This document shows, piece after piece, positions 1 to 64,000 of a stretch of 64,000 bases of DNA; within the stretch, counting starts at the first letter, position 1; every line of letters starts with the position of its first letter. Source of the stretch: Alphaproteobacteria bacterium (GTDB lineage Bacteria > Pseudomonadota > Alphaproteobacteria > CAAHEQ01 > UBA3637); contig JAFYHG010000013.1 of assembly GCA_017539265.1 (NCBI GenBank), positions 1 through 64,000 of the forward strand, written 5' to 3'. The position numbers and the translations under genes are program-made. Under the pieces are notes generated by a model, which worked only from the letters and a program-made list of their open reading frames with translations, searched no databases and was not told where the DNA came from.

Positions 1-223
1 CATCGTCACATTCATCGCCATAATAACACTCGGCCCGAGCGGTATTTAATGACCACTTAAACTTTTTCCCCAATGTCGGCCAAAAAGCTTTTTTATCCCG
101 GAGCAAACCGGATACTTCCTGCTTTTTCCCCACTCTTTTCACATCACCGATCCTACCCGACAACAGGGCAAAAAATATTGAAAAAAATAAGAATACAAAA
201 AATCTTTTAATTTTCCGTGCCAT
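1..223 (-). CDS. Exported Cys-containing protein, N-terminal part only
   Basis: The ATG at 221-223 is preceded by a GGAG ribosome-binding site, and the frame is open to the window edge, giving about 74 residues. The start is a basic cluster (MARKIKR) followed by about 15 hydrophobic residues (FFVFLFFSIFFALLSG), which looks like a signal peptide or membrane anchor. The end of the visible part contains ECYYGDECDD, a Cys pair resembling the CYNDSDC motif of the upstream prepilin-like gene. Only 14 bases separate it from that gene's stop, so the two are probably co-transcribed. The function is unknown; a surface or pilus-associated partner of the upstream protein is an inference. Confidence 0.6.
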   Translation of the reverse strand, partial: MARKIKRFFVFLFFSIFFALLSGRIGDVKRVGKKQEVSGLLRDKKAFWPTLGKKFKWSLNTARAECYYGDECDD

Positions 224-237
224 TTTATTCTCCTACT

Positions 238-2319
238 TTACAAAGGGATGATAAGACCACCCGCACCAGGACCCTTGGAACAATCACATGATTTAAATTT
301 TTTCGTCTTGGGTTTACCGCATTCATCCACTCCATCAGGTACCTCACATTCCTGTATCTGTGGCGTACACGGTTTCGGATCAGGTTCGGTAAACCCTAAA
401 CATATCTCTTCAACTTGATCACAACAGGAACCTTTCGTGACAGGAACTTTAGAACCCCACTTTCCCTTATCGGTTTTACAATCAGGGCAGCCTGAATAAT
501 CTATACGTCCGCCCCAACACTGCGCACACGATTTAGTATTCGTATTGGGATTCAAAAGAGGCGTCCCATTACGTACATTCACAACTTTGCCGCCATTACA
601 TGCTTTACATGGTTGTAATGCCTCTCGGGCCGCTGCACCGTGACAGCCTTGGCTACTAGATAGACCGCCACCACCTCTACTATGCTTCGTCCTGCCGGAT
701 GGCTGTGTTGAGGAATTACTACCGCCTGGACCCGGTCCCCTCGAACCCGATGAACCTGAAGAACACCATCCCCCAGGACAATTACTATCGGTTGGGTTAC
801 TCGTCGGGTTACTCGTCGGGTTGCTCGTCGGGTTACTCGTCGGGTTGCTTGTCGGGTTGCTCGTCGGGTTGCTCGTCGTGTTACTTGTGGTATTACTCGT
901 CGTGTTACTTGTGGTATTACTTGTAGTATTACTCGTCGTATTACTTGTGGTATTACTTGTGGTATTACTCGTGGTATTACTTGTGGTATTACTTGTTGTA
1001 TTACTCGTGGTATTACTTGTGGTATTACTTGTTGTATTACTTGTGGTATTACTTGTGGTATTACTTGTGGTATTACTCGTCGTATTACTTGTCGGGTTAG
1101 GAGTGCTCGTGGTAATAACCGGAGGATTACTACTTGAATTCGATGAAGACTCAGAGGACTCGGAGGAACTTGACGAAGATTCAGAGGACTCGGAGGAACT
1201 TGACGAAGATTCAGAACTGCTGCTTGAATCTGAAGGTCCTTCACTTGAACTTGAAGATCCCCCGGGTGGTGGCGGTGGTGGAACTGGCCCACTTGTTGTA
1301 CTTCCGCCAGGTCCGGTTGAAGTTGTCATTGAAGGACTTGCAGAAGAAGTACTGCTATTGCTACTTGAGCTCGATGGATTACTGCTACTTATCGGAACAC
1401 CACAGGGCCGATTGCATTCGCCCTTATCAGAACAGCATAAATCATATTCCCTATCCTTATTTGCCAAATCACATACCTGCCCGTATTGAATAACAGGAGC
1501 GCCATCTTCATCCCGTTCACAGCAGGGAGGTTCACATCCCATACATCTGAATAAACTGTCACTGGGAACACATCTGTGTAATTCGGCATCGCAACAATGA
1601 GTAACTTCGCAATCCGAATCATTATAACACGCCTCACCGACACCGTAATCAAACACAAAGGTCGCTACATTTTGATAAACTTTATTTAATATATCCGATT
1701 TATCCTGACCGGCCACAGTCGGTGGGATTTCTCCGTCCGGAATACAAACGATATCAGGATCTTTATACCCGTCACGCCGCAAATAAACATCGCCGTTCAC
1801 CGCATTACAGGTCGGATCAACAAACTCTAACCCTTTTAACCTTTCACATACGCCATAGGGGATATTGAAAACTTCCATAACTTGAATATTATCTTTATCA
1901 ATCTTACAATTCTCTTTAACCTCTGCACAACGGGCATCAGTACACTCACGCTTATAATCGTTATAGGCTATAACCTCAAACGTGTCATATATAAAGTCCC
2001 CTTCTGTATCGGGATGAAATTCCTTTAAATCCAATTCCTGTTGGAATACGCGTTGCTGACTGACGATAACAGATCGCGCCCGAACCCCTGTTACGATTGA
2101 ATTTGCCATAATCGTATTCATTGAATACCGATAAAGCCAAATACTGAAAATCGACATGACACTCATGATGGCAATAACAGCCAACATCTCAATCATCGTG
2201 CGCCCTAATTCGGATTTTTTCGATTTTTTCTTGGAAGAATCAGATGTTTTCGACTTTTTCCCGAATCGCAAAAAGCTGAACCTTTGCGACAGAAAGTCCT
2301 TAAATTTACGAAGTTTCAT
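238..2319 (-). CDS. Prepilin-like surface protein with tetrapeptide repeat array
   Basis: The start is set at the ATG at 2319, with GAGGA upstream; a TTG one codon earlier is less likely. About 40 basic residues precede a type IV prepilin-like signal: Gly, then RTMIE with Glu at +5, then a hydrophobic helix (MLAVIAIMSVMSIFSIW). A Cys-rich region follows (roughly residues 95-305, with paired and vicinal Cys), then a Ser/Pro-rich linker and tandem TSNT/TSNP units. A C-terminal Cys domain carries CKACNGG, CAQCWGG and GCPDC, resembling DnaJ-type CxxCxG zinc motifs. At 693 residues it is far larger than a pilin. The call of a prepilin-peptidase-processed surface protein rests on the signal; the adhesin or glycoprotein role is inference. 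No pilus assembly genes are in the window. Confidence 0.75.
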   Translation of the reverse strand: MKLRKFKDFLSQRFSFLRFGKKSKTSDSSKKKSKKSELGRTMIEMLAVIAIMSVMSIFSIWLYRYSMNTIMANSIVTGVRARSVIVSQQRVFQQELDLKEFHPDTEGDFIYDTFEVIAYNDYKRECTDARCAEVKENCKIDKDNIQVMEVFNIPYGVCERLKGLEFVDPTCNAVNGDVYLRRDGYKDPDIVCIPDGEIPPTVAGQDKSDILNKVYQNVATFVFDYGVGEACYNDSDCEVTHCCDAELHRCVPSDSLFRCMGCEPPCCERDEDGAPVIQYGQVCDLANKDREYDLCCSDKGECNRPCGVPISSSNPSSSSSNSSTSSASPSMTTSTGPGGSTTSGPVPPPPPPGGSSSSSEGPSDSSSSSESSSSSSESSESSSSSSESSESSSNSSSNPPVITTSTPNPTSNTTSNTTSNTTSNTTSNTTSNTTSNTTSNTTSNTTSNTTSNTTSNTTSNTTSNTTSNTTSNTTSNTTSNTTSNPTSNPTSNPTSNPTSNPTSNPTSNPTDSNCPGGWCSSGSSGSRGPGPGGSNSSTQPSGRTKHSRGGGGLSSSQGCHGAAAREALQPCKACNGGKVVNVRNGTPLLNPNTNTKSCAQCWGGRIDYSGCPDCKTDKGKWGSKVPVTKGSCCDQVEEICLGFTEPDPKPCTPQIQECEVPDGVDECGKPKTKKFKSCDCSKGPGAGGLIIPL
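787..1104 (-). repeat. 12-bp in-frame tandem repeat array (TSNT/TSNP)
   Basis: About 26 tandem 12-bp units lie inside the prepilin-like gene. In the protein direction there is one TPNP-type unit, then 18 TSNT units, then 7 TSNP units. The TSNT block creates 18 successive N-T-T sequons, whereas the TSNP units place proline after Asn and so break the sequon. Synonymous variation (TTA/TTG and TCG/TTG patterns on the + strand) shows the array is not freshly duplicated throughout. Confidence 0.93.
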
Positions 2320-2356
2320 CAATGTTTCCTCATTTCCAAAAAATATATTTTTCTAT

Positions 2357-2385
2357 TTTCTAACATGTTTTTTCCCGAAATGCAA
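2357..2385 (-). promoter_or_regulatory. Predicted sigma-70 promoter of the prepilin-like gene
   Basis: TTGCAT at 2380-2385, a 17-bp spacer and TAGAAA at 2357-2362, read on the minus strand, about 40 bases before the ATG. It sits back to back with the udg promoter. Confidence 0.5.
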
Positions 2386-2394
2386 CATTTTTTA

Positions 2395-2423
2395 TTGCAA
2401 AAAAATAAAAAAAATGACATATT
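2395..2423 (+). promoter_or_regulatory. Predicted sigma-70 promoter of the udg-phosphoesterase pair
   Basis: TTGCAA at 2395-2400, a 17-bp A-rich spacer and CATATT at 2418-2423. The start codon follows 22 bases downstream. Confidence 0.4.
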
Positions 2424-2444
2424 TCTTTTCGAGAAAGGAATACC

Positions 2445-3023
2445 ATGGAAGAAGAACTGTTAAAAATAAAAGAAAAATGCCAGGATTGCCAAAAGTGTCC
2501 GCTTGGAAAAACACGCACAAATATCGTTTTTTCGGACGGGATACCCAATCATAAGCTGATGTTAATCGGGGAAGCCCCGGGCTTTAATGAAGATCAGACG
2601 GGGAAGCCTTTTGTCGGGCGAGCGGGGCAATTATTGGATAAAATTTTTGCTTCTGTCGGACTCTCGCGCGAAAAAGATGTCTATATATGTAATACCCTGA
2701 AATGTCGGCCACCCGATAATCGGGACCCCCTACCGGCGGAGAAAGAAGCCTGTCGCCCGTTTTTGGATGCACAACTGGAAATTTTAAAGCCGCGCCTGAT
2801 TATTTTGTGCGGACGGGTAGCGCTGACATCCTTTTTAACCCACGAAAAAAGCATCAGCAAAATTCGCGGGCAATGGTTTGACGGTCCCTTTGGTTCAAAA
2901 ATGATGCCGATTTTTCATCCGTCTTATTTGCTGCGCAATCAATCCAAAGCGGTCGGTTCGCCAAAATGGTTGATGTGGCAGGATATTCGCGAAATTAAGA
3001 GAGCCTATGATGAGTTGGAGTAA
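2445..3023 (+). CDS. Uracil-DNA glycosylase, family 4 (Fe-S type)
   Basis: This enzyme removes uracil from DNA to start base excision repair. The 192-residue protein shows the family 4 pattern: Cys15 and Cys18 in a CxxC, the uracil-pocket motif GEAPG (residues 42-46) followed by NED, FVGRAGQLLD, the CRPPDNRDP segment with further Cys ligands (CNTLKC and EACRPF), and HPSYLLR (from His158). Four Cys residues fit a [4Fe-4S] cluster. Its length matches short family 4 members without an N-terminal extension. A GAAAGGA ribosome-binding site precedes the ATG. The 3' end overlaps the next gene by 17 bases, so the two are probably translated from one mRNA. Confidence 0.92.
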   Translation: MEEELLKIKEKCQDCQKCPLGKTRTNIVFSDGIPNHKLMLIGEAPGFNEDQTGKPFVGRAGQLLDKIFASVGLSREKDVYICNTLKCRPPDNRDPLPAEKEACRPFLDAQLEILKPRLIILCGRVALTSFLTHEKSISKIRGQWFDGPFGSKMMPIFHPSYLLRNQSKAVGSPKWLMWQDIREIKRAYDELE

Positions 3024-4143
3024 AAGTCTGATGTTAGTTACCTTTGCGATTATTATGTTTGGTGTATCCTTGGCCGTATCGAGCCTTATTACAATACGGT
3101 GGACGGGGACGACACATTTAGGATTTTGGGTAAAATTCCTGATTGCGATTGGGATAAGCATTGTTTTTATGTCGCCCTTTGTTTTGCGGTTTCCGACTTC
3201 ACCGTTATTTGGCGCTTTTTGTAACGGAATAACATATGTTGCTTATTTTTTATTTGTCTGCATTTTTTTGTTTTTCTGCTTTATGATTGCGCGGGATGTG
3301 ATATGGTTTGTTTTGCATTTTTGGAAACATATATTCCCCTCTCCTTTCCTGCCGAGTGCGGTTTTACGAGCAAACGTCGGATTGTTGGTAATTGTTGTTA
3401 TATTGGCGACCTATTCGCTTTATGAAGGCATGCGTGTACCGGATGTAAAGAAAATTACCCTTTATTCGGATAAAGTGCAAAAACCGTTCAGTTTGGTAAC
3501 GTTACCGGATCTACACCTTCATCGCGCACTTTCAGGTAAAAAATTACAGAGAATTATTGAGCAAACAAATGCCTTAAAACCTGATGTAGTGGTTTTACCC
3601 GGTGATACCATTGATGATCGCGCAAATGCAATTGAAGACTTGGTTCCAATACTAGCAAATTTTAAGGCTCCCCTAGGCGTTTTTGCCGTGGACGGAAATC
3701 ATGAAATCTATGTCGGGACACAAGAAGCCCAACAGCACTTCAAAGCCACAGGAATTACTTACCTTTACAACGAATTTCGCGATTTACGTCCCGATATTCG
3801 AATCGCCGGTGTTCCCGATATTCAAAGTAACCGTGTCGGTCGCCCCGTAGACATGAAAAAGGCTATGCCCCAGACAAATGCATATACAATTTTATTGGCC
3901 CACACACCAAAGATGTTTGACCTACCGGATAATACGGCAGACTTACAACTATCAGGGCATACACATGGCGGACAAATTTTTCCATTTCATATTTTAGTAT
4001 GGATGGCGCAAAAATACTTCTCAGGGCTGTTTTATAAAGGGGAAAGAACCCTCTATGTATCGCGCGGCGTTAATCAGTGGGGGCCGCAAATGCGACTGTT
4101 GTCACCGGCTGAAATTACCTATATTCAAATTTTACCGCGATAA
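3007..4143 (+). CDS. Membrane-anchored calcineurin-like metallophosphoesterase
   Basis: A 378-residue protein with about four hydrophobic helices in its first 150 residues, then a cytoplasmic or periplasmic metallophosphoesterase domain. Metal-binding motifs are complete: D168-L-H170, GD at 199-200, GNHE at 230-233, an LLAHTP His, and GHTHGG from 317. The layout resembles the YkuE-like membrane phosphoesterase group; the substrate is unknown (phospholipid or nucleotide headgroups are possible). ATG codons at 3007, 3010 and 3031 all fit; the longest is given. It overlaps udg by 17 bases and ends directly against the stop of the convergent gene downstream. Confidence 0.85.
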   Translation: MMSWSKSLMLVTFAIIMFGVSLAVSSLITIRWTGTTHLGFWVKFLIAIGISIVFMSPFVLRFPTSPLFGAFCNGITYVAYFLFVCIFLFFCFMIARDVIWFVLHFWKHIFPSPFLPSAVLRANVGLLVIVVILATYSLYEGMRVPDVKKITLYSDKVQKPFSLVTLPDLHLHRALSGKKLQRIIEQTNALKPDVVVLPGDTIDDRANAIEDLVPILANFKAPLGVFAVDGNHEIYVGTQEAQQHFKATGITYLYNEFRDLRPDIRIAGVPDIQSNRVGRPVDMKKAMPQTNAYTILLAHTPKMFDLPDNTADLQLSGHTHGGQIFPFHILVWMAQKYFSGLFYKGERTLYVSRGVNQWGPQMRLLSPAEITYIQILPR

Positions 4144-4926
4144 TTATCCCCGCCCACCAATGTTGGGTAATGTTTTTTGCTTTTTTGATATTATCGGATG
4201 ATTAATCGTTAGAATTTTTTCATCCTCAGATGTGATGGTATTCCGCGTTTCTAGGGCCGAAATTAATTGGCCTTTTGCGTTATATTTGTAATCGGTCTGA
4301 CTTATAATATTGGGTTTACCAATCTCCCCAAATTGTCCTTCATAGTTTGAAATTAAGCGCTTATTCCGATCAAACGTCCACATCCAAAATAATCCTTTAT
4401 CATTCTTTCGAAATATCGTTTCACCGGTTTCGAAATTTTGAGTCCGCACATAGGATACACCGTTAGATAAAGTAACCCCTTCGGTTAGAATTTGATCTTT
4501 TTCCCCATCCGTAGTCATATAGCTGTGTCGAGATAAAACCTTGCTTAATCCGTTGGGTGTTAAAGGCCTTGTGGATTTGATTTCATTTTTTTGAATACCT
4601 TGATTATACCGTCGTGCCGTAATATGAGTCAACGTTTCAGACAGAACTTGCCCATCCTTAACATGCGTTGTTGAATATTCTTCCCCATGAAATGTGGGGA
4701 TATATACTCGGCCTGTGTTATATTCTGAGGGTGTTTCTATTCCATTCAACCGATCGATAAGTTGTTCTCCCATATTTTTCACAAAAAGTTTCAATTTTTG
4801 AAGGAGGCTTAATGGTTGAGCATCGGGATCTTTCTGAACAGATTGGAATTGAGTCAACAAATCATTATACCGCGGCAAATCGGCAAGTGAAACGGGTGTA
4901 TTTAAATTTGTTTCATAACCATCCAT
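4144..4926 (-). CDS. Hypothetical protein, 260 residues
   Basis: I do not recognise this gene. It has no signal peptide or membrane segment. The C-terminal half contains beta-rich stretches such as DYKYNAKGQLISALE and WTFDRNKRLISNYEGQ that faintly resemble YD-type repeats. The N-terminal half has a helical stretch (LLQKLKLFVKNMGEQLIDRL). The start is supported by a strong GGAGGG ribosome-binding site 7 bases before the ATG and by a good promoter. The stop codon abuts the stop of the convergent phosphoesterase with no spacer. Confidence 0.75.
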   Translation of the reverse strand: MDGYETNLNTPVSLADLPRYNDLLTQFQSVQKDPDAQPLSLLQKLKLFVKNMGEQLIDRLNGIETPSEYNTGRVYIPTFHGEEYSTTHVKDGQVLSETLTHITARRYNQGIQKNEIKSTRPLTPNGLSKVLSRHSYMTTDGEKDQILTEGVTLSNGVSYVRTQNFETGETIFRKNDKGLFWMWTFDRNKRLISNYEGQFGEIGKPNIISQTDYKYNAKGQLISALETRNTITSEDEKILTINHPIISKKQKTLPNIGGRG

Positions 4927-4949
4927 GGTTCTATCCCTCCTAACGAATC

Positions 4950-4978
4950 ATTATAGCACACTTTTGAAAATTTGGCAA
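4950..4978 (-). promoter_or_regulatory. Predicted sigma-70 promoter
   Basis: TTGCCA at 4973-4978, 17-bp spacer and a perfect TATAAT at 4950-4955 on the minus strand, 23 bases before the ATG of the 260-residue hypothetical protein. Confidence 0.65.
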
Positions 4979-5005
4979 ATTATGTGGCATTTTTTAGTTA
5001 ATTAT

Positions 5006-5497
5006 TTATTTAGAAAACATAAATCGCTTTTCGACAAAGACATCTTTAAAGCCGACTTTAGCATAAAGGGCAGCGGCTTTATCGTTATGCATATAGCATT
5101 CTAAATCCACAAATTCGGCGCCTTTTTGTTTCAGATACGATAATGTATATTTCAAAAGAGCCGTTCCGATTCCTTGATGACGTTTGTTCACGGCCACATA
5201 CAGATGCACCAAGCGCGCTTTTTTACGATAGGTAACATAGGCCTGCATTTTTCGGGAGACTTTTTCAATACAGACAATAGAATGGGCGCAGATCCCCTCT
5301 TCATCCTCTGCTATCAAAACAACAATCCTTTGTCTGGATCGCAGGCATTTTTGTATCCAAGGCCTGTCATTTTTTTCATTGTAAGGGGCATATTCTAAGG
5401 TCAATCGATCCTCAGGATCATCAAGCAGTTGATGACGTAATTGACAGATACCTTCAAAATCTTTTAGGGTGGCTTTTCGACAAATCAATTTTTTCAT
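5006..5497 (-). CDS. GNAT family N-acetyltransferase
   Basis: The 163-residue protein has the GNAT fold signature. Motif A for acetyl-CoA binding is RHQGIG at residues 106-111 within a VHLYVAVNKRHQGIGTALL segment. Motif B follows with HNDKAAALYAKVGFKD, ending in the usual GF. The acceptor substrate cannot be told from sequence. The start has AGGAATAAG just upstream. It lies 37 bases downstream of the SRA/HNH gene on the same strand and no clear promoter is visible between them, so read-through from that gene is possible. Confidence 0.88.
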   Translation of the reverse strand: MKKLICRKATLKDFEGICQLRHQLLDDPEDRLTLEYAPYNEKNDRPWIQKCLRSRQRIVVLIAEDEEGICAHSIVCIEKVSRKMQAYVTYRKKARLVHLYVAVNKRHQGIGTALLKYTLSYLKQKGAEFVDLECYMHNDKAAALYAKVGFKDVFVEKRFMFSK

Positions 5498-5534
5498 CTT
5501 ATTCCTTTTTTTGGGGTAAAAAACAAATTTTTAA

Positions 5535-6245
5535 TTATTCTATTTTATTGTGTTTTCTTAGATTACAAGTCTGGCATAAGAGCTGTATATTATTGGGATC
5601 TTTTGAAGAGCCTCCCTTTGAAAACGGAATAATATGGTCATAATGAAGATTTTTATTAGAACCACATTTTACACAACGCCCTTTATCACGTGCCCAAACA
5701 AGTGCCTTCACGGATGTTGGGATAAGACGATTATGTTCCATCTCTAATTCTGAAACATCAAGAGTTTTTTCTGTGCTAATTTCATCTTCTACCATCACTA
5801 ACTTAAACTTAAACACATCCCTTTGCCCAGACTTTTGAATCCATGCATCAACAAGTTTAAAAAAGCCGTTATACACCCATATACCATCTCTGATCTTTTC
5901 ATAAACTTTCACAAGTTCTGGTGCGGAGCCCTTATTTTTATGCCGCATTGCCGCTTCATAAAATTTTCCATTCTCAGTTAATGATCCTGTTGGAGTATAC
6001 ATCGGTTGATCAACTTGATTACAGGAAATATCTGTAGGATTGTAGTTTTTTTGAATGTCATGTCCTTCATAGATAACTGTATTTTCATCATCAATCCATT
6101 CATCCGCATATGGTGCATTAGGACGAACGCTCATTAAAATAATGTGATATGCTTTCCCTTGAATATTATAATTCATCCCTCGTTGCAGATTCATTCCTTC
6201 TGCAATCGTCATATCTACATACCTTATAATTTCACCCCTTTGCAT
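5535..6245 (-). CDS. SRA-like plus HNH nuclease, putative modification-dependent restriction enzyme
   Basis: The start is placed at ATG 6245 (MQRGEIIRYV) because AAGGAAG lies just upstream; the open frame continues further but through AT-rich non-coding-like sequence. The 236-residue protein has an N-terminal region with features I associate with prokaryotic SRA/YDG domains (YHIILMSVRPNAPYADEW, then TVIYEGHD, then VYEKIRDGIWVYNGFFKLVDAW). A complete HNH domain follows: Cys191/Cys194, H201-Y-D-H204, an Asn near 219, and Cys224/Cys227. Such fusions cut DNA carrying modified cytosine. No methyltransferase or partner is adjacent, which fits a stand-alone type IV enzyme. The SRA assignment is from recall, less certain than the HNH call. 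Confidence 0.75.
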   Translation of the reverse strand: MQRGEIIRYVDMTIAEGMNLQRGMNYNIQGKAYHIILMSVRPNAPYADEWIDDENTVIYEGHDIQKNYNPTDISCNQVDQPMYTPTGSLTENGKFYEAAMRHKNKGSAPELVKVYEKIRDGIWVYNGFFKLVDAWIQKSGQRDVFKFKLVMVEDEISTEKTLDVSELEMEHNRLIPTSVKALVWARDKGRCVKCGSNKNLHYDHIIPFSKGGSSKDPNNIQLLCQTCNLRKHNKIE

Positions 6246-6265
6246 GATACTTCCTTTTTTTTGCA

Positions 6266-6294
6266 TACATACCATATCATTTTCATGAATACAA
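6266..6294 (-). promoter_or_regulatory. Possible promoter of the SRA/HNH gene
   Basis: TTGTAT at 6289-6294, 17-bp spacer and TATGTA at 6266-6271 on the minus strand, 20 bases before the chosen ATG. It lies just after the trxA terminator. Confidence 0.4.
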
Positions 6295-6317
6295 GAAAAT
6301 AATCGAAAATTTATATT

Positions 6318-6347
6318 AAAAAAACAGGTGCAAAAATTTGCACCTGT
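6318..6347 (-). terminator. Rho-independent terminator after trxA
   Basis: An 11-bp perfect inverted repeat (ACAGGTGCAAA and its complement, 6324-6347) with a 2-base centre is followed by seven Ts on the minus strand. Confidence 0.9.
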
Positions 6348-6370
6348 GAAATGTATAAATTTTGATTTAA

Positions 6371-6685
6371 TTAGATTTTGCCTAAAATCCAATTTTTAAG
6401 TTCGGCCTTTGGAAGCGCCCCTGTATGGGTTGCAACATCCTTACCGCCCTTAAATAAAATCAAGGTTGGAATACTGGCGATATTATATGTTTCGGGTGTT
6501 TTGGGTGCTTCATCCACATCCATTTTAACAATTTTAACCTGACCGGCTAATTCATCGGACAGTTCCGTTACAATCGGTAACATTTGACGGCACGGCCCGC
6601 ACCAAGTTGCAAAAAAATCTACCAAAACCGGTTTATCGGATTTTAAGACTTCGGATTCAAAATTTGTATCGTTGATAATTTCCAT
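6371..6685 (-). CDS. trxA: Thioredoxin
   Basis: A 104-residue classical thioredoxin, a cytoplasmic dithiol reductant for ribonucleotide reductase and other targets. The redox site W28-C-G-P-C32 is intact, followed by KMDVDEAP and the cis-proline loop SIPTLILFKGG. Length and motif order match TrxA. The ATG has AGGAGAATAAA upstream, a consensus-like promoter lies ahead of it and a strong terminator follows, so it appears to be a single-gene unit. In many alphaproteobacteria trxA lies beside addA; here the two are more than 40 kb apart. Confidence 0.96.
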   Translation of the reverse strand: MEIINDTNFESEVLKSDKPVLVDFFATWCGPCRQMLPIVTELSDELAGQVKIVKMDVDEAPKTPETYNIASIPTLILFKGGKDVATHTGALPKAELKNWILGKI

Positions 6686-6714
6686 TTTATTCTCCTTTCT
6701 AAACGGATGATTTC

Positions 6715-6743
6715 AATATAAGGAAAAATTATGCCCCTGTCAA
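6715..6743 (-). promoter_or_regulatory. Predicted sigma-70 promoter of trxA
   Basis: TTGACA at 6738-6743, 17-bp spacer and TATATT at 6715-6720 on the minus strand, 29 bases before the trxA ATG. Confidence 0.75.
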
Positions 6744-6751
6744 GCGGTTTA

Positions 6752-7120
6752 TCAAAACACCTTTGGGATTAAAATCACACCCCACGCCAGCGCCCAATGA
6801 ACAAAAGAGATTAAGACAAGAAGGCTGCCGATATCTTTGGCTTTTTTGGATAAGGAGTTATATTCCGTACCAATTCGGTCGACAATAACCTCTATGGCCG
6901 TATTCACCAATTCAGCAAATAAAATAAATATCAGCGAAAAAATCAAAACGGCCAATTCCACACCCCGAACAGGCAAAAAGAAAAGTCCCGCGCCGAAAAA
7001 CAAGCAAAACAGGATATCCTGACGAAAAGCGGCTTCGGATCGAAAAGCCCCGACAAACCCGTCCCAAGAATAACCAAACGCTTTTACAATACGCCAAAGA
7101 CCCGTATATTCCGACTACAT
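6752..7120 (-). pseudogene. dgkA: Diacylglycerol kinase, second codon is TAG
   Basis: The reading frame from 7120 encodes a DgkA-like protein of usual length (about 120 residues): SEYTGLWRIVKAFGYSW, then SEAAFRQD, three hydrophobic helices, and the family signature ELVNTAIEVIVDRIG with LSKKAKDIGS. DgkA phosphorylates diacylglycerol in the inner membrane. The only ATG with a ribosome-binding site (AAAGGAGATTTAAT) and promoter, at 7118-7120, is followed at once by TAG, then by the homologous frame with no other disruption. No ATG or GTG occurs before homology is well under way; TTG at 7003 would remove about 38 residues including the SEAAFRQ segment. This may be a point mutation, a sequence error or a rare-start gene. 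Confidence 0.75.
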
Positions 7121-7140
7121 ATTAAATCTCCTTTTACCGC

Positions 7141-7169
7141 AGGATAAAAAAAATATCCCCAAATGTCAA
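7141..7169 (-). promoter_or_regulatory. Predicted promoter of dgkA, inside the preceding terminator
   Basis: TTGACA at 7164-7169, 17-bp spacer and TATCCT at 7141-7146 on the minus strand. The -35 hexamer forms part of the loop of the terminator hairpin at 7155-7175. Confidence 0.6.
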
Positions 7170-7175
7170 GGGGAT
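7145..7175 (-). terminator. Rho-independent terminator after the HExxH gene
   Basis: ATCCCC / GGGGAT stem (7170-7175 with 7155-7160), 9-base loop, then ATTTTTTTT on the minus strand, directly after the stop at 7177. Confidence 0.75.
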
Positions 7176-7176
7176 T

Positions 7177-8562
7177 TTATTTTTCGGGCTCTAAACGTGA
7201 AATAGGGACAAGCGGATATTTTTGAGGAGCCTGCTTGGCTTCTGCCCGTTTTTTTTGAGCCTGACGAAAACTAATCCGGCCATTACGCACATCCGATGAT
7301 TTGGCCAAACGATCATAAAATCCGCCGGCTTGGTCGGAAAGAGTGTCTTCTGCCTGGATTTGTTCAGGTGATGATTGTTGAATCCGCTTAACCCTGACTG
7401 CCTCCAAAAATGCGGTATATACTGCACACATGGTTTTAGCCAAATCGGACGAATGTTTGCGGAAAGCCTTATATTCATGGGTGGTATAGGTCCCTTTTTC
7501 CGTGATTTCTTCCTGACACCCTTTAAGGGCCAGTAATTGTTCTTTTGCCCTGGGGCTTATTTTCGTTTTTTGTATCGTATCAATCAATATGCGATAGAAA
7601 GGTTCATTTCTGTTGGCTTTGGCGGCCGCCAGATCACAGATTAATTGAAGCCCCATACGTTTCATATCCTTAGGTTCCCAGACCGCAATACCTTTTTTTC
7701 GTTCTGCCATTATTCCCATAACGCGGGCAAACATCTCTCCCATCCTTGCGGCGGGGTCAGGATAGCCCTTTAACAACGGCCTATATTCAGATGCCAAATG
7801 AGTGAAAAAAGAGGAAGTACCATAAAGATCTTTTCCCTCGGCGGAAAGTTCTTTTTTGGCTTTATCCCATTCTTTTTTACCATAAAAAGCCTCAGACTTC
7901 ATCATCTCATACCAAAAACGCCCGATATCGGATTCAAAAAAAGTGCCGAAATAACCGCCCTTCCCTTTATCATCCATGATATAGTGGCACAATTCATGTG
8001 CCAATGTATTATGAGTGCGTTTCGGATCCGTAAAATAATGAGCGCAATTAAATTCTACCGTACGCCGTTTGGAAGAGTATTGAGCCACGCTGTCCTGTAA
8101 AGATTCGGCACCACCACCGGAAGTATTTCCCTTTTCATAAAAATCGAAGTGAATACCTTCCTGAATGGCGGAACGAATAATGGCAGACATATCGATATTT
8201 TCATTCCGAAGGTTCCGATACTCCCGAAAAAAGCGTATTAAAGCCCCCTTAGCAAAGGAAATATCCTTGGGGCAGTTCGGAACGGCACGAATATACTTTT
8301 CCAAAACTTGCCACAGATGGTTCGTTTGCTTTTTCTCTTTTTTAAGGGTAATGGCCATATAACGTTCACAATCTTTTTCAAAAGCCGCTACCAATTCTCC
8401 ACAGGGAATACCCGGTACATCGATACGCAAATTATCTTTGGTATAAAGGGAAAAAGAGGGAAGCGTCTCTTGAATCAAAATACCTTGATTCTTTGTATTG
8501 GAAGCAGATAAAACTACTTCCTGAACAGGAATTCCCAAGCGTTTGAGTAAAGAGCCTTCCAT
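7177..8562 (-). CDS. HExxH putative zinc metallopeptidase
   Basis: The start is placed at ATG 8562 (MEGSLLKRLGIP), which has AAAGGGGG upstream; the longer open frame would begin inside the promoter's -35 box. The 461-residue product has a metallopeptidase-like motif H189-E-L-C-H193 in the context THNTLAHELCHYIMDD, with acidic residues downstream (FFESDIGRFWYEMM) that could give a third zinc ligand. There is no signal peptide, so it would act in the cytoplasm unless exported by another route. The rest is mostly helical and charged, with a basic C-terminus. I do not recognise the family and the peptidase call rests on the one motif. Confidence 0.6.
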   Translation of the reverse strand: MEGSLLKRLGIPVQEVVLSASNTKNQGILIQETLPSFSLYTKDNLRIDVPGIPCGELVAAFEKDCERYMAITLKKEKKQTNHLWQVLEKYIRAVPNCPKDISFAKGALIRFFREYRNLRNENIDMSAIIRSAIQEGIHFDFYEKGNTSGGGAESLQDSVAQYSSKRRTVEFNCAHYFTDPKRTHNTLAHELCHYIMDDKGKGGYFGTFFESDIGRFWYEMMKSEAFYGKKEWDKAKKELSAEGKDLYGTSSFFTHLASEYRPLLKGYPDPAARMGEMFARVMGIMAERKKGIAVWEPKDMKRMGLQLICDLAAAKANRNEPFYRILIDTIQKTKISPRAKEQLLALKGCQEEITEKGTYTTHEYKAFRKHSSDLAKTMCAVYTAFLEAVRVKRIQQSSPEQIQAEDTLSDQAGGFYDRLAKSSDVRNGRISFRQAQKKRAEAKQAPQKYPLVPISRLEPEK

Positions 8563-8584
8563 AAAAACGCCCCCTTTCCTATTT

Positions 8585-8613
8585 ATTCTACCATGAAGTT
8601 GTTTTTCTGTCAA
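8585..8613 (-). promoter_or_regulatory. Predicted sigma-70 promoter of the HExxH gene
   Basis: TTGACA at 8608-8613, 17-bp spacer and TAGAAT at 8585-8590 on the minus strand, 22 bases before the chosen start codon. Confidence 0.8.
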
Positions 8614-8653
8614 GCGATGTCGGTTTTCCCTTAATCGACATTACATAGGCATT

Positions 8654-9688
8654 TTACTTCCTTGTATCGGCGGACGTGTCCAACGGCCAACGGGGACGGG
8701 CACGAAAATCAAAGCCATCCCGAAAACCCAAGCGAAATCTTTCGAGGCCTGCCCAGGCAATCATTACTCCGTTATCCGTACACAACCCGACGGGCGGAGC
8801 AGAAAAAATAAGGTCGGATTTATCGGCTAAATTTTGAATCATTTGGCGCACAGCACCATTAGCCGCCACACCGCCTGCAACAACCATATCTTTGGCATTG
8901 GGATATCTTTCCTTAAACACAGAAATAGCGTGTTTAAGACGATCTTGCATTTCGGCTACCACCGCCCGTTGGAAAGAGGCGCACATATCGTTTTTATCCT
9001 GTTCGGTTAAAGTTTTCTGTCGTTCAATTGCAACACGCACCGCTGTTTTAAGGCCCGAAAATGAAAAATCACATCCTTTTCGACCTTTCATCGGAACAGG
9101 GAAATCATATTTTTTAGGGTCCCCCAATTTGGCCCGCTTTTCCAAATTAGGCCCGCCGGGATAACCGATATCCAACATCTTGGCCACTTTATCAAAGGCT
9201 TCGCCGGCCGAATCATCAATGGTGCCGCCTAATTTTTCATATTGGCCAACCCCTTTAACAATTAAGGCCTGACAATGGCCGCCCGATGTCAACAATAACA
9301 AATACGGAAATTGCACATCTGATGACAGGCGAACGGTTAAAGCATGGCCTTCCAAATGATTGACCGCAACAAAAGGCAACCCGTGGCAAAGAGCAATGGC
9401 CTTAGCCGTCATAACCCCGACCAAAACACCACCGATAAGTCCGGGACCGGCAGCGACGGCAACAGCATCCAGCTGATCAAAGGATTTACCGGCCTTATCC
9501 ATGGCCTCACGCACCAACAAATCACACTTTTCCAAATGAGCGCGTGCCGCAATTTCCGGAACGACACCTCCAAAGCGCCGATGTTCATCATATTGCGACC
9601 ACACAACGGAAGACAGAATTTCCCGCTTATCATTAACTACCGCACAGGCTGTTTCATCACAACTGGATTCTATTCCCAAAACAATCAT
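8654..9688 (-). CDS. tsaD: tRNA threonylcarbamoyltransferase TsaD
   Basis: TsaD transfers the threonylcarbamoyl group to A37 of ANN-decoding tRNAs (t6A). The 344-residue protein begins with GIESSCDET and carries the metal-binding HLEGH segment, LLTSGGHCQ, GEAFDKVAKML, GGPNLEK, FSGLKTAVR, the VVAGGVAANGAVR motif and PPVGLCTDNGVMIAW, all hallmarks of the family at usual length. The start overlaps the smr-domain gene by 4 bases (ATGA). TsaC and TsaE are also in the window, at 38.5 and 43.3 kb; TsaB was not seen. Confidence 0.97.
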   Translation of the reverse strand: MIVLGIESSCDETACAVVNDKREILSSVVWSQYDEHRRFGGVVPEIAARAHLEKCDLLVREAMDKAGKSFDQLDAVAVAAGPGLIGGVLVGVMTAKAIALCHGLPFVAVNHLEGHALTVRLSSDVQFPYLLLLTSGGHCQALIVKGVGQYEKLGGTIDDSAGEAFDKVAKMLDIGYPGGPNLEKRAKLGDPKKYDFPVPMKGRKGCDFSFSGLKTAVRVAIERQKTLTEQDKNDMCASFQRAVVAEMQDRLKHAISVFKERYPNAKDMVVAGGVAANGAVRQMIQNLADKSDLIFSAPPVGLCTDNGVMIAWAGLERFRLGFRDGFDFRARPRWPLDTSADTRK

Positions 9689-10080
9689 TTCTTATTCCTT
9701 TTAAGTCTTAATTCCAACGCACCGCCACCGTTCAGCCAACGGACTTCATTAATTTTACTTTTAAAAAAAGGCGTATCCAACCAATTTTGAATTTCGTGGT
9801 GGATTAGTCCTTCTTTTCCGGGACTGCCCTTACCGGTAATAATTGTAATTACTTTACTGTTTTCCCGCACGTGAACCGTTAAAAATCGGCGAAGGGTTTG
9901 ATAGGCTTCCTCTATCGTCAAGCCATGCAAATCCAGGGACATATTAAGTGTCCTTGGTGGAACAGCATGCACCCGCAACCGTTTGGGCAGGGGATGAGGC
10001 TCTTGCGCCCCGTCTTTCGATAGCGGCTGTAATGTGCTTTTAATGCTTTCCCAAAGGGATATGTCATTTTCAGAAAACAT
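9685..10080 (-). CDS. Smr/MutS2 C-terminal domain protein
   Basis: A 131-residue protein with a C-terminal Smr domain: LDLHGLTIEEAY at the start of the domain, the ITGKGSPGKEG loop, and the final VRWLNGGGALELRLKR. Smr domains bind and nick nucleic acids; the proteobacterial stand-alone form has been linked to cleavage of mRNA at collided ribosomes, but that role here is inference. The N-terminal 60 residues are variable, as usual for the family. It sits between mltA (3-base gap) and tsaD (4-base overlap) in one minus-strand operon. Confidence 0.92.
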   Translation of the reverse strand: MFSENDISLWESIKSTLQPLSKDGAQEPHPLPKRLRVHAVPPRTLNMSLDLHGLTIEEAYQTLRRFLTVHVRENSKVITIITGKGSPGKEGLIHHEIQNWLDTPFFKSKINEVRWLNGGGALELRLKRNKK

Positions 10081-10083
10081 TCC

Positions 10084-11100
10084 TTAATCCGGTAACAGTA
10101 AATAATAAGATCCCGTGGTATTCATACGACCGGCATCCAAAAATGCCTGTTCCCCGTGGCCAAAGAAATAGTCCGCCCGAATACCGCCTTTGATAGCCGA
10201 TCCCGTATCTTGGGCAACCACAATGGTTTGAACCGGATCACCGTCGGGCAATTGTGTCACTAACCACATCGGTGTTTGCATCGGAATATAGGCCGTATCC
10301 ACCGCAACCGAGTGGAATGGGGTTAAAGGCACACCGGCCGTACCGATAGGTGTTTCACCTTTAATCTCGCGGAAGAAAATATAACGATCATTTTTGGCCA
10401 TTAATTCGCGGGCTTTTTTAGGATGATCTTTAAGCCAAGCGCGCATTTGAACCATAGAATGCCCGATTTCATCCAACAGGCCTTCATCTGCCAAAATTTG
10501 ACCAATACCCGTAAAGGAACGATTGTTGGAACCGGCAAAACCCAGATGGATTTCACCATCCGGTGTTTCCAATCGACCCGAACCTTGCACATGCATTAAA
10601 AATAAATCAATCGGATTATCTGCCCATGCAATAATGGGGGCATCGATACCGTCTTCTTCGATATCGGCCCGTTTGGGATAGGTTTTATCCTTCACATAAT
10701 CGGCGGGAAGGCCGTAAATTGGAACCTGTGTCCCATTTTGACGGTAACGTGTTCCCGTTAATTCCGATTCATAATAACCGGTAATTCGACCCGTTTTACT
10801 GCCGGAAGAAGTAACTTGATAAGGTTTTAGTTCTTTTTCTATGTATGCACGCAATTTTTTGGAAGAAGCGTATTTGTATTCCGGAAGGTTTGCGCAAAAA
10901 TCAGTCCACCCTTTTTGCGGTTTTTGGCACGCCCGTTCCAATGCCGGATAAGCATCATTTAAATCATCTTCCTTCCACCCCGGTAAATCAGAATAAGAAA
11001 CGGGGGTTAACCTGAATGCTCGCCCTTGGGACAAGCGGTGCGAAGAACACCCCGTTATTCCCAATATCAGCATAAAAAACAAGGGAATTATTTGGTGCAT
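10084..11100 (-). CDS. mltA: Membrane-bound lytic murein transglycosylase A
   Basis: MltA is an outer-membrane lipoprotein that cleaves peptidoglycan, leaving 1,6-anhydroMurNAc ends. The start is set at ATG 11100, giving a lipoprotein signal peptide with lipobox ITGC (Cys18); the longer frame would bury it. The protein shows GRITGYYESELTG, VQGSGRLETPDG with YAGSN-like FAGSNNRSF, and the C-terminal 3D domain VAQDTGSAIKGGIRADYFFG, containing the catalytic Asp. At 338 residues it has normal length. The released anhydro-sugars can feed the AmgK/MurU recycling route encoded at 43.7-45.4 kb. It overlaps the Tim44-like gene by 13 bases. Confidence 0.95.
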   Translation of the reverse strand: MHQIIPLFFMLILGITGCSSHRLSQGRAFRLTPVSYSDLPGWKEDDLNDAYPALERACQKPQKGWTDFCANLPEYKYASSKKLRAYIEKELKPYQVTSSGSKTGRITGYYESELTGTRYRQNGTQVPIYGLPADYVKDKTYPKRADIEEDGIDAPIIAWADNPIDLFLMHVQGSGRLETPDGEIHLGFAGSNNRSFTGIGQILADEGLLDEIGHSMVQMRAWLKDHPKKARELMAKNDRYIFFREIKGETPIGTAGVPLTPFHSVAVDTAYIPMQTPMWLVTQLPDGDPVQTIVVAQDTGSAIKGGIRADYFFGHGEQAFLDAGRMNTTGSYYLLLPD

Positions 11101-11675
11101 GAGGCCACCTGACTTTGGGTAGAGGTAACAATCCATGCTTCTTTGCCGATTTGTTTAAACACCCACGTATCCATCATGACGGAAATACTCATCCCATCGC
11201 CTTCCAATATCTTTCCTTTTTCGTCTTTAAGAAGGTTAATTTGTTCGGTTTTGAAACGCACCGTTATCTCATCATTATTCGGTGTCTTTTTTACAATATC
11301 TGCCGAATCGAAACAGATCAGTGAAAAATCCATTTTCTGCTTTTTGGCCTGGCGGGAAAGAATATCGGCTTCAAACACTCGATAAACATCCGGTGCTAAA
11401 GCCCGTTTTAATTCTTTTAAATCACAATTGGCAAAAGCGGTTGAAATTTTTTGAAAGACAAATTTTGCCGCCGTTAAAAAAGCATTTTCATTCCAATCAA
11501 TTTTCTCCTTGGGGGCCTTTGTCTGGACAATCTGCATCTCCAAAACTTCACCCGTTTCTTTAGATACCAGACGAATTTTATCCGGCTTTTTTTGCGAGGG
11601 TTCCCCCAAGGCCCGATATAACTTCCAAATAATGTAAACGGTAAGCAATCCTAAAACAAATGTTCCGCCTGTCAT
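11088..11675 (-). CDS. Tim44-like domain inner-membrane protein
   Basis: The start at ATG 11675 is supported by AAGGAAAAAAA; the longer frame is intergenic sequence. The 195-residue protein has one N-terminal membrane segment (GGTFVLGLLTVYIIW) followed by a linker and a Tim44-like/TimA domain (ENAFLTAAKFVFQKISTAFANCDLKELKRALAP ... VMMDTWVFKQIGKEAWIVTSTQSQ is the region, residues about 75-190). Such proteins are common in alphaproteobacteria and related to mitochondrial Tim44; their exact bacterial role is unsettled. Its place between divergent secB and mltA-smr is a known alphaproteobacterial order. Confidence 0.85.
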   Translation of the reverse strand: MTGGTFVLGLLTVYIIWKLYRALGEPSQKKPDKIRLVSKETGEVLEMQIVQTKAPKEKIDWNENAFLTAAKFVFQKISTAFANCDLKELKRALAPDVYRVFEADILSRQAKKQKMDFSLICFDSADIVKKTPNNDEITVRFKTEQINLLKDEKGKILEGDGMSISVMMDTWVFKQIGKEAWIVTSTQSQVASCTK

Positions 11676-11704
11676 TTTTTTTCCTTTACAAATAAAATAA
11701 AAAA

Positions 11705-11732
11705 TTGTATAAACGATGTCGGTTATTATAAC
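11705..11732 (+). promoter_or_regulatory. Possible secB promoter with small palindrome
   Basis: TTGTAT at 11705-11710, 16-bp spacer and TATAAC at 11727-11732. The -10 region is overlapped by GGTTATTATAACC (11721-11733), a perfect palindrome around a central T. Confidence 0.45.
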
Positions 11733-11767
11733 CCAAGTTTTATTTTTTTCAAGAGGATTTTTAAAAA

Positions 11768-12223
11768 ATGGCAGAAAATACAGAAAAAACAGAAGGATCA
11801 ATTCAAATTAATGCCCAATATGTAAAGGATTTATCATTTGAAGGCCCGTATCTTCCGATGATTTTGTCGGAAATGAAAACCGCACCGTCCATTTCGGTCA
11901 ACATTGACGTTAAAGCCAATAAAGGAGCTGATAAGGTTTACACGGTGGACTTAACCGTTAAAACAAAAGCCGTTAAACCCGATGATCAAAAAACGGTCTT
12001 TATTTGTGAGCTGACATACGGCGGTTTGGTAACTTTGGATGTACCGGCCGAACACGTGGAACCGCTTCTGTTGGTGGAAATTCCGCACTTATTGTTCCCG
12101 TATGCACGGGCAATTATTGCCAACACAACACGGGAAGCCGGTTTACCGCCACTACAAATTAACCCTGTGGATTTTGCTGCCCTTTATCGGCAAAGACTTT
12201 CCGAACAAGCGCCACAAGCTTAA
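11768..12223 (+). CDS. secB: Protein-export chaperone SecB
   Basis: SecB is a cytoplasmic tetrameric chaperone that keeps preproteins unfolded and delivers them to SecA. The 151-residue protein contains INAQYVKDLSFEGP, the TVDLTVKTKA beta strand, FICELTYGGLVTL, and the conserved HLLFPYARAIIANTTREAGLPPLQINPVDFAALY region (residues about 106-140). Length is typical. An AAGAGGA ribosome-binding site precedes the ATG. It is divergent from the Tim44-like gene and closed by its own terminator. Confidence 0.97.
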   Translation: MAENTEKTEGSIQINAQYVKDLSFEGPYLPMILSEMKTAPSISVNIDVKANKGADKVYTVDLTVKTKAVKPDDQKTVFICELTYGGLVTLDVPAEHVEPLLLVEIPHLLFPYARAIIANTTREAGLPPLQINPVDFAALYRQRLSEQAPQA

Positions 12224-12240
12224 TTTGAACAATAATTCAA

Positions 12241-12274
12241 AAACATCACCGATAATTATCGGTGGTGTTTTTTT
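12241..12274 (+). terminator. Rho-independent terminator after secB
   Basis: An 11-bp stem (ACATCACCGAT with ATCGGTGGTGT, one T-G pair) with loop AATT, followed by seven Ts. Confidence 0.9.
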
Positions 12275-12337
12275 ATTTTCGAATCGCGGATGATTCCTTA
12301 TTATGCTTATTTTATGCGGGAAACTTTTAAAATTTTC

Positions 12338-12366
12338 TTGACTTTTGGACAAAAAGGTGGTAGAAT
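12338..12366 (+). promoter_or_regulatory. Predicted sigma-70 promoter of mipZ
   Basis: TTGACT at 12338-12343, 17-bp spacer and TAGAAT at 12361-12366, 29 bases before the ATG. Confidence 0.8.
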
Positions 12367-12395
12367 GCGCGCATTTTTGAAAGTGAAGGAGTAAA

Positions 12396-13199
12396 ATGAC
12401 TGCTAAAATTATCGTATTTGCCAACGAAAAAGGGGGTACCGGAAAATCAACTTTGGCCATGCACACCATTATCGCTCTCTTGAGAGCCGGTAAAAAAGTG
12501 GCTTCATTTGATTTGGATGCCAGACAAGGAAGTTTAACCCACTATATTGAAAACAGGAAGGCTTTTGCCAAGGAAAAGAATGTGGCTTTGCCCGTTCCGG
12601 AACATACCTGTTGGACGGATGATATTGCCAAAATCTACACTCTGCGTGGTCAGATTGAAAAGGTGATTAACTCGGTAGATGCCATTGTAATTGATACGCC
12701 GGGGGCCCATACAGAATTGGGGCAACAGGCCATGGTTTTATCCAACAGTTTGATTACACCGTTAAACGATTCGCTAGTGGACTTGGACGTCTTGGCAGCC
12801 GTTGACGGCGATACCTTAAAAATCAAAGGACCTTCCCATTTTGCACAAACGGTTTGGGAAATGCGGCAACAACGCATGATGGAACGTAAACCGCCCATTA
12901 ACTGGATTGTGGTACGTAACAGACTTTTATACAACAAAAGTCGTAACTCGCAGAATATGTCAATCCTGTTGAATGCCTTGGCCAGACGAATCCATTTTGC
13001 CTTGGCCGGCGGTATTTCGGAAAGGGTTGTTTTCCGGGAATTGTTCCTGAAAGGTTTGACAATGTTGGATTTTAACGACAGTAATGTGCGCGCCAATCAC
13101 ACAGTGTCATCCAATACAGCAAAACAGGAATTAAGTGTTCTCCTTAAAAATATTTGGGGTGAGGACTTGTTTTTAAACGGGAGTCATGCTATACAATAA
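12396..13199 (+). CDS. mipZ: MipZ-type division-site ATPase
   Basis: A 267-residue ParA/MinD-superfamily ATPase. The deviant Walker A is NEKGGTGKST (residues 10-19), followed by DLDARQGSLTHYIENR and VIDTPGAHTELG (Walker B). The region NWIVVRNRLLYNKSRNSQNM and the conserved ISERVVFRELFLKGLTMLD tail match alphaproteobacterial MipZ rather than chromosomal ParA. MipZ forms gradients from the poles and inhibits FtsZ, so it positions the division plane. No ParB or FtsZ gene is nearby, which is normal for mipZ. The ATG follows GAAGGAG. It ends 29 bases before pgm. Confidence 0.92.
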   Translation: MTAKIIVFANEKGGTGKSTLAMHTIIALLRAGKKVASFDLDARQGSLTHYIENRKAFAKEKNVALPVPEHTCWTDDIAKIYTLRGQIEKVINSVDAIVIDTPGAHTELGQQAMVLSNSLITPLNDSLVDLDVLAAVDGDTLKIKGPSHFAQTVWEMRQQRMMERKPPINWIVVRNRLLYNKSRNSQNMSILLNALARRIHFALAGGISERVVFRELFLKGLTMLDFNDSNVRANHTVSSNTAKQELSVLLKNIWGEDLFLNGSHAIQ

Positions 13200-13222
13200 T
13201 CCTATCTTAGTGAAAGGATTAT
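13196..13222 (+). promoter_or_regulatory. Hairpin covering the pgm ribosome-binding site
   Basis: ATAATCCT (13196-13203) pairs with AGGATTAT (13215-13222) across an 11-base loop. The right arm contains the AGGA that would serve pgm (ATG at 13229), and the left arm overlaps the mipZ stop codon. Translational coupling is an inference. Confidence 0.4.
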
Positions 13223-13228
13223 GGCAGC

Positions 13229-14860
13229 ATGGAAATTTTATCCGTTAAAACAGAGCCTTATTCGGATCAAACTTTGGGAACTTCGGGCCTGAGGCGAAAG
13301 GTTTCTGTTGTCAAACAACCGCATTATTTGGAAAATTTTATCCAATCCGTATTTGACTCTCTGGACAATTTTGAAGGCAAAACCCTTGTCATCGGGGGGG
13401 ATGGTCGCTATTATAACGATACCGCCATACAGGCCTTAATAAAAATTGCCATTGCCAATCAATTCGGGCGAATTATCGTAGGGCAAAACGGTATTTTATC
13501 CACACCAGCAACTTCCCATGTTATCGTAAAATATAAGGCTATCGGCGGGTTTATTCTGTCGGCCAGTCATAATCCCGGGGGGCCCGATGCTGATTTCGGG
13601 ATAAAATTTGATACCGAACACGGGGCACCGGCGCCACAGGATATGACCGAAAAATTCACACTTCGGACACGAGAAATAGATCATTTTTGGTGGGCCGATA
13701 TACCGGATGTGAACCTATCCGTCATCGGCGAACAAACCTTTGGTTCGACAATCGTTCAGGTTATTGATTCGGTCAAAGATTACGCCGACTATATGCAGGA
13801 AATATTTGATTTTAAGCGCCTTAAAAAGATGTTCCAACAGGGCTTTACCATGACATTTGATGCCATGAATGCCGTAACAGGTCCCTATGCCGTTCGGATT
13901 TTTGAAGAATTATTGGGTGCTAAAGCCGGATCGGTTGTGCATGCCAAGCCTTTACCGGATTTTGGCGGTTTACACCCTGAACCCAATCTAACCTATGCCA
14001 AAGAATTGGTCAATCGAATGAGTGAGGATTCCGCACCCGACTTTGGCGCAGCCAGTGATGGAGACGGCGATCGATACATGATTTTGGGAAAATCTTTTCC
14101 CGTTAACCCATCGGACAGTTTAGCCATATTGGCAGAATATCTGGACACCATTCCGTTTTATCAGGGAAAATTAAAAGGGGTTGCCCGTTCTATGCCGACC
14201 TCATTTGCCGTTGATGATGTGGCAAAAAAGAAAGGTCTGGCCCTTTATGAAACACCGACAGGTTGGAAATTTTTCGGAAACCTTTTAAATGCAGGTAAAA
14301 TTGCCTTGTGCGGCGAAGAAAGCTTCGGCGGTGGGTCATCCCACCTACAGGAAAAGGATGGCATTTGGGCGGTATTATGTTGGCTTTCTATTTTAGAAAA
14401 AACAGGTAAAAGCGTGTCAGAATTGGTTCACGAGTTATGGAATCAATACGGTCGCGTCTATACTTTGCTTTGCAATTATGATATTGCGGATAAAAAAGCG
14501 GCGGAAGCGGTTATTTCAAATTTAAAAGAAAAATTGCCACATCTGGTCGGTCAATCCGTCAAAGACAGAGAAATAACAAAAGCTTTTGTTTTTGCTTATA
14601 CGGATCCCGTAACGAAGGAGGTAACCGAAAATCAAGGGATTTGCCTTTATTTTGAGGATACGACACGATTGATTTTCCGTCTGTCGGGAACCAGTAGTGT
14701 CGGGGCAACTCTTAAAGTTTATATCAATGAAAGAATAACCGATGAAAAGAAACTAAATGGCGAACCCTTTGTCGTTTTGTCGGATTTAATGCAAATTTCT
14801 ATGGAACTTTCTGAATTAAAACACTTGACAGGAATCCAGAAACCGAGTATAATGACATAA
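13229..14860 (+). CDS. pgm: Phosphoglucomutase
   Basis: Interconverts glucose 1-phosphate and glucose 6-phosphate, linking glycolysis with glycogen and envelope sugars. The 543-residue protein belongs to the alpha-phosphohexomutase superfamily, glucose-specific branch. It starts with TLGTSGLRRKV, carries the phosphoserine loop S111-A-S113-H-N-P-G-G, the metal loop D277-G-D-G-D-R282, the sugar loop CGEESFGGGSSHLQEKDG, and the C-terminal phosphate-binding RLSGTSSVGATLKVYI. All catalytic parts are intact. It likely shares the mipZ transcript; glgA, which uses ADP-glucose derived from its product, lies about 9 kb downstream. Confidence 0.97.
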   Translation: MEILSVKTEPYSDQTLGTSGLRRKVSVVKQPHYLENFIQSVFDSLDNFEGKTLVIGGDGRYYNDTAIQALIKIAIANQFGRIIVGQNGILSTPATSHVIVKYKAIGGFILSASHNPGGPDADFGIKFDTEHGAPAPQDMTEKFTLRTREIDHFWWADIPDVNLSVIGEQTFGSTIVQVIDSVKDYADYMQEIFDFKRLKKMFQQGFTMTFDAMNAVTGPYAVRIFEELLGAKAGSVVHAKPLPDFGGLHPEPNLTYAKELVNRMSEDSAPDFGAASDGDGDRYMILGKSFPVNPSDSLAILAEYLDTIPFYQGKLKGVARSMPTSFAVDDVAKKKGLALYETPTGWKFFGNLLNAGKIALCGEESFGGGSSHLQEKDGIWAVLCWLSILEKTGKSVSELVHELWNQYGRVYTLLCNYDIADKKAAEAVISNLKEKLPHLVGQSVKDREITKAFVFAYTDPVTKEVTENQGICLYFEDTTRLIFRLSGTSSVGATLKVYINERITDEKKLNGEPFVVLSDLMQISMELSELKHLTGIQKPSIMT

Positions 14861-14877
14861 AAGGGGATAGGAGTGAG

Positions 14878-15690
14878 ATGAGTTTTGGCTTTTTATTCAC
14901 ACCATATTTTTTTATGACTCTTTTGTTGGCATTTGTGCAAAGTGCGACGGAATTTTTACCGGTCAGTTCTTCGGCGCATTTGATATTGTGCCAGAGTTTT
15001 GGATTTACCGATCGAGGAATTTTCTCTGATGTAGCTATGCATGCCGGTACACTTCTGGCGGTTATTATTTATTTCAAAAAAGATCTATGGTGTATGTTTA
15101 AAAACATGTTAAAAGGCGGGGATGATACCCGCCTGATGCGTAATCTGATTATTGCTACTATACCAATTCTAATTAGTGGTGTTGTCGGGATTACAATTAT
15201 TTCAAGATTGAGATCCCCTATTGTTATCGGCGGAACGTCCATTATCTTCGGTTTCATATTGTGGGTAACGGATAAAATATCTTTTACGGGAACGAACTCT
15301 GACTTACGAACAATGACGATTTGGGATGCCTTATGCATCGGGTTGGCGCAACTTTTAGCCCTTGTTCCCGGTGTAAGCCGCAGCGGAATTTGCATTACCT
15401 GTTGTCGGGCACTGGGATTCAATCGTCGCGAAAGTACCCGTTTTGCCATGTTGCTTTCGATACCGACAATTTCGGCGGCCTCTGTTTACATATTTTTGTT
15501 GGCACATCGTGACCATTTATTGAATCAGTTATTAACATTCAATGTACTTTTGGGCACTTTTTTATCGGCTATTTTGGGATTAATTGTTATTAAATTTTTA
15601 ATGGCATGGATTAAGCATGCCTCATTTGCCGTATTTGCCTTATATCGAATTGCCCTGGGGATATTTGTTCTCAATTACTTTTTGTTTTAG
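14878..15690 (+). CDS. uppP: Undecaprenyl-diphosphatase UppP/BacA
   Basis: Dephosphorylates undecaprenyl diphosphate to recycle the lipid carrier for peptidoglycan and other envelope polymers; overproduction is known to give bacitracin resistance. The 270-residue polytopic protein contains the family motifs FVQSATEFLPVSSSAHL (residues 20-36) and ALVPGVSRSGICITCCRALGF with following RRESTRFAMLLSIP, plus the typical ring of hydrophobic helices. It lies 17 bases after pgm on the same strand. The 3' end is TAG, and the last 51 bases overlap the convergent ribbon-helix-helix gene. Confidence 0.96.
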   Translation: MSFGFLFTPYFFMTLLLAFVQSATEFLPVSSSAHLILCQSFGFTDRGIFSDVAMHAGTLLAVIIYFKKDLWCMFKNMLKGGDDTRLMRNLIIATIPILISGVVGITIISRLRSPIVIGGTSIIFGFILWVTDKISFTGTNSDLRTMTIWDALCIGLAQLLALVPGVSRSGICITCCRALGFNRRESTRFAMLLSIPTISAASVYIFLLAHRDHLLNQLLTFNVLLGTFLSAILGLIVIKFLMAWIKHASFAVFALYRIALGIFVLNYFLF

Positions 15691-15876
15691 AGTATTTAAA
15701 ATATAGACACGAATTGCACTGGACAAATGACCGGTGCGACCGTTATCGATTTGCTCAATAAGGGTACTGAGCGTTATTTTTTCCGATTTGGCAATTTCCT
15801 TTAATTCGGCCCAAAATTCGGCCTCCAGAGTAAAACTGGTACGGTGTCCGAATATCATAATTGAATGTTTTTCCAT
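15640..15876 (-). CDS. Ribbon-helix-helix domain protein
   Basis: A 78-residue protein matching the small alphaproteobacterial ribbon-helix-helix family: GHRTSFTLEAEFWAELKEIA forms the strand and first helix, then ITLSTLIEQIDNGR and LSSAIRVYILNTLKQ. Such folds bind DNA as dimers; targets are unknown. The start codon overlaps the sspB stop by one base, so it is translationally coupled to sspB, an arrangement I recall from other alphaproteobacteria. Its 3' end overlaps the convergent uppP by 51 bases. Confidence 0.85.
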   Translation of the reverse strand: MEKHSIMIFGHRTSFTLEAEFWAELKEIAKSEKITLSTLIEQIDNGRTGHLSSAIRVYILNTLKQKVIENKYPQGNSI

Positions 15877-16301
15877 TATTTAGGGTTCCTTAAACTGGTC
15901 AAATCGATAATTTCTGCCGTATCTTGGGTCGCTTTATTGGTATGATCGGTAGACCTTTCAGGTTCAAACGATAGCACAAATTGAGCCGCCGGATCCGCGA
16001 AAACCTTTAATGCCGTCCAAGGAACGATAATTGTGCTGGACACACCACCAAAAGCCAAATCTACCGAAAATGAACTATCCGACACGATCAAATTTGAAAA
16101 TTGGTTTTGTAAAATGATACTGATTTCCTCGGGGTATTTGGCACGCACAAAATCGGGAATTTTTACATCTGTTCGATTAGTTTCAAAAGTGATGAAATAG
16201 TGCGAATCACCTTCTAATCCGTTTTTGGCAACATCTGATAAGATATCTTTAGCGGCCATTCGCATTGCTTTTTGCAAAAAGGGGTTATAATTTTTAGGCA
16301 T
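15876..16301 (-). CDS. sspB: SspB-family ClpXP adaptor
   Basis: The start at ATG 16301 (MPKNYNPFLQKAM) has GGAGAG upstream; the longer frame runs into the ssrA 3' hairpin. The 141-residue protein matches the alphaproteobacterial SspB: helix FLQKAMRMAAKDILSDVAK, then HYFITFETNRTDVKIPDFVRA, PEEISIILQNQFSNL, FGGVSSTIIVPWTALKVFADP, and a disordered tail. SspB tethers ssrA-tagged proteins to ClpX. The tail here ends in DLTSLRNPK, comparable to the ClpX-binding XB motif. It lies directly downstream of the tmRNA gene with no promoter visible between, so it may depend on ssrA transcription. Confidence 0.9.
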   Translation of the reverse strand: MPKNYNPFLQKAMRMAAKDILSDVAKNGLEGDSHYFITFETNRTDVKIPDFVRAKYPEEISIILQNQFSNLIVSDSSFSVDLAFGGVSSTIIVPWTALKVFADPAAQFVLSFEPERSTDHTNKATQDTAEIIDLTSLRNPK

Positions 16302-16314
16302 AATCTCTCCGATA

Positions 16315-16349
16315 AAAGCCCCGAAGGTTCTGTTGCTGGGCCCTTCGGG
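16315..16349 (-). terminator. Hairpin at the ssrA 3' end, likely terminator
   Basis: CCCGAAGG and CCTTCGGG (16342-16349 with 16320-16327) form an 8-bp GC-rich stem with a 14-base loop, followed by GGCTTTTAT on the minus strand. The T tract is short, so read-through into sspB is plausible. Confidence 0.6.
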
Positions 16350-16625
16350 AAGCCTCACCCAGTCCGCAAAATGGCCCGGGAATTAAGTGGTCACATAGAC
16401 GCTATTAAGCGGCCATAGCAACCGGTGCAAAGTTATCATTTGCATTTATTTTTTTTAGCCCGATAACGGTGGATACCATGCCGGATATAAGATAAAACCT
16501 TTACTATGCGTGTCGATGCTGTTTCACCCCCAAAGATTTTTTGGTGGAGGTGCCGGGTACCGCCCCCGGGTCCACTACACCTATTCCGTTTTTCGTTTAA
16601 CATCATAGTTCGGTTTAACCCGAAC
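16320..16625 (-). ncRNA. ssrA: Two-piece, circularly permuted tmRNA
   Basis: Read on the minus strand, the acceptor piece comes first. It holds a TTCGGGTTAAACCGAA hairpin, the T arm, and the 3' end CACCTCCACCA ending at 16542. Ten spacer bases follow, then the coding piece starts at 16531 with GGGGGTGAAACAGCATCGAC, which pairs GGGGGUG with CACCUCC and so restores a tRNA-Ala acceptor stem with a G-U at the third pair. The tag frame at 16408-16443 reads ANDNFAPVAMAA, then TAA TAG. The permuted order is typical of alphaproteobacteria. tmRNA rescues stalled ribosomes with SmpB (34 kb) and its tag is recognised by SspB next door. End coordinates are approximate. Confidence 0.95.
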
Positions 16626-16631
16626 AGGTTT

Positions 16632-16660
16632 ATTATATCAAACTTTCACCGAAAATGCAA
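16632..16660 (-). promoter_or_regulatory. Predicted sigma-70 promoter of ssrA
   Basis: TTGCAT at 16655-16660, 17-bp spacer and a perfect TATAAT at 16632-16637 on the minus strand, placing the RNA start near 16625. Confidence 0.8.
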
Positions 16661-16674
16661 CAAGTCTTTTGAAT

Positions 16675-16702
16675 ACAAAAAAGTCACCGTTTCAGGCGAC
16701 TT
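16675..16702 (-). terminator. Terminator after tRNA-Val
   Basis: AAGTCGCC and GGTGACTT (16695-16702 with 16681-16688, one G-U) with loop TGAAAC, followed by a T run on the minus strand. Confidence 0.8.
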
Positions 16703-16709
16703 TTTAAAA

Positions 16710-16786
16710 TGGTAGGCGACTAGAGATTCGAACTCCAGACCCCCTCGGTGTAAACGAGGTGCTCTAACCAGCTGAGCTAGCCGCCC
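16710..16786 (-). tRNA. tRNA-Val (TAC)
   Basis: A 77-base tRNA on the minus strand with encoded CCA. The acceptor stem is GGGCGGC with GTCGCCT (two wobble pairs), the D arm is GCTCAGCTGGTTAGAGC, the anticodon arm CCTCG-TTTACAC-CGAGG gives anticodon TAC (Val), and the T loop contains TTCGAAT. It has its own promoter and terminator. Confidence 0.96.
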
Positions 16787-16799
16787 ATAAGACTTTTTA

Positions 16800-16828
16800 A
16801 AGATATCATCTTTTTTGTCGGTTGTCAA
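16800..16828 (-). promoter_or_regulatory. Predicted sigma-70 promoter of tRNA-Val
   Basis: TTGACA at 16823-16828, 17-bp spacer and TATCTT at 16800-16805 on the minus strand, 13 bases before the mature tRNA. Confidence 0.75.
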
Positions 16829-16871
16829 TTATTTTTTATGAAAAATCCGTTTTTATCTTTTTTCCCAAATC

Positions 16872-17204
16872 CTAGGCAACGGAAAAAGACGTGCCGTAGG
16901 TCGCCACAAAGACTTCATCCACGCGGCGCATTGGCACTTTGTAAGTGCGGGTAACATCTTCGGTAACCAAATCCAATTCAACAACGCCAACCTCGGACGA
17001 TTCAACCAAAGCTTTTTGAATCGCTGGATTTATGTAATCCAATACGATTGTTTCTTTGGGGCGACGAAGGAACAGGGCATTACTGCGCCCGTCATACATG
17101 ATGGAGGCACCTTTGGCCTCTTCTTCCCGTGCCCGAATGATTAGGATAAATAATCCCTCACGCGTCGGCTGAATACAATAGGATCGATTTTGCAGGATAG
17201 GCAT
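16872..17204 (-). CDS. Hypothetical protein, 110 residues
   Basis: I do not recognise this gene. It is a soluble, mixed alpha/beta small protein without signal peptide: SYCIQPTREGLFILIIRAR, a middle part MYDGRSNALFLRRPKETIVLDYI, and VGVVELDLVTEDVTRTYKVPMRRV. The alternating pattern suggests a small beta-barrel or sandwich. The ATG follows GGATAGGTAGAGT, and the gene begins 3 bases after the stop of the 75-residue gene upstream, so the two form one operon. It ends with TAG. Confidence 0.7.
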   Translation of the reverse strand: MPILQNRSYCIQPTREGLFILIIRAREEEAKGASIMYDGRSNALFLRRPKETIVLDYINPAIQKALVESSEVGVVELDLVTEDVTRTYKVPMRRVDEVFVATYGTSFSVA

Positions 17205-17207
17205 ACT

Positions 17208-17435
17208 CTACCTATCCTCGCCTTTAGCCGTTTCCATAAACAATTTTCCGTTATCCACTGCCAAATGAACACCCCAGGCTTCAAAAATGGCTTTGTTCAC
17301 ATTTTGTGCAACCTTAGATCTTGGGTTACGCAGATCTTTCATGATCTTTTGGGATAACCCGGCTTCTTCCGCATCTTTTATATCAATGGAAGCAATTTTC
17401 TTGGCAGAGTTCTTTTCTAACAAAGATGATGTCAT
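17208..17435 (-). CDS. Hypothetical protein, 75 residues
   Basis: I do not recognise this gene. It is soluble and helical, with segments IDIKDAEEAGLSQKIMKDL and SKVAQNVNKAIFEAWGV, and has an AAAGGAG ribosome-binding site and a promoter. It is the first gene of a two-gene unit with the 110-residue protein, divergent from prfC. Size and pairing would also suit a toxin-antitoxin pair, but nothing in either sequence supports that beyond size. Confidence 0.7.
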   Translation of the reverse strand: MTSSLLEKNSAKKIASIDIKDAEEAGLSQKIMKDLRNPRSKVAQNVNKAIFEAWGVHLAVDNGKLFMETAKGEDR

Positions 17436-17460
17436 AATATTCTCCTTTCCTTACACTTTT

Positions 17461-17488
17461 ATTGTAACATATCTGTATAACTTGTCAA
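17461..17488 (-). promoter_or_regulatory. Predicted promoter of the small two-gene unit
   Basis: TTGACA at 17483-17488, 16-bp spacer and TACAAT at 17461-17466 on the minus strand. Confidence 0.65.
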
Positions 17489-17525
17489 GTGGAATAATGA
17501 TTTTTTATGCAATTTTCGCTTTTTC

Positions 17526-17554
17526 TTGACTTTTTGGGACTTTTCGGGTATAAA
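17526..17554 (+). promoter_or_regulatory. Predicted sigma-70 promoter of prfC
   Basis: TTGACT at 17526-17531, 17-bp spacer and TATAAA at 17549-17554, 25 bases before the ATG. Confidence 0.8.
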
Positions 17555-17579
17555 TTCCCCTAAAAAAGAGAGGTTTTAA

Positions 17580-19166
17580 ATGCCAGAAAATTTAAAAGAA
17601 ATTGTATCCCGTCGGCGCACTTTTGCCATTATTTCCCACCCGGATGCCGGTAAAACAACTCTAACGGAAAAGTTATTGCTGTTTGGCGGCGCGATTAATC
17701 AGGCCGGTGCCGTAAAAGCCCGCGGGGATAATCGACGGGCAAGGTCTGACTGGATGAAGGTTGAGCAAGAACGCGGGATTTCCGTGGCTTCATCGGTTAT
17801 GACATTTGAATACGGCGGATGCACTTTTAACCTGCTGGATACACCGGGGCATGAAGACTTTTCCGAAGACACCTATCGCGTTTTGACTGCGGTCGATTCG
17901 GCAGTGATGGTGATTGACTGCGCCAAAGGGATAGAAGCCCAGACAAAAAAGTTGTTTGAGGTCTGTCGTCTGCGTGATATTCCCATTATTACCTTTATCA
18001 ATAAGTTGGATCGGGAAGGAAAAGACCCCTTTGAGTTGTTAGAGGAAATTGAGCAAACATTGGCCCTTGACGTCGCACCGGCGGCGTGGCCTATCGGCAT
18101 GGGTCATGATTTTAAAGGCTGCTTTGACCTGGTGCATGATCAGTTAAATTTAATTGACAAAACGTCCGATAAGACAAAACTACCCGTTAAGACGGAAACA
18201 ATTAACGGAGTTCAAGATTCAAAGTTGGATACCCTACTTCCCGAAAATCAAGTGAATAAACTTCGCGAAGATGTGGAAATGGTTCGGGCCCTATGTAAAC
18301 CGGTAGATGAAGCAGCCTATTTAGACGGTTATTTAACACCGGTCTTTTTTGGGTCGGCCATCAATAATTTTGGTGTTAAGGAATTATTGGATGCTTTGGT
18401 GGCCATGGCCCCTGCCCCAAAACCACAAACAACGGCCGAGCGAGTCGTTATGCCAGACGAGGGAAAAGTTGCAGGATTTGTCTTTAAAATCCAAGCAAAT
18501 ATGGATCCGAAACACAGGGATCGAATTGCCTTTATGCGAGTGTGTTCGGGGCATTTTAAACGCGGAATGAAACTACTTCATCTACGCGATAATAAACAAA
18601 TGATTTTACACAATCCCGTTATGTTTTTGGCACAAGATCGGGAATTGGCCGAAGATGCCTATGCGGGGGATATTATCGGATTACCGAATCATGGCGGTTT
18701 CAGAATCGGGGATTCTTTTTCCGAAGGGGAAAGTTTAACGTTTAAAGGCATACCCTCTTTTGCGCCGGAACTGTTACAAAAAGTGCGGGCGGTGGATCCT
18801 TTAAAGGCCAAGCATTTGGGTAAAGCGTTGGAGCAAATTGCCGAAGAAGGAGGCGCCAGTGTTTTTAAGCCCGCCATCGGATCGGAGTGGATTGTCGGCG
18901 TTGTGGGGGCTTTACAATTTGAAGTATTGGCCGATCGGATTCGGACAGAATTTGATGTGCCCGTGATTTTCGAACCCACCAGTTATTTCACCGCACGTTG
19001 GGTTGGGGGCGAACAAAAAGATGTGGAAGCCTTTATCGCAAAAAATAGCGGCACCATGGCCACAGATCATGACGGTGCACCGGTCTTTTTGGCCAGAAAC
19101 GCATGGCATTTGGGTAAAGCAGAGGAAGATTTCCCCAATATCAAACTCTTAAAAATTAAGGAGTAA
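17580..19166 (+). CDS. prfC: Peptide chain release factor 3
   Basis: RF3 is a translational GTPase that removes RF1/RF2 from ribosomes after termination. The 528-residue protein has G1 SHPDAGKTTLTE, the switch region GDNRRARSDWMKVEQERGISVASSV (residues about 49-73), G3 DTPGHEDFSEDTYR, G4 NKLDREGKDP and RF3-specific C-terminal segments (GVVGALQFEVLADR). Length is as expected. The ATG follows AGAGAGG. A membrane protein of unknown function begins 3 bases after its stop, probably on the same mRNA. Confidence 0.97.
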   Translation: MPENLKEIVSRRRTFAIISHPDAGKTTLTEKLLLFGGAINQAGAVKARGDNRRARSDWMKVEQERGISVASSVMTFEYGGCTFNLLDTPGHEDFSEDTYRVLTAVDSAVMVIDCAKGIEAQTKKLFEVCRLRDIPIITFINKLDREGKDPFELLEEIEQTLALDVAPAAWPIGMGHDFKGCFDLVHDQLNLIDKTSDKTKLPVKTETINGVQDSKLDTLLPENQVNKLREDVEMVRALCKPVDEAAYLDGYLTPVFFGSAINNFGVKELLDALVAMAPAPKPQTTAERVVMPDEGKVAGFVFKIQANMDPKHRDRIAFMRVCSGHFKRGMKLLHLRDNKQMILHNPVMFLAQDRELAEDAYAGDIIGLPNHGGFRIGDSFSEGESLTFKGIPSFAPELLQKVRAVDPLKAKHLGKALEQIAEEGGASVFKPAIGSEWIVGVVGALQFEVLADRIRTEFDVPVIFEPTSYFTARWVGGEQKDVEAFIAKNSGTMATDHDGAPVFLARNAWHLGKAEEDFPNIKLLKIKE

Positions 19167-19169
19167 AAA

Positions 19170-20243
19170 ATGATTTCATTTATAGAATTTGTAAATAAAG
19201 TTGAAAACGCCAAGCCTCCGATTTTGAAAAAGTACAAGAAAAAAGTGCGCTTAACAAATTTACAAGGAATCGGACTTTGTTTATTGGTTTTGTTTTCGTT
19301 TTTTGTTCCAATAGGCCTTTGGGGATCTTATGAAGAACATGGAAGATTTCAAGATGATGACCTTTTTGTTGCTTTTTTCTTCCTGATTACCTTAGGAATT
19401 GGATGGGCATTTTCTATTTATTCAATTAAGCATTTTACGCTAAAAGAAAAAAGAAAAATCTATAATCCGACTTCACCGACAAAATTATGGGATGCATTGG
19501 TTGTGATTTCTGCGATTTGTGTTTTTTTCTTTGGTTGTACAGGTATTTTACCGGATTTTATAAGCATTTCTTTAGCCTTACTTTCTATACTTTGCCCAAT
19601 CGGATATTTTTTGAGTCCATGGCGTGAACGTCAAGTAAAAGCGAGAATACCTTTATTTCAACTGTTATCCATTTTGGGATGGGAACAAAAACTACATGAT
19701 GAGCAACATCCGTTTTTCTTTTCAAAATACGGGAAAGAACAGGACTATCAAGTTCGGGTACCCTATTATTTTTGCTTTAAACTGAATGGAACCCCCGTTT
19801 ACATTGGAGACATTCAGTTTTGGCATAGCTATGGGAGAGGTTCTGCGCTTGAACTTGAAACAATTACATTTAACATTCCTGATTATAATCAAGATGAAAA
19901 TATTATTGTAGAAAATATAAAAAAGTTTATTTCATCACCCACCGGGCAAGATTTATTTTTTCATCAATCTATGCCCAAATATTTTGTTGAAAAAAAAGTA
20001 GGACGATTGGAAATATCATTTCCCATTGTTGGTGACATTGAAGTATCCACAACGGATGAATATGAAGGAAAAGATTTTAACTTCAAAAATACCTTTTCCT
20101 CCGTTTGGGCCGATTTGAAAAAAATTAAAATTCATCCCAATTTTTATCAAAATACCTATTTCTATTATACCCGTGAGGATTTGGACACCATTTATAAAGA
20201 TGTCCAAACCCTATTGGATGCGTTAGACAGCAGATATTTTTAA
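19170..20243 (+). CDS. Membrane protein of unknown function, 357 residues
   Basis: I do not recognise a named family; the topology is reminiscent of DUF3137-like proteins, but that is a weak impression. Two pairs of hydrophobic helices occupy residues about 33-90 and 108-147. A soluble region of about 210 residues follows, rich in aromatic residues (YQVRVPYYFCFKLNGTPVYI, FWHSYGRG, YFVEKKVGRLEISFPI). The gene begins 3 bases after prfC with TTAAGGAGTAAAAA as ribosome-binding site. Its 3' end overlaps the convergent clpB by 21 bases. Confidence 0.75.
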   Translation: MISFIEFVNKVENAKPPILKKYKKKVRLTNLQGIGLCLLVLFSFFVPIGLWGSYEEHGRFQDDDLFVAFFFLITLGIGWAFSIYSIKHFTLKEKRKIYNPTSPTKLWDALVVISAICVFFFGCTGILPDFISISLALLSILCPIGYFLSPWRERQVKARIPLFQLLSILGWEQKLHDEQHPFFFSKYGKEQDYQVRVPYYFCFKLNGTPVYIGDIQFWHSYGRGSALELETITFNIPDYNQDENIIVENIKKFISSPTGQDLFFHQSMPKYFVEKKVGRLEISFPIVGDIEVSTTDEYEGKDFNFKNTFSSVWADLKKIKIHPNFYQNTYFYYTREDLDTIYKDVQTLLDALDSRYF

Positions 20244-22769
20244 AGGCTCAGTCGGCTTATCCGTCGGGTGGAATGTCAATTTATCATCTTGGACGGAAAT
20301 TTCAACCGTGCTATTATCCGGAATTTGACCGGACAAAATCGCCATTGCCAACGGATTTTCTAATTCCTGTTGAATAAGACGTTTTAAGGGTCTGGCCCCG
20401 AATTCGGAATCATACCCGTTTTCGGCCAACCAGTTTTTGGCTTTTTCATCTAACTGTAAGTGAATATAATGGTCATCCAACCGCTTTTGCAGGCGAGCAA
20501 TTTGAATATCCACAATTTTACGAATGTCCTGTTTCTTTAAAGAATGGAATTTGATAATCTCATCCAAACGGTTTAAAAATTCCGGTTTAAAGAACCCTTT
20601 TAATTTTTCAATCATATCTTTTTCGTTTTCATTCACGATCAGGTTTGAGGTCAAAATAATAAAGGTGTTTTTAAAGTCTACCAAGCGGCCTTTACTGTCC
20701 GTTAAACGCCCATCATCCAAAATTTGTAAGAGAATATTAAAAATATCCGGATGGGCTTTTTCAACTTCATCAAACAAGATAACCTGATACGGGCGACGAC
20801 GAACGGCTTCGGTCAAAATACCGCCTTCATCATAGCCCACATATCCCGGAGGCGCCCCAATCAATCGCGCCACGGTATGTTTTTCCATATATTCGGACAT
20901 ATCTATACGGATATAGGCTGCTTCTTCATCAAAAAGAAATGCCGCCAACGCTTTTGCAAGTTCTGTTTTACCAACACCCGTCGGCCCCAAAAACAGGAAT
21001 GAGCCAATTGGGCGATTCGGGTCTTTTAAGCCTGCCCGCGACCGACGCACGGCATTGGCAACAGCGGTAATGGCTTCATCCTGACCCACAACACGTTTGG
21101 CAATTTCGGTTTCGATATGCAACAGTTTTTCGCGTTCGGAACTCATTAACTTATCAACCGGAATACCCGTCCATTTGGATACAACCTCAGCGATCAAATC
21201 GGGGGTTACGGTTTCCAAAGTGACGTGTTCTTGATTAATTTTATCCAGTTCACTTAAGCGGGCCTGTAAGTCCGGAATATCCTTATACTGCAGACGGCCG
21301 GCCAATTCATAATCGCCGTCACGGAAAGCCTGCTCAATCTTAATTTTTGCCTGATCGATTTGCTCACGCAACTTATTGGCGTTTTTAACATTGCCTTTTG
21401 ATGCTTCAAAAGCAGCCGTCATATCGGCGGATTCTTTTTCCATCTGCGGAATTTGGGCTTCAATCGCGGCAAGACGTTCTTGGGATGCCACATCCGTTTC
21501 TTTTTTAAGGGCTTCACGTTCAATCTTTAACTGCAACAATTTACGGTCCAGTTCATCCAGTTTTTCGGGCTTGGAATCCATCGCCATTTTTAGGCGGCTG
21601 GCGGCTTCGTCCACCAGGTCAATGGCTTTATCCGGCAAGAATCGATCGGCAATGTAGCGATTGGACATCACCGCCGCCGATACCAATGCGGCATCGGATA
21701 TCCGAACACCGTGATGAATTTCGTATTTTTCCTTAATTCCGCGCAAAATGGAAATTGTATCTTCCACGGTGGGTTCATTTACATAAACCGTTTGGAAACG
21801 ACGCGCAAAAGCGGCATCCTTTTCAATGTATTTTTGGTATTCTTTAAGGGTTGTTGCACCAATACAATGAAGTTCCCCACGCGCCAACGCCGGCTTCAAC
21901 AGGTTGGAGGCATCCATGGATCCTTCATTGGCACCGGCCCCGACGACCGTATGCATTTCATCAATGAATAAAATCACTTCACCGTTTGAGGAAGAAACTT
22001 CTTGAAGGACGGCTTTAAAGCGCTCTTCAAACTCACCCCGATACTTGGCCCCCGCAATCAAGGCCCCCATATCCAAGGCCATCAGGCGTTTATGAGCCAA
22101 ACTTTCGGGTACATCACCATTGATAATCCGAAGGGCCAATCCTTCTGCAATTGCCGTTTTACCGACACCGGGTTCACCAATCAAGATCGGGTTATTTTTG
22201 GTCCGGCGGGAGAGAACTTGAATTGTGTGGCGAATTTCTTCATCACGACCGATAACGGGATCCAGTTTACCCTTTCGTGCCCGTTCGGTAAAATCAATGG
22301 CAAAACGTTTTAAGGCTTCAAAATTGTCTTCAGCCGTCGGAGATTCGGCCGTGCGCCCCTGACGCATTTTATTAATGATTTCGTTGAGTTTCTTCAAATC
22401 CACACCGTAATTTTTCTCAGCCAACAGGGCCTGCAACAAACGTTCCACCGTCACATAGGCATCTTTGGCCTTGGTGGCAATTTGTTCGGCGCTATCCATA
22501 GCACGTAAAAAATCCTGCGATAAAGTAACTTGAACAGAAGAGCCCGAAACCTTGGGGCATTTTTCCAAATCTTCGTTGATACCCGCCATAACTTGGCCGA
22601 CATCGGCACCGGCACCAACCAATAATTGTGTCGCGAGACCTTGTTTATCCTCGACTAAAACCTTTAACAAATGTGCCGGTGTCAGGTAAGGGTTCCCTTC
22701 CCGCGCCGCCAAATTTTGAGCCGATTGCAGAAAACCTCTGGCCCGATCCGTTAATTTTTCAATATTCAT
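20223..22769 (-). CDS. clpB: ATP-dependent disaggregase ClpB
   Basis: ClpB is a hexameric AAA+ machine that rescues aggregated proteins together with DnaK. The 848-residue protein has the N domain ([16 protein letters not shown]), NBD1 Walker [16 protein letters not shown] and Walker [16 protein letters not shown], the coiled-coil M domain (about 405-520), NBD2 Walker [15 protein letters not shown] with [15 protein letters not shown], and the D2-small domain ending [17 protein letters not shown]. The M domain separates it from ClpA and ClpC. A J-domain membrane protein lies 3 bases upstream, and a heat-shock-like promoter precedes that gene. Confidence 0.97.
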
Positions 22770-22772
22770 ATT

Positions 22773-23321
22773 CTATCCCTTTCTTTTAAGTATTTTTTTA
22801 AGTTTAAAATGAATCCTGCTAATCATAATCGTATCTAATATTAAGACAAGTAGTGCAAACCCAAACAAAATGCCAAGAATGACGAGTGCTTCTTTGGGCC
22901 CGTCTATCCGCACCATCGACAAAACACGTCGCATTTCAAGCGAATGCCGGTTCCAGATTACAAAGCCCATCAATACCGCCAACACGCACCCTACAAAGAA
23001 ATCACACAACCGCCGACGTTTAAGCTTAATCTGACGCAAAAGAAGCCCTAAAACCTGATCCCGAATGGTGTTATCAACGCCGGAAGGACCGGCTTGGCGG
23101 GCTGTATTCGGTATCTTTTGCGCTGCATCGTAATTTGCCCGTTTTTCCGGATCGGACAAAATATCATAAGCATCCTTAATTTCCTTAAAGCGCTTAATCT
23201 TATTATCATCGTTCCCGTTTAGATCCGGATGTGTTTCTTTGGCAAGCCTCCGGAAAGAACGGTGAATTTCTTCCCGTGTGGCATTGGGTTTGACATTTAA
23301 TATCTGATAGAGTTCATTCAT
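22773..23321 (-). CDS. J-domain protein with two membrane helices
   Basis: The 182-residue protein starts with a J domain (residues 1-68) including the HPD motif (ETHPDLNG) and the helix IV region FKEIKDAYDILSDPEKRANYD, so it should stimulate DnaK ATPase. Unlike DnaJ it has no Gly/Phe or zinc region. Two hydrophobic helices follow (FFVGCVLAVLMGFVIW and ILGILFGFALLVLILDTIM) separated by a short basic loop, so the J domain is tethered to the inner membrane. It is co-transcribed with clpB, which suggests local delivery of aggregated or membrane-associated clients to the DnaK-ClpB system (inference). Confidence 0.88.
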   Translation of the reverse strand: MNELYQILNVKPNATREEIHRSFRRLAKETHPDLNGNDDNKIKRFKEIKDAYDILSDPEKRANYDAAQKIPNTARQAGPSGVDNTIRDQVLGLLLRQIKLKRRRLCDFFVGCVLAVLMGFVIWNRHSLEMRRVLSMVRIDGPKEALVILGILFGFALLVLILDTIMISRIHFKLKKILKRKG

Positions 23322-23344
23322 CTGACTTTCCTTACTTTGATGTC

Positions 23345-23374
23345 AGAATAAACCAATCAGATATAAATTTCAAG
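23345..23374 (-). promoter_or_regulatory. Promoter of the J-protein/clpB operon, possibly RpoH-type
   Basis: CTTGAAA at 23368-23374 on the minus strand matches the RpoH -35 consensus. At 17 bp downstream TATTCT (23345-23350) also allows a sigma-70 reading. The clpB context makes heat-shock control likely. Confidence 0.5.
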
Positions 23375-23486
23375 TTCTTTTTAAACCTCCTTTCAAAAAA
23401 GACATAAGTATTTATTCCCGATTTTGCAAGAGAGGAGGCTTTTTTCTGCCCATAAAAACATTTTTTTAAAAATATCACGAAAACAC

Positions 23487-23515
23487 TTGCAATTTGTTTT
23501 ATTCTGCTATATACT
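23487..23515 (+). promoter_or_regulatory. Predicted sigma-70 promoter of glgA-ddh
   Basis: TTGCAA at 23487-23492, 17-bp spacer and TATACT at 23510-23515, 20 bases before the glgA ATG. Confidence 0.7.
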
Positions 23516-23535
23516 TGGCAATTGGGAGGTCTGAA

Positions 23536-24999
23536 ATGAGCCTGAACATTCTTTTTGTAGCCAGTGAAATGACACCGTTTGTCAAAACGGGTGGATTGGG
23601 TGATGTTGTCGGAGCACTGCCGAAATCACTTATTAAAGAAGGGTGCACTGTTAAGGCCATCATTCCCCTCTATTCCGCAGTGGATTACCAAAAATACAAC
23701 CTCTATAAGGTGATGGAAGGAAACTGTGTAGAAATGGGGAATTGCCATGAATTCTTTTGCGTTCACAGATCAGACTACATCCCGGGGATAGAAACCTACT
23801 TTATCGAATTTAACAAATATTTTGACCGTAATGGTATCTATGACGATAAATGGAACCATGTAGCTTTTCAGGATAATGCCTATCGGTATGCATTCTTTTG
23901 TCGGGCAGCCTTGCAGGTTGCACGTGATTTAAAATTTCATCCGCATGTCGTCCATATTCACGATTGGCAGACATCTTTAATTCCCTATTATATTAAGCAC
24001 GAACATGATCCGTTCTTTCAGGGAACAAAGACGTTGTTGACGATTCATAATTTACCCTATCAGGGACGCTTTGGGTCAGACGTTGTACCTTATGCTAAAA
24101 TTGATTGGTGTGATTTTAATCCGTCCGCTTTTGAGGATTACGGCGGCATTAATTTCTTAAAAGGTGGCCTTAGGTTCGCGGATAAACTGAACACTGTTTC
24201 CCCAAACTATGCCCGCGAAATTTTAACGCCAGAATTTGGGGCGGGACTTGATTTTATTTTACGCGAAAGACAAGCGGATTTATGCGGTATCTTAAACGGA
24301 ATTGATACGCAACTTTGGAATCCGGCACAAGATTTAATCATACCGGAGAGGTATTCGGTTGAAAATGTGCTACAAGGCAAAAAGAAAAACAAGGAAGCCT
24401 TGATTAAAAAAACAGGTCTTTCCAGTATTTCGCAGCCGATTTTCGGTATGGCGGTGCGCCTTGCGGAACAAAAAGGAATTAAAATGTTGTCCGAATGTAT
24501 CGAACCGGTTTTGAATACCATGCAGGCACAATTTGTTATCATGGGCCAAGGCGACAGTTGGGCACAGGATTATTTTGCTTCCCTGCCCCGTCGGTATCCC
24601 GGTCGTATATCGGTGAATATCGGATTTGATCCGGAAATGGAGCACTTGATGGATGCGGGAAGTGATTTTTCGTTGGTACCGTCAATTTACGAACCTTGCG
24701 GTCTGAAACAAATGGTAAGCCAAACCTATGGTGCTCTACCGATTGCACGGGCGACGGGTGGTTTGGATGATACTGTCAACAATTACAATGAATACTATGG
24801 TGTCGGAACGGGCTTTAAATTTCGGGATATTTCGTCCAAGGCCCTTTATGATACCATCGGTTGGGCAAATGCGACCTATTTCGATCGACCGGCCCATATT
24901 CGCTTCATGAGGCATTTGGCCATGCGGCAAAATTATTCATGGTCAAAATCGTCACAAGATTATAAACAACTTTATCTTAAAATGTCAGGAGGCTATTAA
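23536..24999 (+). CDS. glgA: Glycogen synthase (ADP-glucose type)
   Basis: GT5-family enzyme that extends alpha-1,4-glucan from ADP-glucose. The start at 23536 follows GGGAGG; an in-frame upstream start would fall in the promoter. The 487-residue protein has the ADP-glucose loop K17-T-G-G-L-G-D, the HVVHIHDWQTSLIPYY segment, LLTIHNLPYQGRFG, the GILNGIDTQLWNP motif, FGMAVRLAEQKGI and the C-terminal catalytic region SIYEPCGLKQMVSQTYGALPIARATGGLDDTV. No glgB, glgC or glgP is in the window. Its stop overlaps the start of ddh by one base (TAATG). Confidence 0.97.
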   Translation: MSLNILFVASEMTPFVKTGGLGDVVGALPKSLIKEGCTVKAIIPLYSAVDYQKYNLYKVMEGNCVEMGNCHEFFCVHRSDYIPGIETYFIEFNKYFDRNGIYDDKWNHVAFQDNAYRYAFFCRAALQVARDLKFHPHVVHIHDWQTSLIPYYIKHEHDPFFQGTKTLLTIHNLPYQGRFGSDVVPYAKIDWCDFNPSAFEDYGGINFLKGGLRFADKLNTVSPNYAREILTPEFGAGLDFILRERQADLCGILNGIDTQLWNPAQDLIIPERYSVENVLQGKKKNKEALIKKTGLSSISQPIFGMAVRLAEQKGIKMLSECIEPVLNTMQAQFVIMGQGDSWAQDYFASLPRRYPGRISVNIGFDPEMEHLMDAGSDFSLVPSIYEPCGLKQMVSQTYGALPIARATGGLDDTVNNYNEYYGVGTGFKFRDISSKALYDTIGWANATYFDRPAHIRFMRHLAMRQNYSWSKSSQDYKQLYLKMSGGY

Positions 25000-25907
25000 T
25001 GCAAAAAATTTCAGTGGCTATCATTGGTTGGGGAAATGTCGGACGCGGATGTAAGCGCGCTATTGCCGAAAATCCCGACCTTTATTTGGCGGGGGTTGTC
25101 CGTCGGCCGATTTCGTTAAAACAACAGGATCCGAGTTTGGCCGATACCAAAGTGGTGGCCGATATTCGGGAGCTTGGAAAAGTTGATGTAGCTCTTTTGT
25201 CTCTACCTTCCCGTGAGGTTCCGGAACGAATTAAGGATTATCATGCTTTGGGTATCTGCACGGTGGACAGTTTTGATGAACATGAACGCATTCCGGCCCT
25301 TAAAAAAGAATTGGATATCAATGCCAAAGCCAAACGTGCCGTTTCTATTTTTGCAACAGGTTGGGATCCGGGGACCGATTCGGGTGTCAGAGCCATTATG
25401 AAAATTGCTTCTTTTACAGGTCATACCACAACGACTTTCGGTGGTGAAAAGGGTGGTCGCAGCATGGGGCATACCGTTGCCGTGAAGGCCATTGAAGGCG
25501 TAAAAGATGCGGTGGCTTTAACATTAGCCAACGGACGGGGCAAACAAAAACGGCGTGTTTATGTGGAATTATTGCCGGGGGCTAATCCGGAAGCGGTAGC
25601 CAAAGCCATTCAATCGGATGCTTACTTTAGAAATGAACCGACCGAAGTCCTTTTCGTTAAGAAAATTGATAAATATAATACCCTACATCACGAAGGCGAT
25701 ATTGAACGCACGGGGATGCAGGTTAATCAACGTTATACCTTAGAGGGTAATAATCCCGAATTGACGGCCAATGTGATGGTTTCCTGTGTTCGGGCTTGTA
25801 TTGCGGCACGCAGTCGTGGAGAATACGGAACATATACCTTTATCGAACGGCCTTTGATTGACTATCTTGCCGGTGCAACTTTAGATGAAAAGTTGGAAGG
25901 GTATTAA
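24999..25907 (+). CDS. ddh: meso-diaminopimelate dehydrogenase
   Basis: NADPH-dependent enzyme making meso-2,6-diaminopimelate from tetrahydrodipicolinate in one step, for lysine and peptidoglycan. The 302-residue protein begins with the Rossmann motif IIGWGNVGRGCKRAI, then VDVALLSLPSREVPER, the family signature FATGWDPGTDSGVRAI, GRSMGHTVAVKAIEGVKDAVALT and the C-terminal NPELTANVMVSCVRACIA. Length and motifs match Ddh rather than other amino-acid dehydrogenases. It is translationally coupled to glgA and ended by a strong terminator. Which other lysine-branch genes this organism has cannot be judged from the window. Confidence 0.93.
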   Translation: MQKISVAIIGWGNVGRGCKRAIAENPDLYLAGVVRRPISLKQQDPSLADTKVVADIRELGKVDVALLSLPSREVPERIKDYHALGICTVDSFDEHERIPALKKELDINAKAKRAVSIFATGWDPGTDSGVRAIMKIASFTGHTTTTFGGEKGGRSMGHTVAVKAIEGVKDAVALTLANGRGKQKRRVYVELLPGANPEAVAKAIQSDAYFRNEPTEVLFVKKIDKYNTLHHEGDIERTGMQVNQRYTLEGNNPELTANVMVSCVRACIAARSRGEYGTYTFIERPLIDYLAGATLDEKLEGY

Positions 25908-25923
25908 AATTTCCGCTTGTTCC

Positions 25924-25951
25924 AAAACCACCCGTTTGGGTGGTTTTTTTT
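25924..25951 (+). terminator. Rho-independent terminator after ddh
   Basis: AAACCACCC / GGGTGGTTT stem with loop GTTT, followed by a run of Ts. Confidence 0.93.
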
Positions 25952-25965
25952 ATAAAATAAAAATG

Positions 25966-25994
25966 TTGACTTTATAAAAAATTTATGCTAACAA
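25966..25994 (+). promoter_or_regulatory. Predicted extended -10 promoter
   Basis: TTGACT at 25966-25971, 17-bp spacer ending in TGC, then TAACAA at 25989-25994. The TG ahead of a weak -10 fits an extended -10 promoter. Confidence 0.55.
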
Positions 25995-26025
25995 GGAAAA
26001 GTATTTGTCACAGAAAGGAGAAAAT

Positions 26026-26307
26026 ATGAAAATAAAAGAAACTTTATTGCCCTTTTTATTGGGTGTCGTTGTCACGGTTGCCGTAACGGCAATGGTGTCG
26101 CCCTGTTGCAAAGATGTATTAGCGCAACAACAAAAGGAAATCGCCGATACAAAGAAAATTGCACAAGGTTTAAAAAAGGATGTTGTAAATTATAAAAAGG
26201 CCGTTGATAAACTGTTTAAAGAATTGCATCCCGAACCGGCCAAACCGGCAGAGACAGCAAAAACAGCAGCAACAGCGACAAAAACCGCTCAACCGGTTAA
26301 AAAGTAA
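26026..26307 (+). CDS. Small anchored coiled-coil protein with Ala/Thr/Lys tail
   Basis: The start at ATG 26026 follows GAAAGGAG. The 93-residue protein has an N-terminal hydrophobic helix (LLPFLLGVVVTVAVTAMV) ending near vicinal cysteines (SPCCKD), then a helical segment likely to form a coiled coil (QQQKEIADTKKIAQGLKKDVVNYKKAVDKLF), then a low-complexity tail of P, A, T and K. A signal peptide cut after VLA, or an uncleaved inner-membrane anchor, are both possible. It resembles small periplasmic spacer or lipoprotein-like proteins, but I cannot name it. It is probably a single-gene unit. Confidence 0.7.
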   Translation: MKIKETLLPFLLGVVVTVAVTAMVSPCCKDVLAQQQKEIADTKKIAQGLKKDVVNYKKAVDKLFKELHPEPAKPAETAKTAATATKTAQPVKK

Positions 26308-26333
26308 TTTTGCTTTTTTCTTTTAAAATTTGG

Positions 26334-26367
26334 GTTCGTAAAATTGATTCAAAGTCGTTTTACGAAC
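26334..26367 (+). terminator. 10-bp inverted repeat, possible weak terminator
   Basis: GTTCGTAAAA (26334-26343) pairs perfectly with TTTTACGAAC (26358-26367) over a 14-base loop. A weak T-rich stretch follows (TCATTTTATT). It could end the small-protein transcript or act as a regulatory element. Confidence 0.45.
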
Positions 26368-26427
26368 TCATTTTATTATCTCTACTATGCCTACAGCAAA
26401 TTTTTAAGGGATATGATATAAAATTCC

Positions 26428-26456
26428 TTGCTTTCACTAAAAATATACTGTATACT
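26428..26456 (+). promoter_or_regulatory. Predicted sigma-70 promoter of the RND operon
   Basis: TTGCTT at 26428-26433, 17-bp spacer and TATACT at 26451-26456, 29 bases before the ATG. Confidence 0.7.
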
Positions 26457-26485
26457 TTTGCTAATTTTTTGAAAGGAAAACAATT

Positions 26486-27631
26486 ATGGAATCTGTCAGA
26501 ATTGAAAATAAAAGTATTATTCGTAAATTACTTGTGTATGTGGTAGTTTTTGCCGCCGGCTTTTTGTTACATATGCACTTGATGCCCGATTTAGCCGCTT
26601 TGATGCGCATGAAAGGCGGGACACCTTCTGTTTCCGTTCAAACACCGATGCGACAGGATTTAAGCGATAAAAAGAAGTTTATTGCGTCGGTTGAGGCTAT
26701 TAACAGCGTGGATATCACCCCGCAAGTATCCGGCTATTTGGAAGAAGTTCGCTTTAAGGACGGAGCCTTTGTAAATGAAGGCGATGTTTTGTTTGTGATT
26801 GAACAAAGTAAATTTATAGCTAACGTTGCATCGGCTGAGGCCAATTTGGAAAAAGCAAAATCAGACCTAAAACAGGTATCTAATGATTATGAACGCCAAG
26901 AACAACTCTATAAAGAAAAAATTACCCCGAAAGCCGAATTGGAGGTGGCAGAAAATAAACTGAATCAGGCAAAATCATCCATTAAACAGGCAGAAGCCAA
27001 TTTAATTCTGGCCCAAATTAATCTGGGATACACGGAAATCAAGGCCCCGATCAGTGGCTATATCGGCAAAGTTTTGGTAACAAAAGGTAATTACGTTAGT
27101 CCCTCTGTTCCGAGTCTTGCCCGTATCGTTCAAACAGATCCCATTCGGATTGCCTTTTCAGTGTCGGATAAAGATCGTTTAACCTTCTTAAAAGACGTTC
27201 ATTCGGATAATAAAAATGCCCGCTTTGAAATCGTTCACCCCGGCGGTAAAACATCCGAGATTAAAGCAGAAAACTTCTTTGCCGATAACGAAATCAACCC
27301 TGAAACGGCAACATTACCGGTCTATTTAGACTATAAAAATCAGGATAACGCCTTAATTCCCGGAAACTATGTCGATATTTTGATGAGTATCGGTTCCGAG
27401 AAAAAATCATTGGTCGTGCCGCAAACTGCTTTGGCCCGCGATATTAACGGGGCCTATGTTATGACGGTTGATGAAAATAATGTCGTCCACCAAAAGTATG
27501 TTGAAGCAGGCCGAATTTCGGGTTCTGTTCAAGAAGTCATCCAAGGTTTGGCAGACACGGATGCCGTGATTGTGCAAGGCATTCAAAAAGTTCAAGACGG
27601 TATGACCGTTAATCCGATTTTGGTTCAATAG
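26486..27631 (+). CDS. RND efflux periplasmic adaptor subunit
   Basis: The membrane fusion protein of a tripartite efflux pump. The 381-residue product has an N-terminal membrane anchor (LVYVVVFAAGFLLHMHLMPD), a lipoyl half-motif (DITPQVSGYLEEVRFKDGAFVNEGDVLFVIE), a long alpha-hairpin (about residues 112-180), the second lipoyl half (TEIKAPISGYIGKVLVTKGNYV), a beta-barrel and membrane-proximal domain. There is no lipobox, so it is anchored by its helix. It lies 9 bases upstream of the pump gene. No TolC-type outer-membrane gene and no local regulator are seen. Confidence 0.94.
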   Translation: MESVRIENKSIIRKLLVYVVVFAAGFLLHMHLMPDLAALMRMKGGTPSVSVQTPMRQDLSDKKKFIASVEAINSVDITPQVSGYLEEVRFKDGAFVNEGDVLFVIEQSKFIANVASAEANLEKAKSDLKQVSNDYERQEQLYKEKITPKAELEVAENKLNQAKSSIKQAEANLILAQINLGYTEIKAPISGYIGKVLVTKGNYVSPSVPSLARIVQTDPIRIAFSVSDKDRLTFLKDVHSDNKNARFEIVHPGGKTSEIKAENFFADNEINPETATLPVYLDYKNQDNALIPGNYVDILMSIGSEKKSLVVPQTALARDINGAYVMTVDENNVVHQKYVEAGRISGSVQEVIQGLADTDAVIVQGIQKVQDGMTVNPILVQ

Positions 27632-27640
27632 GAGTCCTTT

Positions 27641-30600
27641 ATGTTTTCAAATTTCTTTATCCGCAGGCCCAGATTCGCTATTGTTTTATCCGTTGTGATT
27701 ACCCTGGCGGGATGCATTTCTTTAACGAAACTACCGATATCGCTGTATCCGGAAGTAACACCGCCGGAAATTGCGGTGTCGGCAAACTACCCCGGTGCCA
27801 GTGCCGAAGTGGTGTCCAAAACCATCGGTATTCCTTTGGAAGATCAAATCAACGGTGTAGAAGATATGATTTATATGAATTCGTCTTCTAATGACGGTTC
27901 ATACTCGTTAACAATTACATTTAAACCCGGAACAGATCCGGATTTGGCCTTGGTTAAGGTGCAAAGCCGTGTTCAGCAGGCGACATCGAAACTGCCGGAG
28001 GAAGTAACCCGTCAAGGGGTTAACGTCAGACGGCGTTCATCGGATATTTTGGGCTTCGTGGCTTTCAGGTCCCCTGATGGATCCCTAAGCAGAATGGAAA
28101 TCAGCGACTATGTCTATAACAACGTAGAACGGAAACTGGGGAAACTGAATGGCGTCGGCGGTATCGATGTGTATGGCGCGCGCTTAAGTATGCGGGTATG
28201 GTTGGATACGGATAAAATGGCAGCCTTAAAAATTCCCGTAACCATGGTGCGAACAGCAATCAGAAGCCAAAATTATCAACCGTCCCTCGGCAAAATCGGT
28301 TCTATGCCGATGGAGGCCGGTGTTCCGATGGTTTACTCCCTGCAAACACAAGGGCGTATCAATGATGTCGAAGCGTTTAAGGATATTATTGTGCGCACGG
28401 CCGAACAAGGCGGTTTGGTGCGCCTGAAAGATATTGCCCGCGTAGAAGTCGGTCAGGAAAATTACAGTATTTCCAGTATGTTTGACGGGCAAAATTCCGT
28501 TGCTATGTCTATTTCCATGACATCTGGGGCCAATGCTTTGGATACGATGAAATTGGTTCGGAAAGAGCTTAAAAATCTGGCACAATATTTCCCCAAGGGC
28601 TTAACATATGTCATCGGTTATGATTCCACGGATTATATTCATGCCTCGGTAGAGGAAGTGGTTTGGACACTTGTATTAACTTTCCTGTTGGTGGTGTTTG
28701 TTTGCTATTTATTCTTACAGGATTGGCGATCCACCCTTATTCCTTCGACAACGATTCCGGTATCATTGGCGGGAACTTTTGCCGTGATTTTGGCATTGGG
28801 CTACAGCATCAATATGTTTACTTTGTTCGGCCTGTTGTTGGCGATCGGGGTTGTGGTTGATGACGCAATCGTGGTGATAGAGCGCGTGATATACCTGATG
28901 CAGACGAAAAAGATGAATGCCAAGGATGCTACCTATCAGACGATGCAAGAGGTTAGCGGTGCTTTAATCGCAACAACGTTGGTGTTATTGGCCATTTTTG
29001 TGCCGATTGGCTTTATGGATGGGATTGTCGGCAAAATTTATCAGCAATTTTCCGTAACGATTTCGGTTGCGGTTATGTTCTCGACATTGAATGCGTTAAC
29101 CCTTTCGCCGGCTTTGACCTCTATCATCTTAAAGAAGACAAAGCCTAAATCCCATGGTTTTTGGGGATGGTTTAATCGGGCGGTTCAAAAATCGACCAAT
29201 AAATATACGGGAATTGTCGGCCTGATTGCCCAGCATACTTTCTTAATCGGGATGACCTTTGTGATGTTCATCCTTATCCTGACGGGGCTTTTTAAGGTAA
29301 CATCAACCTCCTTTATTCCCGAAGAAGACCAAGGTGTTATTATCATGAGTATTCAGTTGCCCGAGGGTGCTTCCACCGAACGTACCGAACGCATTTTGAC
29401 CCAAATCAATGACATGATTCAAGATGAACCCGCCATTACCCATGCCCAAATGACCGTCGGGATCAGTTTGATTGCCGGACGCGGTGAAAACGTGGCAATG
29501 TCTTTCTTTGTTTTGAAACCGTGGGATAAGCGGACAAACGGTCTTTTCAAACGCCTGTGGTACAAATTACCTTTTGTGACGGCACCCAGGGATGATTATT
29601 CCACCCGCATTTTAGAGAGGTTGCGCGCAAAAACGGCCACGATTGCCGAGGCCGACATACAAATCTTTGAAATGCCGGCTATTCCGGGGTTAGGTATGAC
29701 GGGCGGATTGGATATTCGGCTTCAATCTTTGAATGATATGGATTTTTCAAAGTTAGACGCCGTGGCGCAATCATTCTTGGCGAAGTTAAATCAGGCACCG
29801 GAACTGGCGTATGCGTTCACGACATTTACGTCTAAAACACCGAATATATTTGTCGATGTTGATCGGTCCAAAGCCGAACAAATGCAAGTACCGGTATCCA
29901 ATGTCTTTTCAACGTTGGAAAATTATCTGGGATCGGGGTATGTCAACGATGTGAACTTTGGAACACAGGTTAACAAAGTGATGATTCAATCCGATGCCAA
30001 ATACCGCACCAGTATGGATAGCATTAACGATATCTATGTGCCGAATACGTCCGGTAAGATGATACCGTTAAGGGGGCTTGTGAATTTGAGTGAAATCCTG
30101 ACACCGCGTGTGATTGAACGGTATAACCAATACCCCGCGGTTAAGATTACCGCCAGTGCCAAACCCGGCATCAGTACCGGTCAAGCCATGCGGGCTACCA
30201 AAGAAATTGCAAAAACATTACCCAAAGGGTATGCTTTTGAATGGTCCACCATGAGTTATCAAGAGGATACCACAAGCGGTCAAATCGGATATTTAATTGC
30301 TTTGGCGATTATATTTGCTTATCTGTTTTTGGTGGCTCAGTATGAAAGCTTTATCGTACCAATTTCGGTTTTGCTTTCTCTGGTTGTTGCCATGACGGGG
30401 GCCTTGATTGGGTTATTTATACACCACCTGCCGTTAAGTATTTATGCCCAATTAGGGTTGATATTGCTGATTGGTCTGGCCAGTAAGAACGCTATTTTAA
30501 TCGTTGAATTTGCCAAAGAAGAACACGCCAAAGGCAGTTCTATCATAGAGGCCGGTATAACGGGCCTTAAAGAACGGTTTCGGGCGGTTTTGATGACGGC

Positions 30601-30784
30601 CTTTACCTTTATTTTGGGCGTTTGGCCTATGGTTATTGCAACCGGTGCCGCCAGTAATTCCCGTATATCCCTAGGCGTTCCTGTCTTTTACGGAATGTTG
30701 ATCGGGACGGTCGGGGGATTATTGGTCATTCCGCTATTCTATATTTTGGTCCAAACAGTAACGGAACGGATTATGAAAAAGTAG
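27641..30784 (+). CDS. RND multidrug efflux transporter (AcrB/MexF-like, HAE-1)
   Basis: Inner-membrane proton-driven exporter of hydrophobic compounds. At 1047 residues it has full length. Visible family features are the N-terminal [42 protein letters not shown], twelve membrane helices in two halves, the proton-relay region [20 protein letters not shown] (two Asp residues in helix 4), and the matching [21 protein letters not shown] with the helix 10 Lys. The substrates cannot be told. It ends with TAG just before an AAGTAGT/ACTACTT inverted repeat (about 30778-30797). Confidence 0.96.
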
Positions 30785-30835
30785 TTTTTTTCACTACTTA
30801 ACCTATTGAAAACATTAAATGTTTATATTAGGCAT

Positions 30836-30864
30836 TTGACACATTTTTAAAAATGTGCTATAAT
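30836..30864 (+). promoter_or_regulatory. Perfect consensus promoter with palindromic spacer
   Basis: TTGACA at 30836-30841, 17-bp spacer and TATAAT at 30859-30864. The spacer is almost wholly a perfect 18-base palindrome (CACATTTTT and its complement, 30840-30857), placed like a repressor operator. Confidence 0.88.
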
Positions 30865-30891
30865 GAGAGATGTATGTGAAAGGAGGCTACC

Positions 30892-31239
30892 ATGACAAAA
30901 AAGAAAAAAATCTATCAAGACCCGAAAAAGATGTTGCGTAGTATCGTCATCGGTGCCGGAGTAATTGCGGCGGTCTATTATTGGGGACCCAAGGCGGCCC
31001 GTGCGTTAGATGCCCGTTTGCAAGATGCTGATTATGCGGAAGAACACCATGCCATGGATGAAATCAGCGGCATTTTGGAAAAACGCGCAGCCAATGCCCG
31101 TAGAGAAGGTATTCGAGATGACGAAAAGGATCCCTTTGTGCAGGATATGACAAGGGAATTAAAGTTCCGTAAAAAACGCCATGCAACCGAAAAGAAAAAC
31201 GCAAAATGTAAGTATTGCGAGGCCGAGCAAGAGAAATAA
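30892..31239 (+). CDS. Small basic membrane-anchored protein, unknown
   Basis: I do not recognise this 115-residue protein. A lysine-rich start (MTKKKKIYQDPKKM) precedes one hydrophobic segment (SIVIGAGVIAAVYYWG), followed by a highly charged helical region (AARALDARLQDADYAEEHHAMDE and beyond) and a C-terminal CKYCEAEQEK with a CxxC. The AAAGGAGG ribosome-binding site is strong and its promoter matches the sigma-70 consensus exactly. Predicted topology is a single inner-membrane anchor with a soluble tail. Confidence 0.75.
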   Translation: MTKKKKIYQDPKKMLRSIVIGAGVIAAVYYWGPKAARALDARLQDADYAEEHHAMDEISGILEKRAANARREGIRDDEKDPFVQDMTRELKFRKKRHATEKKNAKCKYCEAEQEK

Positions 31240-31399
31240 TTAAGATAAATAAGGATTTACAGTTAAGAATATTAATTTTTATCGCAGATGAGCAGCCGGG
31301 CAAGATAAGTATTTTGAGGAAACCAATCCCCAAATCGCCCGTCAGAAAAAGCTTAAGGAACGGTTCCAAAGCGAAAAATAATATTTTGAAAGGATTTTT

Positions 31400-31888
31400 A
31401 TGTATTCGGTTTATCAACTTGCACCAGAGGAACAACAAAGGCTTTTAAAAGAATTCCCACCACGGTATTCCAAAGTCTATGCCGATCATGTAACGGTGCA
31501 ATTTGGCGGGGCTAATGTTGCCCTACCGAAACCGGCAGATCAAATGGAAATTATCGGACGCGCCGATGATAACCATGGGTTGGAGGCTTTGGTCGTCAGG
31601 ATTAACGGAAACCTAAAACGCGAGGACGGTAAAATTTATCACATCACATGGAGCCTTAATCCCGATATTGCTCCATCGCCGGAAATCGATTCCCAAAGTC
31701 CCCGATATAAGCCCGTGCATTCCAATGCTTTGGTCTGTAATCTGATCGATACCGAGGGTAATCGTTTACCGGGGCCGGATATAGGGTGGTCTTTTTTCAA
31801 ATATGACAGGCCAATCCCCTTCCGCGCAGAGCCAAAGGTTAAATATACATCGGCGGAACTGGCCAAAAAACGCCAATATACCCTCTAA
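31400..31888 (+). CDS. 2H phosphoesterase-like protein
   Basis: The 162-residue protein shows two His-x-Thr-x motifs, DHVTVQFG (about residues 29-36) and YHITWSLN (about 79-86). This spacing and the flanking strands fit the 2H phosphoesterase superfamily (RNA ligase and cyclic phosphodiesterase relatives, including the so-called Swiss-army-knife RNA repair group). Members act on 2',3'-cyclic phosphates or similar RNA ends; an RNA repair role here is inference. The ATG at 31400 follows GAAAGGA. It is convergent with recX, with 4 bases between the stops. Confidence 0.6.
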   Translation: MYSVYQLAPEEQQRLLKEFPPRYSKVYADHVTVQFGGANVALPKPADQMEIIGRADDNHGLEALVVRINGNLKREDGKIYHITWSLNPDIAPSPEIDSQSPRYKPVHSNALVCNLIDTEGNRLPGPDIGWSFFKYDRPIPFRAEPKVKYTSAELAKKRQYTL

Positions 31889-31892
31889 AAAA

Positions 31893-32402
31893 TTATGATT
31901 CTTCCGATTCGTCCGTCAATGCTTGGCGGGCGATGTCATATGAAAAGCCGGCCCGCGCCAGGGCGGCCATATCTTTTTCCCAAAATTTTTGCCGATCCCT
32001 GCGGGGTCTTAAATACCCGATCTTTTTACGCGCCACAAACCGTTTGGCACGGGATTCTTCGGTCGATTCCATGCTGTCTAAAATTTCCTTTACCCGATCC
32101 CCCAAAATCCCCGCCAATGCCAATTTAGCACAGATAAAGTGTTCGGATTTACCCTGAGCTGCTAAAGACCGGACTTGATTTTCCGCATACCGATTATCAT
32201 CGACATAGGATTCTTTTTGAATTTTTTGAAGGATATTTTCTATCCATACCGGTGCCTCGGGCGGAATTTCTTCACCTTGTATTTTCATCCGCCTTAAACG
32301 ACGATTTAACATACTGCGCACTTTTTCCGTGGACGATTCGTATCGCGACAAGTAAAAAAGGGTAATATTCATTAAACGATTTTCCGTCAGGCGCTTATTC
32401 AT
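31893..32402 (-). CDS. recX: RecA regulatory protein RecX
   Basis: RecX binds RecA filaments and limits their activity. The start is ATG 32402 with AGGAG 8 bases upstream; a TTG two codons earlier is part of the divergent promoter. The 169-residue protein consists of three-helix repeats typical of RecX: TLFYLSRYESSTEKVRSMLNRRL, WIENILQKIQKESYVDDNRYAENQVRSLAAQGK and MAALARAGFSYDIARQALTD at the C-terminus. Length is usual. recA is not in the window. It is divergent from hslO, and its start codon overlaps the hslO -35 hexamer. Confidence 0.92.
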   Translation of the reverse strand: MNKRLTENRLMNITLFYLSRYESSTEKVRSMLNRRLRRMKIQGEEIPPEAPVWIENILQKIQKESYVDDNRYAENQVRSLAAQGKSEHFICAKLALAGILGDRVKEILDSMESTEESRAKRFVARKKIGYLRPRRDRQKFWEKDMAALARAGFSYDIARQALTDESEES

Positions 32403-32430
32403 TGACAAAACTCCTTGTTTTGACTATAAT
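32402..32430 (+). promoter_or_regulatory. Perfect consensus sigma-70 promoter of hslO
   Basis: TTGACA at 32402-32407, 17-bp spacer and TATAAT at 32425-32430. The -35 overlaps the first base of recX, so RNA polymerase binding here may affect recX. Confidence 0.88.
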
Positions 32431-32454
32431 ACAGGAAGCGAAAGGAAATTGCAA

Positions 32455-33297
32455 ATGGATATTATAAAATCTTTTATGTTGGAAGACGGTCTTTTTAAAG
32501 GTGCCTTTATATCGGCGGATAAGACTGTTTCGGATATTTGGAATAAGCATGATTATCCCGCGGATTTGCGCCCCCTGTTCCAAGAGGCAGTGTTGGTGGC
32601 TTTGGCCCTATCGGCGGGCATTAAATATCAAGGTGTCTTTTCCCTGCAAATCAAAGGGAATGGGCCGGTATCCCTATTGTACGTTGATGTAACGACGGAT
32701 AAAAAAGTAAGGGGATATATGGCTTTTGACGAAAAATCCGATTTTAAAGATAAAAAAACGCTAACGGATTTATTTGGAAAGGGACAGCTGATTTTTTCGG
32801 TTGCGGGATTAGGGCAAGAACCCTATCAAGGCGTGGTGGCCCTGAACCATCCGACATTGGTGGATACCGTTAAAGATTATTTTCGCCTGTCGGAGCAAAT
32901 TGATACCGAACTTATTTTAAGACAACATAAGGATCAGGGCCGAATCATCCTTATCCAACGTATGCCTGACAAAACAGGTGTATCAAAGGAAGAAATAGCA
33001 GATTTATGGGAAACGGTAACGGTTCTGTTAAATAGCGTCCAAAATAAAGAATTGTTTTCTAATCTGACAGTTGATGAAATTTTGTTCCGCCTGTTTCATG
33101 CTAATAAATTACAAGTATTTGAGCCAAAAGAGCCTTGTTTTGAATGCCGGTGCTATCGGGGAAAAATGGAAAATTTCCTTAAAAAAATGTCCATAGCCGA
33201 AAGGGGTAACCTTTATAATGACAGGGGTGAAATTGACGTTTCCTGTCAATTTTGCGGTGAAAAATACACCTTCACCCGAAAAGATTTTAATGATTAA
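32455..33297 (+). CDS. hslO: Redox-regulated chaperone Hsp33
   Basis: Hsp33 is a holdase activated by oxidation, when its zinc is released. The start at ATG 32455 follows AAAGGA. The 280-residue protein has the N-terminal substrate-binding region (DLRPLFQEAVLVALALSAGIKYQG, then LQIKGNGPVSLLYVD) and a C-terminal redox switch with C231-R-C233 and C264-Q-F-C267, 30 residues apart, as in the CXC-X(27-32)-CXXC rule. Cys228 is an extra nearby Cys. Together with clpB and trxA it adds to the stress proteins in this window. A strong shared terminator follows. Confidence 0.95.
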   Translation: MDIIKSFMLEDGLFKGAFISADKTVSDIWNKHDYPADLRPLFQEAVLVALALSAGIKYQGVFSLQIKGNGPVSLLYVDVTTDKKVRGYMAFDEKSDFKDKKTLTDLFGKGQLIFSVAGLGQEPYQGVVALNHPTLVDTVKDYFRLSEQIDTELILRQHKDQGRIILIQRMPDKTGVSKEEIADLWETVTVLLNSVQNKELFSNLTVDEILFRLFHANKLQVFEPKEPCFECRCYRGKMENFLKKMSIAERGNLYNDRGEIDVSCQFCGEKYTFTRKDFND

Positions 33298-33324
33298 AAA
33301 AGCCCCCGAATTCGGGGGCTTTTC
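33296..33324. terminator. Bidirectional terminator between hslO and the Gly/His-rich gene
   Basis: A 26-base perfect palindrome (AAAAGCCCCCGAA and its complement, 33298-33323) sits between the convergent stops, with T runs available in both directions. Confidence 0.93.
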
Positions 33325-33337
33325 ATAAAGCAAAAAC

Positions 33338-33931
33338 TTATTGTCTTTGATTTTGAGCTGCTTCCGCGGCCGCACGGGCTTCTTCCACAGTCCGATATTG
33401 ATGTTCCACAACAACTTTCACCTCTGCCGGTTGAGCCGGTTGTTGTTCCACCGGAGCCGTATAGACCGGTTGTTGTACCGACTGAGCAACAGGTTGTGTA
33501 TAAACCGGAACTTGTTGTTGGACAACAGGTTGAACATAAGTCGGTTGTTGAATCACAGTCGGAGTTGTCACAACCGTGGGTGCAACTGTGTAAGGATAAT
33601 AAGCATCATAATAATAAGGTCTGGGACCATAATAACGCGGGCCATAATAACGCGGGCCAAAATACCGAGGACCATAATAACCGCCATAATAATGTGGTCT
33701 GGGAGCATGAAATACCGGAGGACGATGCACCGGTCCATGGAAACCACCATGATGCATCGGCGCACCATGGAAACCGCCACGCGGACCACCATGATGGCCA
33801 CCAAAACCGCCACGCGGACCACCACCGCAGTGCACAGGGCGCGGAGCACATCCGCGAGCTTCGGCCTGCATCGGAGCAATTGCCGCAACCAAGGTTGCCG
33901 CTGTTAATGCCGCTAATTTTTTCTTGTTCAT
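33338..33931 (-). CDS. Exported Gly/His/Tyr/Pro-rich protein
   Basis: A 197-residue low-complexity exported protein of unknown function. It has a Sec signal peptide (MNKKKLAALTAATLVAAIAP, then cleavage near AEA). The mature part runs through a Gly/His/Arg block with repeated GGPRGG and HHGG motifs, then repeated YYGPR/YFGPR units, a Pro/Val/Gln-rich stretch (PTVVTTPTVIQQPTYVQPV) and a charged helical end (HQYRTVEEARAAAEAAQNQ). The His content suggests metal binding; the Tyr/Gly repeats resemble cell-wall or matrix structural proteins. Both are inference. It has a strong ribosome-binding site (GAGAAAGGAG), a near-consensus promoter and a strong terminator, suggesting high expression. Confidence 0.85.
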   Translation of the reverse strand: MNKKKLAALTAATLVAAIAPMQAEARGCAPRPVHCGGGPRGGFGGHHGGPRGGFHGAPMHHGGFHGPVHRPPVFHAPRPHYYGGYYGPRYFGPRYYGPRYYGPRPYYYDAYYPYTVAPTVVTTPTVIQQPTYVQPVVQQQVPVYTQPVAQSVQQPVYTAPVEQQPAQPAEVKVVVEHQYRTVEEARAAAEAAQNQRQ

Positions 33932-33967
33932 TGTTTTTCTCCTTTCTCCTTAATTAAAGATGGCCTC

Positions 33968-33996
33968 ATTATACAATAAAATTGGACAAAAGTCAA
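33968..33996 (-). promoter_or_regulatory. Near-consensus promoter of the Gly/His/Tyr-rich gene
   Basis: TTGACT at 33991-33996, 17-bp spacer and perfect TATAAT at 33968-33973 on the minus strand. Confidence 0.85.
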
Positions 33997-34035
33997 ATCT
34001 TTTTTGGATAATAAAATAATTAATATATTTTTCAA

Positions 34036-34521
34036 TTATTTACCGCTATTATAATGCGCTAAAATACGCCGTTTTTCAAGATTCCAATCCCGCTTTTTCA
34101 TTGTTTCGCGTTTATCAACCAGATTTTTACCTTGGGCAATCGCGATTTTAACCTTGGCCAAGCCTCGACTATTAAAATAAAGATCCAACGGTACAACCGT
34201 TTTTCCCTTTTTGGTAATTTCATCCCGAATGCGCTTTAATTCCTTTTTCTTTAAAAGCAATAATTTCGGGCGAGCCGCATCTTGCTCAACGAAACCACCT
34301 TTGGCACCAGCATAATCCAAAATATGCGCATTGATCAGATAAAGTCCGCCATTTTCAAAAGAGGCATAACTTTCCCCAATGGTGGCATGGCCGGCGCGCA
34401 AAGATTTTACTTCCCCGCCCGTTAAAACGATACCGGCCTCAAACGTTTCTAAGATCTCATAATTAAAATGAGCTTTACGATTAGTGGCCACCTGCCCTGT
34501 TGTTATCAGTGTCTTTGTCAT
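34036..34521 (-). CDS. smpB: SsrA-binding protein SmpB
   Basis: SmpB binds tmRNA and brings it to stalled ribosomes. The 161-residue protein has the OB-fold core (NRKAHFNYEILETFEAGIVLTGGEVKSLR), GESYASFENGGLYLINAHI, PKLLLLKKKELKRI, GLAKVKIAIAQGKNLVDKRE and a basic C-terminal tail. Its partner ssrA lies at 16.3-16.6 kb. No Shine-Dalgarno sequence precedes the ATG. The predicted -10 box ends 6 bases before the A of the ATG, so the mRNA could be leaderless. Confidence 0.97.
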   Translation of the reverse strand: MTKTLITTGQVATNRKAHFNYEILETFEAGIVLTGGEVKSLRAGHATIGESYASFENGGLYLINAHILDYAGAKGGFVEQDAARPKLLLLKKKELKRIRDEITKKGKTVVPLDLYFNSRGLAKVKIAIAQGKNLVDKRETMKKRDWNLEKRRILAHYNSGK

Positions 34522-34527
34522 GGGGTT

Positions 34528-34556
34528 ATTTTAACAAAATCACAGAAAAAAGTCAA
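34528..34556 (-). promoter_or_regulatory. Predicted smpB promoter, abutting the start codon
   Basis: TTGACT at 34551-34556, 17-bp spacer and TAAAAT at 34528-34533 on the minus strand. The expected RNA start falls on or next to the smpB ATG. Confidence 0.7.
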
Positions 34557-36174
34557 GAAGCGGTTGTAAAATCTGCCGTTCTGCCGGTGTCAAATCAGGA
34601 AAAATCCGTTCTTGAACAGCTTTGTGATAGGCACGCAGCCACTCTCTTTCCCCATCAGTCAGCAAATCAAATTGCACCAGCCGACCATCAAACGGTACCC
34701 AAAGCAGGTTTTCCAATATCAGGGTATCATCAGGGCCTGCATCCGTTAAAATCATATTTTCAAGCCTGATACCAAATTCACCGGATTTATAATAAGCAGG
34801 CTCATTGGAAAACAGCATACCGGCTTTAAGGGGCGTATCGGCTTTTTCGTAAATGGTAGGCGGAGCTTCATGAACCGCCAAATACATTCCGATACCGTGA
34901 CCCGTGGAGTGGCCGTAATCAACCCCATCGGCTCTTAAAAATGAGCGAGCTTTCAGGTCCAATTCACATGGTAAATCGCCTTTATGGACAAGGCTTGTCG
35001 CCAACGCGATATGACCTTTTAAAACCTGTGTATAACGTTTTTTCATCTCATCCGTTGGGACACCGACGCAAATCGTCCGTGTCATATCGGTTGTACCGTT
35101 TAAATAATTGCCGCCCGTATCAACCAATAAAAGAGGTGCCGAAGTAACGGCCATATTTGATTTTGGGGTGGCTTGATAATGCGCCATGGCCGCATGAGGC
35201 CCCACAGCCGCAATCGTATCAAAACTATCCCCGCGATATAAGGGGGACTCTGCCCGCAATTCCTTTAATTTTGTATCACAGGAAAGTTCATCCAATTCCG
35301 CTTTATTTCCCTCAACATATGCCAAAAACCGACATAAGACCCTACTTTCAAATAAACAGGCTTGACGAATATTTTGTTGTTCAACCTCATTTTTAACGGA
35401 TTTCATTTCTTCCACCGGATCGGGCATATCCGAAACAGTGGCAACTGCCTTTATCTTTTGGAAAACAGCCATGGGAGTCATTCGCAAGTCCAAACCGACT
35501 TTTTTGCCTTTTAGGGGGGATAAATCATCCGAAAGTTCCATAAATTTACCATTGGCAAAAACAATCAAACGTTTAAATACAACGGGATATTCCGGGACCC
35601 AGAGGCTCCGTTGATTGAGGATATATGAAACACTATCCGGCACGGTAAATACATATGCGTCTATATTTTTTTTCGTCAAATTGGCGGCAATTTTTTGAAT
35701 TTTAGATTCTGTTGTTTCACCGCAATAAGCAATATCATAATCAAAAACGGGAGCCGCCTTTTCTTTTTTTATCGGGAATAATTCGGGCCAATCCGCGGAA
35801 TTAATCGGGGTTAAATCCAATTTTTGTCCCATCAGATATGTAACCCATCCAACCGACCGTTGATCAGGGTTATAACCGATTTTAAGATTGGTCAAATTCT
35901 GAACCATCCATGAAGAGGGAAGCGTTTCCGTCGGGATTTCGAAAACTTGAAAACCCGATTCTGTTTTTGCCTGTTCCGTATAGCGGGAATCAACAAACAA
36001 CACCGCCTGATCCTGCGTGATAACGGCCAATCCGGCCGAGCCGGTAAAACCGGTCGCTTTTTCCAGTTGCTCTTTTTCGGGCGGATAATACTCCCCCAAA
36101 AATGAATCCGTTCGGGATATTACAATGGCATCTAACCGATGTTTTGATAAAAATTGGCGTATTTTTTTAATCAT
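34540..36174 (-). CDS. Xaa-Pro aminopeptidase (M24B)
   Basis: A metalloaminopeptidase releasing N-terminal residues before proline. The start at ATG 36174 overlaps the prmA stop by 4 bases; the longer open frame lies in prmA. The 544-residue protein has two N-terminal creatinase-like domains and a C-terminal pita-bread catalytic domain with metal-site regions LLVDTGGNYLNGTTDMTRTI, YGHSTGHGIGMYLAVHEAPP and NEPAYYKSGEFGIRLENM, plus a C-terminal extension. This three-domain form resembles the eukaryotic XPNPEP1 type more than short PepP. All metal ligands appear present. Confidence 0.95.
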   Translation of the reverse strand: MIKKIRQFLSKHRLDAIVISRTDSFLGEYYPPEKEQLEKATGFTGSAGLAVITQDQAVLFVDSRYTEQAKTESGFQVFEIPTETLPSSWMVQNLTNLKIGYNPDQRSVGWVTYLMGQKLDLTPINSADWPELFPIKKEKAAPVFDYDIAYCGETTESKIQKIAANLTKKNIDAYVFTVPDSVSYILNQRSLWVPEYPVVFKRLIVFANGKFMELSDDLSPLKGKKVGLDLRMTPMAVFQKIKAVATVSDMPDPVEEMKSVKNEVEQQNIRQACLFESRVLCRFLAYVEGNKAELDELSCDTKLKELRAESPLYRGDSFDTIAAVGPHAAMAHYQATPKSNMAVTSAPLLLVDTGGNYLNGTTDMTRTICVGVPTDEMKKRYTQVLKGHIALATSLVHKGDLPCELDLKARSFLRADGVDYGHSTGHGIGMYLAVHEAPPTIYEKADTPLKAGMLFSNEPAYYKSGEFGIRLENMILTDAGPDDTLILENLLWVPFDGRLVQFDLLTDGEREWLRAYHKAVQERIFPDLTPAERQILQPLLDFFL

Positions 36175-37034
36175 GACTTTTCCTTTACCATCACAAGTGT
36201 GCTCCAACCATTTACCCGATAGGATTTCAGAAATTTAAGCCCCGCTTTTTCATGGGCTTTTCTAACCCACTTTTCCTGACCGATTAAAAAGCCGGATAAA
36301 ATTGCACAGCCGTTTGGATTTAAATGCTTAACCAAATGCGGGGCCATTTCTATCAGGGGTTTGGCTAAAATATTACAAAAAATTAAATCATATTTTTTTT
36401 GAACTTCTTGGTAACCGTCACTTTGCCAAATTGTCATTTGTTTTTGAAGGCCGTTCTTTTGGGCATTCAAAATCGCCACCCGAACCGATTCGGGATCAAT
36501 ATCGACAGCATCAACAGGGGCATGATATTTTTTGGCAAAGGCCATACCTAAAATCCCCGATCCGCACCCGACATCCAAAACGGTTTTTGGAGTTCGGGTT
36601 AAATCGGACAGTGCCTCAAGACACCCGTGCGTTGTTTGATGCTCGCCGGTTCCGAATGCCGTTGCCGCATCGATTTGAAGAGTGATCTTATCCTTGGGCA
36701 GATCCCCTTTTACATGTGACCCGTAAATGTAAAAATCGCGAACTTCAATCGGGGGAAAGCCTTGGTAACTGGCCTCCAACCAATTAATATCCGGCATTTT
36801 TTTTAAGGTCAGTTTCGGCACAGATATATTTGTCCGAAGTGCCGCATTAGTTATGAGGGATTTAAGTATTCCCTTATCCGGTTCCGTTTCAAAAATAGCC
36901 TGCAATTCCCAATGGCCGGCATATTTCCCTTTTTCGATCAAGCGGGTCAAGACAGCCCCCGCCGTTTCTTCAAGAGCCATTTCAAACGTCGGAACGGCAG
37001 ATTCGGGTAAAATTAATTTAAAATCAAACGGCAT
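36171..37034 (-). CDS. prmA: Ribosomal protein L11 methyltransferase
   Basis: SAM-dependent enzyme that trimethylates ribosomal protein L11. The start at ATG 37034 follows AAAGGAG. The 287-residue protein has an N-terminal substrate domain and a Rossmann-like domain with DAATAFGTGEHQTTHGCLEAL, motif I VLDVGCGSGILGMAFAKK, VDAVDIDPESVRVAILNAQ and the FCNILAKPLIEMAP motif. This matches PrmA throughout, including the FGTGEH signature. It is the first gene of a two-gene unit with the aminopeptidase. Confidence 0.93.
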   Translation of the reverse strand: MPFDFKLILPESAVPTFEMALEETAGAVLTRLIEKGKYAGHWELQAIFETEPDKGILKSLITNAALRTNISVPKLTLKKMPDINWLEASYQGFPPIEVRDFYIYGSHVKGDLPKDKITLQIDAATAFGTGEHQTTHGCLEALSDLTRTPKTVLDVGCGSGILGMAFAKKYHAPVDAVDIDPESVRVAILNAQKNGLQKQMTIWQSDGYQEVQKKYDLIFCNILAKPLIEMAPHLVKHLNPNGCAILSGFLIGQEKWVRKAHEKAGLKFLKSYRVNGWSTLVMVKEKS

Positions 37035-37053
37035 ATTTTCTCCTTTTTTAAAA

Positions 37054-37082
37054 AGTATGGCAAAATTTTCTTTGAAACGCAA
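37054..37082 (-). promoter_or_regulatory. Possible promoter of prmA
   Basis: TTGCGT at 37077-37082, 17-bp spacer and CATACT at 37054-37059 on the minus strand, 19 bases before the ATG. Confidence 0.45.
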
Positions 37083-37142
37083 GAATTTTAGGGTTGCATG
37101 AACACTTTTTTTGTGTTAAATAAATCACCAATGGGGGTTCGT

Positions 37143-38126
37143 ATGCGCAAAAAAAAGAAATCTTTTGCTACCGTTTATGTATTGGATGGTGAAGGCAGTG
37201 CCGAAAAAAGGGCTATTGCATCATTGGTCGATTTAAAAGAATCGGGAAAAGTAACATGGATCCATTTAAACCTATCCGACCCGCGGGCGGGAAAGTGGCT
37301 TAAGAAACAATCAGAAATTAATGATTGGATTCGGGAAAACCTGACGAATCCCGAAATTTCGGATCCACGGGTTCGAATCAAACAAAATAAGTTATTATTA
37401 CTGCTGCGGACCGTCAACCGTTCTTCCCGATCCGATCCGGATGATTTGGTGTTTTTACGACTGTTCGCAACGGAAAAAATGCTGATTAGCACTTGTCGCA
37501 ATCCTACCCTTGATTTCGCGGAAATAGATGACCTTTTTGAAGATAAAGAAGGCCCCGTAAATATGAACGATTTGTTGTCTATTTTACTGGAGAATACATT
37601 GGACAGCGTTGCCGATTCCATTGAATGTATTGAAGATATCGTGGATGATTTTGAAGAAAAAATCATCATATCCAAACCGCAGGAAGGGACTTATTCCGCT
37701 TTGGCCGAAAGACTTAGGCAAGTGATTATTATTCGGCGTTTTATGATGCCCGAACGGGAAGTTTTGGATAACCTGTTGCGGCGCGGTGTCAAGTGGTTTA
37801 ATGCCGAATTTCAACAATCCGTTCGGGATAATTTTGACCGTGTGCGGCGAATCGTTGAAGATATTGACTTATTGGAAAAACGGATTCGCGTTAATCAAGA
37901 TGCCATTTCACACTTAGAGGATAAACAAACACAACGCAATACCTATATGTTGTCGGTCATTGCGGGGATATTCCTGCCACTATCGTTTCTAACGGGCGTG
38001 TTTGGGATGAATTTGGGGGGGATTCCCCTAAACGAAAGCCCCTTTGGCTTCTTGGCCGTAAACATGATTATGGTATTTATCGGCCTGTTAATTCTGTTCA
38101 TATTCAAAAAATTAAGATGGATTTAA
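37143..38126 (+). CDS. zntB: CorA-family metal transporter, ZntB-like
   Basis: A pentameric inner-membrane channel for divalent cations. The ATG at 37143 is preceded by GGGGG; ATG 37131 is possible, and 37098 lies inside a possible -35 box. The product of about 327 residues has a large cytoplasmic alpha/beta domain (WIHLNLSDPRAGKWL, FLRLFATEKMLISTCRNP), a long stalk helix, and two C-terminal membrane helices with the GMN signature (FLTGVFGMNLGGIP). The wording around GMN (GMNLGGIP) favours ZntB over CorA, but the ion, Zn or Mg, is not settled by sequence. Confidence 0.85.
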   Translation: MRKKKKSFATVYVLDGEGSAEKRAIASLVDLKESGKVTWIHLNLSDPRAGKWLKKQSEINDWIRENLTNPEISDPRVRIKQNKLLLLLRTVNRSSRSDPDDLVFLRLFATEKMLISTCRNPTLDFAEIDDLFEDKEGPVNMNDLLSILLENTLDSVADSIECIEDIVDDFEEKIIISKPQEGTYSALAERLRQVIIIRRFMMPEREVLDNLLRRGVKWFNAEFQQSVRDNFDRVRRIVEDIDLLEKRIRVNQDAISHLEDKQTQRNTYMLSVIAGIFLPLSFLTGVFGMNLGGIPLNESPFGFLAVNMIMVFIGLLILFIFKKLRWI

Positions 38127-38198
38127 AATAATACTTGCTTTTTGAAAAAAAATAGGTTAAAAGCCGAAAGCGTAATTTTTTTGTAAAGGAGATAAAAA

Positions 38199-38432
38199 AT
38201 GCCATCAGTAGTTAATGATTCTTGCGTTTTGTGCAAGTCCTGTGTTGAAGTTTGCCCCGTGGGCGCTTTCCATGATGCCGGTTCCCAAGTTGTTGTGGAT
38301 CCGAATACCTGCATCGATTGCGGCGTTTGTATTTCGGAATGCCCGCAAGGTGCGATTCAATCTTCCGATGAAGCCGATGCCAAATGGGTCGAATTCAATG
38401 CGACAAAAGCCGCGGAATGCCCGGCTGCCTAA
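38199..38432 (+). CDS. 2[4Fe-4S] ferredoxin
   Basis: A 77-residue electron carrier with two cluster motifs: CVLCKSCVEVCP (residues 9-20) and CIDCGVCISECP (about 38-49), each with a CxxCxxC...CP pattern of the clostridial type. A short C-terminal extension (DAKWVEFNATKAAECPAA) is present. It is a likely electron acceptor for the pyruvate:ferredoxin oxidoreductase at 53.5 kb, though not adjacent. The ATG follows AAAGGAG. A possible promoter with TTGCTT at 38136-38141 and a TAAAAG 17 bp further is weak. Confidence 0.95.
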   Translation: MPSVVNDSCVLCKSCVEVCPVGAFHDAGSQVVVDPNTCIDCGVCISECPQGAIQSSDEADAKWVEFNATKAAECPAA

Positions 38433-38445
38433 GGGATTAACCTTT

Positions 38446-38476
38446 CAAAAAAGACTCCGTAAGGGGTCTTTTTTTT
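38446..38476 (+). terminator. Terminator after the ferredoxin gene
   Basis: AAGACTCC / GGGGTCTT stem (one T-G pair) with loop GTAA, flanked by A and T runs. Confidence 0.9.
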
Positions 38477-38503
38477 GACTTTTGAATAAAAATAGTGTAA
38501 AAT
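38475..38503 (+). promoter_or_regulatory. Predicted sigma-70 promoter of tsaC
   Basis: TTGACT at 38475-38480, 17-bp spacer and TAAAAT at 38498-38503. The -35 begins inside the T tail of the ferredoxin terminator. Confidence 0.75.
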
Positions 38504-38522
38504 GGTGCGCAAAGGAATTTAA

Positions 38523-39473
38523 ATGACACGTATTTTTTCGGCAGATTCGGATCATATCGCACAGGCGGCCAAACTTATTCAAGACGGCCGTTTGGTTGCT
38601 TTCCCCACCGAAACCGTTTATGGCCTGGGTGCATCGGCCTATGATTCGTGCGCCGTTGCCCGTATTTTTGAAGCAAAAAACAGACCGACTTTTAACCCCC
38701 TCATTTCCCATATTGCGCATACGGATTTTCTGGGCGGTTATGCCGAAGTGGATGAACGGGTACTGGGACTGGCTAAACGATTTTGGCCGGGGCCCCTTAC
38801 TTTTGTCCTAAAACGCAAGGATATGTCGCCGGCGTTGGATTTAGCCTGTGCGGGATTACCGACCGTAACGGTGCGAATGCCCAATCATCCGGTTGCTTTA
38901 CACCTGATTGAAGCCAGTGCTGTTCCCATTGTGGCGCCTTCTGCCAATCGTTCCCAATCCATCAGTCCTACCACAGCCAAGCATGTGTGGGATAGCCTTG
39001 GGGAACGGGTGGATATGATTTTAGATGGAGGTCCCTGCGCGGTTGGTGTGGAATCCACCATTATTGATTTAACGGGGCCCCAAGTTGTTATGCTGCGTCC
39101 CGGCGGCCTTGCCAAAGAAGATATAGAAGATTTTTTAAATGAGTCCGTCTTACTTTCCGCCGGTAATCCGGATCTACCCAGTTCACCCGGGCAAATGTTA
39201 AAACACTATGCCCCCGCCCATCCTTTCCGAATTAATGTAACAATTCCGGATCCCGATGAATTTTTTATCGGCTTTGGAGGGGTAGGGCAAAATGCATCCT
39301 TAAACCTGAGCCCTACCGGCGATTTATGTGAAGCCGCCAGCCACCTGTTTGACTATCTGCATCGCGCAGATGAGCAAACGACCTTTTCAAAAATTGCCAT
39401 GGCACCCATTCCGAATCAGGGATTAGGCCTTGCAATTAATGACCGTATCCGGCGGGCATCTTACAGAAAATAA
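38523..39473 (+). CDS. tsaC: L-threonylcarbamoyladenylate synthase (Sua5 type)
   Basis: Makes threonylcarbamoyl-AMP from threonine, bicarbonate and ATP, the first step of t6A synthesis; TsaD and TsaE of the same pathway are also in the window. The 316-residue protein has the YrdC fold: LIQDGRLVAFPTETVYGLGA, FEAKNRPTFNPLISHI, RFWPGPLTFVLKR, VTVRMPNHPVALHLI, PIVAPSANRSQSISPT and GVESTIIDL. An additional C-terminal domain after SPGQMLKHYAPAHP marks the longer Sua5 form rather than short YrdC. Confidence 0.94.
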   Translation: MTRIFSADSDHIAQAAKLIQDGRLVAFPTETVYGLGASAYDSCAVARIFEAKNRPTFNPLISHIAHTDFLGGYAEVDERVLGLAKRFWPGPLTFVLKRKDMSPALDLACAGLPTVTVRMPNHPVALHLIEASAVPIVAPSANRSQSISPTTAKHVWDSLGERVDMILDGGPCAVGVESTIIDLTGPQVVMLRPGGLAKEDIEDFLNESVLLSAGNPDLPSSPGQMLKHYAPAHPFRINVTIPDPDEFFIGFGGVGQNASLNLSPTGDLCEAASHLFDYLHRADEQTTFSKIAMAPIPNQGLGLAINDRIRRASYRK

Positions 39474-39527
39474 TCCCGAGTGCATTATTTACTTGAAAAT
39501 TACGCCCGATTGGTGTAAAAGGAGCTT

Positions 39528-40772
39528 ATGTTTTCGAAAACAGAACGATTATTGGCCTTCAGGTATTTAAGATCCCGCAAAAGAACGGGGTTTGTGTCAG
39601 TTATTGCCGGATTTTCCTTTTTGGGAATTATGCTAGGGGTTGCGACCTTAATTATCGTAATGAGTGTAATGAACGGCTTTAAGGCAGAACTGATGGATAA
39701 GGTTTTAGGCCTGAACGGACAGATGGGAATTTATCCCGAATGGGGGGATAAACTTGGGGGATATCAGGATAAGGCAAAAGTATTATCGCAACTTTCGGAA
39801 ATAAAGGATATTATTCCCGTTATTGATTCGCAGGTTATGGCCTCTACCCCCAATACCAGTTCCGGTGTTTTAGTACGCGGTATGCGGGCCGAAGATTTTG
39901 AAAATCGTACTATTTTAAAGGATAACTATATCGGGGAACCTCTATCCGAATTTACCGAAGGAAACGTTATTTTAGGCTATCGTCTGGCGCACCGATTGGG
40001 TGTTCGCAGAGGGCAAAAAATCACGCTCCTTTCCCCAAAAGGAAACATCACGGCCTTTGGAACCATTCCCAAAATGAAAAGTTATCGCGTTATCGGAACC
40101 TTTAATACATCTATGTTTCAATATGATGATAACTATATTTTTATGCCGATTCAAGAGGCGCAAACTTTCTTCCAAATGGGGGATACCGTTTCGCATCTGG
40201 AGGTTTTTGTATCCGATGCACACAAGTTAGATAGCGTCATTAAGGAAGCAATGGGAGTTATCGGAACAGATGCCCTTGTCTATGACTGGCGCCATACCAA
40301 TCAGGCTTTTTTTGATGCGATAGAGGTGGAACGAAATGTCATGTTCTTAATTTTGACCCTTATCATTATCGTAGCGGCCTTTAATATGATTTCGGGATTG
40401 ATTATGTTGGTTCAGGATAAATCAAAAGATATTGCCATTTTACGCACAATGGGTTTATCGCGCGGCGGAATTCAGCGGGTATTTTTAATGTCAGGGTTAA
40501 TGGTCGGTTTTGTCGGAACTCTGGCCGGTGTGATTTTAGGTCTGGCGTTCAGTTATAATATTGATTCCATTAAAAATTGGTTAGAAGGTTTGTCGGGGCA
40601 AACATTGTTTTCGGCCGAAATTTACTTCCTCTCGCACCTGCCGGCAAAGGTGGATTTAAATGAAGTTTTGATTGTTGCGGTCATGTCGCTTGCGCTTTCA
40701 CTGCTGGCGACGCTATATCCTTCGTGGAAAGCGGGGCGGACAGATCCAGTGGAGGCCTTAAGGTATGAATAA
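39528..40772 (+). CDS. lolC: Lipoprotein-releasing ABC transporter permease LolC/E
   Basis: Inner-membrane subunit that extracts lipoproteins for transfer to LolA. The 414-residue protein starts with ERLLAFRYLRSRKRTGFVSVIAGFSFLGIMLGVATLIIVMSVMNGF (about residues 6-50), has a large periplasmic domain, and three C-terminal membrane helices with the FtsX-like region IAILRTMGLSRGGIQRVFLMSG. As in many alphaproteobacteria there is a single lolC/E-type gene here, so the permease may be a homodimer (inference). It overlaps lolD by 8 bases. Confidence 0.94.
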   Translation: MFSKTERLLAFRYLRSRKRTGFVSVIAGFSFLGIMLGVATLIIVMSVMNGFKAELMDKVLGLNGQMGIYPEWGDKLGGYQDKAKVLSQLSEIKDIIPVIDSQVMASTPNTSSGVLVRGMRAEDFENRTILKDNYIGEPLSEFTEGNVILGYRLAHRLGVRRGQKITLLSPKGNITAFGTIPKMKSYRVIGTFNTSMFQYDDNYIFMPIQEAQTFFQMGDTVSHLEVFVSDAHKLDSVIKEAMGVIGTDALVYDWRHTNQAFFDAIEVERNVMFLILTLIIIVAAFNMISGLIMLVQDKSKDIAILRTMGLSRGGIQRVFLMSGLMVGFVGTLAGVILGLAFSYNIDSIKNWLEGLSGQTLFSAEIYFLSHLPAKVDLNEVLIVAVMSLALSLLATLYPSWKAGRTDPVEALRYE

Positions 40773-41445
40773 CACTGTTTTAGAACTTCAGAAAATTGAG
40801 CGTACCTATGGAAAAGGCCCTACTGCACTAAAGGTCTTACGCGGGATAGATTTAACCATTAAAGCCGGTGAGGTAGTGGCTTTGGTGGGGCCATCGGGAT
40901 CGGGAAAATCAACCCTTTTGCATATTGCGGGGCTTTTGGATACCCCTACGAAAGGTCAAATTTTTGTTACGAAAAAAAATGCCACAAAAATGGATGATTA
41001 CGGGCGGACAATGTTACGCCGTGACACCATGGGTTTTGTGTACCAAGCGCACCTGTTGTTACCGGATTTTTCGGCGTTGGAAAATGTAATGATGCCACAA
41101 CTGATTGCCGGTAAAAGTGTGGCAGAAGCAAAAACTCGCGCCATGGAATTGTTGGACAAGGTCGGCCTAAAAAACAGGATTACACATCGATCAGGGCAAC
41201 TGTCGGGCGGGGAACAACAACGCGTTGCCATTGCACGGGCTTTGGCAAATAGACCTGCGATTCTTTTGGCCGATGAACCGACGGGGAATTTGGATCCTAA
41301 AACGGCGACAGGCGTGTTTGAAGGATTGATTAAACTGGTGCGGGAAACGGGGCTATCGGCATTGATTGCCACACACAATCCGGAACTTGCCGCACAAATG
41401 GATCGGCGGGTGAGTGTTCAAAACGGATTGCTTGTCGAAGAATAA
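40765..41445 (+). CDS. lolD: Lipoprotein-releasing ABC transporter ATPase LolD
   Basis: Cytoplasmic ATPase that powers LolC/E. The 226-residue protein has Walker A VGPSGSGKSTLLH (residues about 41-53), Q-loop VYQAHLLLPDFSALENV with the Lol-type wording, ABC signature LSGGEQQRVAIARAL, Walker B ILLADEPTGNLD and the H-loop ATHNPELA. Gene order permease then ATPase with an 8-base overlap is typical. fabI follows 10 bases after its stop. Confidence 0.96.
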   Translation: MNNTVLELQKIERTYGKGPTALKVLRGIDLTIKAGEVVALVGPSGSGKSTLLHIAGLLDTPTKGQIFVTKKNATKMDDYGRTMLRRDTMGFVYQAHLLLPDFSALENVMMPQLIAGKSVAEAKTRAMELLDKVGLKNRITHRSGQLSGGEQQRVAIARALANRPAILLADEPTGNLDPKTATGVFEGLIKLVRETGLSALIATHNPELAAQMDRRVSVQNGLLVEE

Positions 41446-41455
41446 AGGAGAAAAT

Positions 41456-42286
41456 ATGTCAGGAATTCTATCGGGAAAAAGAGGCTTAATTATGGGGGTG
41501 GCAAATGACCACTCGATTGCTTGGGGAATCGCGCAGACCCTATCGGAACAAGGGGCAGAATTGGCCTTTACATATCAAGGTGAAACACTTGAACGACGGG
41601 TAAGGCCTCTGGCTGAATCATTGGGGTCAAAACTTATTATCCCTTGTGATGTGTTGAGTAAAGAATCGATGGATAATGCTTTTCAAACCATTCAAGAAAC
41701 TTGGGGAACGATAGACTTTGTGGTGCATGCCATTGCTTTTGCAGACCGGAATGAACTAAAGGGTCGGTATGTGGACACATCGGCCGGTAATTTTTCAAAT
41801 GCAATGCTGATTTCTTGCTATTCCTTTACGGATGTCTGCCGTCGGGCGGCAAAATTGATGCCAAACGGCGGGGCGTGTTTAACCCTGACTTATCTGGGGG
41901 CGGAAAAGTATGTGCCAAACTATAATGTGATGGGGGTAGCGAAGGCGGCCCTAGAGGCCTCGGTGCGCTACATAGCCTTTGATTTAGGTGGTCAAAATAT
42001 CCGCGTCAATGCCATATCGGCAGGGCCGGTGCGCACACTGGCGGCCTCAGGCATCGGGGATTTTCGGCAAATTTTAGGCTGGGTTGAAAATAACGCCGCC
42101 CTTAACCGCAACATTACTCTAAAAGATGTCGGTGGCGCGGGGGCGTTCCTATGCAGCGATTTAGCCAGTGGTATCACAGGCGAAATCATCCATGTGGATG
42201 CCGGATATAGCCTGAATGGGATGATGAGCCTTAAAAATGCACATAAATCCGCAGAACTATTAGCAACTTTTAAAAAAGAAGAATAA
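41456..42286 (+). CDS. fabI: Enoyl-[acyl-carrier-protein] reductase FabI
   Basis: NADH-dependent reductase for the last step of fatty-acid elongation and a target of triclosan. The start at ATG 41456 (MSGILSGKRGLIMG) follows AAAGGAG. The 276-residue protein has the SDR cofactor segment GVANDHSIAWGIAQTL, the VVHAIAFADRNELKGRY region, and the FabI catalytic spacing Y-x6-K in YNVMGVAK (residues about 159-166), with LTYLGAEKYVPNY just before. These features separate it from other SDR proteins. Confidence 0.96.
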   Translation: MSGILSGKRGLIMGVANDHSIAWGIAQTLSEQGAELAFTYQGETLERRVRPLAESLGSKLIIPCDVLSKESMDNAFQTIQETWGTIDFVVHAIAFADRNELKGRYVDTSAGNFSNAMLISCYSFTDVCRRAAKLMPNGGACLTLTYLGAEKYVPNYNVMGVAKAALEASVRYIAFDLGGQNIRVNAISAGPVRTLAASGIGDFRQILGWVENNAALNRNITLKDVGGAGAFLCSDLASGITGEIIHVDAGYSLNGMMSLKNAHKSAELLATFKKEE

Positions 42287-42322
42287 AAAACATAAAAAAA
42301 TAATTTATGTGTAGGAAAAAAG

Positions 42323-42352
42323 TTGATTTTTCCCTAAATTTTATGATATCTT
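42323..42352 (+). promoter_or_regulatory. Possible promoter of the SNase-like / addAB unit
   Basis: TTGATT at 42323-42328, 18-bp spacer and TATCTT at 42347-42352, 26 bases before the ATG. Confidence 0.45.
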
Positions 42353-42378
42353 AAAAAAACAGAAAGGAGAAAATCGAT

Positions 42379-43293
42379 ATGCTGATGCGACTCTTGTTAT
42401 GGGCAATCCTACTCGGATCGGTCATTATGGGCTATTTCGGATATAAAACAGGATCGGCTACCAATGCTGCCGTGGGGATGGCTTTGTTCTTAGGGGCCGG
42501 TTTTATTTTATTCTTCCTATTAAAAGCATTGTTGCACTTCGGATTATTAGTTGTTAAAATTTTCCTTTTTTTGGGACTTATCGCTTTAATTGTCGTGGCG
42601 GGTTTGAAAGGGTGTGAATATATGACGAAAGGAGACATACCTTCCCCCGATTCGGAGCAAAAAGAACAAACGGAAATAACGCAATCTTTTACGGATTCAA
42701 AACCCGGACTTTTCCAAAAAGCAATGGATTTTCTGTCTTTCAAGAAAAAGAAATCGCAACCGAGAAACGTTCTCCCGAATATCCCGCAAGAATCGGTCAA
42801 ACCTGCGACTCTACCGAAAAGCATACAGGGAAAGGTAACAGAGGTACGTTCGGGATACCTATTTAAAATAGGGAAACATTATGTAAAGCTCTATGGTATT
42901 GATACCCCCGATCCGGGACAATCCTGTTTAGATAGAAGAGGTTCGACCTATAAATGCGGCAAGAAATCAAGAAAGATGTTGGAGCGCTTGATTCTGGGGC
43001 ATACCCTTGCCTGCCAAATTGCCGGTGGGGATTATAAAGGTAATTACATTGCGACATGTAAGACCAGAGGAGTCGATGTCGGGGCCAGTTTATTAGCGGC
43101 CGGATGGGCCGTAGCTGATCGGGCTACAACAAGCGTTTATACTCCATATGAGGATGTTGCGCATCGTCAAAAGAGAGGGCTATGGGCCGGAAAATTTGTA
43201 GCCCCATGGGCGGCCAGAGCCAAACACGTTCGTCAGCAACAGGTTAAAAAAGAAGCAAGCAAAGGCGGTTTTTGGGAGAGTTTATTTAAATGA
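42379..43293 (+). CDS. Membrane protein with degenerate nuclease (SNase-like) domain
   Basis: A 304-residue protein with two or three N-terminal hydrophobic helices (residues about 4-78), a Ser/Lys linker, then a staphylococcal-nuclease-like OB fold from about 150. Known active members have Arg35, Asp40, Glu43 and Arg87 (SNase numbering). Here the VKLYGIDTPDPGQSC segment gives Lys170 for Arg35 and Asp178 for Glu43, keeping Asp175, and GNYIATC gives Asn222 for Arg87. The first Asp of the usual DGDT motif is also absent. Nuclease activity is therefore doubtful; a binding or structural role is more likely. It overlaps tsaE by 4 bases and heads the tsaE-amgK-murU-addBA run. Confidence 0.8.
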   Translation: MLMRLLLWAILLGSVIMGYFGYKTGSATNAAVGMALFLGAGFILFFLLKALLHFGLLVVKIFLFLGLIALIVVAGLKGCEYMTKGDIPSPDSEQKEQTEITQSFTDSKPGLFQKAMDFLSFKKKKSQPRNVLPNIPQESVKPATLPKSIQGKVTEVRSGYLFKIGKHYVKLYGIDTPDPGQSCLDRRGSTYKCGKKSRKMLERLILGHTLACQIAGGDYKGNYIATCKTRGVDVGASLLAAGWAVADRATTSVYTPYEDVAHRQKRGLWAGKFVAPWAARAKHVRQQQVKKEASKGGFWESLFK

Positions 43294-43706
43294 CCATCTA
43301 CATTGCCCAAACCGAACAAGATACATTTCGGATTGCCGCGAATTTGGCAACACGTGTAAAAAGGGGAGATGTTATAGCCCTATATGGCACACTAGGAATG
43401 GGGAAAACGGTCTTTTGCAGGGGATTTATCAACTCTCTGTTACCTAAAACAGAGGTGCCGAGTCCGACTTTTACCTTACTTCAAACCTATGACACGGATA
43501 AATTTCCGATTTATCACTTTGATATGTATCGCCTGAAATCACCGGAAGAGGCCTATGAAATCGGTGTAGAAGATGCCTTTTCGGACGGAGTATCCCTGAT
43601 TGAATGGCCGGAGAAAATGGGCAGAATTCTGCCTAAAAAGCATATATCCGTCACGATTGAAGCCGATAATGAGGGACGCAAAATAACCATTGAAGGAATT
43701 TCTTAA
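43290..43706 (+). CDS. tsaE: tRNA t6A biosynthesis ATPase TsaE
   Basis: P-loop ATPase that resets the TsaBD complex in t6A synthesis. The 138-residue protein has Walker A LYGTLGMGKTVFCRGFI (residues about 31-47), VPSPTFTLLQTYDT, the IYHFDMYRLKSPEEAYEIGVED segment and SLIEWPEKMGRILP, all typical of TsaE. Its stop is followed immediately by the amgK start codon. This tsaE-amgK-murU-addB-addA order is a known alphaproteobacterial block. Confidence 0.96.
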   Translation: MTIYIAQTEQDTFRIAANLATRVKRGDVIALYGTLGMGKTVFCRGFINSLLPKTEVPSPTFTLLQTYDTDKFPIYHFDMYRLKSPEEAYEIGVEDAFSDGVSLIEWPEKMGRILPKKHISVTIEADNEGRKITIEGIS

Positions 43707-44696
43707 ATGTCGCGGGAAACTGATTTACAAGAGTTTTTAAATAAAAACGGTTGGGGAACGGCCGAACGTATTCCGTTGGTGGCAGATGCATCGCTGCGTA
43801 CCTATGACCGATTAAAAATAGGGGATAAGACGGCAATTTTAATGAATTCCCCCCTATCGGAGAGACCGGAACAATTTGTCTTGATCGATGAGATGTTGCG
43901 CCGTACCGGTGCCCATGCACCAAAGATTTTGGCACAGGATTTAACAAACGGTTTTTTGATCTTGGAAGATTTCGGAAATGATACGTTTACAAATCTTTTA
44001 AACAAAGGCGAATCTGAATTTAATCTCTATCAAAAAGGAATTGAAACCCTTATTCGAATACAGGATAAGGTTGTTCTGCCCGATAGCGGTATTCCGCTTT
44101 ACTCCTTTGAACGCCTGATGAACGAAGTGATGTTGTTGCCGAATTGGTTTGGAAAAGCTCTGCCGGGCGGACTATCGGACACAGCCATAGCGGAATTTAA
44201 AGAAATTTGGGAAGAACTTATCCGAAAATTGGAAGGGCTTCCGAACACTTTGGTCTTATTGGATTACCATGCGGATAATTTAATGATAACACCAGAGGGT
44301 GATTGCGGTATCCTTGATTTTCAAGACGCCCGCATCGGGCCCGTAGGGTATGATTTGATGTCTTTATTGGAAGATGAGCGCCGCGATGTTTCCCCGAATG
44401 TCCGTAAAGAGTTAATTGAACTTTATTTTAAGAAAAGACCCGCCGTCGATACCCCCCTGGTTCGGGAAAGTTTGCCGATTATTACCATGCAACGGCATAC
44501 AAAAGTTATCGGGATTTTTGTGCGCCTATTTTTACGGGATAAAAAGGAAAAATACCTGAAAATGATACCCCTTGTTTGGGAACTGACGGAACGACATTTG
44601 GATGAGCCGATTTTTAGTGCATACAAAAATTGGATTCAAAAATATATTCCCGAAAAAGTGCGGCATACCCCCTTAACTATAGAGGATTTAACATGA
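43707..44696 (+). CDS. amgK: AmgK-like anomeric sugar kinase
   Basis: Aminoglycoside-phosphotransferase-fold kinase. In the family, AmgK phosphorylates MurNAc and GlcNAc at C1 for peptidoglycan recycling that bypasses fosfomycin-sensitive synthesis. The 329-residue protein has a nucleotide-binding N lobe (DASLRTYDRL, KTAILMNSP), FLILEDFGNDTF, the catalytic loop VLLDYHADNLMITP (HxDxxxxN) and the metal site GILDFQDARIGPVGYDLMSLL. Adjacency to murU with a 4-base overlap strongly supports the specific name; the fold alone would not. Confidence 0.88.
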   Translation: MSRETDLQEFLNKNGWGTAERIPLVADASLRTYDRLKIGDKTAILMNSPLSERPEQFVLIDEMLRRTGAHAPKILAQDLTNGFLILEDFGNDTFTNLLNKGESEFNLYQKGIETLIRIQDKVVLPDSGIPLYSFERLMNEVMLLPNWFGKALPGGLSDTAIAEFKEIWEELIRKLEGLPNTLVLLDYHADNLMITPEGDCGILDFQDARIGPVGYDLMSLLEDERRDVSPNVRKELIELYFKKRPAVDTPLVRESLPIITMQRHTKVIGIFVRLFLRDKKEKYLKMIPLVWELTERHLDEPIFSAYKNWIQKYIPEKVRHTPLTIEDLT

Positions 44697-45403
44697 TAAA
44701 TACTTTGATGATTTTGGCTGCCGGTCGTGGCAAACGAATGCTTCATTTAACGGATGATAAACCCAAGCCTTTGGTTTCGGTTTTGGGGCGCACTTTATTG
44801 GACCGTGTAGTGGATCATGCCACGGATTACGGTATTCAAAATTTGGTTGTCAATACCTGTTATAAAGGGGAAATGATAGAAGAGGCCCTGACAAAAAGGC
44901 AGGATATAAAGCCTGTTTTTTCGCGAGAGGAAGAAGCATTAGAAACCGGCGGTGGCGTTTTAAACGCCCTACCCTATTTGCTTCCCAGTGGAAAAGACGG
45001 ATTTTTTGTAGCGAATGCTGATCCCCTGTGGGTGGATAGGACATCCCCCGTTTTTAAGCAATTAGAACAAAAATGGGATCCCGAAAAAATGGATATTTTA
45101 ATTGCCCTTATTCCCAAGGAACACGCCTTTGGTGCCGTTCACGGCGGTGATTATTTTATGGAATCAAGCCTACCCAGACGCAAGCATAAAGAAGAAACAA
45201 CCGCGCCTTATCTTTTTACCGGTATTCAAATTTTACACCCCAGAATTTTTAATGGGGTAACCCCCGGGGTTTTCAGTTTGGTAAAACTTTATGACAAAGC
45301 ACAAAATGAAGGGCGGTTACAGGCCGTTATTTATGACGGTGATTGGTATCATGTGGGAACACCCGAAGCCCTTAAACAAACCGAGGATATTTTGGCCCGA
45401 TGA
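44693..45403 (+). CDS. murU: N-acetylmuramate 1-phosphate uridylyltransferase MurU
   Basis: Converts MurNAc-1-phosphate and UTP to UDP-MurNAc, the step after AmgK. The start at ATG 44693 follows GAGGATTTAAC and overlaps the amgK stop by 4 bases. The 236-residue protein has the nucleotidyltransferase motif LAAGRGKRMLHLTDDKPKPL (residues about 8-27), EALETGGGVLNALPYL, FFVANADPLW with the metal Asp, and FTGIQILHPRIF. The MltA lytic transglycosylase at 10 kb supplies anhydro-muropeptides to such a pathway. Confidence 0.9.
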   Translation: MINTLMILAAGRGKRMLHLTDDKPKPLVSVLGRTLLDRVVDHATDYGIQNLVVNTCYKGEMIEEALTKRQDIKPVFSREEEALETGGGVLNALPYLLPSGKDGFFVANADPLWVDRTSPVFKQLEQKWDPEKMDILIALIPKEHAFGAVHGGDYFMESSLPRRKHKEETTAPYLFTGIQILHPRIFNGVTPGVFSLVKLYDKAQNEGRLQAVIYDGDWYHVGTPEALKQTEDILAR

Positions 45404-48198
45404 TTAAAACCTATAGCCTTTCGGATAATTTGGCGGATAAAATTGTTGATATCGTCCTTAAAAAAAAAGATGATGATCCTCTATCCTGCGCACAAATACA
45501 AATTATTCTTCCGACACGGCGGGCTTGTTTAACGGTCAAAAATGCTTTTTTAAAAAGAAGCCTTCAAAAACCGATCTTAGTGCCGAAACTTTTACCTTTG
45601 TATGATTTGGATAATCTGGCCGAAGATATTCCGCCGGCTTTACCTAAACTCAGCCGGACTTTGTTATTGCAAAAATTATGTGCGGCAAAACCCAATATGG
45701 CGACACCTGAACAAGCCCTGAAAGTCGCCATCAGTTTAGGACAAGTTTTGGATGAATTTTATCAATTTGAGACCCCGACGGAAAATTTATCCGAATTGGT
45801 TCAAAATCCCATCTTTGCCGAACATTGGAATGAAACGGTTGTCTTTTTGGACATTATCACAAAAGAATGGCCGAAGATATTAGCCGAAAAGGACCTGATT
45901 GACGAAGCCGACAGGCGCATACGGTTGATTGACGCTTATACACGGCAAATTCCCAAAATATCTGATTTTATCATTGCCGCAGGATTAGACGGCGGTTTGC
46001 CGGTTGTTCGGCGATTATTAAAAGAGATTGATTCCCGCCCGAACGGCTTAATTTTAACGGAGGGATTGGATACAGACCTAACCGCCTCGGAATGGAAAGG
46101 CCTACCCGAAAATCATTATCAATTCGGGTACTTAAAAATTTTAGAAGAACTGCATAAAACACCAAAAGATGTGGAATCCCTAACGCCCCCGACAGCAAGG
46201 GAAATGCTGATTAAGCAAGCCCTTAAGCCCGAGGATAAAACTGAACAATGGCAAAGGGCCACAATATCGGCGGATGCCCTAAATCATGTAACGCGCATTG
46301 ATTGCGCCAACGATATTGATGAAGCCATAACAATTGCTTTAATCTTACGCGGTGCATTGGAAAAACCCGAGCAAACGGCCTCTCTGGTCACGACGGACAG
46401 AACTTTGGCCAGACGCGTTATTACCGAAATGAAGCGGTGGGGAATTGTGTTGGATGATTCGGCCGGAACACCCGTCCTACAAACCGAAGCCGGCATTTTT
46501 CTTACCCTAATCGCAAGGCTGGGTACTTCGCACAAAGAACAAACGGATTTATTGGCCCTTTTAAAACACCCCTTAAGTGCGGACGGGCAAAATCCCATGG
46601 GTTTCAGAAAACAAATTAAATCCTATGAAAAAAAAGCCCGAGAAAAACAATCCCCGTTTAACCCACCCTTAAATACAGATTTGGATTCGTTTGTAGCATT
46701 ATTTAATAACAATGCCTTAACACCCTTTTGCACCCTATTAAAAGAGCATATTCGTTTGGCTGAAGCCTTGGCGACCAGTCATGATCGAACCGGTTTGGAA
46801 CGGTTATGGGGAACGGACGCCGGTAAGGTCATTTTTGAATTTTTGACAAACTTGATTGAAGAAGCCGATTTAATCGGCGCTATTGAACCCGCTTTTTATC
46901 CGAGCATGTTGGAAATTTTATTGAACGGTCTAAGCGTTCGGGTAACCTATGGTATGCACCCAAGGTTAGATATTTTAGGCCCGATTGAAGCACGTTTTCA
47001 TCATACGGATATATGTGTCATCGGGGGACTTAACGAAGGTGTCTTTCCACCTATGCCGGAAACAGGACCATGGCTGAACAGAAAGATGCGAAACACCTTA
47101 CTTTTGCCACAACCCGAAAACAAGATTGCCGAATTGGCTGCCGACTTCGCCCATTGTTTTTGTGCACCAACCGTTTACTTGACCCGTGCAAAAAAAACGG
47201 ATGGGACGGAGACCATTCCTTCCCGATTCTTGGCGCGCCTAGAGGCTGTTTTAATGGGAAGTCAAATCCCCTTCCCGACCCTATCGAACGATTGGGCCGA
47301 AGCATTAGACAAACCGGATAAACCGGAAGTTATTACGCGTCCGATGCCGACCCCACCCGTATCGGCACGACCCTACCGGTTATCAGTAACCCGCATTGAA
47401 ACATGGATGCGAAACCCCTATGCAATTTATGCACGCTATATTTTAAAATTGTTCCCTTTAAAGGAATTGATCCCCGATCAAAAGCAACAATTATACGGCG
47501 TTGCCATTCATGATACATTAGAAACCTTTATCAAAGAAAATCCCAATAATTGTGATAAAGGGCGCTTGATGGCCTTAGCAAACCAACTTTTATCCCAGAT
47601 CGGCATGACGGATTCGGATAAAGCCTTCTACCTACCCAGATTTGAACAAGCCGCCGACTTTGTTATCACACAGCAATCAAAAACAGCCGGCCAGATTGAT
47701 AAAGCCGTTACCGAAACAGAAGGCGAATTTACTTTTGAAGTCGACGGGAAACCTTTTACTTTAACAGGGAAAGCGGACAGAATAGACCTGTTTAAAAATC
47801 GCAGTGCCCGCATTTTAGATTATAAAACGGGAACCGTTCCGGGAAATAAAGAAGTTGTATCCGGGTATGCACCCCAATTACCATTGGAAGGTCTTATTTA
47901 CTTAAATGGTGGATTTAAAGATATTCAAACCCTACCTCTATCGGATTTGGCATACTGGAAATTGGCATCAAAAACGGAAGATTGCTCGGTTGTTTCTTTA
48001 AATACAAAACAACCGATTGACACATTGATTCAAAACAGTTTTGAGGGTCTTAAGAATTTAATCCATGTTTTCAATCAACCGACTACGCCCTATGAGGCTT
48101 GCCCCATTGCGGGAAAGGAGCCGACCTATAATGATTATGAACACTATCCCGCTTCGCGGAATGGGGAAAAGGAGGCGATCCGTCATGATAGATATTAA
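45400..48198 (+). CDS. addB: Double-strand break repair nuclease subunit AddB
   Basis: Second subunit of the AddAB helicase-nuclease that processes DNA ends for recombination. The 932-residue protein is of the alphaproteobacterial type with a degenerate N-terminal helicase-like part (IQIILPTRRACLTVKNAF) and motif remnants (RVTYGMHPRLDILGPIEARF, VIGGLNEGVFPP). The C-terminal PD-(D/E)XK nuclease domain has FTLTGKADRIDLFKNRSARILDYKTG (about residues 788-813) and YAPQLPLEGLIYLNGG. It starts inside the murU stop (ATGA) and overlaps addA by 14 bases. Confidence 0.93.
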   Translation: MIKTYSLSDNLADKIVDIVLKKKDDDPLSCAQIQIILPTRRACLTVKNAFLKRSLQKPILVPKLLPLYDLDNLAEDIPPALPKLSRTLLLQKLCAAKPNMATPEQALKVAISLGQVLDEFYQFETPTENLSELVQNPIFAEHWNETVVFLDIITKEWPKILAEKDLIDEADRRIRLIDAYTRQIPKISDFIIAAGLDGGLPVVRRLLKEIDSRPNGLILTEGLDTDLTASEWKGLPENHYQFGYLKILEELHKTPKDVESLTPPTAREMLIKQALKPEDKTEQWQRATISADALNHVTRIDCANDIDEAITIALILRGALEKPEQTASLVTTDRTLARRVITEMKRWGIVLDDSAGTPVLQTEAGIFLTLIARLGTSHKEQTDLLALLKHPLSADGQNPMGFRKQIKSYEKKAREKQSPFNPPLNTDLDSFVALFNNNALTPFCTLLKEHIRLAEALATSHDRTGLERLWGTDAGKVIFEFLTNLIEEADLIGAIEPAFYPSMLEILLNGLSVRVTYGMHPRLDILGPIEARFHHTDICVIGGLNEGVFPPMPETGPWLNRKMRNTLLLPQPENKIAELAADFAHCFCAPTVYLTRAKKTDGTETIPSRFLARLEAVLMGSQIPFPTLSNDWAEALDKPDKPEVITRPMPTPPVSARPYRLSVTRIETWMRNPYAIYARYILKLFPLKELIPDQKQQLYGVAIHDTLETFIKENPNNCDKGRLMALANQLLSQIGMTDSDKAFYLPRFEQAADFVITQQSKTAGQIDKAVTETEGEFTFEVDGKPFTLTGKADRIDLFKNRSARILDYKTGTVPGNKEVVSGYAPQLPLEGLIYLNGGFKDIQTLPLSDLAYWKLASKTEDCSVVSLNTKQPIDTLIQNSFEGLKNLIHVFNQPTTPYEACPIAGKEPTYNDYEHYPASRNGEKEAIRHDRY

Positions 48199-51100
48199 TG
48201 CCGACCAAAGGCGTGCCAGCAATCCCTTGACCTCCGTTTGGGTGTCAGCTTCCGCCGGATCCGGGAAAACAAAGGTTTTAACGGACAGGGTTTTAAACCT
48301 ACTATTAATGACGGGAGAACCTGAAAAATTATTGTGCCTGACATTTACCAAAGCAGCGGCAGCAGAAATGGCCAACCGGATTGGCACTATCTTAAAAAAA
48401 TGGGCTGTTTGCCCCGAACCGGATTTGGTACAAAATTTAATTGAACTAAGGAATGAAACACCGGATGCCGATTTAATCATAAAAGCCCGTCGCCTTTTTG
48501 CCAAAGTTTTGGAAGCCAAAGGCGGTATGAAAATCATGACAATTCACAGTTTTTGCCAATCTGTCCTTAAACGTTTTCCACTGGAAGCCGGTGTATCGCC
48601 GGATTTTGAAATCATTGATGACAGAACGGCCGATCATTTGTTAAACGATACCTTAAACAGCGTTCTTTTAATGCCGGAATTTGCACCTGATATTCAATTA
48701 TTGGCCCGATACCAAACGCCGGATGGCTTGATTGAATTATTACAAGAGATGTTTTCATTCCGGTCAAAATTGATGAAATTGCGCGAAAGATCCAGCCTTT
48801 CAACATTAATTTATCAGTTAAAACAACACCTCAATTTAACAAAATACGATACCGAACGTGATATTGTTTCGGAATGGTTTGATTGGGAACAGTGGCCCGA
48901 AATTCGCAAGCAATATCTAACCAATGCGGGTGTTGTTAAAAAATATAAAGAAAAAGATCCTATCGGCCCAAAAGTCATGGAGGTCAATCAGGATGTCAAA
49001 AACCTGAACTTAATCCGGATTAGCGAAAAATTATTGCATTTGGCGTATTCGGTTTTGGAACAGTATCAACGCCAAAAGACGGCCAGAGGATTGTTGGACT
49101 ATGGCGACCTGATTGACATAACGAAACATTTGTTGGAACGGTCGCATGCAGCGGCTTGGGTTTTGTTTAAACTGGATGGCGGGGTGGATCATATTTTGGT
49201 TGATGAAGCCCAAGATACCAATCCCGACCAATGGGCCATTGTGCGCCTGATTGCCGAGGAATTTTTTGCCGGTGCCGATTATCATGATGCCGTTCGAACC
49301 ATTTTTGCGGTCGGGGATAAAAAACAATCTATTTATAGTTTTCAAGGGGCTGATCCTAATGAATTTGAACGCATGCGTTTGTTCTTTGAAAACAAAATTA
49401 AATCATCCGAAAATGATTTTGAAACGGTACCGTTTAACCTGTCGTTTCGCTCAACACAACCGATTTTGGATGTTGTAAATGCCCTTTTAAAAAATCCCAA
49501 TGCGGCCGACGGTGTGCTTTGGAATGGGGAGGAAGCCTTTCACCTACCCTATCGCGCCCAAGATGCGGGATTAGTGGAAATTTGGCCGGTTGAAAAGTCC
49601 CTCTCAAGCGATGAACCACCGCCCTGGAAACCACCGGTAGAACGCATTCAAAATCAATCATCTTGCACCAGACTCGCCGAAAAAATTGCCGATAAAATCC
49701 AAACCCTTATTCGTTCGAAGGAAATTTTGGAATCCCAAAATCGTCCGATTATGGCCGGAGATTTCTTAATTTTAGTGCAACGTCGCAACCAATTTGTTTC
49801 GGATTTGGTTCGATCGTTAAAAGAAAGAAATATTCCGGTAGCCGGTATTGACAGGCTTAATTTAAGCACACATATCGCCGTTCAGGACTTAATCGCGGCG
49901 GCAAAATTCGTTTTACTGCCGGATGATGATTTGAATTTAGCGTGCTTATTGAAAAGCCCACTTTTCAAAATGACGGAAGAAGAATTGTTTACGGTGGCCT
50001 ATGATCGCGGTGAACATTCATTATGGGATCGGGTTCAAAAACTATTCCCCGCGATCGCGGAAAGGTTAAATGAATTGTTGGCGTTAGCGGATAAAGTGCC
50101 GCCATACGAATTTTTTGCCTTTATTTTGGGTCCCTTTGGCGGTCGAAAATCCATTTTGGCCAGATTGGGTTCGGAGGCCGGCGAAGCCATTGATGAATTT
50201 TTAAACTTAATCCTATCATTTGAAAAGAATGATATTCCTAATTTAGAAACTTTTGTCCGGTTTATGACAACCCAAGAAATCGAAATTAAGCGGGATATGG
50301 AATCGGCCCAAAATGCAGTTCGAATTATGACGGTACACGGGTCAAAAGGGCTGCAGGGTAACATCGTCTTTTTACCGCAGACGCGATATATCAAACCCGA
50401 AAGGCCGCCTTTTGTATTCATAAACGATATTCCCGTTTGGGTACCAAATCAAGGGTTAAGCAGCCTGACAACCGATGAATTATTGGAAGAGGCCAAGGGA
50501 AAGGGCAGAGATGAAAATCATCGTTTGCTTTATGTGGCCGTGACACGGGCACGGGATAGGCTCTACATTTGCGGTTATGATGGGAAAAATGAAACCAAAA
50601 CGGAAAATTGGTATGACTTGATTTGCGCTTCTTTAAAGGGACGGGCGACGAATTCGGATGGTATAATTCGGATATCCTCTCCACAGATACGGGTTGTTGA
50701 CCCCACCGATAACAAAGAGTCAAATCCCCCGCAAAAATTACCCGATTGGGCCCGTTTGCCGGCACCGGTGGAACCGATACCGCCCAAACCGTTAAGTCCA
50801 TCAAAACCTACCGAAGAAGAACCTGTTACCGATTCGCCCCTATCGGCGGGACAAGCAGCCGCTATGGCGCGCGGGCAATTTATTCATGGCCTTTTACAAT
50901 ATCTGCCCGAAATTCCGCGGGAAAGGTGGGATACAGCCATTAAGCGCCTGAAACCCCAAAATATAGATGTGCCGGAAAATTTAACATCCCTATTGACATC
51001 GAAAGAATTTGCGCCTGTCTTTGGTGAAAATTCTTTGGCGGAAGTGCCTGTTGTCGGTGTTTTTGAAAATAAAGCCTTTTCGGGGCAAATCGACCGATTG

Positions 51101-51307
51101 GTTGTGCGGGAAAAAGAAGTTTGGATTGTCGATTTTAAGACCAATCGCCATGTCCCACAGACGGCAACAGAAGTTCCCAAAATCTATAAAAATCAATTAA
51201 GGGCTTATCGGGGCTTGATTTCACAAATTTTTTCGGATAAAGTGATTCGGACTTTTTTACTTTGGACGGAAAATTTAAACCTAATGGAAATACATGATGA
51301 AAATTAA
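48185..51307 (+). CDS. addA: Double-strand break repair helicase-nuclease subunit AddA
   Basis: UvrD-like helicase with a C-terminal nuclease. The start is set at ATG 48185 with AGGAGG upstream; the open frame continues 40 codons into addB. The 1040-residue protein shows motif I SASAGSGKTKVLTDRV, Ia CLTFTKAAAAEMANRI, HSFCQSVLKRFPLEAGV, motif II ILVDEAQDTNPDQW, motif III VGDKKQSIYSFQGADP, motif IV NLSFRST, motif V IMTVHGSKGLQGNIVFLP, motif VI LLYVAVTRARDRLYICGY, and the nuclease motif GQIDRLVVREKEVWIVDFKTNR near the C-terminus. Together with recO and recX it gives a recombination set. Confidence 0.96.
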   Translation: MIDINADQRRASNPLTSVWVSASAGSGKTKVLTDRVLNLLLMTGEPEKLLCLTFTKAAAAEMANRIGTILKKWAVCPEPDLVQNLIELRNETPDADLIIKARRLFAKVLEAKGGMKIMTIHSFCQSVLKRFPLEAGVSPDFEIIDDRTADHLLNDTLNSVLLMPEFAPDIQLLARYQTPDGLIELLQEMFSFRSKLMKLRERSSLSTLIYQLKQHLNLTKYDTERDIVSEWFDWEQWPEIRKQYLTNAGVVKKYKEKDPIGPKVMEVNQDVKNLNLIRISEKLLHLAYSVLEQYQRQKTARGLLDYGDLIDITKHLLERSHAAAWVLFKLDGGVDHILVDEAQDTNPDQWAIVRLIAEEFFAGADYHDAVRTIFAVGDKKQSIYSFQGADPNEFERMRLFFENKIKSSENDFETVPFNLSFRSTQPILDVVNALLKNPNAADGVLWNGEEAFHLPYRAQDAGLVEIWPVEKSLSSDEPPPWKPPVERIQNQSSCTRLAEKIADKIQTLIRSKEILESQNRPIMAGDFLILVQRRNQFVSDLVRSLKERNIPVAGIDRLNLSTHIAVQDLIAAAKFVLLPDDDLNLACLLKSPLFKMTEEELFTVAYDRGEHSLWDRVQKLFPAIAERLNELLALADKVPPYEFFAFILGPFGGRKSILARLGSEAGEAIDEFLNLILSFEKNDIPNLETFVRFMTTQEIEIKRDMESAQNAVRIMTVHGSKGLQGNIVFLPQTRYIKPERPPFVFINDIPVWVPNQGLSSLTTDELLEEAKGKGRDENHRLLYVAVTRARDRLYICGYDGKNETKTENWYDLICASLKGRATNSDGIIRISSPQIRVVDPTDNKESNPPQKLPDWARLPAPVEPIPPKPLSPSKPTEEEPVTDSPLSAGQAAAMARGQFIHGLLQYLPEIPRERWDTAIKRLKPQNIDVPENLTSLLTSKEFAPVFGENSLAEVPVVGVFENKAFSGQIDRLVVREKEVWIVDFKTNRHVPQTATEVPKIYKNQLRAYRGLISQIFSDKVIRTFLLWTENLNLMEIHDEN

Positions 51308-52016
51308 AGGACTTTTTTTATTATTGTGTGCGGTCATCACGGGTTGTGCCACAAGGCCTGAAAACCCTGCTTTTACCGAAAAGATTATGGAAACAAAATA
51401 CCTTTCTTTTGCAGTCTGGGAAAAGAATGTTCAAAAGGGCGAACCTTTGCGTGTTTACATTGAAGGCGACGGCGACCCTACCCCAAAAAAAGCCGTCGGG
51501 TTTGAACTGGCTAAAAATGATCCCAATCAAAATGTAATCTACATTTCGCGCCCGTGCCAATATGTGGATTGTGCAGAATGCAAAAATCCGGCCCTGTGGA
51601 AGGAAGAGCGTTTTAATGAAGAAATCGTTGATGAAATGAAAAATTTGGTGGTTTATCTGGCACATAAATATGAAACACCAGCATTGGATTTAATCGGCTA
51701 TGACGGGGGCGGGACAATGGCCTTATTGATTGCGACAAAAATCCCCGTGCGACAGGTTGTTACGGTCGGCGGGATATTGGATACCCAAAGTTATGCCCGC
51801 GAAAACGGAATTACTTTAAATGGTCTAAACCCCGTGAATTTCGTGAATAAATTGGCCCAAGTTCCCCAAGTTCATTACATAGGCGGACGCGATAAAAAAG
51901 CCCCGCAAAGTCAGGCCGAACGGTTTATCGGTAAGTTTTTTGAGGCAAAATCCATCCAAATCAAACGGATCCCAAATGCCACCCACACCGATTGGCAAGG
52001 ATTTGCGGTAGAATAA
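51294..52016 (+). CDS. Lipoprotein alpha/beta-hydrolase-like protein with Asp at the elbow
   Basis: A 240-residue protein with a lipoprotein signal peptide (LFLLLCAVITGCATRP; lipobox ITGC). The domain resembles secreted alpha/beta hydrolases found next to outer-membrane proteins: LRVYIEGDGDP, VIYISRPCQYV, LVVYLAHKYETPALDLIGYDGGGTMALLIA and IPNATHTDW with a likely catalytic His. The nucleophile elbow, usually GxSxG, reads G-Y-D137-G-G; the codon is GAC. Asp-nucleophile hydrolases exist, so it may be active with changed chemistry or inactive. ATG 51294 or 51297 can start it; it overlaps addA by 11-14 bases. Confidence 0.75.
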   Translation: MMKIKGLFLLLCAVITGCATRPENPAFTEKIMETKYLSFAVWEKNVQKGEPLRVYIEGDGDPTPKKAVGFELAKNDPNQNVIYISRPCQYVDCAECKNPALWKEERFNEEIVDEMKNLVVYLAHKYETPALDLIGYDGGGTMALLIATKIPVRQVVTVGGILDTQSYARENGITLNGLNPVNFVNKLAQVPQVHYIGGRDKKAPQSQAERFIGKFFEAKSIQIKRIPNATHTDWQGFAVE

Positions 52017-52023
52017 AAAATAC

Positions 52024-52052
52024 TTGCATACCGGCAAATGGTATGTTATACA
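52024..52052 (+). promoter_or_regulatory. Promoter with inverted repeat in the spacer
   Basis: TTGCAT at 52024-52029, 17-bp spacer and TATACA at 52047-52052. CATACC (52027-52032) and GGTATG (52040-52045) form an inverted repeat across the spacer, placed like an operator. Confidence 0.65.
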
Positions 52053-52077
52053 AAATTATCAGTCAAAGGAGGATAAA

Positions 52078-52827
52078 ATGAAACACCTGTTTACAATTGC
52101 TTTTTTAATCTGTATTTTTCCGATACTTTCCGTTCGGGCAGCGGACAAAGAGTTATCACAGGAAGAACTTTTACAATTGATGGATAAACATAGGGATACG
52201 ATTGTTCCCCTACCGGACGAACATATTTTTGACGGAATGAAAATATATAATTATGATGACGTGAAATGGTCAGAAGATAGAAAAACCCCCTATACACATG
52301 AAGGAGAATTACTAACGGGTGTCACGGTCGGGGAAAAGAAAATAGAGGGAACCCAAAATTTAAAGAAAATCTATACCAGATGGGAGAAAGGTAAAATAGC
52401 AGATACCTTAATAATAGAAGAAAACAATTGGACTGATTATTATGCTCGTGGAAAACATCTTTACCAAAAATTTTTAGGAAATCAGTTAATAAATGAGAGC
52501 ATTAAAAAAGATACCTATGGTTATGAAAGACAATATAGTGCCTTTGGGAAATTACTTTATGATGTTATTAGCAGTAATAAATTAAGAATTATGCGGGGGT
52601 ATGATAAAAACGGGGAAAAGATTTTTGAGGCCGTTACCACGGTTCCCAATGGGACCTGTCGCCTTAAAGACGGAACTAAACGTCAAGCAACATTAGAAGA
52701 TATAGATAAATTTTATAAAAAAGCAGAAATTGCCGCATTTGCCGCTATGGGGATCAAAAATGATATGCTTTTCGGATATGACGGGGATTATAAGGATTAT
52801 GAATTTGATTTTGAATGTGCAGAATAA
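52078..52827 (+). CDS. Exported protein of unknown function, 249 residues
   Basis: The ATG at 52078 follows AAAGGAGGATAAA. A Sec signal peptide (MKHLFTIAFLICIFPILSVRA, cut before ADKE) leads to a soluble, charged protein. The mature part has a regular beta-strand pattern with Tyr/Gly turns (GELLTGVTVGEKK, YARGKHLYQKF, YGYERQYSAFGKLLYD, YDKNGEKIFEAVT), reminiscent of MORN/YwqK-like antiparallel repeats, though I cannot confirm that. Two late Cys (GTCRLKDG and FECAE) might form a disulfide. It is followed 14 bases later by the Cys-rich membrane protein gene. Confidence 0.75.
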   Translation: MKHLFTIAFLICIFPILSVRAADKELSQEELLQLMDKHRDTIVPLPDEHIFDGMKIYNYDDVKWSEDRKTPYTHEGELLTGVTVGEKKIEGTQNLKKIYTRWEKGKIADTLIIEENNWTDYYARGKHLYQKFLGNQLINESIKKDTYGYERQYSAFGKLLYDVISSNKLRIMRGYDKNGEKIFEAVTTVPNGTCRLKDGTKRQATLEDIDKFYKKAEIAAFAAMGIKNDMLFGYDGDYKDYEFDFECAE

Positions 52828-52841
52828 ATAGGAAATAATTC

Positions 52842-53330
52842 ATGAAGTATTTTTTCTCATTATTGTTCAGCTTATTCTTTAGTTTTCAGGCATTGGCCAT
52901 AGACTGCCCTGCCGATAAACCATTATTGGGAAACGACGGAATTTGCTATAGTTGCGATGAAGAAAATACCGTTACCATAAATGAGGAAGCTCTGGGGAAG
53001 AGTTGCTCTGATATTTGCCCAAATCGAGATAGTTCAGGTTTTTTCACCGATATAGCAGTTCCCTGCATGGATAAGAAAACTGTTGCCCTTGATAATTTTA
53101 TCGGAGGAAGCATCATTTTTATCCTGATTATGCTGGCTGGAGCGTTTTGTATCCTTGTTTTTTTGTTGCCCATCTATTTCTTTTATCAATTATCCAAAAC
53201 CGGAAAAAAAGAAAAGGTTAAAAACAAAAAAACGTTAATTGTATTTTTCATATTTTTCCTGATATGCGTTGTTCCGTGGATCATCCTAATCGTGATCGAT
53301 AAATTGACATTATTACCTGTTTACAAGTGA
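52842..53330 (+). CDS. Cys-rich exported domain with two membrane helices, unknown
   Basis: A 162-residue protein with a signal peptide (MKYFFSLLFSLFFSFQALA) then a periplasmic domain of about 65 residues with seven Cys, beginning CPADKPLLGNDGICYSCDE and including SCSDICPN and VPCMDK. Two C-terminal hydrophobic helices follow (IIFILIMLAGAFCILVFLLP and LIVFFIFFLICVVPWIILIV) joined by a lysine-rich loop. The Cys-x-x-Cys spacing suggests disulfides or a metal site. I do not recognise a named family. It is probably co-transcribed with the preceding exported protein. Confidence 0.75.
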   Translation: MKYFFSLLFSLFFSFQALAIDCPADKPLLGNDGICYSCDEENTVTINEEALGKSCSDICPNRDSSGFFTDIAVPCMDKKTVALDNFIGGSIIFILIMLAGAFCILVFLLPIYFFYQLSKTGKKEKVKNKKTLIVFFIFFLICVVPWIILIVIDKLTLLPVYK

Positions 53331-53398
53331 TAAATTTTACTTTTTAGGTACTTTTTAAAGATTCGCCTTGATAATCCAAAAAATATTCTCTTTTTTAC

Positions 53399-53427
53399 TG
53401 GACATTTTGAAAAAAAAAGAGTATAAA
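53399..53427 (+). promoter_or_regulatory. Predicted sigma-70 promoter of nifJ
   Basis: TGGACA at 53399-53404, 17-bp spacer and TATAAA at 53422-53427, 39 bases before the ATG. Confidence 0.65.
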
Positions 53428-53466
53428 AGCGCCATCTATTTTTAATCATGATGAAAGGAAATATAG

Positions 53467-56400
53467 ATGGCAAAAACAAAAATGTTGGACGGTAACGAAG
53501 CTGCGGCTTTGGTTGCCCATAAATTAAACGAAGTTTCAATTATTTACCCGATTACTCCTTCTTCTCCGATGGGGGAATGGTCTGATCAATGGGCGGCACA
53601 AGGTGTGAAAAACATCTGGGGTAAAGTGCCGGAAGTTTTGGAAATGCAATCCGAGGCTGGCGCTATCGGTGCCGTGCACGGTTCTTTACAGGCCGGTTCA
53701 ATTACGACGACTTATACTGCTTCACAAGGTTTGCTTTTGATGATTCCGAACCTGTATAAAATTGCAGGGGAATTAACTCCGTTTGTGATGCATGTGGCGG
53801 CCAGAACAATTGCGGGGCATGCTTTGTCTATCTTCGGTGATCATTCGGACGTAATGGCTTGCCGCCAGACCGGTTTTGCCATGCTTGCCAGTAATTCGGT
53901 TCAAGAAGCACATGATATGGCTGCAATTGCGCAAATGTCAACTTTCCTCAGCCGAATTCCGTTTATGCATTTCTTTGACGGTTTCCGTACCAGCCATGAA
54001 ATCAACAAGATCAATTTGATGAGCGATGAAGACTTAATCGCTTTGATGGACGGCATTCCGACAGACTTTGTGGCCAAGCATGCTTTGAAACCGGAAGCCC
54101 CCACCATTCGCGGAACGGCTCAAAATCCGGATATTTTCTTCCAAACAAAGGAAGCGGCAAATAAATACTATGATGCGGTGCCGGGGATTATTGAAAAATG
54201 TATGCGTAAGTTTGAAAAAGTTGTCGGCCGCAGTTATCATGTGGTGGATTACACAGGTGCAGCAGATGCCGACCATGTCGTGGTTGCAATGGGTTCCGGT
54301 GTTGAGGTTTTAAGCGAAACAGTTAAAGCCCTAAATGCTAAAGGCGGCAAATACGGTGTGTTGGCGGTGCATTTGTATCGACCCTTCCCGAAAGAAGCTT
54401 TCTTAAAAGCATTGCCGGCGACAACAAAATTCATTACCGTGTTGGATCGGACAAAAGAATCCGGTGCTACGGGTGAACCGCTGTATTTGGATGTTGTGTC
54501 TACTTTAGCCGAAGGCGTGAAAGGCGCTATGCCAAAAGTATTGGGCGGCCGCTATGGTTTGTCTTCAAAAGAATTTAATCCGGCGATGGCTAAAGCCGTT
54601 TTGGAAAACACAACCAAAAATCATTTCACAATCGGTATTGAAGATGATGTCACTAATTTATCCCTTAAATATGATGCTTCATTTGATATTGAAGGTGATG
54701 ATGTATCCCGTTGCGTATTCGTGGGATTGGGTGCAGACGGAACGGTCGGCGCCAATAAAAACTCCATCAAAATTATTGCGGACGGTGATGAATATTTTGG
54801 TCAGGCTTACTTCGTCTATGACTCCAAAAAATCGGGCGGTATGACAACTTCGCATTTGCGGTTTTCCAAAAACCCGATTAAAGCCCCGTATCAAATTCAA
54901 ACAGCGGGCTTTGTGGCTTGCCACCATATGCCGTTCTTATTTAAGACCGACATTTTGACTTTTGCGGCAGAAGGTGCCGTGTTCTTAATCAATACACAAG
55001 AACCGGAAGACAAAGTTTGGGAAAGCTTGCCCCGTGAAGTGCAACAGGAAATTGTGGATAAACACATTCGCCTCTATGCCATTGATGCGGTTGATGTTGC
55101 CCAAAAAACAGGTATGGGACGCCGAATCAATACAATCATGCAAACATGCTTCTTTGCGATTTCGGGTGTTTTACCGAAGGAAGAAGCCATTGCCAAGATT
55201 AAGGCTTCCATTACAAAGACTTATATGAAAAAAGGTCAAGAAATTGTGGACGCCAATATTAAGGCCGTGGATGCATCCTTGGCACACTTGCACGAAATCA
55301 AGGTAGGTGCGGTCAATTCCAAATTATCGCGTGAACCGGGTATTCCCGCAGGTGCTCCGGAGTTGCTGACGAAAGTGACCAGCCCGATTATTGAAGGCCG
55401 CGGTGATAAATTGCCGGTCAGTGCCTTTGAATCTACCGTGGACGGCACATGGCCGACAGATACCGCAAAATACGAAAAACGGCGGATTGCCACAAGTATT
55501 CCTGAATGGGATCCCGAAATTTGTATCCAATGCGGTAAATGCGTATCTGTTTGTCCGCATGCGGCCATTCGGGCAAAGGTCTTTGATCCGAATAAGTTGA
55601 GTTCGGCCCCTGCCGGATTCCGTTCCGCCGATTATAAGGCCAAAGATTTTGCCGGCAAGAAATGGGTGGTGCAGGTTGCCCCTGAAGATTGTACGGGATG
55701 CTCGCTTTGCACACAAGTTTGCCCGGCCAAGACAAAGACTGAACCGGCGAAAAAAGCATTAACAATGACACCGATAGAAAAGAATTTGGATGCGGAAATT
55801 GCCAACTTTAAATTCTTTATGGAATTACCGGATGCCGATCGGTCGGCTTTGAACCCGAAGATGATTAAATCTGTGGCACTTATGCGGCCGCTCTTTGAAT
55901 TCTCGGGTGCTTGCGCGGGCTGTGGTGAAACACCGTATGTGAAGATGATGACACAACTCTTTGGCGACCGTTTGGTTATTGCCAACGCAACGGGTTGTTC
56001 GTCCATCTATGGCGGTAACTTACCGACAACACCGTATGCCAAAAATGAAAAAGGTCAAGGACCGGCTTGGGCGAACTCACTATTTGAAGATAACGCCGAA
56101 TTCGGTTTGGGTATGCGCACCTCCATTGATGCCAAGACAGCTTTTGCGGCACAACTCCTTACGGAAATGCAGGCCGACATCGGTGATGATTTGGTAAAAT
56201 CCTTATTGGAAGCCGATCAATCCACAGAACAAGCAATTACCGAACAACGGATGCGTGTGGAACTTTTGAAACAAAAACTGACGGCCCTTAAAACACCGAA
56301 AGCCAAATTATTGCTTGATAACGCAGACTATTTGGTTAAGAAATCCGTCTGGATTTTGGGCGGTGACGGTTGGGCCTATGATATCGGTTACGGCGGATTG

Positions 56401-56979
56401 GATCATGTCCTGTATTCGGGCAAGAATGTGAATATCCTTGTTTTGGATACGGAAGTCTATTCCAACACCGGCGGACAAAGATCCAAGGCAACACCGATTG
56501 GGGCCAGTGCTAAATTTGCCGTGTCGGGCAGTCAATTGCCGCGCAAAGATTTAGCCATGATTGCGGCTTCTTCGGGTGGTGTTTATGTAGGAACAATCTC
56601 GCTGGGTGCCAAAGATTCCCATGCTTTGCAAGTAATGAATGAAGCCGAATCTTTTAACGGACCGTCGCTGATTATTGCTTACAGCCATTGTATCTCACAC
56701 GGATATGATATCGGGAAACTGGGCTTAGAACACCAGAAAATGGCGGTAGAAACAGGACTTTGGAACCTGTTCCGTTATGACCCGCGTCGGAAGGCACAAG
56801 GCCTCAATCCGTTCCAATTGGACAGTAAGCCGACAAAACCGGTCGCCGAATTTATGGCAACGGAAACACGCTTTAAGTTCGTGCGGCAACAAAATCCGGA
56901 ACATTATGAGGAATTGGTCAAAATGAACCAAGCCCAAATTGATGAACGGGTGGCTTACTACACAAAGTTGGCGGAGTAA
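53467..56979 (+). CDS. nifJ: Pyruvate:ferredoxin (flavodoxin) oxidoreductase
   Basis: Single-chain enzyme that oxidises pyruvate to acetyl-CoA and CO2 and reduces ferredoxin; oxygen-sensitive and typical of anaerobes. The 1170-residue protein has all domains in order: the N-terminal domain I (YPITPSSPMGEWSDQWAAQG, GAIGAVHGSLQAGS), domain II (DRTKESGATGEPLYLDV), the gamma-like domain III, a two-cluster ferredoxin domain (CIQCGKCVSVCPH and CTGCSLCTQVCPA), and the TPP domain with FSGACAGCGETPYVK, ATGCSSIYGGNLP, GGDGWAYDIGYGG and LDTEVYSNTGGQ. The cluster-ligand Cys are present. Its likely partner is the ferredoxin at 38.2 kb. The ATG follows GAAAGGAA. Confidence 0.98.
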   Translation: MAKTKMLDGNEAAALVAHKLNEVSIIYPITPSSPMGEWSDQWAAQGVKNIWGKVPEVLEMQSEAGAIGAVHGSLQAGSITTTYTASQGLLLMIPNLYKIAGELTPFVMHVAARTIAGHALSIFGDHSDVMACRQTGFAMLASNSVQEAHDMAAIAQMSTFLSRIPFMHFFDGFRTSHEINKINLMSDEDLIALMDGIPTDFVAKHALKPEAPTIRGTAQNPDIFFQTKEAANKYYDAVPGIIEKCMRKFEKVVGRSYHVVDYTGAADADHVVVAMGSGVEVLSETVKALNAKGGKYGVLAVHLYRPFPKEAFLKALPATTKFITVLDRTKESGATGEPLYLDVVSTLAEGVKGAMPKVLGGRYGLSSKEFNPAMAKAVLENTTKNHFTIGIEDDVTNLSLKYDASFDIEGDDVSRCVFVGLGADGTVGANKNSIKIIADGDEYFGQAYFVYDSKKSGGMTTSHLRFSKNPIKAPYQIQTAGFVACHHMPFLFKTDILTFAAEGAVFLINTQEPEDKVWESLPREVQQEIVDKHIRLYAIDAVDVAQKTGMGRRINTIMQTCFFAISGVLPKEEAIAKIKASITKTYMKKGQEIVDANIKAVDASLAHLHEIKVGAVNSKLSREPGIPAGAPELLTKVTSPIIEGRGDKLPVSAFESTVDGTWPTDTAKYEKRRIATSIPEWDPEICIQCGKCVSVCPHAAIRAKVFDPNKLSSAPAGFRSADYKAKDFAGKKWVVQVAPEDCTGCSLCTQVCPAKTKTEPAKKALTMTPIEKNLDAEIANFKFFMELPDADRSALNPKMIKSVALMRPLFEFSGACAGCGETPYVKMMTQLFGDRLVIANATGCSSIYGGNLPTTPYAKNEKGQGPAWANSLFEDNAEFGLGMRTSIDAKTAFAAQLLTEMQADIGDDLVKSLLEADQSTEQAITEQRMRVELLKQKLTALKTPKAKLLLDNADYLVKKSVWILGGDGWAYDIGYGGLDHVLYSGKNVNILVLDTEVYSNTGGQRSKATPIGASAKFAVSGSQLPRKDLAMIAASSGGVYVGTISLGAKDSHALQVMNEAESFNGPSLIIAYSHCISHGYDIGKLGLEHQKMAVETGLWNLFRYDPRRKAQGLNPFQLDSKPTKPVAEFMATETRFKFVRQQNPEHYEELVKMNQAQIDERVAYYTKLAE

Positions 56980-56982
56980 TAG

Positions 56983-57183
56983 ATGTCTAGACCTTCGTTT
57001 TTAGGATATTTGATTGCTTTTGGGGGAGCGTTGGATTTACCTTCCATCCCCCTTAAGGATCAATATCCGCAACAAAAGATAGCCAAATCGGAAAACAGGT
57101 TTGTTGCCCACCATATTCGGGAGCAAAATAAAGCCAAATTACGACAAGCAAGTAATCATGGCCCCCGATTTCGGGCATGGTAA
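56983..57183 (+). CDS. Small basic protein downstream of nifJ
   Basis: A 66-residue product starting 4 bases after the nifJ stop (TAATAGATG), so translation by reinitiation is likely. It has a short hydrophobic start (FLGYLIAFGGALDLPSIPL) and a basic, glutamine-rich rest (FVAHHIREQNKAKLRQASNH). No family is recognised. It is closed by a strong terminator, which supports it as the last gene of the nifJ unit. Coding status is likely from position, not homology. Confidence 0.5.
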   Translation: MSRPSFLGYLIAFGGALDLPSIPLKDQYPQQKIAKSENRFVAHHIREQNKAKLRQASNHGPRFRAW

Positions 57184-57185
57184 TT

Positions 57186-57213
57186 AAAAGGCGGCCGATG
57201 GTCGCCTTTTTTT
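57186..57213 (+). terminator. Rho-independent terminator after the nifJ unit
   Basis: An 11-bp stem (AAAAGGCGGCC with GGTCGCCTTTT, one G-T pair) with loop GAT, followed by three further Ts. Confidence 0.93.
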
Positions 57214-57217
57214 CTGT

Positions 57218-57246
57218 TTGACAGATACCTTAAAATATGGTATGAT
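57218..57246 (+). promoter_or_regulatory. Predicted sigma-70 promoter of two small genes
   Basis: TTGACA at 57218-57223, 17-bp spacer and TATGAT at 57241-57246. Confidence 0.8.
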
Positions 57247-57270
57247 GATTTGCTAAATAAGGAGAATATT

Positions 57271-57447
57271 ATGTTTTTTACAGACAAGAAAAAAGAATTA
57301 ATGGCGTTAATGGAACTGCATTACGTTTATGGGATTGACTTCCCTTTCATGCACAAAAAGCCAAAAGAAAAGCCCCGTAAAATTAAACGGCACGAAGGGC
57401 CCAAACCTCCGAAAAATCTTCATGTTGTGAGTATCTGGAGACAATAA
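57271..57447 (+). CDS. Small Lys/Pro-rich protein, 58 residues
   Basis: The ATG at 57271 follows AAGGAGAATATT. The product is soluble and very basic, with a short N-terminal helix (FFTDKKKELMALMELHYVYG) and a Lys/Pro-rich second half (HKKPKEKPRKIKRHEGPKPP). It might bind nucleic acid or the ribosome by charge, but no family is recognised. A consensus-like promoter and strong ribosome-binding site argue that it is real. Its stop overlaps the next start by one base (TAATG). Confidence 0.65.
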   Translation: MFFTDKKKELMALMELHYVYGIDFPFMHKKPKEKPRKIKRHEGPKPPKNLHVVSIWRQ

Positions 57448-57680
57448 TGCTTTTATGGGAAGAAGGGTTGGAGGAGTATCTGGAGGAGACCTCTGTTTTT
57501 CCGCACCCCAAAAAAGAGGAAGAAAAAAACGTCCCCCAAAAAACCAAAAAAATTCAGGATCCCCAAAAGGCAGAATTGAGGCGTATCTATAAAATCCTTG
57601 GCCTGACGGCGAAGGGGGTGTTCCCTAAAACCGCTGCCCAAAGACGTATCGAAAAATTGATGGGTCGGGAAAGAAGTTAA
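57447..57680 (+). CDS. Small charged protein, 77 residues
   Basis: Translationally coupled to the preceding 58-residue gene. The N-terminal part is acidic (WEEGLEEYLEETS), the middle is Lys/Glu-rich and the C-terminal part is a basic helical stretch (AELRRIYKILGLTAKGVFPKTAAQRRIEKLMG). No family is recognised. A pair of small oppositely organised, coupled genes could be a two-component small system, but there is no motif evidence. Confidence 0.6.
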   Translation: MLLWEEGLEEYLEETSVFPHPKKEEEKNVPQKTKKIQDPQKAELRRIYKILGLTAKGVFPKTAAQRRIEKLMGRERS

Positions 57681-57712
57681 TCCCCGATAATACAAAATCA
57701 TTGTGCAAAAAA

Positions 57713-58273
57713 TTATTGCAATGTCCGAGAACCTTGTTCCCGTGTGGCGGTCATTGCTTTTAAGATATCCGCCGGCGTATAACGGGCAACAAATTTACCA
57801 CCGCCGATTTGCATACTGGCCCAAGAAGAAACGGGATTATTCAACATATTATACATCTTATTGTGCACACGCGGATATAAATCCATCATGGCTGCATCAT
57901 AAAGCATCTTATTTTCCGAATCAATGATTGTGATAAATGTGTAGCCGGTCTCTTTGGCATAGGTGTTGATATCTTTTAAACGTTTTTCATACTGTTCCCT
58001 ATTTTCATAAATATTCGGGATAAGGATGACTTGTTTACCCTGACACAAAACACCGGCACCGCTGGGGAGTGAAATCCGTTGCGGTTTTTCGGGTTGTGTA
58101 ACCGTTTGGGTAACTGTATTCGTTACCGGTGTTCCGGTTGCACGTGAGGCCCCGACCTCTTTAGGCTTACATCCGCCAACCATACTCGATAAGACACTCC
58201 ACGTCAATGCCACCGAAAATAACATCTTTCTTATATCTTGTAATGTATTTTTAACGTTTTGTTTTTGTTTCAT
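57713..58273 (-). CDS. Putative lipoprotein, unknown function
   Basis: The ATG at 58273 follows GAAGGAG. The 186-residue protein has a basic start (MKQKQNVKNTLQDIRK), a hydrophobic stretch (MLFSVALTWSVLSSM) and a lipobox-like VGGC, then a Thr/Pro linker (TGTPVTNTVTQTVTQPEKP). The folded part begins GAGVLCQGKQVILIPNIYENREQYEKRL, followed by GYTFITIIDSENKML and MYNMLNNPVSSWASMQ. I do not recognise the family. The long n-region is unusual for a lipoprotein signal, so an anchored protein is an alternative. Confidence 0.7.
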   Translation of the reverse strand: MKQKQNVKNTLQDIRKMLFSVALTWSVLSSMVGGCKPKEVGASRATGTPVTNTVTQTVTQPEKPQRISLPSGAGVLCQGKQVILIPNIYENREQYEKRLKDINTYAKETGYTFITIIDSENKMLYDAAMMDLYPRVHNKMYNMLNNPVSSWASMQIGGGKFVARYTPADILKAMTATREQGSRTLQ

Positions 58274-58295
58274 GCCTGTTTCTCCTTCTAAACTA

Positions 58296-58323
58296 ATTAT
58301 AGCATAAATTTAAATTTTGTCAA
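58296..58323 (-). promoter_or_regulatory. Predicted promoter of the putative lipoprotein gene
   Basis: TTGACA at 58318-58323, 16-bp spacer and perfect TATAAT at 58296-58301 on the minus strand. Confidence 0.8.
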
Positions 58324-58388
58324 ACAGGCACAAAAATTTTATTATTTTTTAATATGTTACTATAAATATTATTTTTTCACTTATAGAT

Positions 58389-58436
58389 TAAAAAAAGGAG
58401 ATACATAAGTTCAAATTCAACTTAAAAAGTATCTCT
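58389..58436 (-). terminator. Terminator after the 111-residue gene
   Basis: GAGATAC (58429-58435) and GTATCTC (58398-58404) form the outer stem on the minus strand, with an inner AAGTT/AACTT pairing in the loop, followed by CTTTTTTT. It starts within the stop codon. Confidence 0.8.
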
Positions 58437-58770
58437 ACCACCGACCAGTGACAATTTTACGTTTCGCCATTAATTCAAGGCTTGTCACTCCACGGCACCC
58501 TATATTACTTGTCCAATCAGCCGCCGATCTGAGCGAATTTGCCAAACCACGGCTCATGCTGTCCCCGATATTAGGACCAGAATGACTACCTGTTATTTGG
58601 TCTGCTAAGGAAAGAGCGCTACCCATAATAAAAGTCCCCATTATTTCGCCCATTGAGATACCACACTTGGCAACAAATGCAGTCAATTTCAAGCCATTAC
58701 GAATACAGCTAGCCGCTGCCCCAACACTATAGGCTGCTATTCTTTTTTTATCCTTTGTTGTCAGTGCCAT
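58435..58770 (-). CDS. Small protein with hydrophobic middle, unknown
   Basis: A 111-residue product, ATG with TAGGAGATG upstream (AGGAG close to the start), its own promoter and a terminator, so a real single-gene unit. A basic N-terminus (KDKKRIAAYS) leads to small-residue-rich amphipathic or membrane-associated stretches (VGAAASCIRNGLKLTAFVAKCG, MGEIMGTFIMGSALSLADQI), then a Ser/Gly-rich region and a basic C-terminus (AKRKIVTGRW). No family is recognised. It ends with TAG. Confidence 0.65.
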   Translation of the reverse strand: MALTTKDKKRIAAYSVGAAASCIRNGLKLTAFVAKCGISMGEIMGTFIMGSALSLADQITGSHSGPNIGDSMSRGLANSLRSAADWTSNIGCRGVTSLELMAKRKIVTGRW

Positions 58771-58815
58771 TAGACATCTCCTAAAATTTGTTATTACTTA
58801 TCTCTCTACACTTTT

Positions 58816-58843
58816 AGTATATCATATTTTAATTATGTGTCAA
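58816..58843 (-). promoter_or_regulatory. Predicted promoter of the 111-residue gene
   Basis: TTGACA at 58838-58843, 16-bp spacer and TATACT at 58816-58821 on the minus strand. Confidence 0.75.
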
Positions 58844-58905
58844 CATATATCTAAAAAACACTTAAAAATAAAGGAGTTAACTTTATTTAAGTATGTAAAA
58901 TCGCC

Positions 58906-60529
<1,624 letters not shown>

Positions 60530-60581
60530 CTATAAAACATAAAACTTTTGCAATTATAACAGATAAAGGGGAAAAAATCAA

Positions 60582-61319
60582 ATGGGAAAAGAAAAGAAAA
60601 AAGATGGTCTTTGGGGAGATATTAAAGGGCTGTTGTGGGCGGTATTGGCAGCTTTATTGATTCGATCGGTGTGGTTTGAACCTTATAATATTCCATCAAG
60701 TTCTATGGTGCCAACCCTTTTAATCGGGGATTATCTAATCGTGACAAAATATAATTATGGATATTCAAAACACTCGTTTCCATTCTCACTACCGATTATT
60801 CCGAGAGGTCGCCTGTTCGGTTCGGTACCCGAACGCGGTGATATCGTCATTTTTAAATATCCCAAAGACAATAAAACAGATTATATTAAACGGGTAATCG
60901 GATTGCCGGGTGATACAATTCAAATGAAAGAGGGACGTTTATACATCAATGGTGAAATGGTTCCCCGCGAAAAACTGCTTGAAGAAGATTGGGTCATTGA
61001 GGAGGGCTTGGTTCATTATACAAAATATCTGGAAACCCTGCCAAATGGCGTAAAACACTTTATTTATGAATGGTCCGATACGACAAAAGCCGATGATACC
61101 AAAGAGTGGACCATTCCGGAAGACCATTATTTCATGATGGGGGATAATCGGGATAATTCCGCCGACAGCCGTTTCTTTGGACCGGTACCTGCGGTCAATT
61201 TGGAAGGAAAAGCCAGATTTATTTTCTATTCAAACAATGGCGAAGGCGACTTTTGGGAATTTTGGAAATGGAAAGATTCGCTTAGGCTGAAACGTTTCTT
61301 TAAAGGACTCTATCAATGA
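60582..61319 (+). CDS. lepB: Signal peptidase I
   Basis: Inner-membrane serine protease that removes Sec signal peptides. The 245-residue protein has an N-terminal membrane helix (IKGLLWAVLAALLIRSVWFEPY), the nucleophile box IPSSSMVPTLLIGDYLIV, the general-base Lys in DYIKRVIGLPGDTIQM, and the C-terminal MMGDNRDNSADSRFFGPVP. Two catalytic residues and box order are intact. The ATG follows AAAGGGG. It heads the overlapping lepB-rnc-era-recO run, overlapping rnc by 4 bases. Confidence 0.97.
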   Translation: MGKEKKKDGLWGDIKGLLWAVLAALLIRSVWFEPYNIPSSSMVPTLLIGDYLIVTKYNYGYSKHSFPFSLPIIPRGRLFGSVPERGDIVIFKYPKDNKTDYIKRVIGLPGDTIQMKEGRLYINGEMVPREKLLEEDWVIEEGLVHYTKYLETLPNGVKHFIYEWSDTTKADDTKEWTIPEDHYFMMGDNRDNSADSRFFGPVPAVNLEGKARFIFYSNNGEGDFWEFWKWKDSLRLKRFFKGLYQ

Positions 61320-61939
61320 TTGATATTGATAAAAAGCTATTATCCGAGGCTCTACAACTTTCATCCGGCGGGAAAAGACCAACCTATGAGCGGTTGGAAT
61401 TTTTAGGGGATCGGGTAATCGGCCTGGTTGTCGCAGAAATGCTCTACCAAAAATTTCCTAAAGAGGATGAAGGTGCCATGGCCAAACGCTTTGTTGCCTT
61501 AACGCGCGAAGAAACATTGGCCGATATCGCCAGAAATATCGGGCTGCCAGATTTGATTAAAACGAACCAAGAGACCTTACGCCAAAACGATTCGGTTTTA
61601 TCCGATGTGTGTGAAGCCATCATGGCTGCCATCTATTTGGATAAAGGCCTTCCAGCCGTTCGGGAATTTATGGATCCTCTGTGGGGGCCTATTTTAGATG
61701 CCGAAATTCAAGTTCCGCAAGATGCTAAATCCGCATTACAAGAGTGGTGTCAAAAAAAATATAAAGAAATTCCGACCTATGAATTAATGGAAAGAAGCGG
61801 GCCGGATCATCAACCTATTTTTCAGGTTCAGGTTCAAATCCGAAAAAGAAAAGCGTTGGGTTGCGGTCCTTCCAAAAAAGTGGCCGAACAAAATGCCGCC
61901 GAAACATTATTAAAGAGTTTAAAGCATGGAAATAAATAA
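61316..61939 (+). CDS. rnc: Ribonuclease III
   Basis: Endonuclease for double-stranded RNA, processing rRNA and some mRNAs. The 207-residue protein has the catalytic helix YERLEFLGDRVIGLVVAEML (residues about 24-43), the second acidic site VLSDVCEAIMAAIYLDKG, and a C-terminal double-stranded RNA-binding domain (DAKSALQEWCQKKYKEIPTYEL to KKVAEQNAAETLLKSL). It is on the short side for the family because the N-terminus starts just before the catalytic domain. The ATGA overlap with lepB suggests coupled translation; it overlaps era by 14 bases. Confidence 0.96.
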   Translation: MIDIDKKLLSEALQLSSGGKRPTYERLEFLGDRVIGLVVAEMLYQKFPKEDEGAMAKRFVALTREETLADIARNIGLPDLIKTNQETLRQNDSVLSDVCEAIMAAIYLDKGLPAVREFMDPLWGPILDAEIQVPQDAKSALQEWCQKKYKEIPTYELMERSGPDHQPIFQVQVQIRKRKALGCGPSKKVAEQNAAETLLKSLKHGNK

Positions 61940-62825
61940 TCAACATTTTGCTTTTGTTGCTATTTTAGGCGCCCCTAATGCCGGTAAGTCGACTTTGGTT
62001 AATCGGCTTGTGGGATCAAAAGTTTCAATTGTTTCCCCAAAGGTTCAAACAACCCGCTCCCGTATTCGGGGAATTTTGGTTGAGGACAATACTGAACTGG
62101 TTTTGGTGGATACACCGGGGATTTTTAAACCCAGTCGGCGGCTTGATCGGGCAATGGTGGCCTCGGCTTGGACAGAGGCTGATGAATCAGATCTACGGGT
62201 TTTAATTGTTGATTCGGAAAAAGGCATTGATAAAAATACCCGTTCTATTATCGACAATTTAAAAAAGAATAAGCAAAAGGTTATTTTGGTCCTGAATAAA
62301 ATTGACCTTGTTAAAAAAGATAAGTTATTGCCCTTAATTGCGGAATTAAATAAGCAACCCATATTTACCGAAACTTTCTTAATTTCTGCCGAAACAGGTG
62401 AAAATACGGATGAATTAAAAAAATACCTGATTTCACGCGCCCCAAAGGGACTTTGGATGTTTCCCGAGGACCAATTATCGGATCTTCCCAATCGTCTGTT
62501 TGCCGCAGAAATTACACGGGAAAAATTGTTCATGCATTTACAACAGGAACTCCCCTACACATTAGCGGTGGAAACAACCCTGTTTCAAGAACAAAAAAAT
62601 GGTATCCGTATTGAACAAACTATTTATGTTGAACGCACCGGCCAACGGTCCATTATCTTGGGTAAAAACGGATCTATGATTAAGAAAATCGGGGCAGCGG
62701 CGCGATTTGAATTATCCAAATTATTGGATGCGCCCGTTCACCTGTTTTTATTTGTCAAGGTCAAAGAAAATTGGCAGGAAGATCCCGCCCAATATCGTGA
62801 TTGGGGGCTTGATTTCAATGCCTGA
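61926..62825 (+). CDS. era: GTPase Era
   Basis: Essential GTPase that binds the 3' end of 16S rRNA in 30S assembly. The 299-residue protein has G1 ILGAPNAGKSTLVN, the switch with TTRSRIRGI, G3 VDTPGIFKP, G4 LNKIDLVKK and the C-terminal KH domain (GQRSIILGKNGSMIKKIGAAARFELSKLLDAPVHLFLFVKVKE). Length and context downstream of rnc are canonical. The last 8 bases overlap recO. Confidence 0.97.
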   Translation: MEINNQHFAFVAILGAPNAGKSTLVNRLVGSKVSIVSPKVQTTRSRIRGILVEDNTELVLVDTPGIFKPSRRLDRAMVASAWTEADESDLRVLIVDSEKGIDKNTRSIIDNLKKNKQKVILVLNKIDLVKKDKLLPLIAELNKQPIFTETFLISAETGENTDELKKYLISRAPKGLWMFPEDQLSDLPNRLFAAEITREKLFMHLQQELPYTLAVETTLFQEQKNGIRIEQTIYVERTGQRSIILGKNGSMIKKIGAAARFELSKLLDAPVHLFLFVKVKENWQEDPAQYRDWGLDFNA

Positions 62826-63492
62826 ATTTAAAACGGAAGAGGCATTGGTTTTATCGGCTCGCCCACTGGGGGAACGGTCTTGGATTATATCCGTCTTAAC
62901 GCAAGAAAACGGACGATGCTTGGGCGTTTTTAACAAAAAAAAGCCCCCTGAGGTCGGGACATTGGTGGCCCTCAGGTGGCGGGCAAGACTTTCCGAACAA
63001 TTAGGTACTTTTTATTTGGAAGAAACAAGCCCCCTATCCGTTTTGTATTTAGATGATGCCAAGAGATTAGCCGTTATTTCCTCCCTCTGCGCATTGTTGG
63101 ATGACACATTGCCCGAACGACAGGCCTTTCCAAATCTTTATGAAAAAATTTTTGAATTTTTAAGCACGCTGGATAATGATGACTTCTTAAAAGGCTATGC
63201 ACTACTAGAAAAAGAGTTATTAACGGAAATCGGTTTCGGGCTTGATTTATCCGGTTGTGCAGGCGGTGGGGATCCTGCAGATTTAGCCTATATTTCCCCG
63301 AAAACAGGCCGTGCCGTCAGCCGCGAAAAAGGCCTGCCGTATCATAGTAAATTATTAACCTTGCCACCATTTTTTTGGAAGGAAACAGAAGCTTCCGACC
63401 AAGATATCCAAGATGCCTTAGCCCTGACGGGATATTTCTTAGTGCAACACACACCCAAGCACAGACTTCCAAAAATTCGGGAAAGACTTTAA
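62818..63492 (+). CDS. recO: DNA repair protein RecO
   Basis: RecO, with RecF/RecR, loads RecA on gapped DNA. The start is ATG 62818, which overlaps the era stop; the longer open frame runs inside era. The 224-residue protein has the N-terminal OB fold (TEEALVLSARPLGERSWIISVLT, GTLVALRWRARLSEQLGTF) and a helical C-terminal domain (YEKIFEFLSTLDNDDFLKGYALLEKELLTEIGFGLDLSGCAGG, then YISPKTGRAVSREKG). Only one Cys of the usual zinc site is visible, as in many proteobacterial RecO proteins. Confidence 0.95.
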   Translation: MPEFKTEEALVLSARPLGERSWIISVLTQENGRCLGVFNKKKPPEVGTLVALRWRARLSEQLGTFYLEETSPLSVLYLDDAKRLAVISSLCALLDDTLPERQAFPNLYEKIFEFLSTLDNDDFLKGYALLEKELLTEIGFGLDLSGCAGGGDPADLAYISPKTGRAVSREKGLPYHSKLLTLPPFFWKETEASDQDIQDALALTGYFLVQHTPKHRLPKIRERL

Positions 63493-64000
63493 TTATTTTT
63501 TCTTTTTTTGTTTTGCGGGCGGCGGATCTGTTATTCGGAAAATTTTGATATTTGTCTTTTTATCCCAATATTCCAATTTAACCCATTTGGGCATTTCTTT
63601 GGTTTCATAATAAACGGCCCCATGGAAATACTTATTCAAATTGGGTTTAAAATCCTTTTTAGCGTCATCATAATAAACGGTTGCCAAACATTGCGGATTT
63701 TGCAAGAATAGAAGCTCTACCCGATGTTTTTTAAGGAGTTCATAAGCTTTGTCATACGGTGCGCCATCCCATTCAATCATGGTCAAATCCAAAATACCCT
63801 GAACATTTCGATCATAAGGTCCACCCAAAACGGGTTTACCAGTCTCCCAATAAACTTCCGGTGCCATGAAAATATCCGTAAAAATTGCCCCTTCGGATTT
63901 GATGTCTTTTATTTTTTTCCATAACTTTTCGGAACCGGAACATGAATACTTCTCATCTTCGGGCGGTTTCTTATCTTTATTGTTTTCCTTTTTATCATTT
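63493..64000 (-). CDS. C-terminal part of a protein cut by the window edge
   Basis: The frame is open from the stop at 63493 to the window edge (about 168 residues), so the internal ATG at 63867 is not a reliable start. Visible parts are a Lys/Pro/Glu-rich stretch (DKKPPEDEKYSCSGSEKLWK), AIFTDIFMAPEVYWETGKPVLGGPYDRNVQGILDLTMIEW, a helix AYELLKKHRVELLFLQNP, and a basic tail (PPAKQKKKK). From memory, the phrase structure (status of origin of a 'residence', then PYxRN-GILD) resembles the periplasmic C-terminal domain of GT-C-like membrane glycosyltransferases; this is a weak inference. The stop meets the convergent recO stop with no spacer. Confidence 0.6.
   Translation of the reverse strand, partial: NDKKENNKDKKPPEDEKYSCSGSEKLWKKIKDIKSEGAIFTDIFMAPEVYWETGKPVLGGPYDRNVQGILDLTMIEWDGAPYDKAYELLKKHRVELLFLQNPQCLATVYYDDAKKDFKPNLNKYFHGAVYYETKEMPKWVKLEYWDKKTNIKIFRITDPPPAKQKKKK

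Follow-up and report, generated by a model that had tools for sequence, protein, structure and literature searches.

A modular prepilin with a long repeat-bearing stalk, probably a tip-exposed type IVb pilin, in an alphaproteobacterial family with small genomes

The modular prepilin gene and its surroundings

The window, that is, the whole analyzed stretch of 64,000 nt, starts with base 1 of contig C9, and the gene of interest lies at this contig end. It was read from the sequence as an open reading frame (ORF) on the minus strand (241–2319, stop codon at 238–240) that encodes, from its ATG, a protein of 693 aa, the modular prepilin. The order of parts given in the preliminary description, namely, a prepilin signal, a Cys-rich segment, a Ser/Pro linker, 18 TSNT and seven TSNP units, and a Cys-rich end, was confirmed in this ORF. 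The features are as follows:

241–2319, minus strand: coding sequence of the modular prepilin, 693 aa (ORF)
2203–2319, minus strand: leader of 39 residues, hydrophilic and basic, ending in ...KKSELG, with predicted prepilin peptidase cleavage after G39 (motif alignment with paralogues and relatives)
2047–2202, minus strand: N-terminal helix alpha-1, residues 40–91, RTMIEMLAV..., with E at +5 (helix 8–61 of the AlphaFold2 model, equal to residues 38–91)
1645–2046, minus strand: predicted globular type IVb pilin domain, about residues 92–225 (predicted structure and structure comparison)
1396–1638, minus strand: first Cys-rich module, residues 228–308, no Pfam family (sequence)
1093–1395, minus strand: Ser/Pro/Gly/Glu linker, residues 309–409, with a 30-bp repeat at 1145–1215 (sequence and tandem repeat search)
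877–1092, minus strand: 18 TSNT units, residues 410–481, encoded by 12-bp units with variation confined to synonymous third positions (sequence and tandem repeat search)
793–876, minus strand: seven TSNP units, residues 482–509, a unit variant with ACG changed to CCG (sequence)
241–789, minus strand: C-terminal Cys-rich head, residues 511–693 (sequence, Pfam and search of the family genomes)
2–223, minus strand: start of a downstream gene, truncated at the contig end, that encodes a small Cys-containing exported protein, MARKIKRF... (homologues beside other prepilin genes)

The protein contains 37 Cys residues in two clusters (residues 126–306 and 514–680), and the motifs CKACNGG, CAQCWGG, and GCPDC were confirmed at its C-terminal end. 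Residues 228–308 and 511–693 fall outside the pilin domain and constitute an extra C-terminal module; no Pfam family matched the Cys-rich pieces. Scanning for promoters and terminators yielded signals no better than those in shuffled sequences. Homologues of the small MARKIKRF... protein are encoded directly downstream of two further prepilin genes, on contigs C29 and C3 (L019, ~3427–3684, and L016, ~2008–2205). The association with three different prepilin genes suggests that a prepilin gene and a gene for a small exported Cys-containing protein form a recurring gene pair. The remaining scanned part of the window (12396–60514) is ordinary and encodes MipZ, phosphoglucomutase, RF3, a Clp-type ATPase, an HlyD/AcrB efflux pair, an M24 peptidase, an AddAB-like nuclease/helicase, and Tgt.

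Prepilin signal, pilin domain and pilus machinery

The motif LG/RTMIEMLAV places G39 at −1 and E44 at +5, which, together with the basic leader and the hydrophobic helix, assigns the protein to the class III prepilins. G39, R40, M42, and E44 are invariant across 44 aligned relatives, and the only trace of the prepilin methylation motif detected by Pfam was sub-threshold (N_methyl, E 0.052). An arginine at +1 is atypical among classical pilins; it is general in the bacterial family of the host.

The host genome (1.47 Mb in 33 contigs, 98.6% complete) encodes a prepilin peptidase with an A24 domain (PF01478). A type IVb pilus cluster was found on contig C17, with genes for a TcpQ-domain protein, a PilN-type secretin (the score of which was low because the sequence was divided at the boundary of the analyzed locus), PilO, PilP, a T2SSE ATPase, and a T2SSF membrane protein. 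Contig C15 encodes a second T2SSE ATPase, closest to PilT, and contig C21 encodes a VirB11-type ATPase. The gene for the latter adjoins that of an apparent VirB10-like protein (L012, 1366–3347), so that a type IV secretion system may exist besides the pilus. The preliminary description had reasoned that the lack of a prepilin peptidase or a pilus ATPase would argue for a plain anchored protein; both are present, and this objection to the pilus part of the reading falls away.

The structure of residues 31–310 was predicted with AlphaFold2 from an alignment with 42 relatives (pLDDT 79, pTM 0.69). The model comprises an N-terminal helix of 54 residues followed by an alpha/beta domain; at the level of prediction, this is the arrangement of a type IVb pilin, a long N-terminal helix packed on an alpha/beta head. 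In a Foldseek search of the PDB, ranks 1–8 were all occupied by type IVb pilins, albeit as weak matches (best E 0.05, none below 0.001). Comparison with VIA-align gave Z values of 7.4–8.6 for CofA, PilS, and TcpA (PDB 9iuf, 3fhu, and 3hrv, respectively), which were the only structures in this range, 5.1 for E. coli PilM, and at most 3.5 for unrelated enzyme folds. CofA, TcpA, and PilS thus resemble the predicted N-terminal domain in fold; unlike the modular prepilin, they lack long C-terminal modules, and the sequence identity is only 8–12%. Each score is moderate, but the gap in Z below the type IVb pilins and the fit with the type IVb machinery make a persuasive case that the N-terminal ~190 residues are predicted correctly as a type IVb pilin fold. 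With the signal, the predicted fold, the peptidase, and the assembly cluster, the initial assignment of the protein to the prepilins has become firmer.

A basic leader and a hydrophobic helix would anchor a protein in the envelope equally well, and the pilus is known here from its genes. Moreover, the prepilin genes are scattered in the genome and none is located in the machinery cluster. The modular prepilin might accordingly use its signal as a membrane anchor only, or serve as a pseudopilin-like subunit without ever being exposed on a fiber. We regard this as unlikely, given that the genome encodes type IVb-type machinery and that the predicted type IVb pilin fold extends past the helix. 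The reading that we prefer, with moderate confidence, is that of a modular type IVb pilin, probably exposed at the tip, in which a flexible stalk prone to slippage displays a binding head.

The repeat-bearing stalk and the Cys-rich head

About 200 residues separate the two Cys-rich parts of the modular prepilin. The stretch rich in Ser, Thr, Pro, Asn, and Gly, about 266 residues by a window criterion, is by far the longest among 99 sequences of the family; such stretches of at least 30 residues occur in only five of the 99, three of which are from the host genome. Within the stalk, 25 perfect four-residue units (18 TSNT and seven TSNP) are encoded by a 12-bp tandem array (797–1094, 24.8 copies) with a TRF score of 295–368, far beyond chance, and with higher periods of 24 and 36 bp.

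The 18 TSNT units differ from one another only at synonymous third positions. Over the whole array, the peptide is altered by a single kind of change, from ACN to CCN (T to P), and the units that carry it share the AAC and, in part, the AGC codons. Most simply, the TSNP block arose from one A-to-C change that was amplified by duplication or slippage of the 12-bp unit. The boundary between the T and P blocks, which had looked like a functional or an allele boundary, is best read in this way. When the minimum number of independent changes is counted, zero of five in the TSNT block and one of seven in the whole array are nonsynonymous; with only about five to seven inferred changes, the binomial P is 0.0005–0.0025 under no constraint. 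These few changes suggest that the TSNT peptide is maintained by selection, a result that weighs against a neutral minisatellite expansion in a linker without a role of its own, in which the T and P blocks would reflect two rounds of slippage. Such an expansion would account for the 12-bp units with their higher periods, for the absence of the TSNT repeat from the other family genomes searched, and for the lack of a comparable linker in most relatives. We consider it doubtful; it concerns the repeat only and does not conflict with the pilin reading.

Each TSNT unit contributes an N-x-T sequon, and a glycosylated, mucin-like stalk in which the T-to-P switch turns the sites off had been proposed. 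The modular prepilin indeed contains 23 N-x-S/T sites, 18 of them in a single run. However, shuffles of the same stretch yielded 15.9 ± 2.2 sequons compared with the 18 observed; thus, the sequons follow from the composition of the stalk. STT3/PglB, for which the preliminary description had suggested a search, is absent from the 98.6% complete host genome (a control search found the family in archaeal genomes), as is a Wzy_C O-ligase. In addition, the repeat sequons are T-S-N-T-T and do not conform to D/E-x-N-x-S/T; Campylobacter PglB needs the acidic residue at −2, although other PglB enzymes may be laxer. The linkers of the relatives, where present at all, differ in composition. N-glycosylation of the stalk is therefore unlikely. 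Five proteins of the PMT_2 family of GT-C enzymes were found above the cut-off (G000, C5:73563–83804, C23:18959–19360, and C27:47479–47862; L149–L153), three of them encoded close together on C5, and simple O-glycosylation by such candidate enzymes is possible. Yet, of L149, L150, and L154 (the last scoring under the cut-off), none matches an NCBIfam family or any specific protein-glycosylation family; each is recognized by the generic Pfam model alone. Taken together, the results leave the glycosylated stalk with little probability; the analysis corrects a tempting glycoprotein reading.

The C-terminal head has no Pfam family and no sequence match in the PDB, and a search of the other 42 genomes of the family for relatives of residues 543–693 found none. 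Although the two CxxCxGG units and the CPDC motif at its end resemble by eye a DnaJ-like zinc finger (PF00684), as had been noted initially, neither unit fits CxxCxGxG, and Pfam yielded no match at this end even at E 10. Export of the head is predicted, and the host genome encodes DSBA-family proteins, so that disulfides are likelier than bound zinc. A DnaJ-type finger is accordingly highly improbable. No known functional domain unrelated to pili was recognized in the extra module of the modular prepilin, whereas some were recognized in relatives. Because the head lacks a recognized family or relative, its putative binding role is proposed by analogy.

The prepilin family and the proposed role of the modular prepilin

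The same kind of N-terminus was found at 15 places in the 1.47-Mb host genome by BLAST and at 17 by profile search, in answer to the question raised at the outset of whether other proteins carry this signal. We extended the profile search to the bacterial family of the host, where all 43 genomes, 0.7–1.8 Mb in size, matched with six to at least 74 copies each; the same 43 genomes make up the whole sample of the order. Outside the family, only 12 of 237 genomes in a class-wide sample matched, with one to at least 13 copies, mostly of short proteins. The relatives are metagenome-assembled genomes of uncultured Alphaproteobacteria, several of them from gut samples of animals such as water buffalo, goat, sheep, and roe deer.

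In the prepilins of this family, the pilin domain is constant and the C-terminal parts are variable and mostly Cys-rich. A minority of the relatives carry extracellular modules that Pfam recognized, EGF-like and Hint modules among them. One C-terminal module, WWSA...C, is recurrent (L133, 3613–4071, and 18 relatives, about 19 carriers). Its structure was modeled from L133 with the 18 relatives (pLDDT 80.6), and nearly all of the best 50 matching structures were C-type-lectin-like domains (best Z 8.5); the second-best was the C-terminal domain of Bdellovibrio Bd2740. Foldseek gave no E value below 0.001, and the Z values are near the middling level of the tool, so that the agreement of the whole list outweighs the single scores. 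The module is predicted to adopt a C-type-lectin-like fold. Two further prepilins differ in their additions: in one (L088, 60–1469), a Hint/intein-like module (PT-HINT, E 3.7e-7) comes after Cys-rich repeats, and in the other (L094, 2668–4269), a DHSGS motif is similar to the MIDAS of vWA domains, although Pfam matched no vWA domain there. A prepilin signal on so long a protein, initially regarded as unusual, is hence the rule in this family, in which long modular prepilins prevail; what is unusual even within the family is the very long low-complexity stalk.

Modular pilins are reported as widespread, and 264 architectures have been described (PMC8179133). In Streptococcus sanguinis, PilB and PilC combine a class III signal and a pilin module with a grafted C-terminal module (vWA and lectin, respectively); the grafted modules are thought to be likely exposed at the tip, and adhesion was shown for PilB (PMC8179133). 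The modular prepilin has the same order of signal, pilin module, and extra C-terminal module. It differs in its predicted type IVb fold and type IVb machinery, in a repeat-bearing stalk of ~200 aa instead of a short linker, in a Cys-rich head that matches no recognized family, and in the bacterial family of its host, where the number of pilin-domain genes reaches at least 74 in a genome of about 1.3 Mb. A second parallel is PilV, a minor pilin of the type IVb pili of IncI plasmids with a shufflon (R64 and TP114), the variable ends of which decide recipient binding (PMC9045228). As in PilV, a constant N-terminal pilin part is joined to a variable C-terminal part, which in PilV binds the ligand, and the PilN/PilO/PilP/PilQ-type machinery, compared by NCBIfam and Pfam names, is like that of R64. 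In contrast to the shufflon, the variants here are separate, scattered genes.

By analogy with the adhesive modular pilins (PMC8179133) and PilV (PMC9045228), we infer that the modular prepilin is a minor pilin exposed at the tip, in which a flexible stalk carries a binding head stabilized by disulfides. The precursor would be cleaved after G39 by the A24 prepilin peptidase, and machinery of the PilN/PilO/PilP/PilQ/PilR type, the genes of which are present, would build the pilin domain of ~190 residues into a type IVb pilus. The bulk of the subunit would most likely place it, as a minor component, at the tip or close by. The stretch of ~200 residues rich in Ser, Thr, Asn, and Pro would be a flexible spacer that holds the disulfide-rich head off the fiber, where it may contact a ligand. 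Slippage of the 12-bp units could alter the length of the stalk while selection would keep the TSNT peptide, consistent with the synonymous variation. The head is one among many alternative C-terminal parts on the shared pilin platform, and this variety indicates that the whole repertoire probably serves attachment to the host, mucus, or neighboring microbes.

The literature searched, with incomplete coverage, contained no paper on the pilins or the signal sequence of this lineage and no description of an expansion on this scale (tens of genes per ~1.3 Mb). Given that modular pilins are already known to be widespread, the interest lies in how far these small genomes have expanded a type IVb scaffold that bears C-type-lectin-like and Cys-rich heads. 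More tentatively, the expanded modular type IVb pilins (at least 74 genes in some genomes, with C-type-lectin-like, EGF-like, and other heads) could be the main surface-recognition repertoire of this family of reduced-genome Alphaproteobacteria, following a PilV-like logic with separate genes, and with a stalk length that in some members might be tuned by repeat slippage. If true, this would explain how attachment to hosts or other microbes could come about in little-studied Alphaproteobacteria with small genomes, which are known largely through gut metagenomes, and it would provide a testable case of pilin diversification in which modules are swapped on one scaffold.
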